64,000 bases of DNA, from assembly GCA_963669155.1 (NCBI GenBank), contig OZ022592.1, positions 20,657,174 through 20,721,173 on the forward strand. The letters are read 5' to 3'. Made by a program: the position numbers and the translations under genes. The stretch's first letter is position 1; the number at the start of each line of letters is the position of its first letter. This document shows, piece after piece, positions 1 to 64,000 of this stretch. This DNA comes from Arbacia lixula. Taxonomy: Eukaryota; Echinodermata; Echinoidea; Arbacioida; Arbaciidae. The notes beneath the pieces are model-generated. The model saw nothing but the letters and a program-made list of their open reading frames with translations, made no database searches and had not been told where the DNA came from.

Positions 1-454
1 ACAATTCTTTGAGAGCTTAACTGAGCTTAACTGAGTGTGAATTTTCCGTTAGCTGATTTCAAGCCTCCGAAATAAACTTTAAAGACTGCTCACACAAATA
101 TAAACAGGGAAACTTAATTGATAAATGCATACAATGTAGTATATGGGCATCTAGCTCACCTGCTGATAAATAGCAATGATATTCCCTGCATTTTGAAAAT
201 AATGATTTGTATTAAAGTTTCATTCTATACAAAAACTGTTGTCTTTATTTTGAACATTAGAATTCAATAGTTGGATTGTTTGTACCAAAAAACAAGTAAC
301 TCGCCCCCTCCCCCCCCCCAAAAAAAAAATAATAATAATAAATAAATAAGTAAATAATAAAAAAATAAATAAAGTGATCTGGAGGGGGTTGCGTTCGCAC
401 CCTCCGCAACCCCCCTCCCCCTTTTTGGTGAACGCCATGTAATCAAATATCATA

Positions 455-735
455 CCCCTTTTGTATGATCAAAGCGATGTAAAGTTTGGATAAGAAACCG
501 AACTATTGACTTAACGAAGTGTAGTATATAATTTAACTTATCATATTTTTTGTTATCATTTCACAGGTGTATATAGCTCACAGACTAAGATGAAGTGTTT
601 ACATAATTAACTAAGCGCTGAAAGGTACAGATAGTGTCACCCTATCCTCGTTCGAACCAAGTATGAGAAGAGCAGTTGTAAACAGGTAAAACACATAAGA
701 TTTGATCTATGGAAGAGGGGACTTGGGCTTTGGTT
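455..735 (+). repeat. Solo copy of the GATGTAAAG/ACCAAG module
   Basis: Matches 1290-1520 and 5690-5855 through GGTACAGATAGTGTCACCCT and the GAGAAGAGCAG/GTAAAC block. Confidence 0.65.
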
Positions 736-959
736 GGGTTCGGGGAGGGGGGGGGGATTCTTTCGGAATACTATATTTGCTACACTTGACCGTGCGCAAT
801 TCACCCAAATGTCATACAAACTCTACTTCGGTGGACGTTCGGCGTAACTCGCGCATAGATTGTTTCAACTCAAACAACGTTCGGCTAAACTCGTAGTATG
901 CGCTCGATAAAACTTGTACCACGCTCGGTATGAATCACGCCACACTTGGTTAAACTATG

Positions 960-2430
960 TAACATATGAATTACTTCGAAAACTGTTAACAGTGCTGTAG
1001 TAACACCTTTTGAATGAGAACAAAATAGCTAGTACTATGGGTTTCTTGGATATGAACGATATTCATTAGCAGTGATGGCGGGACTCATCTGCAAGCAGTA
1101 AACCTTTAGATTTAAAGATGAAACTGGCTGCAACTATAATGACTATATTATAGCTGAAGGACAAAACTCAAAGTATTTTCCTTTCTTCTCATTGACCATG
1201 TTTACCCCCTCCATACCCAAGAACTCAATATGCTAAGGTCTGCTCAATATATATCTTGGTCTACTCAAATATCATACTCCCTTTGTATAATTCAGGCGAT
1301 GCAACATTTTGTTGAAACTGTACTATTGACTTAACAAGATTACTTCGCCAAAGTGTATGGGTAATAGCACCGCGTGATGACTACCAAGATGAAGTTTTTG
1401 TTTAACCAAGCACCTATAGGGACAGACACTGTAACCCTATCTTAGTTTGTACCGAGTGTGAGAAGAGCAGTGGTAAACACGTACAGCTTAGGAGATTTGA
1501 TATATTTAACAGGGAAATGGGGCTGGGGTTTGGGGGTGGGAGCATGGGGGTGGGGTGCTTTTGGAATAATATCTATGCATGTTGCCAGGAGTGCCCGTTA
1601 ATGAGCCCTCGACTGATATATCAAGCCTTCTCATATCAGAATCCCTGATACTATTACAATCATTATAGCTAAAGGAAAAAAAAAACTCGTAGCAATCTCC
1701 TCCCACCTCCCCAACCCCTTCCATACCCAATAACCCAATATTCGTCTGCTTAAAAAAATGTTGGCCTAATCAAATATAATTGTTCTTTGTATAAGTAAGA
1801 TGATGCAAAATTTGGATAGAAAACTGTACTCTGGACTAAACAAGATATTGTATATACACTGTATTAAGTTATTGATTTCTTTTTTATCTCACAAGTGTTT
1901 GGATAATAGCATCGCGTGATGCCGACCAAGATGAAGTGCTTACAACCAAGTGCTTATCGGCAATCACAATGTGAAAAGGGTGTATCTGGGCTCTACGCTG
2001 GTGTTGGCATTTGCATTTGCTGTAAAAGCCAATGGAATGGATGTTTGATGATGGAGTTCGATTTATATTTAAAAAAATATATATAAATTATATATATTTA
2101 TGAAAGATATTATCTCCTTATTTAATATATTCATTAGCAATGTAATGGAGTGGGTTTTTTTTATATATAGGTACACCCCTTTGCCAAAATAAAAACCCTG
2201 AAAAGTGCTGCATTGGTCTCTATGGCAAAAGGATGTATCTGCAAATACATCATGGCAACAAAATCTCGAGATGCACTGTACAAAACCCTCCTCTTTATTC
2301 CAAAATGGTGCATCTGCAAATATACCATAGATACCATAGATATTTATTCTCTCTAAATTACAAAAGGGATGTATACCATAAATTGGTGTATAGAAACGCC
2401 ATACAAAAGTGACTTGTAGATACATATAGT
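960..2430 (+). repeat. Composite interspersed repeat, copy 1 (longest)
   Basis: Modules in order: GCTGTAGTAACACC region; CCCCCTCCATACCCAAGAAC; GATGCAAAATTTGGATAG; ACCAAGATGAAGTG; GATGGAGTTCGATTTATATT; GGATGTATCTGCAAATACAT. Inside, the GATGCAA-to-AGATTTGA module is itself present twice. The same order recurs at 3.2-4.0 and 9.0-9.9 kb. Confidence 0.7.
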
Positions 2431-2706
2431 CATTGTTGTACACTACCTCAAGTGCAAGGACACGCCTTCATACTAGCCTTTGGTCGAGTCCTCGCTCGCC
2501 GAACAAGGTTTGAAAAAAGACTAAAGCAGTGTGCGTTTACGGTAGTGATCGCGCGAGCGAGCTGCCTTGGCAGCGAGCGCCTCGCATGATAGTCGTATGT
2601 ATGCAGACTTGTTCGTTACATTTTGGGAAATAAAAGCGCCTAATGCCATGGCTAAAGGCTACCTTCATACCCACATATACACACACAAGTGCCACCCCCC
2701 ACCCCA

Positions 2707-2731
2707 CCCACACACACACACACACACACAC
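2707..2731. repeat. (CA)n microsatellite
   Basis: Twelve CA dinucleotides. Confidence 0.95.
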
Positions 2732-2809
2732 TTTCAAATCGCCTGTTAATTGCAGTTTCACTGGTATTTCAAACACACGTTTGAGACTAAAAAGTAATTT
2801 GACATGGAC

Positions 2810-3130
2810 AAATACATGGAATCACAGCTCTGATGACAATGTTGCAATGGTTAACCTACAAACACAGCTACTACTGCTATAGTTGTTAAAGGTTTGTGTT
2901 GTGTCCATGTACCTAATAGCCTAGTACCTACGCTAGTATCATACTTGCATAGACTTTGGAGAGAATAATCCTCGTGAACAAGTCTGCGTGCCATAATTCC
3001 TAATGTCAAAATACAAAAGTACATTCACTATGGTCACATCACTGTTTTGTTGACAATGTTGCTATGGTTACCCATACAAACACAGCTACTGCTGCTATTA
3101 CACCTTCTAACTATCATGACCACGCATTAC
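2810..3130 (+). repeat. Interspersed repeat shared with 7.0-7.2 kb
   Basis: CATACTTGCAT-GACTT, ACCCATACAAACACAGCTAC and CATGACCACGCATT match 7015-7220 with moderate divergence. The GACAATGTTGC-ATGGTTA phrase also occurs twice inside this stretch. Confidence 0.6.
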
Positions 3131-3224
3131 AATATGTAGTGGTGCTGCTAAAAAGTAAAACAAAAAGAGCAATACAATTCATGAACTGTATCGATGTGTG
3201 TATCAAGTACACTTGCAATGTGTG

Positions 3225-3960
3225 TATGTAACCTATGACTTCCTTCAAAAGCTGCTAACAGTGCTGGAGTATTACCTTTCAAACAAGAACAAAATAGCTG
3301 GTAGCATGGCTTCCTTTCATATGTACCATATTCATTAGCAATAATGGAGGGGCACATGTGCAAAAAGTAAAGCTATAAATATAAAGATAAAACCGGCTGC
3401 CACTATCACAATTATTATAGCTAAAGGAAAAACAAACTCGTAGCAATCTCCTTCCGCCTCTCTAATCCCCTCCATTACCCAAGAACCCAATATTCGTCTG
3501 CTCAAAAAAATGCCGGCCTAATCAAATATATTTTTCTTTCTATAATTAGGGTGATGCAAAGTTTGGATAGGAAACTGTACTCTGGACTATACAAGATATT
3601 GTATGTACACTGTATTAAGTTACTAATTTCTTGTTAATCTCACAAGTGTTTGGATAAAAAGTCGAGATAAACAGATTCAAGGTGTTGGCATTTGCATTTG
3701 CTGTAAAAAAAACAATGGAATGAATGTTTGATGATGGAGTTAAATTTATATTTAAAAAAAATATAAATTATATATATTTATTAAAGATATCTCCTTTTTT
3801 AATCTATTCATTAGCAATGTAATAGGTTTTTTGGTATAGATACACCCCTTTGTCAAAAAAAAAAAACCCTGAAAAGTGCCGAATTGGTCTCTATGGCAAA
3901 ATGATGTATCAGCAAATACATCATACGAATATGGCAAAAAAAAAAAAAATCTCGAAATGC
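3225..3960 (+). repeat. Composite interspersed repeat, copy 2
   Basis: Same order of modules as at 1-2.4 kb, but compressed; the ACCAAGATGAAGTG module is missing. Confidence 0.7.
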
Positions 3961-5369
3961 ACTATACAAACCCATTTCTCTTGTGAATTTAATATGTCCT
4001 GAAAAGTGTTTCGGATGCCACGTTGTGTTTCAGATGTGACATGGATTAACAGACAAAAAGTAAATTGCCCTCCAATGTTTTATTTGAATTCGGAACTCTC
4101 GCTTATTTTAAAGAAAAATGAGGAGGGAAATGCCTTTTGCCAGATACCTTAAACAATCTACAATTGAGATTCATTTGAAAATTATCATCTTGAGTTGAAT
4201 GTTTCAGTTGTGACAAAAAAGTTAACGAAACAAAGTTCACTGAAACATGTTTTCTTCTCAACTTTGTTTTAGGGAAGCAAAGAACTTTATATCACTGTTG
4301 CTAAATCGTGAGGTCATTAACCTTATAAGACATAATGAAATAGTGCCATTTCTGATTAATAAAATACAACCAGGATACTTTACTTTAGACCTTCTATTGA
4401 TGGAAAATGTCACATCCAGAACGCCACTTTGACTTAGTATTTTATCTAATCCAGAGATGTTCTTATGTAGCAAGGTTGGTAGCATTTTTATATAGCGTCC
4501 TCCCATCATTATAACACTAAACAGGAACAAATAATATGATTGCTATGTTAACAAAAACTGTCATAAAAAATGACTTTGTTCTTCCCTCAAAAAATGCCCA
4601 AATTCCACTATCATGACATCACAGAATCAATGAGGATTGATGGTTTACTTTTGTTATGCTACCCGAGGTCGCACTCGCTCTGCTCCTTTAACATGTTAGA
4701 ATCATGTATAACATAAGGGGTTATGGCTTTTTAAGATAATTGTACGAATCAAAATATACCCATTTTCAAAGTTACATCATTGATTGTAAGCGAAGCCGTA
4801 TCTTTTTTCAATCTCATTGTTGCCTGTGCTATTGTCAGTGTGGGACAATCGATATCGTATTGTCATTATATTACCTATACATATTTTGTAATAGTAATGC
4901 GTGCTATATGAAATCGCATTGAGTACCGAAGCGGTGTCTTCGTATGGGCATATTGCCGGGACAACTGGTTCTCCACAAAATCACTCCAGTGAGAGGCTAT
5001 CTCGAGGTTGCCGACCACACTACGAGTACAGCCTGATCACGTTTTGATGTCAACCTGTCGTGTGTGATAGCGTCGTTGATATCCCGGATGTACATTATTA
5101 TTTTTTTCAAGATTTCAAAGAGAAATGCATTTCATACAAATCTTAAAGGACGTCTTCCTACATGCCCCGATATTCATCAAACTACCATCCAACGTGCCAA
5201 TAATGGAGACGCTCACCCAGGGAAAACCTGACTAGGGTCGGCGCGCTTGATCCCTGTCCTTCATTTTATAGGGTAAACAAAAAAGCCCAGCTCGCGAGGG
5301 AAAATATTGTATATTTGGGGATAACACAATGACTCTCCAAATGGAAGCCCCCCCCCCCCTATTTACTCC

Positions 5370-5640
5370 TAACTCTGACAGACATGATGATGTGTAAACT
5401 TTGTAATATCAAATTATAAATAGATTTCATATCAGATATGGAAGGACGTGGATGCATTCTGAACGTTGGGACCAAGTAATAGAACAGGTATCTTCTAAAA
5501 AAGCTACATTTGAGAGGTACAATAAGTCAACAATTATCATAGAGTAGTTTGCCTCCCCAAAGCTGAGCAATATCTTAAGAAATGGAAATATCATTAAGAA
5601 GAGTAAGGTTCAATCAACTACGTGTACCCTGTGTAATCGA
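5370..5640 (+). pseudogene. Second, more decayed RTE-like fragment
   Basis: Aligns by eye to the 7.5-7.8 kb fragment at DNA level (the CAAAGCTGAGCAATAT word and flanks). In one frame it reads PKLSNILRNGNIIKKSKVQ. Several stops. Confidence 0.5.
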
Positions 5641-5684
5641 AAGGAAGTCACTAATCATTTGTTTATCATCTCGAAAGTTTGTTT

Positions 5685-5855
5685 GGAAAATAGCATTGCG
5701 TGATGAGTACCAAAATGAAGTGGTTACATATTAAACCAAGCGCCGATAGGTACAGATAGTGTCACCCTATCCTAATTAGAACCGAGTGTGAGACGAGCAG
5801 TGGTAAACAAGTAAAGCACATGAGATTTGATCTATGTAAGAGGGGAGTGGGGCTG
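5685..5855 (+). repeat. Solo copy of the ACCAA-ATGAAGTG module
   Basis: Shares GGTACAGATAGTGTCACCCT and AGATTTGATCTATG with 455-735. Starts immediately after the decayed RTE fragment. Confidence 0.65.
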
Positions 5856-5984
5856 ATCCATGAATTGATGTATTAAGCAAGCTCATATCAGTATCCCTTG
5901 TTCGTTAAATCCCTTAGAATCATATTTAGCTGACTTAATAATTACAATAAATATTTTATCTTTCAAAAAATATTCAAATAAAAG

Positions 5985-6440
5985 GGCTCTTTCGGAGAAC
6001 TTCGTTCAATTTCATGAAGTCCATGAATTATGAACTACACGTAAAATTGAAGTAATTTTCATTTTTATGTGTAGTAGAATGAGACTTTAAAATAACCTCA
6101 TTGCAGTGTAATTAAAAGGTATTTTTCAGTAAAAAAGGAAATCTCACATGAAATGCGTACATGGAATTTCTCCGATTATAACCTAAAACCAATTGAATAA
6201 ACTAAATAGGAAAATCAGCAAGGGCTTTTCTAATCAGTGGACAAAATTTTAACATAGCAAATGGTAACGTATCTAATGATATTTTTGTTGGAATCTACAG
6301 AACAATTTTCTTTTGAAGGGACACGTATTGGATCAATTGCCATGACACCAACAATGACTCAGTTGGCACATACTATTTGACATGAAATTTAGATCTATTA
6401 TGTATTGACATAAATTCAAACAAAGTTAATAGTAATGCAT
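5985..6440 (+). repeat. Diverged duplicate pair, member 1
   Basis: TTTCATGAAGTCCAT, AATAAACTAAAT, CAGCAAGGGCTTTT and ATTGCCATGACACCAACAA occur in the same order at 12505-12880. Non-coding. Confidence 0.7.
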
Positions 6441-7011
6441 CTTCCTACAGTATAATAAATTACAACGTAATAAATACCAGAGATTTTTTTACTACAATTC
6501 CAAATATTGTAAATATATAATATCATGTTCGTCAAACTTGCTACTTATTGTTGAGGAGTATGAACAACATATATTTCTTATAGGAGAAAAGGTATACATG
6601 TAATTATCTTTTTTATACAAATTAATTTATACTTGATGACCAGTAATCAACATCAATAATAAATGTAAAATCATTTCTAAATGCACGATTGCCAATTTTG
6701 CTTAAAAGTACGGTAACCTTGCTTATTCCGATCCACGTACATCACATGGGTTCATTACGGTCTTCAAACATCCAACTACTCAAGAATATATGTTTGGTGT
6801 AAAATCATATCGCAACGTTAATTGATATGTCCAGTTGAACCTAGCCTTTGATATTCATCAATATAGCAAAGTATGGTAGCATTTAAATATCTACAAATGT
6901 TATTGAAGCAAGTTTTTAACAGATGATAAAGTAGTTACATGTATCTTGTTTTAAAGCACCTCACACTTTAAATCTAATGATGACACTTAAGCAAGAGCAT
7001 GCTCATAATAG

Positions 7012-7225
7012 TGCGTTCCATACTTGCATGGACTTCTGCGAGGATAATCTTCAAGAATAAGATTACATGTACATGTAATTATTGTATAAATGATTGTAAA
7101 GTACACTCGTTGTGGCCATATCATAGACTGTTCTGTTGGAAATGTTGTTATTGTTAACCATACAAACGAAGTTACTGTTGCTATTAATCCTATTTATTAT
7201 CATGACCATGCATTGGCACATTTGA
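7012..7225 (+). repeat. Interspersed repeat shared with 2.9-3.1 kb
   Basis: Counterpart of 2935-3130, same orientation. Confidence 0.6.
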
Positions 7226-7530
7226 TTGTGCTTTTTAAAAACTAAAATATAAAAGAACTAGGAACTGTATATGGATGCATGAATTGCATTGATCACGTAA
7301 AAAATGAGTTTATTGTTGCAATGGAGTATCAAGTCCCTAACTATTTGTGACATTGTTTAATGCATCGGGGGAAAACAATGTGTTCTGATGATGTATTAAA
7401 GTGCATCGTGTTTATGTCGTATTTTTTGTTTATCTTTCATACACACCCAAGGGCAGCGGGACCAGGGAAGTAGGGGGGGGGGGAGGAGGTTGATCACAGC
7501 TCGACATCTTTTTTTTATAAAAACAATACC

Positions 7531-7975
7531 TCGTAACTCCCAAATCCGATGAACATGACGTTATGTAAAAGTTGCCATATCAAATTGTTATTAAATAGGA
7601 TTTCAAAGTGGGAAAGGCCTAGATGCACACTGATGGCACAGGACCAAATGTTTAGATACGTATCCTCTTTCAAATACCTTGGAAGCACACTCCTAAAAGA
7701 AGCTGGGAGAGAGACATCAGGACAAGAATCAGAATGGTAAAGTTTGCCTTCTCAAAGCTGAGCAATATGTTATGATATGGAAATATTAGTAAGAAGACCA
7801 AGATGCAAGGAGTATATTGCTACGTGTATCCTGGGGAAATGCACCGAAGTGATGGTCTGCAAATGAGGCGAGGAAGAGGATATAAATTGCTTATTGATTG
7901 GTTGAAGAAAGATGATGAAGATTCCCTAGACTGAGAGATTAACCATTGAAGACAAGTGCCACCTGACAAAAGCTA
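7531..7975 (+). pseudogene. RTE-like reverse transcriptase fragment
   Basis: Translation shows VSSFKYLGSTLLKEAG, then after a frameshift DIRTRIRMVKFAFSKLSNML, a TGA, and GNISKKTKMQGVYCYVYPG. This is the C-terminal stretch after the catalytic core in RTE-type (and related) LINE reverse transcriptases (FKYLGS, RI..AK.AF.KL, CYV). Catalytic core absent; broken by at least one frameshift and one stop. Confidence 0.6.
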
Positions 7976-8464
7976 AGATGATAGCTTAGAATTAGACAGT
8001 TATCATTACATTACATTTCCAATGCTTTAATATGAGGTCCAAAGCATATAAAATGGAGCAGTAAAATGTTCGATTCTGCCATTTCTAAACTGAGTCTAAA
8101 TATTGTTTAATGTTGTCAAAGACTTGTGTTATCTTACTCTGTACCCCTTATATCTAGAACTTTCAATCAGGAATTATTCAATTTTGCAATGTACGATTCC
8201 CGCTTGTAATTGTTCTTTTTTCTTTCAAAATAGTTATACTTTCATTTTACACATTTTACACAATATTTCAATTACGGTTTGAAAAGGCAATACGGTCGAA
8301 TCTAATATTTTTTTCTGTAAGTTTAATCTATCATTTTAAAGAAAAATAACTCGTCATATAATTTTTATATCATGAATAGTTTTGAAATAAAACCTTATAA
8401 AAGCACATGACTTTCCCCTGGCTGATAAAATGACATTGGATTGATGACGGGCCTATTTCACTAT

Positions 8465-8730
8465 TTCACTGGGGAAGACGTCGCTGCGACTGCAGCGACT
8501 AATTAGTCACGACAGTCGCGACAAATCATAAGACAATATACGTCTCCGTTACCTGCTGGAGACTGAAAATACTCTCAAAAATATCGAGCGTGATTAAAGT
8601 TCCCGAGACTCCCTGGAGACCAGACAAACTAGTCGCCAGGAGACGTCGCCGCAACGTCACTTAGGACCAGCGGAAACTGAGTCGCCAACAAGTCGCAAAC
8701 TGGTCTCCAACTGTCATTGTCATTCAGTTG
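8465..8730. other. GTCGC/GTCTCC-rich island
   Basis: Dense in GTCGC, GCGAC and GTCTCC words with near-palindromes (GTCGCTGCGACTGCAGCGAC). Much higher CpG than its flanks. Possibly part of a MITE; no ends identified. Confidence 0.4.
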
Positions 8731-9024
8731 TCACTTTATGTGTGAGACCACGCCAATATTGTTAGGGTGCTTCCATATAGATCTTACACTTAGATCGTTT
8801 CAATCAAACAATGTTTGAATGAATACCAAGCAACACTCAATGAATATCGTACCGTACTAGGTTATCTCGTACTTAACTCGTTTAAACATTTTAATATTCT
8901 TATAAAAACTTCCAGGACCAAATAGAAAATTCCACGAAGTTTTCACGAGTAGCACACGAGTTTCAGCTTGCGACAACTCGCAACTCGATAGGGCGATTGA
9001 CTATTTACATTTTTGATCAGTGTA

Positions 9025-9870
9025 TGTAGCCTATGACTTCCTTCAAAAGCTGCTAACAGTGCTGGAGTAATACATTTTAAACAATAAAAAACTAGCTAGT
9101 AGCATGGCTTTCTTTAATATGTTCCATATTCATTTAAGGGGGACATTAAATATATTGATGAAACCGGCTGCCACTATCACAAGCATTATAGGTAAAGGAA
9201 AAAAAATCATAGCAATCTCCTTCCGCATCCCCAACCCCCTCCATACCCAAGAACCCAATAATCCTCTGCTCAAAAAAATGCTGGCCTAATCAAATATATG
9301 TTTTCTTTGTATGATTAAGGTGATGCAAAGTTTGGATAGGAAACTGCACTATGGACTAAACATGATACTGTATATATTAAGTGACTATTTTTTTTTTATC
9401 TCACAAGTGTTTGGGTAATAGCATTACATGATGACGACCAAGATGAAGTGTTTACAACCAAGCGCTTATCGGCAACCATGTTTAAAAAGTGTATCTGGGT
9501 CTACGCTGGGGAATAAAGTCGAGATAAATGGATTTAAAGTGTTAGCATTTGCATTTGTTGTAGAAGCTAATGGAATGGATTTTTGATGATGAGGTTTCAT
9601 TTATATTTTAAATATTTAAAAAAAATATATGACAAAATAATATGTTTCTGCAGATATATCATACGTATCCCCACTATCTACATGGTAAAAGGGTGTATCT
9701 ACAAATATACCAAAGATATCTACTCTCTCTAAATAGCAAAAGGGCACATTTGTAAATATACCAGACATAGTCACCCTTTATGTATATGGCAAATTGTGTA
9801 TAGAAACGCCAAATAAAATGTTCATATATCATGTATGTACATTGGCAAAAGAGTGTACAATTAGATCTTG
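9025..9870 (+). repeat. Composite interspersed repeat, copy 3
   Basis: Starts TATGTAGCCTATGACTTCCT and runs through the same modules to the TGTATCTACAAATATACC region. All three copies have the same orientation. Confidence 0.7.
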
Positions 9871-10170
9871 TTCGATCTTAATTTCATTTTGATTTTTTTT
9901 TCCTTTTTATGTCGAGTAGGGTACCCAATGCCTACTTACCCAATACTTCTTATTCTGGCATGTGCCTAAGCTGTTCTTCTAGTACTTCGCTTCCTCGCAA
10001 AGGTTATAGCCTATTCACATTTCCTTTTTCTGTCTGCCATTCACACACATAATGACTTGAAGATATATTCATTGTTGTATAAAATATAATGTATTCCCGT
10101 AGCCGCGGGTGCAAAAAAAAATCATACCCACAAAATTCACACAAGGCTCCCCCCCTCTCACGCACACAAC

Positions 10171-10201
10171 CTCTCTCTCTCTCTCTCTCTCTCCCCTTTT
10201 C

Positions 10202-10235
<34 letters not shown>
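10171..10235. repeat. (CT)n microsatellite
   Basis: CT dinucleotides with one CCCCTTTTCTTCC interruption. Confidence 0.95.
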
Positions 10236-10527
10236 ACACATACACTAGATACATTTAAGAGCAATTCCCAGTACCATATTTATCAAATGTGTTCCACAAC
10301 ACATGGCTAGGATTTGAAAAGTGACACTCTGTGTGTAAGAAAATCACCCAATCAAAGCGAAGCTGGCATTAGACCTCGGCATGAGTTGTCCTCATTTGCA
10401 TACTCATAGTCCAGGCATTATTTGACATGACCTCCCACTAATTGCAACAGAAAGTCTGTCAACTGTTTTATACCCAGAAAAAATATCGTCTATAACATAT
10501 CAAAACTCTTAAGGAATCCTGATGGGG

Positions 10528-12350
10528 GAAAGTTCCATGGCGGCCATTTTTTTCAAAATGGCCGCCATAAATCTGATATTTCCCCATATATCTCTGTTTC
10601 TAAATAAAATAGATCTTTGATTTTAAGTGCTAAACCTATATTTTCAGGGACAAGGAATCAAATAGAATACATTTCAGTATGCAAAAATTGGCACAAAATG
10701 CCGATATGGCGGCCATTTTCCAAAATGGCCGCCATAAACAGATATTTTCCGATATCTCCGCTTCTAAGTGCCATGGAGATTTGATGTGAAGTGTTAAACA
10801 TACTTTTTCAGTGACAAGGAATCAAATAAAATCTATTTCAGAATGCTGAACCTAACACAAAATGCCGAAATGGTTGCCATTTTCCAGAATGGCGGCCATT
10901 TTCCAAAATAATGTAGTGTTATTAGGGTGTGCAATCCAGAGTAGTTTCAGTCTAGAAGATTCTAGGTTTGCCCGATTGTATGCGGGTCTGACGGTGACCT
11001 GTTGTTAGCTTAAATGTCATCCATTTTCCAAAAAAGCCACCATATCATATCTGCAAACCAGAGTAGTTGCAATCTAGAAGATTGTAGGTTTGCCCGATTG
11101 TATGTGTGTCTGAGGGTGACCTGTTGTTAGCACTTCGATTCGATGGTATAAATCATAATCATAACTACAATGCCGGTCAATCAGCGGCAAATCAACTCAT
11201 TATTAGACAATTTATAACCCGACCCCCTTCAACTTTTTTAAAACTTGCGCCAAATGTTTCCCAAACATCTGATGGACGAATTTGAAATATGTTGCATAGA
11301 CATAGAACTTTGATTTTCAGTGCTAAGTATACATTTTTGGGGGGCCAGGAATCCACTGAAACACATTTCAATAAGCTAAACCTGGCTATACAGCTTAAAC
11401 AACAGCCATTTTCCAAAATAGCCACCATATAAACCTGATATTTCCCAATATCTCCATTTCTAAATGACTTAGGGCTTTAATTTTCATGGCTAAGTATACA
11501 TCTTCTGTGGCCAGGAATCCAATGAAAACGTTTTAATAAGCTATACCTGGCCAAAAAGCTTAAATGGCATCCATTTTCCAAAAAAAGCCACCATACAACC
11601 TTGATATTTCCCAATATCACTGCTTCTGAATTACTTAGGTCTTTTCAGTGCTAAATAACATTTTCTGGGGCCATGAAACACATTTCAGGGAGGTAAACTT
11701 GAATAAAAAGCCTAATTGGTAGAAATTTAAAAAAATGGCCGCTAAAAAACCGATATTTCACCATATCTCTGATTCTAAATGACTCAGGGCTCTTGTTTTT
11801 TCAGTGCTACACATACATTTTTAGGGGCCAGAAATCCAATAAAGCGCATTCTGATAAGCTATACCTGGTCAAAAAGCTGAAACAGCATCCATTTCCCAAA
11901 ATAAACACCATATAAACCTGATACTTCTCAATATCATCGCTTCTTGATTATTCAGGGATGTGATTTTTAGTACTGAATATACATTTTCTGGGACCACGAA
12001 ACCAATAAAACACATGTCAATAAGCTAAACCTGACTAAAAAGCTTAAATGGCAGCCATTATCCCAAATAACCGCCAAATAAATCTGATATTTCTCAATAT
12101 AATTCTGCTGTTTAATGACCAAGTAACTCGATTTGCTGTGCTAAACGTACATTTTCTGGGGCCAGGAATCCAATGACACACATTTCAATAAGCTAAACCT
12201 GGCTATAAAGCTTAAACAACAGCCATTTTCCAAAATAGCCACCATATAAACCTGATATTTCCCAATATCTCCATTTCTAAATGACTTAGGGCTTTGATTT
12301 TCATGGCTAAGTATACATCTTCTGTGGCCAGGAATCCAATGTAAAAAAGA
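10528..12350. repeat. Diverged tandem satellite, about 166-bp period
   Basis: The phrase GGCCAGGAATCCAAT or close variants recurs near 11343, 11509, 11825, 11991, 12160 and 12326, and ACAAGGAATCAAAT near 10650 and 10815; spacing is about 160-168 bp. Each unit includes AAAATGGCCGCC- or AAAATAGCCACC-type words and GATATTTCCCAATATCTC. The array is interrupted at about 10915-11195 by a different pair of repeats. Non-coding. Confidence 0.85.
10927..11131. repeat. Two direct copies of an about 80-bp unit inside the satellite
   Basis: 10927-11009 and 11052-11131 share AGATTCTAGGTTTGCCCGAT (one mismatch) and TGACCTGTTGTTAGC. Spacing about 123 bp. Confidence 0.75.
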
Positions 12351-12504
12351 CCATATTCTTATAGAATAGATAATTGGCTTTACAATGACACCAAGCATAT
12401 ACCATGTACATAAAGAAAAGGAATAATCAAGGAGAGAAAGTAAATAAGAGATGACCGAGGTCAAAAAGATTTTCTCATTGTACCCATTTCCTGACCCCTA
12501 TCCT

Positions 12505-13120
12505 TCGGAGAAAACTACACGAATTTCATGAAGTCCATAAAATATCTAATTACACATAAAAGACGTATCGGAATGGGACTTTAAAATAACTTAATTGCAG
12601 TTCTATTGATAGTTCAAAGGTACGTTGGAGAAAGAAGAACTCTCATATTAAAAAAGAGAGTGTTTTTCTTTGTTTATAACAGAAAACGTAATGAATAAAC
12701 TAAATTAGACAAACAGCAAGGGCTTTTTTGATCAATTGACGAAGTTTAATGTAACCTAATGTCATGTAATGTAGCTTACGATGTTTTTTTTGTTATCGAG
12801 TGGAAAAAGTTTGATTTCGTAAAGGAATGGTATTACATTAATTGCCATGACACCAACAAGGACATGGTTGGCAATTTTTTTTTTTGATACACTCTAGTGA
12901 AGAAAATATTTCTTCAGAGATTTGTTTTATTTACCATGTAATGTGTATGTAAACAACAATAAAAAAAAGACAATGGACAACTTGTAATTACCACACTATA
13001 CATTATTTTATGAGTTTCTTTTGAAACTGCAATTGAGGTCTTTTTTTATTATAAAACATTTACATTAATTTTTACTTAAATGAAATAAAAACGATTTGAA
13101 AGTAATGCATCTTCCTAGAG
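12505..13120 (+). repeat. Diverged duplicate pair, member 2
   Basis: Aligns by eye to 5985-6440 including the final AGTAATGCATCTTCCTA word, with an insertion of about 150 bp before it. Confidence 0.65.
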
Positions 13121-13399
13121 CGCCCAAGTATTTTGGAAAAGAACCATAAAAGGTCACATAATGATTTGTAGAAGCGCCCAATTACATACAATACTTGCAT
13201 GTATGTATGCATTGTAATCATTCCTTGGTCCAAGTCAATTTCAGTGTGGTTAAACATAAACATAAACTTCCTTTTGATCAATAATTTACTTTGGCTAAGT
13301 TATTCTCTGTAACATTGTAATCAACAACATAGTTGTAATGGATAAACACACTATGTGAATTCACATGGCATATTAGTGGTTGTGCATGGTTTTCATTCT

Positions 13400-14460
13400 C
13401 AATAGGAAATTCCATATTATGCTACAACATGACATCGCAAACAATAAATGGCACACTCCATGCAAATTGGCTTTATACTTACGTCGTTAGGTATGTATCG
13501 AGCCGTGATCCATGTGACTATTCCGTGATAGAAGTCTTGTCATCTGAGTCTCAATTCATGATGGTGCCTCTACGGCGGACATGCCATGAATAACTACTTC
13601 TCAACCAGCCAGAATCCTGCTCGAACGGATATAAATTGTATGCATATAAATACTAAAAGGCAGCACTTGCGCGTGTAGAGTTTCTTGTGTTCACCCGATC
13701 AAGTTGACGGAATTGTTCATTCGTATGACTGATACGAGGGCTGAGCGCGAGGTAATTTATATACTAGTAATGTCTTGGGTCATAACATAAAGGTAGTTAC
13801 GCCCACCAATCGTTGTCACATGATCTTTGTAAATAGGCTTGCGTCGGGATCGTGTGTAATATGATGGGACAGAATGTGGAAACACGCAGTCAATGAGAAT
13901 GTAGTATCGTTGCATTTATTCTCACCGTCACAGCATATAACATGTACAAGATTTTGTGAACATAGCAGGCTAGAATTCACTCCTTCCTCTTCCAGCATGT
14001 ATCTCCAACTTCTTCCTCTAGCTTCTGAATTTGGGGGTGTGGTCTAAGTTATTGGGGGTATCATATACATTTAGAGGCTAGATGAGAAGCTAGGGGTGTG
14101 GCCTCTGCCCGGTGGCTTGATTAAGAGACAGTTCTGGGATGTACATGTACATGTATAGATGGAAATACATGGTCAATGAAGTGGTTTACGTGGTCTGGGT
14201 GAATTTTTATGTCGTTGTCTGAGCAGGAAGGACGAAACAGAGATTAGTTTAAGTCAAACAGTGAATGGGGGAAAGGGCAATGACTTTTACACGACAGATG
14301 GTGGCAGCGGGATAATGACAAACTACCACTGTTTCAGATGATGCATAGACATGTTCATAAAAAACTTCATAAGTAACGTATTTTCATCACTCTGGTGAAT
14401 ATGTGTATAGTGTGCGCATATGAATGTGTGTATTCATAATACAGTAAATAATCATGTGTG
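13400..14460. other. Non-coding, nothing recognised
   Basis: No coding frame, repeat or RNA gene that I can support. Confidence 0.6.
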
Positions 14461-14471
14461 GGTTAAGGCCT

Positions 14472-15430
14472 CTTTTCACGGTGCAGGTGAATGACGAAAA
14501 ATGGCAAAGTCCGACTTCCGCATTGTCTGCCTCAAAAGCTCGCAAAACGTGCGCCTAGGTTCGGAAGCTTCGCAAATCACTCGTGGGAGTCGTTTTAATT
14601 TTGGCGAAAATTTCAAAATAATTTGAATTGCTCGCGAACGCGTCCCACATCAAGGGGCGTTTTTATTCGCCATTTGTTCTCATTCATGTCTGAAAAGCTC
14701 CGCAATATGCGCAGGAACCGCGCAGGACGTGCGCGATATTCGCAAAGTGCTCGCAAATCTTCAGCGAGTTTACGGAATTTTGCCGAATGATTCACGCAGG
14801 CAGCGAAGTTCGCCCGGTTTTTTTTCCGACCTCTCTGCGCACGTTCTTATCAAATTAAGGGGGGGGGGGGGATGGTTGGCATTTTATACCCCCCCCCCTC
14901 CCTTTCTCCCCTCCTTTACGAAATCTGTGACTGATCTTCAACCGCTGAACCTCTGAATGTTTTACACCACATTTGACAAATTCGTACACTTCGTTCACAT
15001 GATGCAATTGCATGTCAGACGAAAATCTTACAAAAACGTAATGACATGATGTTTTATCTACACAACGGCGCAAACGCACGATAATCGGGAGACGTACGCA
15101 CGAACGTTGCACATCGCACGGCGAATTGAGCGCAAAATGTTTACATGTGTTGCTAAATAGCCGAAAGAAATGATTCGTAGAACATTCGCGTTCTTCGCCT
15201 CTGCGTTACATAATCTTACATAATCGTGTATTCACTTTAGGCAGGCAGTTCAGGCAGGTTGACACTTAAAACATTCTCACGAACTTTGTGAGAACTCAAA
15301 ACATTCTCACGAACTTTGTGAGAACTCTGCAAAGCTATTGTCTCCATAGAGACTGTCGGAGAATATTTCTCTGAAACCTATTTTTTAACATTCACTCCAA
15401 TTGCAAATCGTTTGCGTGCTCCGTGAAAAC
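14472..15430. mobile_element. Possible MITE, short terminal inverted repeats
   Basis: CTTTTCACGGTGCA at 14472-14485 is inverted with two mismatches at 15417-15430. The interior is richer in CpG and in CGCAAA/GCGCA words than its flanks. Weak, since the repeats are short. Confidence 0.35.
15268..15327. repeat. Two perfect 30-bp tandem copies, each a hairpin
   Basis: Unit AAAACATTCTCACGAACTTT then GTGAGAACTC; TTCTCAC pairs with GTGAGAA in each. Confidence 0.9.
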
Positions 15431-15482
15431 CGTCGATGATGTTGTCACCGCTTCCCAGGGATATTTTCCTATGATCCGTACC

Positions 15483-15509
15483 TCAACAACAACAACAACA
15501 ACAACAACA
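15483..15509. repeat. (CAA)n microsatellite
   Basis: Nine CAA-type units. Confidence 0.9.
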
Positions 15510-16170
15510 GAGGACCTCTAATAAGCTGGAAGTTTCTGCTCCTATTCAGTGGTTTCTAGAATCCTTTTGAAAAGCCGATGCTTAACAATAACTGCAATAG
15601 ACAACAAGTATACGTTATCGATTGTGGACAAATCTATACAAATCTATCCTGACATGTATCACTGTGCATGCGTTCATAGAGATGTGTGCATTTGTTTAGG
15701 TCACACGTAATTGTGATATGTTTTATGTTTACCATTATGAATCACTTCCAATTACCAATCATCTTCCAATCGCAACAATAATTTACCCAATCGGTCATTA
15801 TCATACAAATTAATCATCTCATTAATAATCACAAATCAATCATCATTAAGTCATGTCAATCAGCCAGTCACAGCAATAAATCATCCAAACTATCGATCTT
15901 CCTAAATCTTTAAACGGATCACAACTGAATAAATCAATTACTCACAAAATGTTAACTGCTATGCATGTATGGTTTTGTGTATATATGCTGCATTTTTATA
16001 AGTTATGTTTACTCTGATTATCTCCTTAGCGTTAAAAAACAACATTCTACACTTTCTTTCATTAGGGTTTTTATTCAGCTTTTTTGAACATCTTTTCTCC
16101 AAAGAAGTTCCCCCAAAATGATCTTGAACTGTAGCTAAACAATTGAACAACTGATGAAACACATTTTTTT

Positions 16171-16254
16171 CTATCTCTCTCTCCCTCTCTTTCTCTCTTT
16201 TCCATCTCGCCCCAACTTTCCCTCTCTCTCTCCTCTCCTCTCTCTCTCCCTCCC

Positions 16255-16303
<49 letters not shown>

Positions 16304-16371
16304 CTCTCTCTCTCTCCCTCCCCCTTCTCTCTCTCTCTCTCTCTCCCCAACTCTCTCTCTCTTCCTTCCCC

Positions 16372-16412
<41 letters not shown>

Positions 16413-16418
16413 TTCCCC

Positions 16419-16453
<35 letters not shown>

Positions 16454-16496
16454 TTCCCCCATTCTCTCTCTCTCTCTCTCTCTCTCTTCCTTCCCC

Positions 16497-16531
<35 letters not shown>

Positions 16532-16553
16532 TTCCCCCATTCTCTCTCACTTT

Positions 16554-16584
<31 letters not shown>

Positions 16585-16760
16585 CTCTCTCTCTCCCTCT
16601 CTCTCTCTCTATCTCTCTCTTTATCTCCCTCCTCTTTCATTCTCTATCACTTTCTCTTCCTCTTTCTCTTTATACCTTTCTTTATTGTCCTTCTCTGTCT
16701 CTATGTGTCTTTCCCTCTATATATATCCCTCCTATCTTCCCTTCTCTCTTTCTCTCTTCT
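16171..16760. repeat. CT-rich microsatellite with embedded minisatellite
   Basis: Long (CT)n. Five blocks with TTCCTTCCCCCATT near 16362, 16409, 16449, 16488 and 16529 give a period of about 39-47 bp. Long open frames across it on both strands are artefacts of the dinucleotide composition. Confidence 0.95.
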
Positions 16761-16848
16761 TCCTACCACCAACATGTATACATCAATACATAGTTTACAG
16801 AACGTTAGGACATCATCATCATGAACAATAATGAGTATGTAATGGATT

Positions 16849-16883
16849 TTTTTTTTTTTTTTTTTTTTTTTTGGGGGGGGGGG
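16849..16883. repeat. Poly-T followed by poly-G
   Basis: About 24 T then 10 G. Similar A/C or G/C homopolymer pairs occur at 309-330, 30175-30195, 35243-35297 and elsewhere. Confidence 0.9.
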
Positions 16884-17983
16884 TTGCACCATGGCCTCCA
16901 TTCCGTTAGTGGTAATTCAACTTTACATGCACGCCTTACATTTGTCAGTCAATCACTGGGTCTTAGTAGACAAAACTATCTCCCGTATATAGTGAGTGTG
17001 CTTGTGAAGCGATATAATTAGAAAGAGGTCTGCGCTTGTAGACTTCAATCTCCCCGCGCAACGCTTCGACGCATCGTCATTGGTTAATAGTTTTAATCGT
17101 TTGTTTACGCTGTGAGGCTGACCATTAGAGTCACTGGTCAGTGGTTAGAGTTGATGCATTAGTCTACTAACACAGACCATGTTGTGTAAGATCATTGCGT
17201 ATTGCACGCCATGTCAGCGAGGGAGTATTGAGTCATGATGATAATTCTGATAATGTTCTTCAAGATTGATTGTGCGTTCAGTGCTGTGGTTCAAAAACTA
17301 ATACATACAACTTTCCACGCAAGACACAAACTACGATGTGAAAGTTTGAAAGGCGTACAACATACTATCTTAAATTGTAAAATGGGTATCACGTTTTTTA
17401 AAAGACTAATATCAATGGTAAATGATTTGATATTAATGTGTACTTTGGTTTTGTTATAAACTCACCAAGTTAAGAGACTTTGTGCTATTTTTCATATTGC
17501 TCTTTGAATCATAATTCTGCAAACTGATTATGTCACTAAACGAGTCCTGAGTTATGATGCCGGGAGAAAGAATGTAAGTTTAATATGAATTTCCTCAAAA
17601 CCTTGATTTTTCTTCTTTTTTCATATGTAATAGGGTTCGATAATATGGGAATGAAATGGTTCGTCAAGCCCAAAACAATAACGTCACCGTGTGAATAAAA
17701 TAGTCCCGTTCAGGACTACCCCCCCCCCCTCCCCCCCTGTCAGTCCTTCATAGGACAGATACGAACAGTCCTTTTTAGGACTACCAAAACGAAAGAATCG
17801 AATCCCTCCCTTTTCAGATATTGTACGTTAAATGTCTAAAGCGGCTATTATTGCGGTGTATTGATCACTGAACAATCCCCGCGGTTTAGGCCTTGTAATT
17901 ACGCTCATGCATACATACATACATACTGTACGTACACATGCATACGCATATAGTTGAAGATTTGTCTCATCGCAGTGAATACA

Positions 17984-18188
17984 AGATGCGTGAGATATCC
18001 GTTGGACTCACGATGAACGTATATAGTGGCTACGTGCAACCACGCACCGCCAACTCCGGACAAGAACACATATAATGCGTCCACCTACCTCGACTCGAAT
18101 CACCTGACGAAGCATTGCAGTTTGCGTGCGAAACGTCGTGTTCCACTATATACGTTCATCGTGAGTCCAACGGATATCTCACGCATCT
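17984..18188. repeat. Perfect 46-bp inverted repeat enclosing a hammerhead-like core
   Basis: Arms 17984-18029 and 18143-18188 are perfect complements separated by 113 bp. The spacer holds CTGACGA (18104-18110), a short hairpin GCA..UGC, and GAAAC (18130-18134). That order (CUGANGA - stem - GAAA) is the hammerhead ribozyme core, known from Penelope-like retroelement termini. There is one extra A between CTGACGA and the stem, and the closing stem I does not pair cleanly, so activity is doubtful. Confidence 0.6.
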
Positions 18189-18289
18189 CATACACATATA
18201 CATGCGTAAACAGGTATAATTACACACACATACATACACAACCACAAACACAGTCACACATACGCACAAACACTCACACAAACAAACAC

Positions 18290-18335
18290 GTATAAACACA
18301 CGCACACACACTCACACACACACACACACACACAC
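18290..18335. repeat. (AC)n microsatellite, imperfect
   Basis: AC dinucleotides, part of a longer CA-rich stretch from about 18190. Confidence 0.9.
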
Positions 18336-18719
18336 GCCACTCCCATGGGTGACTCATGTGCGAACAAACAATCCACGCTAAAATAGTTAATTAATTTTGC
18401 AATTAAAAATTTTATTTGAATTTCTGTACAAAAATATACAAAATGAAAATACGTTTCTACAAAGAGAAACAACTTTGTCATATAACCTTATAATGTTACA
18501 GATATGATGACATGTGAAATGAGACTATGCCATACTATTCAAAAATGTCTGTATTTAGTGATTTGGAGAAATTGCAATAATGTGGTGTTGCCCTTCTATG
18601 GAAATAGAGCGGGACGGGGAAAGAGACAGAGATATAAAGGAAGAAAGAGAGAAAAGAAGATAGACAGGAGGGTGACAATTAAGAGATCAAGAGAGAGAGG
18701 GGGGGGGGGGGGGTAGAGA

Positions 18720-20470
18720 GGAGGAGGGGCAGAGGGACAGAAGGGTGCCCTATGAGTTTAAACAATGAATACTCTGGTAACCACCTTAACTACACTTACC
18801 ATGATCTCTCATTTTTAAGCATATCATCTTCTTCATGTAGTAATGTCATCCTTCGACACACACAGATCACGAAACTTATATTATAGAGACGATCACAGAG
18901 TATATCAGTGTCACAATTATAGCGGTATGGTATATATAAACTACACTTAAAACCAACTAAGCTACTACTTTATAAGCCACATCACATGATTATACTCTAT
19001 TTGTTATGTCCGATGTTGTCTACGTTGTTAAGCATTTTAAAGTATCATGACTAGTGTGCCATGTTTACCGTGGACCGTATAATACTGTATATCGAAAGTG
19101 CTCAAATCCACAGTAGAATGTCGCTTCCTAACGTTACCTCTCGTATAATGAGCAATGTTTAAATATCTGGTTCCTCGAGCGACATGAACAATTTCAAACT
19201 CATGCGGCTGTATTTACCTGAATTCCTGTTTGTTTTTTGTTTTTGTTTTTTATCCGTGCAGTACATTGATAATAAAAAATAGTCAATACTTGAAATGTAA
19301 AGCTCGTATTTTAGCTCTCTGTTTTCTTACCTTGAAACACAAGATTGCTGGCCTTCACTGTTTTAACACTACGATATTTAGATGATTATATGTTATCGTT
19401 ACGATACTGTACTCCTTCTTTCGTCACATATATCACATAATCATATGTTGCAGTAATCTGGTGTATCTTATTAACAATGCGTCACATCGATCATAAAATA
19501 AATGTCACGCTTATCATGCTTATCGTGAAAAATGCTTTACGCATTTGCAAGTGTCAAATGTTTCCTCAATGTTCCATTCGAATAGGAAAGGTTTGATTGT
19601 ACATCAAAGTGTAACACGCCATAATGCACTGCGTTCTACTGTAAAGCGTAATAAAGCCTTCAATTATTACTTTGGCTTTCCCACAGCAGTTCGTCTGTAT
19701 ACAGCTCTGAACTTTTAAACACCAACTAGTTGTTTCTAGTTGTTCCTCATGGAGGAATAATATATTATCTCACTAATTGCTTTTACTATCCCTCAGCACA
19801 TGTCAAGTAGATTCTACATTATATCACCCGTATTCTAATATACCACTTTTTCCAATTTTGTGCTGACAATTCATCTAAGAACTGTATGTACCTGCTTGTA
19901 ACAAGGCAGCCCGTGATTATGTTGACATAAACAATTTCACACAAAATAATGAAACCAGCAAACCGGCAAAATGCCAATTGTCTGTTATGCAATCACGGAC
20001 AGTCTTTCAACAAACCAGATTGAATTAATGCGAAGAGCGCTCATTCAACATGTCAAGGTGAAATGATCCGAAATACATTGTTATCCCACTGTTGTTGCCT
20101 ATTTTCACTGGGAATGCATGTTCACTTGTTCATGTTCTACTGCAAATTTGTCACGCATTTCGCATATCAGCTTTTGAATGATGCTTGTTACCCAAGTAAT
20201 AATGTGTTAATGTAGTCAATATTTGACTAGCAAGATTGTGTGTCTACATAAATATCATGTACCTCGTAGATAAATATCAATACCAACTTCCCTTTTATTC
20301 GTAATTATCACTAATCCAATATACTTTCTTTAGACAACCTCTTAAAAAAAACACTTATTCGACCTTAGTGCACACATCTTATTAAACGTTATCAATTTTA
20401 GTCTCCCCCCCTTTTTTTTTTAAATTTACTTGCACTTACGGGCATTACTTAAAAACCACGTAACGTGTCT
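18720..20470. other. Non-coding, upstream of the retrotransposon
   Basis: No gene seen. The 5' end of the retrotransposon is not identifiable here; no ORF1 or target duplication was found. Confidence 0.55.
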
Positions 20471-20476
20471 TATATC

Positions 20477-21376
20477 ATGAATAACCGTTGTGAATCAAAT
20501 TTACCTTTCCTCACGCTCAACACGCGCGACTTTGCGTCAGCAGTTGTAACGGATGACACAGTTCACTGCTCTGAAAATGAGCCGAATGTAGAAAACAGTC
20601 AATGTGTAACCCGATCATTTAATATCCACCAACCTCAATTCTCTTATAACTTTGACGAAAACGATGACACTCCAGAAACGAACATACAATATTTTACACA
20701 AACACAACTTGCTGGCATACTGAATACCAACCCCTCCAATTTCTCTTTAATGCATTTTAACATCAGAAGTCTTAACAAGAACTTTGAAGCACTTCGAATT
20801 ATAATGGAAAATATAAACTATAACATATCCGTAGTAGGTCTAACAGAAACGTGGCTTACCGACAACGAACATTATAACTGTCTTATTTCGCTACCAGGCT
20901 TCACATTAATTACAAACAATCGCCCAGCGAGAGGCGGTTGCGTTGCTGCCTATATATCTACACAACACAGCTACACACTACATACTAATCTTAACATTAC
21001 AAAACACCACATTGAAACTCTCTTCATAGAAATCCTAAATTTAGGGAATAAAGGAATACTAATTGGTATAATTCATAGACCCCCAGCAGCAATATCAATG
21101 AATTCCTCAGTGAATTTGAAAGTCTTCTGTCAAAAGTAAACTTGTGCAATAAAACCTGCTTCCTAACAGGCGATTTTAACATAGATCTCCTCAAAACTGA
21201 CGAGAGCCTATCAAATGACTACATAAACATTGTTCTTTCTCACTCTCTTGTCCCCCTTATAGCCAGGCCAACACGGGTCACTGAACACTCGGCAACGCTA
21301 ATAGATCATATTCTCACAAATGTTCACCCGTTCCCCAGTTTTAGTATCTGATATAAGCGATCATTTCCCAGTATTC
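20477..21376 (+). pseudogene. Endonuclease part of the non-LTR element
   Basis: About 215 residues in the first frame. The expected continuation of the endonuclease (EFESLLSK...) lies in a second frame after about 21100, and the third catalytic segment (SDISDHFP) is shifted again near 21345. Catalytic motifs are individually intact, so decay looks recent. Confidence 0.85.
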
Positions 21377-21384
21377 ACAACTGA

Positions 21385-23486
21385 TTGATTGATTGGTCTG
21401 AAGTTCTTGTATTGCAAGACCCCAATGAATCATTTGAAAAGTTCGTGTCACTCCTACTCTTTGCTTATGATGAAATAATTCCTACCCAAATACGCAGAAA
21501 ACCTAATTACAGGAAAGTACCAAGATCACCGTGGATAAGCAAAACCCTCCTAAGATCAATCAACCGAAAAAACAACTTATACTACAGATATAAGCACAAC
21601 TCTAATCCCACAACGCGAGCCAAATATACTACGTACAAAAATATACTCATATCTTTGCTACGAAATGCCAAAAGAGACTATTTTGCAAACAAATTTCACA
21701 ACAACAAACACAACATAAATGGCACGTGGAAGACTCTGAACAGCATTCTTAACAAAAACAAACCGCAAGATAACTGTCACCAAATAATACTAGAGAACGA
21801 AACAATAAGAGAATCGAAATTAATAGCACAACATTTGAACAATTACTTTGTAAATGTTGGACCAAATTTGGCAAATAAATTACCACGCACAAACACTGAC
21901 TTCAAGGACTTTATGCCGGACCCTAATCCTAATACACTTTTCCTGTATCCAACAGATGCGGCAGAAATATCAAACATTGTTACACAGTTCAAAAACGACA
22001 AAAGTCCAGGCTTCGATAATATCAACAACACATTACTGAAAAGAATTCTACCCGACCTACTTATCCCACTAAATCATATCTTCAATTTATCCTTGACAAC
22101 TGGTGTATTTCCCGATCAAATGAAAATTGCGAAAGTTGTACCAATATTCAAAAAAAGAAACGCAACCCTTCTTTCCAACTATCGTCTAATCTCGCTTCTA
22201 ACAATTTTTTCTAAGATCCTAGAAAAATTTCTTCATAAGCGACTTGTCTATTTTGTAAAACAAAACAACATTCTTAATGACACACAATTTGGCTTCCGCG
22301 AAAACCACAACACATCACATGCCCTACTGACCCTAATACACAAAATAAGTAAATCACTGGATGATAGGCTACATACTATTGGTGTGTTCCTGGACTTCTC
22401 CAAGGCCTTTGACACAGTTGACCATAGCATATTGTTAAATAAATTGTCGCATTACGGTGTCTGAGGTAAGGCCTTGGAGTGGTTCAGGAGTTACCTAGAC
22501 AACAGGAAACAATACGTAGTAACAAAACACTGTGAATCTGAAATGAGGACTGTTTCATGCGGCGTCCCCCAGGGCTCAATTCTAGGTCCCTTACTATTCC
22601 TTTTGTACATAAACGACATATGCAAATCTTCCAAATTATTATCATTCATATTATTCGCGGACGACTCCAATATATTCTTCTCACATTCAAACCCCGATAC
22701 ACTTGTCAATGTCATGAATAAAGAACTAAAAAACAGCTGGATACATGCAAATAGACTTTCTCTAAACCTTGACAAAACGAATTACATGCTATTCAGCAAA
22801 ACTCTCTCACTTCTCCAAAACCCCATTCTATTCAACACGACTACTTTACAAAGAGTACAATCCACTAAATTCCTGGGGGTATACATTGACGATGCCCTCA
22901 CTTGGAAACTCCATGTTAATGAATTATGCAAGAAAGTCTCACGTAACATCGGAATTATCAACAAACTCAAACACTTTCTCCCTCAACACGCACTTCTATG
23001 CCTCTATTCCGCTTTGGTGCTTTCACACTTGAATTGTTGTATTCTGGCATGGGGCAATTGTTTCACGTCACAAAAAATAAGATACTATTACTACAAAAAA
23101 GAGCAATGAGAATAATAAGTGGTACAGGCTACCGAGAACATACAAACAATTTATTTTACCAAAACCGAGTCCTAAAATATCACGATCTCTACAATTTAAG
23201 TCTAAGTTCCTTCATGTACCAGCTAGCACAAGAAACATTACCTCAAAACATCCTTGATTTATTTCGCAGAAACCAAGACGTACACAACTATCCCACAAGA
23301 CAATCAAGCCTTTATCATCTCCCACTGACCCGGACATTATGTCGCCAGAGAACATTTTTATATCAAGGACCGCAACTGTGGAACTCACTGAGCAGTGAAC
23401 TGCAGTCATCCGTAACCATCTATTCATTCAAGCGCAGGCTAAAGCGCAGTCTAATCGACGCATATCGCACACCTCCCGATACTTAG
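21385..23486 (+). pseudogene. Reverse transcriptase part of the non-LTR element
   Basis: Two long in-frame blocks (to 22461 and from 22465) separated by one TGA at 22462-22464, then a frameshift near 23090 before the C-terminal part (QKRAMRIISG, RQRTFLYQGPQLWN). The catalytic FADD box at about 22654-22665 is intact. Nothing follows to 23590 except a C run. Confidence 0.88.
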
Positions 23487-23600
23487 ATTATTTTCTCCTA
23501 CATACGTATGCCCTTCACCTTTAACCCCCCCCCCCTTCCTTTACGGCACTTTGATTTAATAAATGTATAAATCTTTAAATAATCTCATATATTGTAACGG

Positions 23601-23642
23601 GGAGCCTATAACCCTACAAGCTTCGCTTTTTTTATAGGCTCC
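23601..23642 (+). other. 3' UTR hairpin of the non-LTR element
   Basis: GGAGCCTATAA at 23601-23611 pairs perfectly with TTATAGGCTCC at 23632-23642, with a 20-base loop. 3' hairpins serve as recognition sites for the element's own reverse transcriptase in several non-LTR clades; the role here is inferred. Confidence 0.6.
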
Positions 23643-23959
23643 TCCCACATTGTTATATGTTATCAATTTTCTGCTATCGAAGTGTACAAGCAGTCATCTA
23701 ATGTTTGTTTTCTACATGCATTGTATTTACCTTGTTAATGTCCCTCTTTATTTATTTATCTGTATATGCATGTGAACGAATCATTTCATGTATTTGTACG
23801 TTGTATGTTTATGTTTATATGTGGAAATAAAAAAATCAATTCAATTCAATTCAACATACCGACTACCTTGCTACACAAGGCTAGTGCTGGACTATCCTAG
23901 CAGATAGCTTTATATCATACTTGGTATCACTATTAGGTTCTAGATTTATACCTGGTACA

Positions 23960-24689
23960 ACCAGGGATGTGTTAGGAAGGAGGGACAACTCAACCATAAT
24001 ATATTCAAACATCTGTATGGATACTAAAGCGTGCTAATGAATGTCAAAAGCATTCCACAATCACTGCAATGCTTTGAAGTCCCATGCGCGGCACCGTCAT
24101 TTTGCTATCATCAACTTGGAAAGCAGTATCTTTAATTGCCTGTTTTGTTTCTCGAAGCTGTGTTTCTTATCACATTTTTTTGCAATTTTCAAGAAAGTTA
24201 AGGGGCAACACCTCTAAAGATCCTGTATTCGTTTTTCTTCTAAATAATTGTTGAATGATGCACAAACGGAGATATAAGATAATATTCTTACTTACATAAT
24301 TAACAAATTTCTTCACTTTCCGGAGATTTCCGGAAATGTCGGATTCAATCATTATCAAAATCATATATTAAGCTGCTTACTTTCATTAACAGAGTTTGCG
24401 TGAATTTGCGTGCAAATGAGATATTTTACTTTAAAAAACTGTTTATTTTTGTTCGCTGATATCTCTTTTCCTCACAAAAGTATTGATGCAATCCAACAGA
24501 AGTGGACAAGCGAAATAAGACTCTACATTTCTTTTGTTCTCTCTGAGAGAACCGTTGCTAGGCAATCGTGTTCGTTATTGTTAAAACACGTGAAAAGCAC
24601 ATGCTGAGACCACGCAATTTTTCGGCGGTGCCACGCATGGGCTCAAAGAAAGAATGTTGTTTCATATCCTTTCCTAACACATCCCTGGT
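23960..24689. mobile_element. MITE-like element with 19-bp terminal inverted repeats
   Basis: ACCAGGGATGTGTTAGGAA at 23960-23978 is perfectly inverted at 24671-24689. A second inner inverted pair involves CCCATGCGCGGCACCG (about 24082) and its near complement (about 24630). No coding capacity. It lies about 100 bp after the end of the retrotransposon. Confidence 0.6.
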
Positions 24690-24699
24690 ACAACGATGT

Positions 24700-27600
24700 A
24701 CTTACTTATGCGTTACAACCCATGTTTGTAAACAGCGGCGGCCGCCCGCTATAGAAACAGTGCCTGTAGCTAACTGATTACTTACAGCAACTTATATATT
24801 TTATACAGTCCCTGCTGGTCAACATACGTACTGTAGGGCCTACTCTCTTCTTAACGTTACAGTCTGTAACACCTTGCATATATAGGGTAGGCTATCTAGT
24901 CTTTACTGTGTAGCCTCACTCATTTGTCGGCCATTGGCATTGATGTACGTTAATGTTTACAGTTTAATCGGCGGCCTTCCGCTATACAAACAGCGCCACA
25001 CCTTACTTATCAACCTCAACTGAAAAGCTCTGGTCTGTATAGACACGCTGTGTTTTTCTCTGGATTTATTTTGATGGCTGATACCTCATAAATAAAAATG
25101 GTTTAAGCCAGAGATATTGAATAGTAATACCGATCATTTCCAAAGCCTTTTTTGTGTTGTGTAACCTTAGTGCTAAGCCTACCTGTGAATCCCGTGATCA
25201 AAAGTGTGGGAATGAATGGGCATGTGAAGTCATTGGATTTTTAGTTGTTTTTATTTTGAGCTGCACTGAGAAAACATATTCATGTGAATTGTGTGTGTGT
25301 GTGAATTTATTGAAGTCAGTGATCAATATTTTTGGTTACGTTCCATCTGACATCACACACTCATTTAATACTCTAGGTATCTCATAGTACATCGAAATAC
25401 AACAGCACCAAACCCACTCAATCATTACATCATATCAAACCCCACAAACCTTTTATAATGAGTGGGAGAACGATAAGAGCAAGGAAAACAGCAACATCAG
25501 AATCAACGTCATCGTCGTCATCAACATCATCATCCTCAAGATAGTGTTAACATATCGTCATCACTTTTATCAAATAAGCCATCATCATTACACAAGTCAA
25601 AATTATTTTCCAATGATTTAGTTTGTATTTTTTAATGTAATTGTATTAGTAATTATTCACAATATTGCTACAATAATTCCCTTTTTAACATCTTTGAAAC
25701 TGATGTACTTAGTCTAATATCAATGTACGCATGAATAAACAAAAATCGTCTTTGCTGCGTTACGCTAAAATTAAAAAAAAATATATATATATAACATCGA
25801 CACTTGAATATTAATGTAAGTTTTCCCATAATTGCAACATTACCACAATATATAGAGCGCATTTACTGAATGAAGTCTCCTTGAATAAGTTATGTAATAT
25901 TCATTTTGCCAGTACAAAGCTATACAGGTGAAGTGTGATAATTAAATGTCAACACCACAATACGTCACGTTGAAAGAGTAGGTTGCCCGTCACTTTTGCA
26001 GTCCTAATTTTGAAAGCTCCCTGACTTTATCATCATTGGAAAGAGAGTGTATCTGAGTCAAATAGTCAAATCTGAGTAGAAACTAGTTAGATTTCCATTT
26101 TTTTTACGGGAGTTATAGTACCTCTGATTTTAAAATTGCACAGTTGGTATTCCAAAGATACGAGCTAAATATGTGCAAACTTTCATGACGTTTGCAGATG
26201 CAGATGGGACGGGCCATCTTTAAGGCATAGTCTGTGTTACCAGACATAGTTGTTAAGAGACTCGGTTGGGTCCATGCACCTCATACTATATTGAGGCTTG
26301 CAACAATCATTCCATCTTCGAACACAAAGGGCAGATAAGACAAAGTATCCCGTTTTTAAAATTCATGAAACTCGGCAGGAATCAGAAGTATACTCTTACA
26401 ATAACATGTATGAAATTACACAGATAGCTTCACATCATAATCTGTAAAAGGGAAAGCCATCCTTGTTTACGTTTAAATCGCCAGTATGAGAGTCACTTTC
26501 TGATTCATAAATTCTGCAGCAATTCCAGCAACGCTATCAATGTATTATAATACAGGGCGCGTATGTATGTACACACATTGACATCTTAGATTTATAAACA
26601 ATGCAGATCACAACGCATTTGTATTGATGAAAAACTACACATACGAGCTCATACAGCGCGTATGAACTTAAAATAGTAAAGGTTATGAGCAAAAGATGTA
26701 TATACATGTATTCCGTTGACAAGAAATATCATATTTCAAACATGCTTCAAAGATTTATTGAGGCACTTTGACCATGGACCTATCATGGATGGACTGCGCT
26801 CGGATTGACTTCCTTTGATCTATGAGGTCCGCCGCCTCATAAAAATCCAAGACATTCAGGTGTTTTAAACAACTAGCTGTATTTCTAATTAGGTAGTGCC
26901 TTCCTCTGAATAACAAAAGAAAATCTGTTTTGAGAAGTATGCCAACCGTTCAGCCTTCGCTGGGAGGTCGTTGCTGATCTTTTTACACACACTGTGAATT
27001 AGTTTTGGGTTAAGCGAAGGGAAACTTTGAAAAAATTATAGAAAGAATTTGGTCCGTAACTTTTTCGGACACCTCCGCACACGAAATTGAGGTTGTTTCC
27101 ATGAAAGATGAAACACTCAATAAACGATTTACAAGATATTTTTAAGGAAATATGATTTGGAAATGTGTGATATGGAGGCATTTCTCTGGCATGTTTTCTA
27201 CAGTATTCTCATTTTATCACAAAAACGAAGCAACAATATAATCTGAAATTCACAGAATCGTATCTTTATAACATGTAATACTACTGCACATGCACCTCAG
27301 TTCATGTAGTGGTTCTGAAATCTTCTGCGCATACAGAATATATATTCCTCAAAATGCATCCTACATTTTGCCATGCTTGTTTGGCGGCGGATCTCCCTCG
27401 ATCAAAGAGCCAAACGCGTAAAATATTCCATTGTGACATCAATGCACACGACTGCTGTAGGAATAAATTACACTTCGTGCTGACTCCATTCCTTACACCT
27501 CTCTGCTTTGACATCTACATCATGTACATGTATCCAAACTTGTCATGTTGATATGAATTTAGCTTCAACAAAATCTACAAAATGATTGAACTACCAGCTA

Positions 27601-29400
27601 GTTTTTATTAATATTCTGAAGTGAGCTCTGATATGGTAGTGTGTAAAATATGTCATGTAGCACTGACACTATTTTACATCACAGATGGTGTGTCCCTTCA
27701 AACAAAGTCATGAACCTCATCATAGATTACCAATACATAGTTTAACAATAGCTATGGAAAATCACAGTCACGGAACTTGGACGGCCTGTTCAAAACTCAA
27801 CTCGAAACTTACCTTTTAATTTGATTACCAGTGCTTATATTGTGAGCGATGCTCTTACAAAGAAAGTTTCCTCATTTATTATCAAAAGGTCTACACTATC
27901 GTAAGGACCTACAAAAGGACTACACCACGTCATATCAGTACATCTTTCAAACACGGATACAAAGCTATTTACAACCTTATACAACGATTACGAACTGTCG
28001 AATTATACCATCACCAACATGTCTACATTATTTCCCACAAATCAAACACATTTTTTTGGACCCATATAATGATAATGAAAAGCTGATACTTTCATCAGAT
28101 ACGTGTATCCATCATTTAACAATTCTGTCAGATTGATTGGATCTATAATACGATTCGATTGAAAGAATCGTTTCTGTTCGTTTGCTCTAGATAAACTTCT
28201 AAAACGGAAGTGTGTTACTATATGTCTCGTGGTAACTGTGCATTTATATACAGTAATTGTGACTGACAAAAGGACATACCACTTTAAAACATAAACTGTA
28301 CATACACAATACATTTCTTTTCATACAAAGCTATTTTCAAAGTCATCCAGCAGGTACTACCTATCATTGTGAAGGTGTATATTTTGTAGAAATTATCACC
28401 GACATGCCAAACGGCATTAACACATCAGGATGTTCTTTGACATCACAATCACGCACACGTTTCAACACGTCAATGATAGTGAAGATACGATGCGGGTTTT
28501 TTTTTCTAACGGTGTTTTCTTGTTTATGGTATTATTTGCGCGTCATTCTCGTCCTTGCAGAAAGGAAAACACCACCTTCAAACTCATGTGGAATATGAGT
28601 GGTTCATTTCATGACTTTCGATTAATACATTATCTTAAACTGAAGCTGCAATTGAGAAAACGTAAATTTGCTTATACTAATGGAGTCTGTCAACACCACC
28701 TCCAACTTGCTTACGTTTGTTCAGTCTCAGAACACGTATATATGTTAATTGCTCAAAGCGCTTTAACCTCTACATCACTATCGTTGAGTAAATGTCATGC
28801 TTTAACGTTTAAATTGTTCCGTCAAATGACTTTTTCAAACAGCAGTTTGTTATTTTATTCCTCGTGGTATAACAAACTTTCCATCTTGAAACTGGCAGAA
28901 CAGTTACATCAAATATACAAATACCTTCATGCTCATACGAAACCCTTTACAAAATATTTCAGCAAGTGTGACGTATTAATTTATGAACAGTTATTTACAA
29001 CACTTCAAATGCGTGTATTTTTAAGAAAATAACAAAATACATATGCAGTGACATTTGCTAAGAATTTTATCATTACATGTATCCAAGTTGAATTAATTAC
29101 ATCGTTTCTCCTCGTCGAAGAACCGATCAATGATATAGTTCTGCTGATAGCCATTTATTTTGTCCTTTATTGTGAAAGTAGCTCTAAACGCAATTTTCTT
29201 TTCATCTTATACCTGCTATCTATGTCAAAGGGATACACCATCGTCAAACCAAACATGACACACATTTGATAATGTACCTATCTATTAATGAATTGGTTTC
29301 CTGAGGTAATTACACTTAATTAGCTATGTATCAGAACGTTCTTGATAACACTAGGTGTTAAAAAAACGTTGACGTTGGGAGGAAAAACTGAACATAATAG
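24700..29400. other. Non-coding stretch
   Basis: No conserved coding pattern. Some open frames exist (one of 200 codons at 28430-29032) but they match no family I know and have no splice or composition support. Confidence 0.5.
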
Positions 29401-29435
29401 ATGCAGAAATGCCGTAGAACTACAGGAAAAAAAAT

Positions 29436-29733
29436 GAACAAGAGTGGAAAGCTATCCCAGCTGAATATTTGAAGAAACTGGTGGACAGTATGCCAAAACG
29501 CGTTGTTGCTTTAATCAAGGCAAGAGGTGGACAAACCGAATACTGACTAATTTTTCCCATTACATTGCGATTTGTTTATTGGTTCATTGAGAAATAAAGT
29601 AGTTTCATACATACGAGGTTTAGAAATTATGATTTATTTGTCAGTATACAAAGTTTTCTTCCTGTATTTCTAAAGAATACACATGAAGAACCCTTTTACA
29701 CAAGGTGGCTAATTAATTTTGACCAGTAGTGTA
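29436..29733 (+). mobile_element. 3' end of a Tc1-like DNA transposon
   Basis: One frame reads EWKAIPAEYLKKLVDSMPKR, then VVALIKARGG and QTEY and stop at 29544-29546, which is the C terminus typical of Tc1-like transposases. About 170 bp further the sequence TTTTGACCAGTAGTG (ending 29731) is a Tc1-type terminal repeat, followed by TA, the usual target duplication. Upstream reading is broken and I find no matching left terminal repeat, so the element is 5'-truncated. Confidence 0.72.
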
Positions 29734-30957
29734 CATAGTTTGCTGGTTTCCACATGTTTTGAGGGCAGTACGTATTTTATGAATGGTATACGCACAACTG
29801 TACATGTCACATCTGCAAAAGAAATATATTGTATATCATGAATCTGTTGAAGCTAGTTAGAACTACAGGGAGTCACTTAGACATGTATACATCTTTCTTT
29901 CCCGCTGATTAAAGAAAGGAAACAAAACATACTGGTCGTTTTTAAGCAAAAGTGAATATGAAAACAACAGCAAGTAACTATGTCATAAGTTACGAACAAA
30001 AACATCTAATGCATGTCACACTGCATGAACAAGCATTTCATTGAGCTGTCGTTTTATCTACATCATGATAATTAGCTTGATGATTAAACAATTCAAATCT
30101 ATTAACCCTAAAAAAACTGGGCTAGTATTGAGGCTGGAAAATGGATGGAAGGGGGGCCTCTCCCCCTCCCTCCCTCCCCCCCCCAAAAAAAAAAATAAAA
30201 AATAAAAAATAAAAAATAAAAAAAAAAGATGTCGGCTTGTGGTCGTCCGATCGCAATCAAATTTGGCGCGCACGTCCTTTGTCATGTCTTCTAAAAGAAA
30301 ACATAGTCGAAATAATGATATTCACTGGATTTGCTTACATATTCATTTTTTTCTTCATATTTTAGCTGTCAGAAGAGGTTCTTCACTATGGAATTGTGTT
30401 GCTTCATGCTTGAATTTTTAGAAATGCTCATGCAAATTAGTTATTATATGCAAATACAAAGTATTCGGCACGCGTTATGTAGAGAAATGCAAATATTACT
30501 TATGTATTTCTTTATTTTAAGTACTGTTTTCCATTATTTTTATATCCTAGAACTGCGACTTTCATTCACAGGTGACAAAAAATAGAAAGAAACAAATGAA
30601 AATATATTTACAAAACAATGTGTATATTCAAGCACCATACACTTTGCACAAAACTAAATACAAATTAATGTTTTACGTGACATGTGATCCAAAAATAGTA
30701 CGTAAGTCCGCAAACTCGGCATTGGGTGCACAAATTAGGTAAATGCGCAAAATCGTTCTCGCGGATTATGTACAGGGGGGGGGGGGAGGAGGGGTCTAGC
30801 TTTTTTACTCAATATTGATACGTCAACTTGAAATGATGGTCGTTATGGTAATTGTTTACACTGTGGTTGAATTTTTAATGACTAAATAGAGTAATACGAA
30901 TATACAATCACATAGGAATCACATCTTGATACCCAAATGCTTTTAAACGAACTTGGA

Positions 30958-31560
30958 CTAAGCATATATATGTAATATTTCATAGATCATGCTAAGTAGC
31001 ATTACAAGAAATGTTAACATTATTAATGTTATCGGTAACTCAGCAGTAGGGTCATCTTGGCTGACATGAGTGGATCCTGGTACCCCAGCAGTAGGGTCGT
31101 ATTGGCTGACATGAGTGGATCCTGGTAGCCCAGCAGTAAGGTCATCTTGGTTGACATGAGTAGATCCTGGTAGCCCAGCAGTAGGATCATCTTGGCTGAC
31201 ATGAGTGGATCCTGGTAGCCCAGCAGTAGGGTCATCTTGGCTGACATGAGTGGATCCTGGTAGCCCAGCAGTAGGGTCATCTTGGCTGACATGAGTGGAT
31301 CCTGGTAGCCCAGCAGTAGGGTCATCTTGGCTGACATGAGTGGATCCTGGTAGCCCAGCAGTAGGGTCATCTTGGCTGACATGAGTGGATCCTGGTATCC
31401 CAGCAGTAGGGTCATCTTGGCTGACATGAGTGGATCCTGGTAGCCCAGCAGTAGGGTCATCTTGGCTGACATGAGTGGATCCTGGTAGCCCAGTAGTAGG
31501 GTCATCTTGGCTGATGTCTTCATCATCACTCTCCTCGTCCTCCCTGTTCTCGAACCACAC
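30958..31560 (-). CDS. NLR exon 15: acidic linker, 15-residue repeats, hydrophobic tail
   Basis: The terminal 603-base exon (200 codons plus stop); acceptor TTTCATAG|GTG, phase 0. It starts VWFENREDEESDDEDI, continues with ten full and one partial copy of SQDDPTAGLPGSTHV (45-bp DNA repeat), and ends with LPITLIMLTFLVMLLSMIYE, then ILHIYA and stop. The last 26 residues are strongly hydrophobic with one acid, consistent with a single C-terminal membrane anchor. The repeat is Asp-, Pro-, Gly- and Ser-rich and is probably a flexible stalk. Membrane insertion is inferred, not shown. Confidence 0.68.
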   Translation of the reverse strand: MWFENREDEESDDEDISQDDPTTGLPGSTHVSQDDPTAGLPGSTHVSQDDPTAGIPGSTHVSQDDPTAGLPGSTHVSQDDPTAGLPGSTHVSQDDPTAGLPGSTHVSQDDPTAGLPGSTHVSQDDPTAGLPGSTHVNQDDLTAGLPGSTHVSQYDPTAGVPGSTHVSQDDPTAELPITLIMLTFLVMLLSMIYEILHIYA

Positions 31561-34500
31561 CTATGAAACAAATGACATGACACGTTGTAACATGCAACAT
31601 AGCAAACACACTGTCGTATATAGCTATATGAAAGGAAGTGACATCTAATCAAACCATTTCAAACATCAAAAGAGTGTTTTTCCCTTTTTGGGTAAACTTG
31701 GTCACATCGTTGCTTTTGTTATGATAATGATCTGTGGAGTGGTTGATACTTGGGATTGGGAAAGGGGTGCATTCACATATTCATCTAGAATACAAATAAA
31801 CCTAATTGGCGTTGGTAGTTACCTTCTATTCATAAACATGTAGGCCAATCAAGTCTTCAGTATATATTTCTTTAGATGTGGAGAGGTTCAATGTTTACTT
31901 GGTATTATGATAATATCACTAAGTACTGTTTAATTGCTATAGAGATTATTTACACCAAATATCCACATCTTTAAACAAACTTTAAACATGACATAATAAT
32001 TCAATTCTTTCCACGGGCTTCTTAAAATTCGTTTATAAGGACTTTGTTACGAGTGTTAGTGTTATGAGCATTCCCCGACAGTCCACAAGGTGTTTATGTA
32101 GTTGTATTGTCCTATTGTTATTTGACACGACTTTGATGTTATTACTATATCGTTCTTCTAGGAGGAAGTCATCACAATACGAAAACATTGCTATTAATTG
32201 TACATGTGCTAACTTCAGTGCAGGAAAAATACATTGTGCTCATGTAGTCGTTTGACGCAGGAAATCCCATATTTAGTATGTTCTTGTATATTTTGTGTTC
32301 TATCTCCACGTTTAACTCGCTTATGCTCCACACATGGTATGATTTGAATGGAAACGGTGCACAGGTCAAGTGACATACCTCTTCTGGTGCGCTGTGATCT
32401 ACCGTTACTCTCACTCTTCCTGCCTGGTTGACCTCCTCGGCAACTGAGTCCAGGCGCGCATCCGGACCGCATCCCATGATCCTGTGAACAGAAAAAAATA
32501 TCAGAAAGAACACGGAAACGGTTAATGAACTGTATTTACCATCATTGCTCCATTGGTGACAGAGGGAACTATGTGGACAGTTCGATGGAATAAATTAATA
32601 TTGTCTCCATGGTAGAATAAGCTGAGATATAAGTTCAAGATTATGGAGTGTGTGGACACACTGCGTGTACAGACACAAATCCAAGCACCATCGATTTTCC
32701 ATCGAAGAACCTGAAAGAAAGTACTAGCCTAAGTGCGAACTCAGTAGTGGCTGCATGGTTAATCATCAATACGAAAATTTCACCGATTAAAAGTCTGGTT
32801 TCCATGATTTTTTTTTTCTTTTGAGGTTGGGAAGCCCTTTCCAATCAATAATGAAACCCAGCAATAATCAGCTTCACAAACCATTTTAGTGAAAGTGAAA
32901 AATTATCCATGTTTTCTTTTGAAAGACTTGCGCGCACTATTTAGTATTTCGGTCTCCCAACTGAGTCAATTTAAGTTTGTTAAAGTCAGTTTCCAGTTTG
33001 ATGATTGGGAGAGAAGTACTTTCACACAAATTGTCTTCACCTTCCGTGTTGTTTTTTTTTTTACTATTTTTTTTACCTGTAAAAAGGCTACCATGTCTTT
33101 CATAATATTCAATTCTATAGTGACATTTGCTGACACAATTTGATCAATATGATGTCCTTTACAAAATAGAGTTTGGTTTTCCCTCCCGTGGTAGAAATAT
33201 CTTGTATTTTCATCCGGAAAGATAGTCCCCGTCGTGCATATAAAATCCCTTTTAAATTATTCACCTAACAGTTCATGGATTGCAACTTGTTTCAGTCCCA
33301 CTGATTGATGTCGGGTCAAAAGGTCACATGGAAATATAATGAACGGGGGTGACTCTCCTACTTCGGTATGAAGATTCAGTATTTTTGACCTGTATGAGAG
33401 GCTCTCTCGTGTTCTTAAACTGCGTGTGTATCATATTAACAGCAGCAGGCAAAAGAGGTTTCAGGTCTTTAACTCAATTTATCTTAGTTTGTGTAAAGCC
33501 ATTATTTAGTATCCTTGATGGGCTCAATGTTATATGTGGTTCTAATGAACGTGCAGAGCCACATAGTAAAGAGGGCAAGGGAAACTCTGACTGGTCACCG
33601 AGAGCCGTGAGTGGGTGTTGAAAAAAAATCCCCTAAGGTTAGGGTTATAATCGGTTGACTGGCACATGGATATATACCAACTTTGATTGTGAGGACAATT
33701 TGCTATTTGAAGGTATTCCAAGTATTGTGGGGTCATGTTCTTCCCTTTTAATATATGATACCTGATTTTAAGGGGGGAAATATCCATACATATCATATCC
33801 ATTGTAAAACTAAGTCTGCGGGTTCTTTCCTCACACGTACACTCTATGGACATATCATAGAACATATGGCATTTTGTGCACATTTTTGTAATTTGTGAAC
33901 AAGATGCTAACTTTCTTCCTTAGTTACATTGATATGATGAGGATGATATTAAGCTATTTACATTTCATATTTAAAATGAAAGCAAATATGTTAATTGCAT
34001 TTTTCTTTCATCCTTAATATGCAAAAAATATAAGAAATACAGGTTAATTTCCACTTTGGGTTAAACATGACCGATTGGAAATCGATACAATTTCTATATT
34101 TGGTATTGATAAGCTTCGTTCCAATGAGTCATTTTTTATTTAGCTTTCCAATGATATGGGAATTATGTTGATTGCTTAAAAATTCCCTTCACGTTTTATC
34201 TTTGAATAAGTATTTATCAAACCACAAGCCAATCTCAAAGTTTCGCTCATGGACTCACTCATGCAATCGTGTGTACGAACGGACCTACATCCGTGCGCGC
34301 GCAATTCGTACGGCCGTGCACACAACTACGTGGGCCCTTTTGGCGTAAAATGATTTGATATGTTTAAGCGTAACAACTTTTACTTCGAGTTAGGCCAGTG
34401 GGGGACAGCTATTTTTCCAAATTTATCAAGGCTACCGCTTTTAATATGGATATGCCCGCATGAACAGGTTAGATTTTATTTTCATTTAAGGTAAACTTGA

Positions 34501-37500
34501 TCTGAACTTAAGTATAAAGAGCAGAGTTTAATAATACTGCTCTCTAATAATTCATGATACTTATTGATATTAAACACTATTGCGCCATTGCCAATATGAC
34601 TAGGCATAAACACCAACAATAAGCTATTCACACAAACACCCACCTCCTGTTGTTTAGTGGGTTCATGGTTCGCGTGCAAAACGAGCGCCGTTGAAACTAT
34701 TTATCTCTTAGATGGAAATCAAAATATGATTTTAGAAGTTTGCTGTGGTGAAAATACTTTAAATAATGAAAAACATTTGGGATATCGTTATTGATGGGTC
34801 AATATTTTTCACTCGAGGATGAATACCGCAGTAAAGATATTTGCTACAAAAATGCATTTGTCATATAAACTTAATTCAAAGCTGACATTGACAAAACTGG
34901 ACATTAAAGAGCGGGTTTTCGAAGTATGAATGATTTGCTTTAAATTTGTTTTAAAAAAATGTCGTCAACACGTTGTATACAAACCAACAATGGGCGACTG
35001 AAAAGAAAACGATTATCCACATTGTGTTGTCGTACGAGCCTAGAGATCGGGCCTTAGTTCCGCCGTGTGCACGGTGTATCTCCCAGAATAGAAAAACATG
35101 TTTTCTGATTTGAAAAGTGAAAACACGTGTATTGCTTTTATTCTATTAATAATATAAAATATTACAACTATTACTTGTACTACAAAAAATATATTTATAA
35201 CTGAAGAGTGTGTGTGTTTGAGAGGGGGTGATGGCGTGATTCCCCCCCCCCCAGCATCTACCCAAGCCCCCCCCCCCCCCAAAAAAAAAAAAAAAAATAC
35301 CCCTGTCTGTAATAGAGAGAGTGTACATAATGAGGCACATGCACTGTCAATCACGCGGCTTTACCTGAGAACCCTGAGATGCGGATGACTGGAGAGTGAA
35401 CGCAGCAATGATCGTGCATCATCACTGCTCCACGTGTAGTCAGTGACTGTCAGCTTAAGAAGATGAGGGAAGACTGTAGGCAGCTGCTTTAGGTGGGCGG
35501 ATGCACGAAGTGTTATGTCTGCACTGCCAAACCAAGGTATGACGTTGAGTACTGTGACGCCGGATAGCTGGAGCTGGACTGGCAGATCAATGCCATAGGA
35601 TATCTCGCTATGCACCACCAGGGTGACTCTCTTCAGGGAGGGGAACACAGCGCTCATGTCACCATACGTCCACTTAGACAGTGTCTCCTCATCTACCGTC
35701 AGCCTGGTTAGCGGGCAGGGAGGGGTGCTGTCCCAACCAGCAGCCTGCAATCATAACACACAACATGTGGTAAAACGTAATCGGCGTAACATTACGATGC
35801 TATTCTTTTCTAATCGTGGCAAAAGAGAGATAGTGCCTTCTAAAACGAAAACCTAATGGATTTTTCATTCAAGTAATCGACATATAGTCAATGTTTTGTG
35901 TTTTGTTCAATGATATTGACTATGCTTACTGATTCTAATATATACAGCGCATAGCACACAGTGATCAAATTACTCGATTTTTGTGGCACTTTCATCGATA
36001 TTTGCGTATCGTTGCAAATTGGACATGGCGCGGGAGAAGGAAGTTTTGGAGGCGTTGACCAACCTCACAGCCGCCGGGCTGCGGGGAGCTGCCGGGGAGG
36101 CCGTCTGGAGAGATGTCATAGCGTCGTACTTTTGCGGCAAGCCTGGAGAAGACATAGCTGCCGATGATGCGATCTCAGACTCAGAGTCAGAGTCTGATCT
36201 TGACAGCGATTATGACACTGACGACGACGACGATGCACAGGACGATGTGGAGATGGAGGAGCTGCCAGACATGGCCGAGATGGAGAGGATTGAGGAGGAG
36301 ATCGGCATGGCCATGGGCATGGACGGCGAGGACGAGACGGTGAACATCGAGAAAGTCGCCTACGACGAATGGAACGGGTGCAAGTGTTCACGGCGATGTA
36401 AGGAACAACTTTCCCCCGAAGTTGTCCTGAACTATAGACTTGACATGTTGGAACTCACAAGGGACCAAAAAGATTTTCTTGTGATGGGACAGGTGAACGC
36501 GACCCGAGTTACGAAAGAAACCAGCCCAGTGACGAACTGTACTCGACGAGCCAGGCAGAAGGAGAGGGAGAACGCAAAGTCGTCCTACAACTTTCGCGGC
36601 ACACCGATTTGCGTCAACATGTTCACTTTCATGCACAGGTAATTTGAATTTGCATAGTCATAAAAGACAATACTTCTTATAATCTAAGGCAGAGCTGCCA
36701 AGTCTTCTTGAATTCTCAGGACTACATAAAAATAGACTGGATTGGATTTCATCTCATTACCAAATCTCCCTGATCATCTAGAATCTAGACTAGATTTTTT
36801 TTTCATAGGATGTGATACTGATAGACATCTCCCTGATTTCTGATTGTAATTTCCCCAAAGCTTGCTGATTGTTGAATATTTTGGTAGCTCTGCCAATCCT
36901 GTTATGTCAGTGCCGTGTGTACAATACATGTAGAAACTACACTGCAGTTCATAGTTTTAACAACATGAAATAATAAATTTAGGTAGAGTAACCGTCACTA
37001 AGTAAGTTAAGTAGTCACTAAGTCACTAAGTTAAATTCACACAGTTTATACTTTGCCTTTCTACTGTCTATTTGGTCCTCCAATTTAATTTGAAGAATGT
37101 TTGAATTTCTAGTATTAAGTGAAAATTTGAAGTGACATCCTGACAAAATATAACCTTGATTGAATAGCTAAACAAATCAAATAACCTGCATTATTTACAT
37201 AGTACCTAATTTTTTTCTTAGCTAATTATATTGTATTGTTATTTTTAGACGAAAATGGAAAATCATTCATGAATAAAGATGTTGTTATTTATACCCCCTT
37301 TTTTATTTTCATTTTCCTTAGGATCAGCAACAATAAGCTGACAAATCTGAAGCGATGGATACAGGAGAATGGGATGGTGCCGATGCGACTCAAGTCTGGT
37401 GGCATAAGACGGGGACACAGGGTTCTCTCGCCAGAAGATGTCATCCGGGCCGTGCGTTTCATCAGCAACTACGCTGAAGACTTCGCAGTTTTCTTGCCTG

Positions 37501-40500
37501 GGAGAGTTCCGGGGTTCAAGAGGACTGATCTACGACTACTACCGACATCGGCGACCAAAGCTTCAGTCTTCAGGATGTATGAAGCTGCGATGAATGAACA
37601 AGGTATGGAATTTCTTACATTTCTTAGCAGTATAGTTTATCCATTATTAGTTGAAAATAAGAATTGTTTGTATTAATTCACAGTTCTCATAGCTTTTGTC
37701 CAACTTCATGTTGCAATTGTGAATTGAAGAAACTACTACTACTACTATTTTTGAGAGTACAAAAAGCTATGTTTTGTTCACACTTGGCTTCTTCTTTTTG
37801 CTGCAATTCATATCAGTACATGACAATTAGCCTGATACATGACTTATATAAGTTGACTGAGTGAATGACAGTTTGCAGCAAATAAATGATGAATGATTAC
37901 CATGTGCAGTAGAGTCATATTACATTATTTCTTAATTTTTATTTTTACAGGTGATCGTGTGATGGCGCTTAGCACATTCAGGCAGCTGTGGAAGCAGTAC
38001 CTGCCACGTATTGTCACCTGTAAGCCGATGACGGACCTCTGCTGGAAGTGTCAACAGGCGAACACAAGAATCTATCGAACAGCGAATCAGTCCGAGGAGC
38101 AGAAGATGTTCGAGTTGGAACAGCATGAGGAACATCTCAGAAACGTCCTGCTGGAGCGGGAAAAGTACCGTGAGGAGGTTGCTGCCGCCCGCCAGAGCAT
38201 CGCCGACAAAGCTGCTGACTTGGGGCCCCACGAACCTTGCTCCAGGGAAGGCATGATGCACTACAGTTTTGACTTCGCACAGCAGGTATTTATTTTTCTT
38301 GTCTTTTTTCACTTATATCAAAATGGAGCTTGTCCGCTTGTGTGCATCCACACACAAAAAAAAAACATTTAACTAGTTGGATGCTTATTTAAATTTCCTG
38401 CCCCACTAAATAATAATGTTTATGATAGAGCTGTTTTCACCATAATTCTGTCCTCAAAAATATTATTAAATGGATATTACTTCTTTAACTTAATTTCTCA
38501 TAAGTTTGGTACAACAATGTATGGTCAACAGAATCTAAAACATGTTTGTTATTCAAATAAGTGTTGAATGTGTAAGATGATAAACAAAAATTCATGTAAA
38601 TATGTATGATTATTATTGATATGTTAGCAATTGATTTTAAAATCTGTAATTTCTGTATTTCTTCATCAGGTGCATTTCCCAGCGAATCCTCAGCAGCCTG
38701 GACCGATCTACTTCCTGACTGCAAGAAAGTGTGGCATCTTTGGGATCAACTGTGAGGGCATCCCCAAGCAGGTAATTTCTTCTTTGGTTACATTTAGAAA
38801 AGTTTTGTTCTTCTTTCAGGTTTTTAAACATGAATTGTAATTACATTAAAGTTAAGAGAAATATAGAATGCAAGCAATGAAATTCTATTCTTTACACTTA
38901 TTTCAAAATGCAACAAATGCATGAATAGCATGAATTATTCTTCAGCAGCATAGTAATAATTTGTGCTTGTTCTTTCTTTCTTTGTTCATTCTACAGGTCA
39001 ATTTTCTTGTTGATGAGGGACTGGGCCATTCAAAGGGGTCTGTGGCAGTGATCTCGTATGTCCACTTCTTCTTCAGGAGATTTGGACTTGGAGAGCAGCA
39101 CGCCAGTCTTCACTGCGACAATTGCAGCGGACAGAATAAGAACCGCTACGTCATCTGGTACCTGTTGTGGAGGTGTCTTCATGGTCTACACAACTCCATC
39201 ACCCTGAACTTCATGGTAGCAGGCCATACCAAGTTCTCCCCAGACTACTGCTTCGGCCTGCTGAAAAGGAAGTACCAGGCATCGGAAGTATCCACCCTGG
39301 AGGACATCGCAACTGTGGTGCAGAGCAGCTCGACGTCAGGTGTCAACGTACCACAACTCGTTGGGAACGAGTCTGGAGTCCAGCAGGTACCAACCTACCC
39401 GTGGCAGGAGTTTCTGTCGCCATACTTCAAGATCCTGCCTGACATCAAGAAGTATCACCACTTCAGGTAAAAATCCATTTTTTTTTCAAACTAAATTTTG
39501 TGGTTTGATTGAATTTTAGGACAAAACTAAGCCAATGACCAAAAGTCACTTGGTCCGACACAGCTACAATCATAAATTCTGAATATAGTGCTTCTTTCAG
39601 TTTGACTTATTGTTTAAAATTGTCCTTTGTGGGATAACTGGACTTAAAGATGCTGTTAATAGTTCAATGCACCTCGAGCATCAAAATCTAACTTGCCACT
39701 TGAACTTGTTTTAAATATATCATTTTGTGTTATTGTTCCCTTTATTATGATTCTTCCTCTGGGGTCGTTTCATGCAAGAAAAAGAGAATGTAATGAATAG
39801 CATTTAATGGGCACAAATGCTCCATTCATGAACTAGGATCTTTTAGCTTATTATTTATCATTCTTTTTGAGGAACTTCATATTAATATTTTTTCTCCCTT
39901 TTCTTTCTCTTGTCTACTATGCAGGTTCACCAGTGATGAGCCAGGTGTGGTCTACTGCCGCCAATTTGCCGACACCGATGAGTCTCGCCACAGCCTCCTG
40001 AAGCCTGGTGCTCGCCCTCCGGGAATCTTGCCTCCCAGCCTGCCAGCAGTAGGATTATCGTTTGAGCGCCAGCAGTATCTCTACGAGAAGATCAGGCCGT
40101 TCTGCAGGCCTGATGCAAGGGACATCACATGCCCTCCTCCTGTCCGTGACGATGATGTGCAGCGTTGAATAAGCATTCAGCAGACTGTCGTGTTCAATTT
40201 TGCCATCGCACTACATGTGTCATGCCTTGAGTGGCCACAGAGCTCTAAAATGATTAGAACTGGACAACAATATAATTTCTAATGGGATAGTCATGTAACA
40301 GGGGGAACACTTTTGCAGAAATGAATAAGAGTACTAAAAACCTATAACAAAAACCTTAGTTCTGCTGAAAATTGAACCAGAAACCTCCAGATACTCATCA
40401 GATACATTGTTATTTCTGCTGTATCTGTACCCATTAACTTGTTTGTTTACATTAATAGATAAAAATGTGATAAAAAGATTAAGAATAAATAAAAATATAG

Positions 40501-43173
40501 TACCTATTCTCAGTTAACAAAGTGTGTTTAGTTTGAATTGATTAACAAAAATGTACTCAGCATGTTCTCTTGCCAATACAGTACTGGCTTTGCAATATAT
40601 TCAATGTTTTACAATACTGATCTCATTAATGTTTGACTATAACTGCTCTCATTTGTCATTTTATGTTTTTTTTACATCATGAATTATTTTGTAATACATG
40701 TAAAGGAGTTTTAATTGTGAAATTGTACTAGCTCATTCTTGCTTTAATTTATTTTAATCCTGCCTCTAGCTCTGTACTGTCAATTAATATTGTGATATTG
40801 TTGTAAAATGGTTTGGCAATTTGTTGTGCAATATTACATATTTTGCATCTTTTTTTATAACATTATTCTACAACTTGTTGGCTGCACATCACCGTTTCAA
40901 TATTTAAACAGTTATTTTTGTGTGCAGATCTTGTATACAAGTTGTGTCAATAATTGGGATTGTGTTAATATGACTTCTGTCGTTAATTGTGTGCAATTTA
41001 GTAATAGTATTTCCTATATAATGTGACTTGAAGAATAGCTGTATTAATAAATGACCATTTCTGTATTTGAATTGCCAGTTTCAATGTAAGTTGTCATCAT
41101 TACTCTCTGCATTGTCAGTGTTGCCAGTGGCGTGGGGGCATAGGGGCACGAAAATTATTGGGGTCTTATGTATTTCTTTGTTTTCTTAAACATCTCCTTA
41201 TGTTCTCTTGCTTTAAATTACTCATTTAGCTATACCACAGTGTGTATGCGTGTGTGTTAAAGAGAGTGGAGGGGGTGGGGGCAGTGATGTGTGTTTTTGT
41301 GATTGTTGTTGTTTTTGGGGTTTTTTTGTGTGTTTTTGTGATTGATGTAATAATCATGACGTCAACAAACCCCCAGATACACACTTTATTTAAAGTTGGA
41401 CATGCACGAATAATTAAACAGAAATACAAGAATCATAAGACTGCAGGCCCCTGCTTACACCTCCCCCCCCCCTCCCCCCATACACACACACACACACATC
41501 CATCCAATCTGATCTTCCGTTATAGAGCGGGAGTCAACATTTCTCCCGTACGTTCTGACAGGATCTATTACAATATCATACTTCGAATTGTTTGTTAAAT
41601 CAAAACCTGAAAATGAAAAGTGAAAAAAATAATTACAGTGCAAGTAGGTGCACAACCAATAGAGAGGGACCGGGGTAGTCTATTAACAGATCACATCCTA
41701 CTTGATGATTTAATAAATCGGGCGGTACAGCCGCGCCATAATCGTTGTTTAATAACAATCGTTATCATTATTATCGCTATAGGGTAAGGCAAGTGATCGG
41801 CACCGGATGCATATCACCTCCAACGTCTCCCAGGGGTATTCAACTCATCTATTATAGGTATTATCTTCATCATCACCGCGACCATCGTAATCATTATCAT
41901 AATCATAACTATGATGATAGTCATTATCAACGTTACCACCGTTGTAATCGATCGTCATGCTCATAATTATGATGATCAGCATCATAATCATCATCACGGC
42001 CATCCGCTAAATGCCGCTGAAAACCCGCATGTAGCGCCCGGCCCCGCCCTCGCATTGCACATCACTCGAGCCGTCTTCTAATCCGCCCACTGTTATTAAT
42101 GACTGTTAATAGACTGTGCGCGATTAGAGTTCGTTTTTGTTCTGATAAAATGCACGCCAAAATGGAGATAATCTTGCATCCTGCTCGTTTATCAGCTCAA
42201 AAGTGTGTGCCGCGATTGAAAGCTATTTTTTATTCAATTCAGAGTACGTTACTCAGAATAGTTGTCGGATCTTGCCAAATGACCTATCGAATATCACTCA
42301 AGCCGTCATTTAATCCGCCCGCTGTTATTGATGACTGTTAATCGACGGTGCGCGATTGGAGTTCGTTTTTGTTCTGATAAATACACGGCGAAATGGAGAT
42401 AATATTGCATCCTGCTCGTTTATCAGCTCAAAAGTGTGTGCCGCGATGTGAAAGCTATTTTTTTTTTTAAATTCAGAGTATGTTACTCTGAGTAGTTGTC
42501 GGATCTTGCCAAATTACCTATAATATATCCCTCGAGCGGCACTCAATAATCATCGATCCAAGTCAACGTGCACCGCACGAAAAGCCGGGGGTGCCTACTA
42601 TAATCAGCAGCATCATCATCATCATCATCATCATCATCACCATGATAATCACCACCGCGACCATCCTAATGATCGATCGTCAGCCATGATGAGCATCATA
42701 ATTCATCCTCCTCGTCGTCATAGTAATCATTACCATGACCGTCGTAATGATCATCATGATCATAACTATTTTAATAATAATCATCATCTTATCCTGAAAA
42801 CGCGCTAACGTGACGTCATCATGCGTACACTTCCTGGTTATCTTACCAACGCCTCTTTCTCTTTGATATTTGACTGAAATTGGCGTTCACTAACAAAGAT
42901 AAACATCAAATCGTAATAAACAGCAGACGAAATGTGATTTAATGATACATGGTATTTTCCGCTCATTGTAATGATTATATTAACTTTAGTATCACATTCA
43001 TTATGGTGACATCAGTCTCAATAGAAGCACACACACGTCAATTTAGATATCACCCATTTGCCCGTTTTCATTTTTCCCCTTAGCTTTCTACATCTACGAT
43101 GTCAAGGAACGATCTTCCCAGAAGGTTTCCTTCACCACACGAAAGTTGTTTGATTCTCTTGCCTGGTTATGAT

Positions 43174-43216
<43 letters not shown>

Positions 43217-46200
43217 GAGAGGGGGACAGAGAGAGGGGGGGGGGGGAGCAGCATTACCATTTTCGTTTTGTATTTCAATTGTATGCATGTCGTTCAACGT
43301 TGTATTTATTAGCCCCTTGCATAATTTGCGGTATTTTACTCCCAGTTTTGTAATTTATTGTGAGTATAATAGGCAAATCCGGCTAGAAACACTGCGCATC
43401 CTTTGGAGATTATCTACAAAGAAATGATTATCGCCCTATTTTCAACATGCACAAAGGAGATTAGGCATACTTCTCGGTTCGACATCGTGGACATTGTCAG
43501 TCGGCTGGTTGATCTTTAATACGGGCACGCAAATCGTTGAGAGCTAGCTGGGCCTATGATGGCGGTGGCCGACCCGCCCTTAATGCACACTAATCAGTGC
43601 ATACCATCATTGTCCTGACAACACGTTACTTTAAGGTCCATTCTGAATTATAAAATGTTAGCGTTCAAGCTACTTCCGCCATCTTTTGTATTTTAAGGCC
43701 AAGATGCAGGAAGGCAGGAATGGCTTTGATAGCGATAGCGTTAATGACCACTCTTACATACAAAAGAATCCCCTTCCTATTGAACAGTATAGAGCCCCGA
43801 AGGTGACGTCACGGACATTGTTCAATAGCTTTCTTTTTCTTTCGTATTAAAGGCACGTACGTGTAATAAAGCAATTCCAAGCAGTTAACTCAACTCAATA
43901 GGTTTTCATCTTTTCTGTTAATTTCAAGTGGGGAGAGAAAATAGATGGTCTAATTTGCTACATGCCACAATGCAATGTGTGTAGGACGTGTGCATAACAT
44001 GTACTACATGCTACTTTCTTAATTTTTGTTTTATAGAGCGGAGATACGATGAATCGGCTTTGCCAATAGTGACGATATACCGGTAGTTGGTTTCAAGGGA
44101 GGGTCTGTGATCTACTTGTAATACATCGGCAGTTTATTAAATATAAGGCGGGATTCGTTAATAATTACGATAAACCGATAATTTATTTAAAGGACGGGCC
44201 TGGATTTATAAGCGAGGATTGGTTATCGGTTTCAAAAGACGAACATGCATGGCTTTATAGTTAGATAAACTGGTTGTGTAATTCACGGACGGGTCAGGAA
44301 TTATCAGCTAGCTAGTTACGATAAAACGACAGTTTGTTTAACCCCGTCAGTACCAAGCACCGATAATCCCATGCTAATTACAACACAGTTCATCGCCTAT
44401 GGGCGGGTCGGGCCTTATTATAATGATTATGATAAATCCATATTTTCTAGAAAAAAAAAAAAAGAAAAAAGAAGAAGAAGAAAAAAAAAGAGGAGCTAAT
44501 GCAGGTTTTGCCAATACAATAGTTACGATGAATCTAGTGCTTAAATGTCGGGTCTTGTTTTATTATGAAGCTATACGATTGATTGCTCGTTTCAAAAGAT
44601 GGGCCTGGCTTTATCGATAATTCCGATAGACTAGTAGTTTATTTCAAGGCCGATCGCGAATAAGTAAAAGTTACCAAAAACCGGTAGGTTATTTAAAGGG
44701 TGGCTGTGCCTTTTATAAAAAGGTCCGATTGATTGCAGGTTTCGGAAGTCGAGCCCGGCATTATCAATAATTACTGATTTGTAATGTTTGTTTTATAGGG
44801 CGGAGATACGATGAATCGGCTTTGCCAATAGTGACGATATACCGGTAGTTGGTTTCAAGGGAGGGTCTGTAATCTAGTTGTAATATATCGGCAGTTAATT
44901 AAATATAAGGCGGGATTCGTTAATAATTACGATAAACCGATAATTCATTTAAAGGACGGGCCTGGCTTTATAAGCGAGGATTGGTTATCGGTTTCAAAAG
45001 ACGGACACGCATGGCTTTATAGTTAGATAAACTGGTTGTTTAATTCACGGACGGGTCAAGAATTATCAGCTAGCTAGTTACGATAAAACGACAGTTTGTT
45101 TAACCCCGTCAGTACCAAGCACCGATAATCCCATGCTAATTACAACACAGTTCATCGCCTATGGGCGGGTCGGGCCTTATTATAATGATTATGATAAATC
45201 CATATTTTCTTTAAAAAAAAAAGAAAAAAGAAAAAAGAGAAAAAAACGGAGCTAATGCAGGTTTTGCTAATACAATAGTTAAGATAAATCTAGTGCTTAA
45301 ATGTCGGGCCTTGTTTTATTATGAAGCTATACAATCGGATTGCCAGTTCCAAAAGACGGGCCTGGCTTTATCGATAATTCCGATAGACTGGCAGTTTATT
45401 TCAAGGCCGATCGCGAATAAGTAAAAGGTACGAAAAAATGGTAGGTTATTCAAAGGGTGGGTGTGCCTTTTATGAATAGGGCCGATTGATTGCCGGTTTC
45501 GAAAGACGAGACCGGCATTATCAATAATTACGATAGACGTGTAGTTCCCGCGTGAAGAGTGTGTTGGTGGTTATTAATAGTTATGGCAGTTTCTCAATCA
45601 AAATGACGGGTATCTCCGATGACGATAAACCGGTAGTCCTGTCAAGGGAGGGTCGGACATTATATTCATGAAAATCGGCAAATTATTAAAGATTTAGCGG
45701 GCTTAGCTAATTACGGTAAACTGAATGTTTCTTTACATGAAGTTACGACCGTGAGTTGAAAGTTTCTTAAAATGATATGAGGCGGGATCTCTCAATAATC
45801 ATGATTAATTGGGAGTTCATGTCAAGGCCGGGCAGGTCGGAAATTATTCATAGTCATGATAAATCGGCAGTTTATTAAGCGGGCTTAGCTAATAGGTATG
45901 ATAAACTGCCGGTTTCTTTACATGAAATTACGATGAGTTAATGGTTTCTTAAAATATGGGGCGGGCTCTGTCAATAGTTACAATTAACCGGTAGTTTATT
46001 CAAAGGGCGGCTCGGAATGTAGGCTATTAATAGCTTCAATGAAATCGGCAGTTTCTTGCAGTATAGCAATCTGACCACGGAGCAAGCATGAACTTAACCG
46101 ATGCTTGCTTGGACCTACTAAAACGTTCGTAGATAAAGAACAAAAACGACAATGGGAGCTGCTCACTTGACTAAATCTATTGTCTAGTCCATGTCTTCGC

Positions 46201-49200
46201 AAATCATGCATTATGCATTAGCCTTGCTGCTGGAGCTGTCCAGAGCGACCAATCACATGACTGCACTTGTTGTCGGCTGAGTGTTCGCAATACGCTGATC
46301 TCGCCAGCTTGACGAGTCCCCGAAGACCTATCATTTCTAATACAAGAATGGACGGATCTATACTTTATTTCAAGAGATAAAACTCACACATTTTGCAAGA
46401 AGAAATATTGAAGATTCATATTCTTCAATTGAACAAAATCGAGCCGAAACAAACTTTCTTCGGTCTCTCACACAAAATATCTCCCCCGCGACCAGGTCTG
46501 GGCGTCTATCAATAGCCATGCAAAATCACGGAAAGCGGATATCGATCGGTGACGGTTCTATTATACGAACTACATCGTGATTGGTCAACTGTTTTCACGC
46601 ACTTGGAAACGGTGAATTTAGCTGACATAGCCCGATTGAGCGAAGGACAACATGAGTTCGGAAGCAAATCGTATCGTATTCTTTAACAGCGAATTTCTCC
46701 GTTTCCTTTTTTCACTGCCGTTTATATTTTCTACTTTATAATAGTTGTATCTCGGCGCCCAAGCCACCAAAATCTATGATTTAAGTATCAAATTAAAGCT
46801 TAGGGCACGGAGAATAAGGTGGTATACATAACTCAAACATGATAAATCCCGACTTGTCACTCATTTTGGCCTGCTGGGTCACATATATGTTTCTCTGCAC
46901 TGTAGAGAAAAAAAGTATGAAATACATGAGGTACTGTATGTTCAAACAAAAATGAACACATTATATATAATATAAATCCGTCTATAATGCAATCTAAAGC
47001 TCATCAATGGAATCATTTTTTTGTAAGTTCTGGAAGATTGTTGCATAAGCATGTGGCAGGACGGGTGAGCGAAGCTGCGTTCACTAGATTGCCTGGTCAG
47101 AGCTGGTGGAATACCAAATACATTTTCTCATTAGAATCAATATTTATAGCAACGAAATGAAATAAGTAGGTGCGAAGTTATGAAAACACTTCATGGCGAA
47201 CAACACCATTTTTAATGAAAGACGAGGATGAACGGGTAGCCAATGTAAGATTCCTGTTTTCTAACACGGTATATAAGAAGAGCTGCAGAGTTCTGCACAA
47301 CCTGCATATGTTGGACTTGACAAGCCGGGAATCCCAGAAGGGAGGCTGTTATATAAATCAAGGGGACACTTTAAAATGCATGACCTCAGCGCTTACAAGT
47401 TTGTGTATTGCAAATTTTATGAATTTGGTGAAGTGTAGAAGTAGCAGATCTGCATTTTGTGAATTAACCACAGTAAATTTATCAACCAATTTTGCACCGC
47501 AATTAAACACTTCCTGACAAAATTGTCCCGTGCGCCATCCAAATAGAGAGGATATGTGGCAAATTTTATCTTGCTCCTATTGGGCTTAACCGTTTCTCTG
47601 TCAGATAAAAAAAAAATAGGAATTGTGCGTATCACAAGTGCACAAATGCAACAGTGGCGTATAATGAGTATAATGAGATCGTTTACTTCTGACCATTGTT
47701 TAATCGCTTGAACACGATGAACCATATGTGAAATAACATCGCCTACATCCGAATGCTTTAATTCTACAATTTAGTACCATCGGCGTAAAACATGAGATGA
47801 CTCTTGTAGCATACTAGTAGTGTATAGTGTACTCGGGGTCCAATACAAACTTTTGTTCTCTTTGGACACCTCCACAAAATACTGTTTTCATGAATTCATT
47901 GTGTTAATAAAATTTTGTTTCTTTTTTGTTTCTTTTTTTTATTATACGTGCATTCACATTGTTGTTTTTATGTTTTGGTTGTTTGTTTCTTAGGTGGAAA
48001 TATAAAATTGAATCTTGAATAGTGAAAATAACATGGATCTGTCACTGTGTTGTGTGTGCGTGCATGTATACGTATAAGTAGCCTATGTGTATGCGAATGC
48101 GTCTGTGCGTTTGTGTGCGTGCGTACGTGTGCATATGTCTGTATAAGTGTGTGTGAGAGTGAAGAAGGGGGGGGGGGTGGCCTGGCAAATAAATTAGTGT
48201 AAAAATTACCTGGAAACTAGTTTTGGATTTCATTTTGTAGTCAAAGTCAACATCTGGATTTTGGAAAGCATTATCTGACCATGGTTTTTATTTATCATGT
48301 AAATGTGAACAAAATATTTTTAGATAACGAGAGAGATACAGTACAGACTGGCTGTATCAGTATTTCATTGTTATCAACATGAAGTATAACGTAAACAGTG
48401 GAACAAATGTAGTATAAAGTATATATGGGTGGTCCCTAAACCGGCCCGCGTATTTCTGCTTAATGCGCGTTATCGAAGGTTCGATGAGCGATTGTGCATT
48501 TTCGCATAAATTTTTTCACAATTGGTCACAATCCTCAACAGCAGGGTGCAATGAGATTCTTTAACCATAATGTAAAGAACACAAACTTGTTAAGCCTGTC
48601 ACTAGTATTCATACAGCTCCACACTGCACTTGTCTACCTCACACCCCTCTCCATCTCCCACTTAGTACACAAAAAAACACGAATTTTGGAAGAACAATTT
48701 TGCATAATGTGCACATATGACGATTGCACATTTTCGTTCACAATATATCTTGTTTTCAACTTGCGTTCGTAATTTCATGAATTTCTCGTTGATCGCATAA
48801 AGTTTTCCATGTTTCATGTGACTGGAAGGAACATGCATGCTCTTAAAGATGCAATACTGGTGAAATGTCGGTATTGTACTCGTCGGATTGACGGATATAT
48901 CGAACATTATCGGTTGGGGCCAGTTTCAAGCTTCAGTGAAGTGAATGTGTGGTGTTTTACCGAGCGATATTTGAATCGCAATTCTTCCAAAAGTTTCTCT
49001 CCAATCTTGAATCCAAAAGTATTTCTTTAAAAAGCATATTTTGTTGATCTGTGAGTGAAATTTCATGGTTTAATATATTTATCTTGGTATGCCAAATATT
49101 CAAAAGAATACAAGGAGGCCGGTTTCAGGCACCCGAATCATGAATGTTAACTTAAAGATACAGACACAGAACAGACTGACTGTATCATTATTTCATTCTT

Positions 49201-52200
49201 AGCAGTATTGGTATAGATTTTTAATCACTAAGAACACTCACTCGAAATATGTAATCAAATCAAAGTAGCTTGTTGTAAAGTAACTATATTCGTGCATCGA
49301 GTCTTCGATAACGCACACTGAGCAGAAATACGCGGGGGCCGGTTTCAAGGGTAGGGCCAGGGGCCGTGGTGTGTAGACCACTCACTCTACCTGTGTGCCA
49401 GAAGCAAAGACCGTAGAGCGCTGCGAAGCAACGCAAGACTGACTACTCTCTCGTATTTGCACACACAAAGTGTAATTTGTTATGGTACCTGTGTATGGTA
49501 TGATCCTTTATAACAGAAATACACAATGTTTATAAGCAAGAGCGCACGCAGATTAACATGGTCAATTAATGCTTTGCATAGCTGGTGTTGAGGTTCAGCC
49601 TCGAAAAACTCAGGTACACTCATTTTGGACTAGTCTAGAGCTTTTTTTTACGCCACCTCAACATTTTGAAATTTTAAAGAATTATGTATCATTTCTGGAA
49701 AACATAACAAACTGACTGCATCATTATTTCCTTGTTATTAGTGTTGATACATATTTGCAAACACTAATAACACAGACACTCACATGGAAAATAAAGTCAA
49801 TGTCGAAAGTTAAAGTCGAACTTGTTTTAGTACCTGTGTGCCCGAAGCCTTCGATGCTAATGCTGAGAAGAAGCCATCGTGAAAGGTACACAGGGTGAGA
49901 CTGACCTTTGTCAGACTGGGTGCTCCGCACACAAACAGACCAAGATCACGTGATGCAGACGCGTTCATCTCAAGGTTCATGACGTGCAGATCTAAGCTCT
50001 CGATCTGTACAAAGTGATCCAAAAACGATCAGAACAGAAATACACAAGATTTATAAACAAGAGCGCATATAGATTAACATGATCAAGTAATGTTATTTAA
50101 AGCCCCTGTCGATGTAACTTTAATTTGTAAATGAACTATTTATCAACTAGCCGAATTTGTTATATTACCTGTGCGCCTAAAGCCTTCGATGCTACTAATG
50201 CTGAGAAGAAGCCACCGTGAAAGCTACAGTTGTCGAGACGGACCTTTGTCAGACTGGGTGCTCCGCACACAAACAGACCAAGATCACGTGATGCAGACGC
50301 ATTCATCTCAAGGTTCATGACGTGCAGATCTAAGCTCTCGATCTGTACAAAGTGATCCCAAAACGATCAGAACAGAAATACATAAGATTTATCAACAAGA
50401 GCGCACAGAGATTAACGTGATCAGTTAAAGTTATTTAAAGTTCATTTTGAAGTTAAGCCTGGAAAAAAAAATCAAAACTAATTTGGGTTTTGAGCTAATA
50501 TTTCGGTGTTTGGAATTTTTAAGGCAGTATCTCAAATTGTTTTAAAGTGTATAAGTTGCAGTACATACATTTTTGATAGAGAATCATAATACAGATACAG
50601 AACAAACTGACTGCGTCATTATGTCCTTGTTAGCAGTGTTGATACAAGTTTGCAAACACTAACATCTCGATCTGTACAAAGTGCTTAAAGATTGATATGG
50701 TCATTAAATGATGTTTATAGCCCATGTGAAGGTTCCGCCTAGAAAAACTCTAAACTTATTTTGGACTAGTCTAGAGCTTACTTTAGGCTATCTCAACATT
50801 TAGATTTTTGAAGGAAGTATTTTTGGTTCTATGTGACGTGCTTAATTTGCAGTATAGGCCTAATTTTTATTAATAAGATGATTAACAAGACCATAATAGA
50901 ATTACAGTACAAACTAACTGTATCATTATTTCATTGTCATCACTACTGATACACATTTTCAATCACTAAGAACAATCACACAAAGTTCATGAAATAAAGT
51001 CAACGTGTGTTAATTTTTTTTTTATTAACTTGTCACATTTGCTATAGTACCTGTGTGCCTGAAGCCTTCGATGCTATTGCTGAGAAGAAGCCATCGTGAA
51101 ATATACACCGGTAGAGACTGACCTTTGTCAGACTGGGTACTCCGCACACAAAAAGACCAAGATCACGTGATGCAGACGCATTCATCTGAAGGTCCATACT
51201 ACTCAGATCTAAGCTCTCGATCTGTACAAAGTGATTACAAAACGATCAAAACAGAAATACACAAGATTTATAAACAAGAGCGCACACATATTGACATGAT
51301 CAAGTAATTGTATTTTATAGTCCATGTCGATGTAACTTTAATTTGTAAATAAACTATTTATCAATAAGTCGAACTTGTTATAGTACCTGTGTGCCTGAAG
51401 CCGTCGATGCTAATGCTGAGAAGAAGCCATCGTGAAATCTACAGTAGTCGAGACGGACCTTTGTCAGATAGGGTGCTCCGCACATAAACAGACCAAGATC
51501 ACGTGATGCAGACGCCTTCATATAAAGGTTCATGCCGCTCAGATCTAAGCTCTCGATCTGTACAAAGTGATTACAAAACGATCAGAACAGAAATACACAT
51601 GACTTATAAACAAGAGCGCACACAATTGACATGATGAATGAATGCTATTTATAGCCCGTGGTAAGTTTCCACCTCGAAAAACTCTAAAATTATTTTGGAC
51701 AGGTCTAGAGCCTATTTTAGGCCACCTCAATATTTTGGATTTTTAAAGAAGTATGTGTCATTTCTGGAATACATAACAAACCTACTGCATCATTATTTCC
51801 TTGTTAGCAGTGTTGATACACATTTGCAAACACTAATAACACAGACACTCACATGGAAAATAAATTCAATGTATTTTTTGTAAATGAACTATTTATCATC
51901 TATTCGAACTTGTATTAGTACCTGTGTGCCTGAAGCCTTCGATCCTAATGCTGAGAAGAAGCCATTGTGAAAGCTACACCAGTAGAGACTGACCTTTGTC
52001 AGACTGGGTACTCCGCACACAAACAGACCACAAACAGACATGATCAATTAATGCTATTTATAGCCTGTCCCATGTTGAGGTTCCGCCTCGAAAAAAAAAA
52101 ATCTAAACTTATTTTGGAGTAGTCTAGAGCTTATTTTAGGCCACCTCAACATTTAAATTTTTGGAGGAAGTATTTTTGGTTCTATGTGATGTGCTTAATT

Positions 52201-55200
52201 TGCAGTATTGGCCTACATTTTATTAACAATATTATTAAGAAGACCATAATAGAATTACAGTACAACCTGACGGTATCATTATTTCCTTGTCAGCACTATT
52301 AATACACATTTTCAATCACTAAGAACACTCACACAAAGTTCATGAAATATAGTCAACGTGTGTTAAAAAAGAATTCACTAACTTGTCACATTTGTATTAG
52401 TACCTGTGTGTCTGAAGCATTCGATGCTAATGCTGAGAAGAAGCCATCGTGAAAGCTACACTCGTAGAGACGGACCTTTGTCAGACTGGGTACTCCGCAC
52501 ACAAACAGACCAAGATCACGTGATGCAGACGCATTCATCTCAAGGTTCATGACGTGCAGATCTAAGCTCTCGATCTGTACAAAGTGATCCCAAAACGATC
52601 AGGACAGAAATACATAAGATTTAAAAACAAGAGCGCACACAGTTTGACATGATCAGTTAATTCTATTTAAAGTCCATGTCGATGTAAAATCTAATTTGTA
52701 AATAGCTAGTTATGAAATTGCTGAAGCTGTAGTACCTGTGTGCCAGAAGCTTTTGATGCTAATGCTGAGAAGAAGCCATCGTGAAAGCTACACTCGTTGA
52801 GACGGACCTTTGTCAGACTGGGTACTCCGCACACAAACAGACCACAAACAGACATGATCAATTAATGGTATTTATAGCCTAACCCATGTTGAGGTTCCGC
52901 CTCGAAAAAAAAAAAACTCTCAACTTATTTTGGACTAGTCTAGAGCTTATTTTAGTCCACCTCAACATTTCAATTTTTGAAGGAAGTATTTTTGATTCTA
53001 ATTTTTATGTGACTTGCTTAATTTGCAGTATAGGCCTACATTTGATTAACAAGAGTATTAACAAGACCATGATAGAATTACAGTACAAACTGACTCTACC
53101 ATTATTTTCTTATCAGCACTATTCATACACATTTTCAATCATAAAGAACACTCACACAAAGTTCATGAAATAAAGTCAACGTGTGCTAAAAAAATAATTC
53201 ATTAACTTGTTACATTTGTTAAAGTACCTGTGTGCCTGAAGCCTTCGATGCTATTGCTGAGAAGAAGCCATCGTGAAAGCTACAGTGGTCGAGACTGACC
53301 TTTGTCAGACTGGGTACTCCGCACACAAACAGACCAAGATCACGTGATGACGACGCATTCATCTGAGGGTACATCTTGCTCAGATCTAAGCTCTCAATCT
53401 GTATAAAGTGATCCAAAAACGATCAGAACAGAAATACACAAGATTTATAAACAAGAGCACACACAGTTTGACATGACCAATTAATGGTACTTAAAGTTCT
53501 TGTCGGTGTAAAATTTAATTTGTATATAGCTGGTAATGAAATTGATGAACATGTGTGCCTGAAGCCTTCGATGCTAATGCTGAGAAGAAGCCATCGTGAA
53601 ATCTACACCAGTAGAGATTGACCTTTGTCACACACAAACAATCCACAAACAGACATGATCAATTAATGCTATTTATAGCATACCCCATGTTGAGGTTCCG
53701 TCTCCAAAAAACTCTCAACTTATTTTGGACTAGTCTAGAGCTTATTTTAGGCCACCTCAACAATTACATATTTGAAGGAATTATTTTTGGTTCTACGTGA
53801 TGTGCTTAATTTGATGATTATAGGCCTACATTTTATTAAGAAGATTATAACAAGACCATAATAGAATTACAGTACAAACTGACTCTATCATTATTTCCTT
53901 GGCAGCACTATTAATACACACTTTCAATCACTAAGAACACTCACACAAAGTTCATGAAATATAGTCAAAGTGCGTTAAAAAAAACATTAACTTGTCACAT
54001 TTGTTATAGTACCTGTGTGCCTGAAGCCTTCCATGCTAATGCTGAGAAGAAGCTATCGTGAAAGCTACATTCGTCGAGACTGACCTTTGTCAGACTAGGT
54101 ACTCCGCACACAAACAGACCCAGATCACGTGATGCAGACGCATTCATCTGAAGGTACATCTTCTTCAGATCTAAGCTCTCGATCTGTACAAAGTGATCCC
54201 GAAACGATCAGGACAGAAATACACAAGATTTATTAACAGTTTGACGCATTCTTCTGAAGGTCCATCATGTTCAGAGCTAACCTATCGATCTGTACACAGT
54301 GATTAAAGAGCGCACACAGATTGATATGGTCAGTAAACGATGTTTATAGCCCATGTGAAAGTTCCGCCTAGAAAAACTCTAAACTAATTTGGAGTAAAGC
54401 TAGCTAGTTCACAACTGGAACTGCAAGAGCAGTATTTGCCTATAAAACGAAGGTATCAGTAAGTAGACCTACTAAATGTGTTTTGCTCTCAATAGAAAAG
54501 TCAGAATATAGATTTAAGATTGTTAGTGCTGCGCAATCAGAGCTGCCTCATGTCTCACGCATTCTGCGTGAGACTCGAGCATTCTGCGTGAGGCTCATGC
54601 ATTCACCGGGGTCCGTCACTGGGTTCCGTCACGCATGACACCCATTCTCTCACGCATCGGCACTCGACATGAACAAAAAAAAAAGTAGCATTATTTGCTA
54701 TATATTTGCTATATAGGAAATAGGGTACGCACTGGCCTAGGCCGCCTCTGCACGAGCCGCACGAGCCGTCTTCCAAAATTATTAAATAAAAATGTCGCTT
54801 AAGTATGCACCAAATTGCAAAAAAAAGATGAAAAAGCTAGCTATTTGCTACCGTGGGAGGGGGGACACCCACCTCCCAATCTTCCCTCGCTCGGTCGCTT
54901 CGAGACGCCGAAGTTTGAAAATCTGACATAACTTTTTTTAACTTGGCGTCTCACTACAACCCACGTAGTACACGTGTTGAGTGGGGTGGGAAGGGGTGAC
55001 ATCAATGGTAATATATCATGTACATGCCTGTCAGAGACGGAGAGAGACGTTATGAGAAGACATATTGTCCGTGATAGGGAGAGGGAGACAGAAGTGAGAT
55101 ATAGAGAGGGAGACTAGTGCGAAGATAAAAACAAAGTGCAATGTGGGAGAAAACGTAGATACAATAGGCTCATAATGGACACAGGGGAGCCACTATACGG

Positions 55201-58200
55201 GTTTGTATTATATGGCAGAGGGGCAGGTATAGGCCTATGGAAAATTTACAAAATGCTGATATGGCTAATATCACTTTGGGAACTTGGAGAACCATGAATA
55301 CGGAATACAAATATTGTCCGTGATTGTAGCACATCGTGTACTTTTCTGAAAAGTTTCAATTCATTAGATAGTGAAAATACTTGATGAAACGTGAAGACAT
55401 CTTTAGGCTATTTATTTTCATCAACTTCTATTTTTGGGGAAAGAAAGTAAGTCATAATTCTTTGCCAAACAATATAACATCCAGAAGCCCAACAAATGTG
55501 ATATATCATATGGTGTGAGTAAAGTTTATTTCAATCCACTTGTTAACAATTTCTCAATACTAATTTATCCATAGTGGTCATTAAAAAAAAAATGGTGGCC
55601 ATTTTTCTCCAACAACAATGAATTGCATAGGTAGTGCATGTAGAAGATGTGCACGCTAGTCTCCCAAAAGCATTGACACCCAGCCACGTTTTACAACAGC
55701 CCATGTGTAATGGACGCCCAAACAGGGTTTGCTGCCTGGGTAGCGAGCAAGCTGCGTGGTTGTCTTGTACAAAAATTAATGACATGAAATTGTGAAAGGG
55801 AGATGAAGAAATAACAAGTTGCTACACTGGTTGAGGGAAATGTACACACAATTTTGCCTGTGCAAATAAACGTTGCTTTATTTTTGTTGCTGTGATGGTG
55901 GGTAGGCACAAGGGTGTTGTGTTCTTTGAAATAATAATTGATTGAGCCATTCTAGCGAAATGAAAACCATGATAAAAGCCATTGATATATTTCAAAATAT
56001 GTATAGGCCTACATTTGACAAGTATTAACATAAAGCCGGAATTGACTTCAAAGCATTTTTTTTTATCGATCAAGAGTGCAAATGTATAACACGTAGTATT
56101 ATTGATTTTTGCGGTCGGCGTACCCTATAGTAGCGTCAGACGATCAAACTTACTGTGTAATTTAAGAGGTACGACGAGTCTTCTCGACTTATCTTTATCG
56201 GGTTTTTTTTTTTCAAGGAAAGTTTGTCCACTGTGATACTGCAAATATGCTCTCGAATAATCCCAACCAAATTATCCCGAAATCAAATAAAAAAAATATT
56301 GAATGAACGAAAGTCTACCTTCAGAAAAACTCACTTGGGGGGGGGGGGGTTATTTTGAAACCCCTCCCCTTTCCTTTAAAATCTCGGCCACGATTTGATT
56401 GGTAGACTGGTATGAGTGGGCTGGTATTGGTTGGTATACTAGGTCGTATATTGCGCCCAAACAATGACGTGGACAGAGACACAATGTCTCCATCTGGCTC
56501 GAAAATTGCTACTACAATATGAAGTTGCGATTACACTGAAAATATAAATGATTGTGATGATCACGTCGGTATAGCTCTTTACGAGGAGGCCAGTAACATC
56601 ACAATACTTGTTGTTTTCCGACCATCCGTCGTAGGTCCTGGAAAGTGTCCCGTCTCTGGCTCAGGATGGTAGTTTGGTTTTTAAGGGACAAAACGTTAAC
56701 CCGTTTACTACGGCTTTTTAAAGCGTTTCAAATAACATTTGACATGTTTATCTTTGCCCACCCTCTACACAAATTTCTTAGTCTAATGATATAAAACACA
56801 CCCTATGGTAGGCTACACTTAATATTTTATACATGCTCCGTCAAAACAAATGTGAAAATTGAACTTATTGTTAATTTATCCAAATGACTGCCATCCATTC
56901 GACCTTTATGAACCAATTTGAGGTCAAAATAATATGCAGTTGTCACAGTGCCAAAACTTTCCTAAGAACGATCTGCTTACACTGTATTCAGGTGATCAAG
57001 GGTGTAAAAACGGAAACTCTCGGTCCTCCGGCGCGGCCCGGTTATGAATTGGAGTGTTAGGAATTATTATGAGATTTCTTTTCGTTAGATTTCATATTTT
57101 TTTAAAGTCTGAAAAGGGGGAGGCCCCCTCTGGACAGTCTGAAAATAGGAGGGGGCAGCCGACTCGCATCCCCCCCATATCCATCTTGATCCGCCCCTGC
57201 GGTATATAGTGATACCACATCAGAAGGGTTTGCACTGCCTAAATCAATTCACTTGTAATTTGTTCCTCCCCCCTAGATGATCAATGTTGGCTCAACAAGT
57301 ATAGACAAGGAATCTGCAGGGGTTTATCAGACCTGGAAATGCATTAAATAAATAAATCCCTGGCCGACCGAGTAGTAAATTGTAGTGATACCTTTAATAT
57401 ACCAACAAACTGGATTGATATGGTGATTGGTATCATGTTACTACTGAAGACATGATTGTAGTACGAAACGCATACTGTTTACACAATTATCGAAATACAG
57501 TTATAACCATACATGATTTAATGCAACACGCAATGTGATAAAAATGGGGATTATATTATTCATATTGTCGATAATTGCCATGTTTAAATCATTCTAATTT
57601 TGATTACCACTTGAAGTTGTGGAAGGTGTGATTGTGCACAAAATACCCCCCCCCACACACACACACACACATACACACACAAAAGAAATAAGACAAATAA
57701 TAAACAAATACAATTGAGATATAATATACATAATTAAGAACAATAATACAATTACTACTGATAATAATAATACTAATGGTGGTATAGGCATATGGCAGTA
57801 ATCTTACCTGTGAAGAGCCTGCCTGCTCAGCATGGTCAGCAAGCACCTTGTATAATTCATCGTGCATCTCTGCCCCATCCTGTAGGGCTAGCGACCGCAA
57901 CGACGGTGAAGTGCTGATGAATTCAGCTACATCACGCGACACAGTGCGTCCACATCTCCTGGCTATGCTAAGTGTTTTCTATTGAGTAGGGAGAGAAACA
58001 AAGAGCGCGCCCCTCTTAGATGGGGATTGTGATATAACGGGGAGAGAAGCAACACTCGTAGGAACAGTGGTCACTAATACCATGTGTAGCTTCGGTTAAA
58101 TACAGTCCGATACAGCCGGTGTGTTATGGTACCTTGTGTTAGAGAGGTCGGCGAACAGATAAATCAAAACTGTTAGAAAATACACGAAGACAAGCATGAC

Positions 58201-61141
58201 AATTATTTGAAGTGATACAGAGAACGAGATAGAGAATGATAATCCAGATGGGCGATTCCTCCTAGCGGGAATGGAGTAAGACAAAGAGAAGCGAAAGAAG
58301 AGAATAAAGAAAGAAATGTTATATTATATAATCATATAATATATATTGGTACCTTAAATAAAACAAATGATACGCGGTGTTTACTGCAATTCCGAACATA
58401 TCTGCATTCAAATTACCAGATTGATGTGCTTCTTGACATACAAGTAGCCTGAAAGAGTGTGAGATGTTATCTTAGAGCCATCATGAATGTGGATAGCTCT
58501 GTCCCTCAAGACATGCTGTACTGCTTCCATTGCTACTTGACTGTGACATTCATACGCTACGTCGACGAGAAAATCAGTGTTGCTCTGCCTGTCCTCATAA
58601 TAGACAGCCCTCTCATCCTTCGTTGGAAGGCGTGATAAAATGTCGACTCCTACACCTTCATCCTGGCCTGACATGAAGTAGACAAGGTACCTGAACTCCC
58701 TGCAATGTGGAATGACGATCTGAGACATGACGTAGTCGTACCAAGAACGGTCTGTGCGGTACAGAGCTGCCAGGTGCATCGCAGCAAGATTCTCCTGTAA
58801 CAACTTGTGGGGGAAGTGGAAGGTAGACATCACAGGAGAAGAGGTGTTACACCTGTCTTTCCTTTGAGAAAAACACCTTTCTCGAGACAGGACACCTATC
58901 CTACATCCAGCCTCCATAGCCTCTGGACATGATTCGAAATCGCTCTCTGACAAGTCAAGTCGTTTCTTGAAAAGCCCAATGAGCGCAATCTCCCCAATCT
59001 TTTTCAGAATGCCAAGAGCGTCATCACGCCGACTGCCTACATCTGATGCATCTTCATATGACTGGCATCTACTCTTTGAAATGTAGTGATCAATGAGAAA
59101 GTCGACAATTTCTCGGAAAAGCTGGGAGAACGTCTGGAGCCGGTGCATTGCCTGACGCCTCTCCTGGTCATAATCTTTCCACATGATACACAGCATAGCC
59201 GTGTAGACTGGGAAGGGAGACATGTTCTGTGCGATGACGTCATTGTCATGAATGAACTGATTGAGATCAGAGCCTGAAACTGGGTCTTTAACAAAGAACT
59301 TCGTGATGTAGGATGCCAAGTTATCAGGAGTGAATCCTTGAACCGCTATGAATGCATACGCTTGTCTCAGCTCCTTCCGGCCCCGTATCTCATCAGCTCG
59401 CCAGGGTCTTGACGTGACTAGCACAGTGGTGCTCTTGTACGCGTGATTGTGCATTATCTCGGGGATGTCTTGGGAGCTCCTGAGGTCCCCACCATACTCG
59501 TCCAAGCCATCGCAGACGAGAAAGACGTCTTTTTGATTAGTGAGGATGTACTTGTCGATCTGCCACGCTTCTACAGGATTGCTGTCAGGAAGGTAGGTCT
59601 TGATGACTTTGCCCACAGTCTGGTCGTTAGCATAGCGAAGGAGAACTATGAGAATCAGCTTGAATTGTTGGAAGCGTCTTCCCTTCAGCCAGTCCCAGGC
59701 AAGTCGGGCGCACAACGTTGTCTTTCCAGCTCCCCCTTCTCCCTCGACCAGAAGCCGTTTTGGGTAGGCTCCATTGACCTTTGTTTGTAATAGTTTATCG
59801 TAATCCAGCGGCACTTTACACTTTGTGTACTTCTCTTCTTCCACCAGTTCAAGATTGGTGAAGATATCGTCAAACTGAAGGAGCTTGTCGAAATTTAGCG
59901 GGTCCGCCTGTATTTGGCAGAGCCGCGTAGCGTAGTAGTACTTCAGGTCCTCAGAGCACCGCTGAACATCCTCATCCGACAGAGAAGAGAAAGCAGTCGT
60001 GTCAAGTCCTGTACAAAGAGATAAAAGATACAGCATGTAACCAACCCCCTCCTAGCATGGGCGCGTAGCTCGGATGGACATAATATGTCAATCCGTGCAT
60101 AGTGCGGATATTCAAAACAATAATTTAGCCAAGAATGCTTGAATACAAACAACAGGCTATTCAAAAGAAGCCGAAGCTTAACAGAATGAAAACCAAAAGT
60201 ATATCATATCGTACGAAATGACGGACGGAGGGTTTTCATAATAGGCAGCTTTCTAACGCGAGACCGAACGTCGAGCTACTACGAGTGACGTCATGTTTTG
60301 CCACTGCGCATTCCCGAAAGCCTACACTCGCGTCGCCGTCCAATTCTGACGACGGGAGTCGGGGGAAAATTTCCCGATTCCACGTTGTGGTGAAAACGAC
60401 AACGTGAGTGCGATTCACTTGTCCAAACTATCGGACTAGGTAGGTCTATTTTGTTGTTTCTACTTCTTGCATCATAAAATAGTTTCTTGAGAGGGCTTGA
60501 AATATAAACTACCAATCATTATGCGATCACATTTTTCATGAAATCGTTTCTTAGATCATGTAAATTTGAGTGAAAGTTCATGTTTTAGCCGAAGTCATGT
60601 TTCCCAGCGGAAATCGACAAGGCCGGCCGCCGCGGCTGGCGGGCGACACATCGGGTGAGTTGCCTAGCCTTAATGGTTTTAGCTATCGGTATAAGCGCAG
60701 GTATTTGCACAAAAATACTCGTTTATGAACATTGTTAGGGTTAACTTTTCTGTTTATGGGTATGTTTAAGAAATTACTAGGCCTATCGTCGAGCATATCG
60801 CAGACAGTAGGCCTATGCAAATGCAAACATATCTCTAGCTCGGTGTAAGTTAAAGCCTGCATGCGCCGGAGCCTGAAGCTCGCCATTTCGGTTGATTCAG
60901 CGTGCGATGTATTCGACCATAGCGCTGGCGAAGCTTCGCACCGCTCTACGCACGGTCTTTGATCTGAACATTTAGTCACGTGATATCGCTGAAGGCCGCG
61001 GCCCCGTCGTGAAAACCGAAAGCGGTTCTGCGACAGAACGAACGAGAGCTGCACAACGTCGATACGCACCAGTTAACTCGTAGTAGCTGACGTTCGGTCT
61101 CAGGTTAGAAAGCTCCGTAATAAGCCGTAGCGTGAAGGTGT

Positions 61142-61184
<43 letters not shown>

Positions 61185-63461
61185 GTGCGTTCCACTCTAA
61201 CTTATTTATCTATTCATCATTTATGTATTAAAATTTGTATCTACTAGTATCTTTCGTGTATTGGAAATCAGGCAGAAAAAATAGCTTAATCAAATCAACT
61301 TTAAAATCAAGATGTTATCACAGTAATAACAACTACATGTTCGCATGGACTAATCGCAGCAGGATAAGATAACGTGCATGCATCATCATAATATCTACCA
61401 GCGGCAAGGCGATCTGCAAGATTCTCCAAGGGAATAGAACGTAGTTTATCAACCAGGATCGTCCTCGCCTCTTCCTCCTTTACTGTTTTCAGCCAGTCAT
61501 TCAGCATGTGGTAGGTTGCCCATTCGATGCTTTGCTTGTCGTGTTCATATCGGCGCAGCGCGGCTTCGGTGATCCCTAAGGCCAGGCCTACTTTCCTGTA
61601 GTCTTGTGGATCCATCAGCTCGGCCAACTTGCACACTTCTAGAGACTTTAGGTTCTGAGGCCTGGGAGGTAGAATGACAAACGTAAACATGGTTAAACGT
61701 AATAAGACTTGATCGCACGTTGTACTGTCAAGCCATGGATGTGTGTAACAGTGGAATACTGACAACCTTCTCGTGTTCTTCCATATAAATTATGTTACAC
61801 TAAAACATTGTATTTTCAAAGAACAAAACACCCGATTCACCAATGAAACACTGAGTAGCACAGAAATGGTAGAAGTACCGTCAACATGTTGAAAGTACTG
61901 TTTTTGTAATTAAGACTCACATGGCATGGTGTCAAGTGCTATTGGAATTAAGCCGTGTCATGAACTAAACAAACCATCATGCTCGTATTAGGGATTAAAC
62001 TGCCATAGTTTTACGGCAACTTTAATTCCGTTATGCGCTAGACTCAAGGATAGATAAGGGGAAAAAATAGTTTTACATCACGCATTAAGAGGTAACACTC
62101 ACTTCTCGTTTGGACCGGGGTTCGTCTCCACGTCCCCAGCTTGTAGGAGAAGCAATTCCCCGATGCAGGCGATGTCATTGTCCACGTTAGATGTGTTATC
62201 TTTGCACTGCTCAGTCGTACACTTGGCTGGCGAGACAGCATTAGGTGGACGTTCCTTAAACACAAACATGGATATACGAATAAAGGAAGTGTTTAAGTTC
62301 TATGTTGTTGATCATAATTGCGGGAGCAGGTTAGGAGTTTCACAGGGTAAAAACGATTGTACAACATACTTCTGAGAGAGTTTAATTATTTCAGCATGTC
62401 CAGAGTGCCATTATTGCGCAGTATACATTGATATAATTCACATATCATTAATTGTTGCATAACAGTGAACAAGGGCTTCATACACGTCTTGATGACACAC
62501 TGGTGTGTCAGTCTGTTTTGCCAGAAGTGGTAAACAGAGATAATGGTATTGCCCTTCAGTATTGATATCGCTTTTATCATTTTCTAATCCATTTCAACAT
62601 AGGACCTACAGTCAGTAAAACGGATCAGCTATGTCCGTTTCTAGCATTGCCTTTTCATTGGATACTATCTGGGTAGAACTGTTCGTACACTAGCACCGTC
62701 AAATGTAGTTCAACAAGTTCATATTAAATTACTGGGGAAAAAAAAATCACTGAAAAACTTACCAATGATGATTGAGGTATTTCGACTGTCACAGAGGTAG
62801 TCTTGCTGAGATCGAATCCAGGACAAGAACAATTGACCTTCCTTACTAGATGTTCAGAGAGTGTGCCTTCTACCGGTATGTCGCTCTTCGTGCACGGTTC
62901 AGATGTTGATTCGCAAGCGTCGTAGCTGGCCTGCGTTCGTGGATTTGTTGAAGAGGACTTGTTGTTAGAAGATTGGACGCTTTCTGTTGTCAAGGATAGC
63001 TGCGTTCCATCTGCTCCACTTGTACAACTTGAACCTGTGGTCTCGACAGAAGAGTAGCTTTGAGGCGTACCTTCCATTGTGAGGTCTTGATTGGCATTGC
63101 CCTGGACGCTCCCATCCTTTGCGCAACTGTCGTTGCTTCCTTTGTCTTTGCTAGCTGTGTTCAACGAGCCAGCATACGATGTAGAGGCATTTTCGTTAAA
63201 GTCATTTTGGGAATATGGCTCTCCATTCTTGGACATCCCCTGATTGTTTGTTGATCTTTTTCCTCTTTCCGTGCTGACTCTTTCATTCCTCTGGCAGTAT
63301 TCGTCATATTTTCGTTTGAGCTTCAGTAAGCCAAACAACTTTTCTACAAAGTCAAGTGATTGCTCAAACATCCTGCTCTGCCTTTCAAGCCATGTTTTCT
63401 TCCGCCTTCGTTGAAAGAAGCAACCGATACGAGCACGCCATTCACAGATTTGGATCGGCAT
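30958..63461 (-). CDS. NLR-type receptor: leader-2A-Death-NACHT-LRR-repeat-TM tail
   Basis: Fifteen exons on the minus strand, by coordinates: 63461-62763, 62254-62103, 61661-61399, 60008-58417, 57978-57808, 54183-54013, 53398-53228, 52574-52404, 51557-51387, 51221-51051, 50342-50169, 50004-49834, 35744-35365, 32481-32379, 31560-30958. All introns start GT and end AG and all phases agree, giving 1720 codons plus stop. From sequence: 2A motif 273-281, Death domain about 288-371, NACHT about 373-902 (Walker A 461-469, Walker B DGLDE 538-542), LRRs 903-1486, acidic linker, 15-residue repeats, hydrophobic C terminus 1695-1720. Family knowledge: NLRs are intracellular nucleotide-switched immune sensors that oligomerise through NACHT and signal through Death-type domains; echinoderms have large NLR sets. 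Inference: the distal exons (35.7-31.0 kb) belong to the same transcript, because phases fit across a 14-kb intron; RNA would decide. A further 5' exon may exist. A possible ATTAAA poly(A) signal lies at 30874-30879 (complement). Confidence 0.8.
31039..31512 (-). repeat. Coding 45-bp minisatellite, about 10.5 copies
   Basis: Tandem 45-base units, nearly identical, each encoding S-Q-D-D-P-T-A-G-L-P-G-S-T-H-V. The unit is a multiple of three and carries no stop, so copy number can change without breaking the frame. The copies nearest the stop codon have most substitutions (NQDDLT, SQYDPTAGV). Confidence 0.95.
32379..32481 (-). CDS. NLR exon 14: short linker
   Basis: A 103-base exon, acceptor CTGTTCACAG|GAT, donor GAAGAG|GTATGT, phase 2 to 0. 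It encodes IMGCGPDARLDSVAEEVNQ, then GRVRVTVDHSAPEE. No known domain. Support comes from consensus splice sites and exact phase fit on both sides. Confidence 0.65.
32560..34950. other. NLR intron 13 interior
   Basis: Between exon 13 and exon 14. AT-rich, no repeats or genes recognised. Confidence 0.55.
35365..35744 (-). CDS. NLR exon 13: long LRR-like exon
   Basis: A 380-base exon, acceptor ATGATTGCAG|GCT, donor CTCAG|GTAAAG, phase 0 to 2. It encodes about 126 residues with LRR-like spacing: LTRLTVDEETL, then FPSLKRVTLVV, LSGVTVLNVI, LLKLTVTDYTW and HPHLRVLR. It is diverged from the short cassettes. Phase 0 at its start matches exon 12 and phase 2 at its end matches exon 14, which is why I place it in the same gene despite the 14-kb intron. 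Alternatively these last three exons belong to a separate downstream NLR remnant. Confidence 0.7.
36025..40168 (+). CDS. Transposase-like protein (DUF7869-type), six exons
   Basis: Exons: 36025-36638, 37322-37602, 37951-38285, 38670-38771, 38997-39466, 39925-40168. All splice sites are GT/AG and phases fit, giving 681 codons plus stop. The start ATG has G at -3 and +4. Residues 40-90 are very acidic (Asp/Glu runs). Cys pairs follow in GCKCSRRC and CKPMTDLCWKC, probably metal-binding. The C-terminal half has SFDFAQQ (D406), LHCDNCSGQNKN (D485) and AGHTKFSPD (H521, D527), spaced like an RNase H-fold transposase core. I associate the HCDNCSGQNKN signature with the multi-copy invertebrate family Pfam calls DUF7869; this is from memory. 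No stop or frameshift is present, so it is either recently active or domesticated. It lies wholly inside the NLR intron on the opposite strand. AATAAA signals lie at 40484-40489 and 41046-41051. Confidence 0.85.
40169..41070 (+). other. Probable 3' UTR of the transposase-like gene
   Basis: AT-rich sequence after the stop with two AATAAA hexamers (40484-40489, 41046-41051). No reading frame of note. Extent is inferred from the signals only. Confidence 0.45.
42061..42530. repeat. Tandem duplication, about 232-bp unit
   Basis: Copies start ATCACTC-AGCCGTC at 42061 and 42292. Both contain GATTAGAGTTCGTTTTTGTT-type text and AGCTCAAAAGTGTGTGCCGC; a third start (ATCCCTCGAG) begins near 42526 but breaks off. 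Confidence 0.85.
42611..42640. repeat. (CAT)n microsatellite
   Basis: About ten CAT trinucleotides; the surroundings (41860-42780) are rich in degenerate ATCATAATCATCAT-type text. Confidence 0.9.
43178..43243. repeat. (GA)n microsatellite and G run
   Basis: GA dinucleotides to about 43213, then GGGGG-rich sequence. Confidence 0.9.
44029..45552. repeat. Two tandem copies of a 762-bp higher-order unit
   Basis: GAGATACGATGAATCGGCTT at about 44041 recurs at 44803, and the texts run in parallel to about 45550 with few differences. Each copy is built of shorter degenerate units of roughly 60-75 bp with words like GATAAACCGGTAGTTTATTT and GACGGGCCTGGCTTTAT. Non-coding. Confidence 0.88.
45553..46060. 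repeat. Degenerate continuation of the 60-75 bp minisatellite
   Basis: GATAAACCGGTAGT-type and GCGGGCTTAGCTAAT-type words continue without the 762-bp higher-order period. Confidence 0.7.
47930..48020 (+). mobile_element. Possible 3' end of a non-LTR element
   Basis: GGTGGAAATATAAAATTGAA followed by TCTTGAA resembles the end of the 20-24 kb retrotransposon (GTGGAAATAAAAAAATCAAT). No reverse transcriptase is recognisable upstream. Confidence 0.3.
48430..49357. mobile_element. MITE-like element with about 55-bp imperfect inverted repeats
   Basis: The left end (CTAAACCGGCCCGCGTATTT, then CTGCTTAATGCGCGTTATCG) is inverted at 49302-49357 with a few mismatches. Inside, GGCCGGTTTCA-type words recur near 48918 and 49108. 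No coding capacity. It sits in the large NLR intron just downstream of the LRR array. Confidence 0.6.
49391..49450 (-). pseudogene. Decayed 3' end of an LRR cassette
   Basis: The end reads FASGTQ at a GTAGAG donor like the intact cassettes, but upstream homology is badly eroded. Possibly an old unit at the downstream edge of the array. Confidence 0.4.
49834..50004 (-). CDS. NLR exon 12: LRR cassette 7
   Basis: A 171-base phase 0-0 exon. It begins IESLDLHVMNLEM; the inner strand reads VSLTLCTF; it ends ASGTQ|GTACTA. The next coding exon I can find on this strand is 14 kb downstream. Confidence 0.85.
50169..50342 (-). CDS. NLR exon 11: LRR cassette 6, one codon longer
   Basis: A 174-base phase 0-0 exon. 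It begins IESLDLHVMNLEM; the inner strand reads VRLDNCSF. An extra Val codon gives SALVASKALGAQ, so the frame is kept. Confidence 0.85.
51051..51221 (-). CDS. NLR exon 10: LRR cassette 5
   Basis: A 171-base phase 0-0 exon. It begins IESLDLSSMDLQM; the inner strand reads VSLYRCIF; it ends ASGTQ. Confidence 0.85.
51387..51557 (-). CDS. NLR exon 9: LRR cassette 4
   Basis: A 171-base phase 0-0 exon. It begins IESLDLSGMNLYM; the inner strand reads VRLDYCRF; it has FMCGAPYL where most copies have FVCGVPSL. Confidence 0.85.
51922..52029 (-). pseudogene. Truncated LRR pseudo-exon A
   Basis: The 3' part of an LRR cassette (about 108 bp) with an intact donor but no acceptor or first 60 bases. The homology stops at GTCTGTTTGTG, which is duplicated at the breakpoint. 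Without an acceptor it is unlikely to be spliced in. Confidence 0.8.
52404..52574 (-). CDS. NLR exon 8: LRR cassette 3
   Basis: A 171-base phase 0-0 exon. It begins IESLDLHVMNLEM; the inner strand reads VRLYECSF; it ends ASDTQ. Confidence 0.85.
52736..52848 (-). pseudogene. Truncated LRR pseudo-exon B
   Basis: Same truncation point as pseudo-exon A, 814 bp away, with an intact donor and no acceptor. The shared breakpoint shows it was copied together with its flanks. Confidence 0.8.
53228..53398 (-). CDS. NLR exon 7: LRR cassette 2
   Basis: A 171-base phase 0-0 exon with the same splice contexts as its neighbours. It begins IESLDLSKMYPQM; the inner strand reads VSLDHCSF; it ends ASGTQ. Confidence 0.85.
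53552..53650 (-). pseudogene. Truncated LRR pseudo-exon C
   Basis: Third copy of the truncated cassette. The donor is lost (ACACATG instead of ACACAG|GT) and about 20 further bases are deleted near the breakpoint. Confidence 0.75.
54013..54183 (-). CDS. NLR exon 6: LRR cassette 1
   Basis: A 171-base phase 0-0 exon, TTTGTACAG|ATC ... ACACAG|GTACTA. It begins IESLDLKKMYLQM and ends ASGTQ; the inner LRR strand reads VSLDECSF. It has a W for S near the end (ALAWKASG). Confidence 0.85.
54237..54293 (-). pseudogene. 5' fragment of an LRR cassette
   Basis: The reverse of the other remnants: acceptor TGTACAG|ATC and the first 16 or so codons (IDRLALNMMDLQKNAS) are kept, then a stop; the 3' part and donor are missing. 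Confidence 0.7.
54410..57600. other. NLR intron 5 interior
   Basis: Between the divergent LRR exon and the cassette array. It contains a small palindrome (CTCACGCATTCTGCGTGAG, about 54556-54574) and a G run at 56337-56350. No genes recognised. Confidence 0.5.
57808..57978 (-). CDS. NLR exon 5: divergent LRR cassette
   Basis: A 171-base phase 0-0 exon (57 codons) with acceptor CTCAATAG|AAA and donor CAG|GTAAGA. It encodes KTLSIARRCGRT, then SPSLRSLALQDG, ending AGSSQ. Length, phases and the closing S-x-Q match the seven LRR cassettes at 54.2-49.8 kb, but the sequence is much more diverged. It is probably the oldest LRR unit and sits between NACHT and the recent expansion. Confidence 0.75.
58417..60008 (-). 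CDS. NLR exon 4: NACHT ATPase and winged-helix region
   Basis: A 1592-base exon encoding residues 372-902. Acceptor TTTGTACAG|GAC; donor CTG|GTAATT, phase 0. Walker A is GEGGAGKTT (461-469); Walker B is LVCDGLDEYGG with the extended acidic DGLDE (538-542); sensor 1 is TSRPWR (570-575). A later FPHKLLQE (770-777) matches the F-x-H-x-x-x-QE motif typical of the winged-helix/superhelical end of NACHT proteins. All catalytic and nucleotide-binding motifs are intact. Known role: ADP/ATP switch that drives oligomerisation on ligand sensing. One large exon for the whole NACHT region is the usual arrangement in animal NLRs. Confidence 0.93.
60242..61118. mobile_element. MITE-like element with about 45-bp imperfect inverted repeats
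   Basis: AGCTTTCTAACGCGAGACCG, then AACGTCGAGCTACTACGAGT at the left (about 60248-60287), matches the complement of 61076-61115 with few differences. TAATA flanks both ends (possible target duplication). Lies in the NLR intron between the Death and NACHT exons. No coding capacity. Confidence 0.6.
61149..61181. repeat. (GA)n microsatellite
   Basis: GA dinucleotides just beyond the right end of the intronic MITE-like element. Confidence 0.95.
61399..61661 (-). CDS. NLR exon 3: Death domain
   Basis: A 263-base exon, acceptor TACCTCCCAG|GCC, donor GCTG|GTAGAT (a weaker donor, but phase 1 fits the next exon exactly). It encodes residues 284-372. The pattern LAELMDPQDYRKVGLALGI, then ...YEHD...A..ML.DWL......A...LVDKL..I.LENLADRL, has the spacing of a Death-superfamily six-helix bundle. 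Known role: homotypic binding to adaptor or effector Death domains. By position it becomes the N terminus of the receptor after 2A skipping, preceded only by PNEKPQ and a few residues. A DED assignment is less likely given the W in helix 5. Confidence 0.82.
62103..62254 (-). CDS. NLR exon 2: 2A ribosome-skipping peptide
   Basis: A 152-base exon, phase 0 to phase 2, with acceptor TTTAAG|GAA and donor GAA|GTGAGT. It encodes about 30 residues with three cysteines, then ELLLLQA and GDVETNPGP. The last nine residues match the 2A consensus D-V/I-E-x-N-P-G-P exactly, with the usual hydrophobic Leu run before it. Known of 2A: the ribosome fails to form the Gly-Pro bond, releases the upstream chain and continues from Pro, giving two proteins from one reading frame. 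Here the break would fall between residues 280 and 281, just before the Death domain. 2A-like sequences are reported from sea urchin NLR-like proteins and from echinoderm non-LTR retrotransposons. Recruitment from a retroelement is a possible origin, but I see no retroelement around this exon. Confidence 0.88.
62111..62137 (-). other. 2A motif GDVETNPGP
   Basis: The nine codons read Gly-Asp-Val-Glu-Thr-Asn-Pro-Gly-Pro in frame with exons 1 to 4. The Gly-Pro skip site is at 62116-62111. Every invariant residue of the motif is present. Confidence 0.9.
62763..63461 (-). CDS. NLR exon 1: basic, Ser/Thr-rich leader module
   Basis: Encodes residues 1-233. It starts at an ATG with G at -3 (MPIQICEWRARIGCFF), followed by a basic cluster (RRRKK) and a likely amphipathic helical stretch around FEQSLDFVEKLFGLLKLKRKY. 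Then about 150 low-complexity residues rich in Ser, Thr, Asn and Gly follow. It ends in PQSSL at a clean donor (TTG|GTAAGT), phase 0. Upstream is a long pyrimidine tract and AG at 63474-63473 (or 63472-63471), so an additional 5' exon is likely. I recognise no domain. Because a 2A motif follows in exon 2, this module would be released as the main part of a separate 280-residue protein. The start choice is tentative. Confidence 0.7.
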
Positions 63462-64000
63462 GTCGAAAAACTCTAAGAAATGAAAGTGAAAAAGAAAGAA
63501 AGAAAAAGTTTTCATGTAAAGTGTTTCTCTGCTACTATTCAAAGGAAGTTAACACTCGCAATTAACTGTAACATAAATCAACTCCATAAGCCACGTGGGG
63601 AGAGGAGGGGTGCGTGTGCTAGACATGGGGTCTATAGACGTCATGAACGCACAAGGTGAAAACACAAAAAAAAAAACTAAAAGAGCTTTCGCGAGAAAAA
63701 ATACATGTTGGCCCTACAGTTTAGGGTTAAGGACTTAAGGTTTGATATTCTACAATGTCTGAGTGTTGTTATCATGCTTATGTGTATCTCTGTACGTGCC
63801 TAGCCTTGTACTTCCAAAAGCTACAATAGGAGCGTAAATGTGATGAATTGTTCTGTAAGCCCCGTATTTTACAACAAGTACCCCAGGGATGATCTTGATA
63901 TCTGTGTAGTAACGTGTTTGATCTATATTTACCTCTCGATCGTCATGATCGTTGTTTCTAGCAATAGCCATAGTGCATCACCCATGTCAACCCAGAACTT

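What the first reader, a model, noticed from the sequence alone, without database searches (positions are those of the whole stretch)
62103..62763. In-frame 2A ribosome-skipping peptide inside an NLR gene
ELLLLQA-GDVETNPGP matches the 2A consensus at every invariant residue and is joined by exact splice phases to exon 1 on one side and the Death exon on the other. One mRNA would make a 280-residue leader protein and a Death-NACHT-LRR receptor in equal or tunable amounts. 2A-like sequences are known from sea urchin NLR-like proteins, usually close to the N terminus. Here it follows a long 280-residue module of unknown function, so the partner protein itself is of interest.
Basis: partly seen in the sequence, partly recalled or inferred. 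Interest (0 to 1): 0.88.

Follow-up and report, generated by a model that had tools for sequence, protein, structure and literature searches.

The report
Self-splitting immune receptors with leader protein
A large family of immune receptor genes in this animal genome carries a virus-style signal that should make the ribosome leave out one peptide bond, so that each message gives a separate leader protein and a separate receptor; leader and signal are found together in several distinct groups of the family.

Summary
Window 62254-62103 (-) encodes IGELLLLQAGDVETNPGPNE, a complete 2A/StopGo signal, spliced in phase between a 233-codon leader exon and a Death exon, then NACHT. It is not a chance match. 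The 607-Mb genome holds 31 close copies each of leader, 2A exon and Death exon; each of those 2A exons has a Death exon downstream. The 2A core is under strong amino-acid constraint (14 silent, 4 replacement changes); the upstream part of the same exon is not (10, 46). Skipping the 2A exon breaks the frame.

The leader has an N-terminal WRxRIGxF motif (usually Trp 8) and a fast-evolving linker. Between the two groups whose whole leaders were aligned, its two ends are what is conserved; the motif recurs with 2A in about five groups. Seven retrotransposon-like 2As read have another layout; two NLRs carry the published sea-urchin N-terminal form. Host 2A in NLRs is known (PMC4981915), so this is a new variant. 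Transcription, skipping and the leader's job are untested.

The parts
63471..63500 (-). pyrimidine-rich tract and 3' splice site just upstream of the leader start codon, implying at least one non-coding exon further upstream
   Evidence: same feature ahead of the leader exon in close and divergent copies
62763..63461 (-). leader exon, 233 codons from ATG; N-terminal WRARIGCF motif (Trp 8), then Ser/Asn-rich linker
   Evidence: 31 close copies, none with an internal stop; one of them lacks about 109 residues of linker. 20 of 20 fetched exons matched end to end in one frame with no stop, about 23 stops expected
63309..63461 (-). N-terminal block of the leader (first 51 codons)
   Evidence: aligns with leader starts of other NLR groups
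62103..62254 (-). 2A exon, 152 nt, phase 0 in, phase 2 out
62111..62155 (-). 2A/StopGo signal LLLLQAG-DVETNPG^P; predicted skip between GGT 62116-62114 and CCA 62113-62111
   Evidence: constraint
61399..61661 (-). Death-domain exon
   Evidence: Pfam Death 7.8e-09; splice phases
58417..60008 (-). NACHT exon (3' donor inferred by eye from the sequence)
   Evidence: Pfam NACHT 7.1e-19; joined frame
49813..54207 (-). five mutually similar LRR-like open stretches (54207-54007, 52598-52389, 51245-51045, 50366-50163, 50028-49813); exon limits not determined
   Evidence: Pfam silent

Best explanation
It is a host-encoded StopGo (2A) signal in a large animal NLR family. One spliced mRNA encodes leader-2A-Death-NACHT (with LRR-like exons further on). 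When the ribosome reaches NPG^P it should omit the Gly-Pro bond, releasing a 280-residue leader that ends in the 2A tail, and go on to make a receptor that starts with Pro about 11 residues before its Death match. The Death domain is then free at its N terminus. The leader, with an N-terminal WRxRIGxF module and a probably flexible linker, is made alongside each receptor. I think the leader most likely acts as a co-made partner or targeting element of the receptor, and that ribosomes which do not skip leave a minor leader-Death fusion. Shown by sequence: architecture, family-wide pairing, constraint on 2A, open leader frame. Inferred: transcription, skipping, its efficiency, the role of the leader.
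For: Sets of 31 leaders, 31 2A exons and 31 Death exons; 31 of 31 such 2A exons have a Death exon downstream on the same strand. 2A core pN/pS 0.07 against 1.34 for the upstream part of the exon; tree-based counts 14 silent/4 replacement, p=2.8e-5 against neutral. Leader open in 20 of 20 exons read, about 23 stops expected under no constraint. Eight further loci on C19, C12 and C22 carry a related leader; in the 4 of these read, leader exons of 232-237 codons join the 2A exon at phase 0. WRxRIGxF pattern: 31 of 36 genome sites have a 2A within 25 kb downstream on the same strand, 27 of them within 5 kb; 0 of 36 have one within 5 kb upstream; the sites fall into about five groups, so they are not 31 independent events. 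45 of 74 NACHT matches have a 2A upstream. The core and the L-rich hexamer ending in (A/S/C)G fit the structure- and assay-based rules of PMC12846837. A sea-urchin NLR 2A was estimated at about 80% active in cell-free translation (PMC4981915).
Against: No RNA or protein evidence. Within the window's clade the leader linker evolves near neutrality (0.91 of neutral, p=0.42) and its first 48 codons only weakly below it (0.70, p=0.12). Two of 20 leader exons lack the ATG, and 4 of 20 (those two included) have lost the motif's Trp. Of 43 Death matches with E below 1e-15, three have no 2A found. Two Death matches hold stops: C8 (one, within the 31) and C16 (two). An in-frame ATG lies just upstream of the 2A exon's splice site in the window, L018, L023, L031 and L032, so a shorter transcript is possible.
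Confidence: 0.82

Rival explanations
1. The 2A works as in the published sea-urchin NLRs: a short N-terminal 2A made from a transcript starting near the 2A exon, acting mainly as a dual targeting signal, with the leader exon used rarely.
For: Two NLRs in this genome have a start Met and a hydrophobic run shortly before the 2A: C22:4209534 and C10:463158 (judged by eye). An in-frame ATG lies just ahead of the 2A exon in the window, L018, L023, L031 and L032.
Against: The 2A exon of this family itself has no Met ahead of the 2A core in most copies read and no long hydrophobic run; its splice acceptor is kept in the copies read; in two of the four second-group copies read (L033, L034) a stop lies in frame just ahead of the acceptor with no ATG between; the leader exon is kept open in 31 copies.
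Confidence: 0.1
2. The 2A exon is a captured fragment of a retrotransposon and has no present role.
For: Retrotransposon-like ORFs with DVExNPGP occur in the same genome.
Against: The seven read place the 2A before a cysteine-rich, PHD-like sequence, with no WRxRIGxF in the roughly 1.1 kb fetched. NLR 2A cores are under strong constraint while adjacent codons are not, and recur in several NLR groups.
Confidence: 0.04
3. The 2A is translated but mostly not skipped; it is conserved as an ordinary peptide segment.
For: Sequence alone cannot measure skipping.
Against: The conserved residues are the ones needed for StopGo, and the flanks are free to change.
Confidence: 0.04

Closest known systems
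N-terminal 2A-like sequences of Strongylocentrotus purpuratus NLRs (SpNLR2A), PMC4981915
   Same: Host NLR genes with a Death-NACHT-LRR plan and an L-rich GDVETNPGP signal upstream of Death; [quoted passage not shown]
   Different: The characterised ones are 26-residue N-terminal peptides that double as a signal sequence; here the 2A follows a leader exon of 233 codons with a WRxRIGxF start
Viral StopGo/2A elements with L-rich upstream hexamers (motifs 2 and 6 of PMC12846837)
   Same: Core octapeptide and hexamer ending in (A/S/C)G before D
   Different: Cellular, spliced, one signal per immune receptor gene
2A of non-LTR retrotransposons (Odon 2013, seen only in reference lists; not held)
   Same: Core motif, in frame in the N-terminal part of an ORF
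   Different: In the seven retrotransposon-like copies read here, followed by a PHD-like finger (Pfam support in one of two scanned) and, by eye in some, endonuclease-like sequence; no WRxRIGxF in the stretch read
Vertebrate NLRP1/CARD8, which split by autoproteolysis (recalled; the names appear titles)
   Same: A receptor chain delivered as two polypeptides
   Different: Protein self-cleavage after synthesis, not skipping during translation; no sequence comparison was made

Membership tests
StopGo/2A elements | core D(V/I)ExNPGP | tested here: met
StopGo/2A elements | upstream hexamer of a known active class (L-rich, (A/S/C)G before D) | tested here: met
   LLLQAG; compared by eye with the rules
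StopGo/2A elements | in-frame coding sequence on both sides | tested here: met
   constraint
StopGo/2A elements | two products in translation | not testable with these tools
   needs an assay
NLR (Death-NACHT-LRR) | NACHT domain | tested here: met
   7.1e-19
NLR (Death-NACHT-LRR) | Death effector domain | tested here: met
   7.8e-09
NLR (Death-NACHT-LRR) | C-terminal LRRs | tested here: inconclusive
   five mutually similar LRR-like stretches, no Pfam match
SpNLR2A N-terminal signal-sequence 2A | 2A at the very N terminus, shortly after the start Met | tested here: not met
   a 233-codon leader exon precedes it in frame; a shorter transcript is not excluded
SpNLR2A N-terminal signal-sequence 2A | predicted ER signal peptide | not tested
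   no signal-peptide predictor here
2A-bearing non-LTR retrotransposon | 2A followed by zinc finger/endonuclease ORF | tested here: not met
   a Death exon follows; retrotransposon-like copies differ

The most novel reading that the evidence does not exclude
The WRxRIGxF leader and the 2A are two ends of one functional device: a class of immune receptors made as a two-part polyprotein, in which the leader acts on or beside the receptor and the fraction of ribosomes that fail to skip yields a fused, differently behaving receptor. The skip ratio could then report the state of translation, for example when a pathogen disturbs elongation or release.
Probability: 0.15. Interest if true: 0.9.

Novelty: new variant of a known kind. 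Interest (0 to 1): 0.66.

Why it matters
StopGo is described as largely viral and only very rare in cellular coding sequences (PMC12846837). Here 45 of the 74 NACHT matches found in one animal genome have it upstream, 42 of them behind a leader with its own recurring motif. That gives a natural host system in which to ask what StopGo is for outside viruses, and points to a protein module that travels with it. I found no description of the motif: a search for 'WRARIG' gave one unrelated paper. Searches (13 of 13 papers listed; 3 of 3; 20 of 58; 12 of 32; 12 of 28) listed no paper whose title or abstract start describes a long 2A leader in NLRs; the library holds open-licence papers only.

Tried and rejected
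Retrotransposon origin of the exon: rejected as a present-day explanation, because the seven retrotransposon-like 2As read in this genome sit before a PHD-like sequence. Chance motif: rejected. Known domain in the leader: none in Pfam at E up to 1 for the window's leader; of 16 leaders scanned one matched SURF2 at 0.026, taken as chance; none among solved structures. Viral or phage relatives of the leader: 7 viral stretches matched a pattern but none was confirmed; no phage match. Leader fold: not obtained. Weak leader matches at 24-26% identity (best E 0.007), many in ORFs of about 1315 residues, were taken as low-complexity chance and not read. Codon analyses used 20 of 31 leaders, 22 of 31 2A exons and 17 of 31 Death exons; one search used 20 copies and 15 Death exons. 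Leader lengths divisible by three follow from how the exons were cut (one-frame matches) and are not counted as evidence. The five groups were drawn by eye from sequence and position; no tree across groups was built. Of the 74 exact 2A sites, more than ten that tie to no NACHT and have no detected leader were not fetched or read. Coordinates were typed.


Full report
What is there. On the minus strand at the right end of the window lies the 5' part of an NLR gene. The leader exon (63461-62763) opens with ATG and encodes 233 residues; the 2A exon (62254-62103) encodes ERPPNAVSPAKCTTEQCKDNTSNVDNDIACIGELLLLQAGDVETNPGPNE; the Death exon (61661-61399) and NACHT exon (from 60008) follow. Leaving out the 2A exon shifts the frame and meets a stop, so leader and receptor can share one frame only through the 2A exon. 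A splice acceptor sits just ahead of the leader ATG in close and distant copies, so an upstream non-coding exon is expected.

It is a family, not an accident. The window lies in contig C17 (20.66-20.72 Mb) of a 607-Mb genome. That genome has 31 close copies of the 2A exon, 31 of the Death exon and 31 of the leader (counting one that is reported in two pieces and lacks about 109 residues): 29 of each in a 3-Mb stretch of C17, one on C8 and one on C50. Each of the 31 2A exons has a Death exon downstream on the same strand, at 0.6 to 22 kb. The Death match on C8 holds one stop. The DVExNPGP pattern occurs 63 times in the genome and its reversed control 0 times; the D-[I/M]-E-x-NPGP form 11 times, control 0.

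Selection. In the copies read (22 2A exons, 20 leaders, 17 Death exons), pooled pN/pS is 0.07 for the 2A core, 1.34 for the upstream part of the same exon, 0.65 for the leader (bootstrap 0.51-0.83) and 0.23 for Death. Counting changes on a tree of 20 copies (silent changes per base, replacements per codon) gives 14 silent and 4 replacement in the core (p=2.8e-5 against neutral), 10 and 46 upstream (p=0.22), 140 and 344 in the leader and 56 and 41 in Death (15 copies). The 2A peptide is thus kept at the amino-acid level while its neighbours drift. The leader's amino acids are only weakly kept within this clade (first 48 codons 0.70 of neutral, p=0.12; rest 0.91, p=0.42), but it stays open: 20 of 20 exons match end to end in one frame without a stop, against about 23 stops expected. 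The neighbouring intron differs twice as much as the leader in the same 16 copies (0.19 against 0.09). Copies are related and may have been converted by one another, so the p-values are guides, not exact.

The leader has two conserved ends. Eight loci on C19, C12 (23.5-23.6 Mb) and C22 carry a related leader. In the four of them read, a leader exon of 232-237 codons (donors chosen by me) joins the 2A exon at phase 0; about 44 residues at the start (MPVS-x-GEWRARIG...) and the LLLQAGDVExNPGP end resemble the window's, the middle hardly. Three further groups, drawn by eye, have a motif start and a 2A: C12 1.05-1.75 and 8.76-8.89 Mb (MGVSVDVWRARIGGF, MGISTNVWRARIGSF; at 8.76 and 1.26 Mb a second WRxRIxxF stretch lies between that start and the 2A), C22 9.75-9.88 Mb (MPISLGEWRLRIGKF) and C12 7.93 and 9.5-9.8 Mb (MPVSLSEWRVSIGRF); their whole leaders were not assembled. 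Trp is residue 8 in the starts aligned except one with Gln. Among the 20 window-clade leaders it is residue 8 in 12, residue 6 in four, replaced by Gln in two and by Arg in the two that lack the ATG. Of 36 genome sites of the pattern WRxRIGxF, 31 have a 2A within 25 kb downstream on the same strand, 27 of them within 5 kb; none has one within 5 kb upstream. Ten of the 31 are in the window's clade and eight in the second group, so they are not independent. The reversed pattern gave 11 sites, so the 5 unpaired sites may be chance.

How common it is. A NACHT scan gave 74 matches (a lower bound for the family; a few are partial); 45 have a 2A upstream on the same strand within 45 kb with no other NACHT between, and 29 have none. 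Of the 45, 42 also have a detected leader. The other three: C22 4.2 Mb and C10 0.46 Mb carry a 2A shortly after a Met, like the sea-urchin form, and C12 9.66 Mb has no strict motif match. Of 43 Death matches with E below 1e-15, 40 have a 2A upstream; C16 5.0 Mb (two stops in its Death match), C22 9.19 Mb and C22 1.84 Mb do not. About 2.7 kb upstream of the latter two showed none.

Not the retrotransposon kind. DVExNPGP sites at C14 6.1, C9 8.0, C2 26.9, C12 8.3, C1 50.7, C2 28.2 and C12 9.85 Mb lie in open frames in which a cysteine-rich, PHD-like sequence follows (L045-L051). Two were scanned: L050 matches PHD at 3.4e-07, L047 only at 0.084. L044 could not be classified. None of these stretches of about 1.1 kb shows the motif.

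Mechanism. A 2026 structural and biochemical study (PMC12846837: outline, passages, sections 6, 9, 10) finds that D12, E14 and N16 contact the ribosome, that L-rich upstream hexamers ending in (A/S/C)G before D form recurring classes, and that changing characteristic residues nearly abolishes activity in almost all cases tested. LLLQAG-DVETNPGP fits. A sea-urchin NLR 2A ending in the same GDVETNPGP was estimated at about 80% active in cell-free translation (PMC4981915: outline, passages, sections 5, 6, 9). I therefore expect efficient but incomplete skipping: a 280-residue leader ending NPG, a receptor starting P-NEK-PQNLKSLEV just before Death, and some fusion. What the leader does is open. 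Its start is basic with a possible amphipathic stretch at residues 22-48, its linker is about half Ser/Thr/Asn/Gln/Gly, and no library searched names it. A co-made partner or targeting element is my preferred reading; the shared start across groups, the second motif copy in one group and the free linker are compatible with it but do not prove it.

Novelty. [quoted passage not shown]). New here, as far as the searches show, are the long spliced leader, its WRxRIGxF signature, its tie to 2A across NLR groups, and both leader and N-terminal forms in one genome.

Mends after checking against the calls. None of these changes the odds.

Noticed in passing
window 31034-31514: A 45-bp tandem repeat, 10.7 copies at 95% match, inside a 200-residue open frame on the minus strand made of SQDDPTAGLPGSTHV units.
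   Followed up: partly
window 10537-12346: Arrays of about 164-168-bp repeat units, 69-79% matches, satellite-like.
   Followed up: no
L042 (C22:4207900-4212500): An NLR with a start Met, a long Leu run and GDVETNPGP ahead of a Death exon: like the published sea-urchin signal-sequence form, in the same genome as the leader form.
   Followed up: partly
L035 with L040, and L036 (C12): A second WRxRIxxF stretch between the motif start and the 2A, suggesting that the motif is a repeatable small unit.
   Followed up: partly
C17:18537305, C17:18543274 and C17:18549243: Three receptor copies about 6 kb apart with equal or nearly equal match scores, which suggests a recent tandem duplication; the copies were not aligned with each other.
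   Followed up: no
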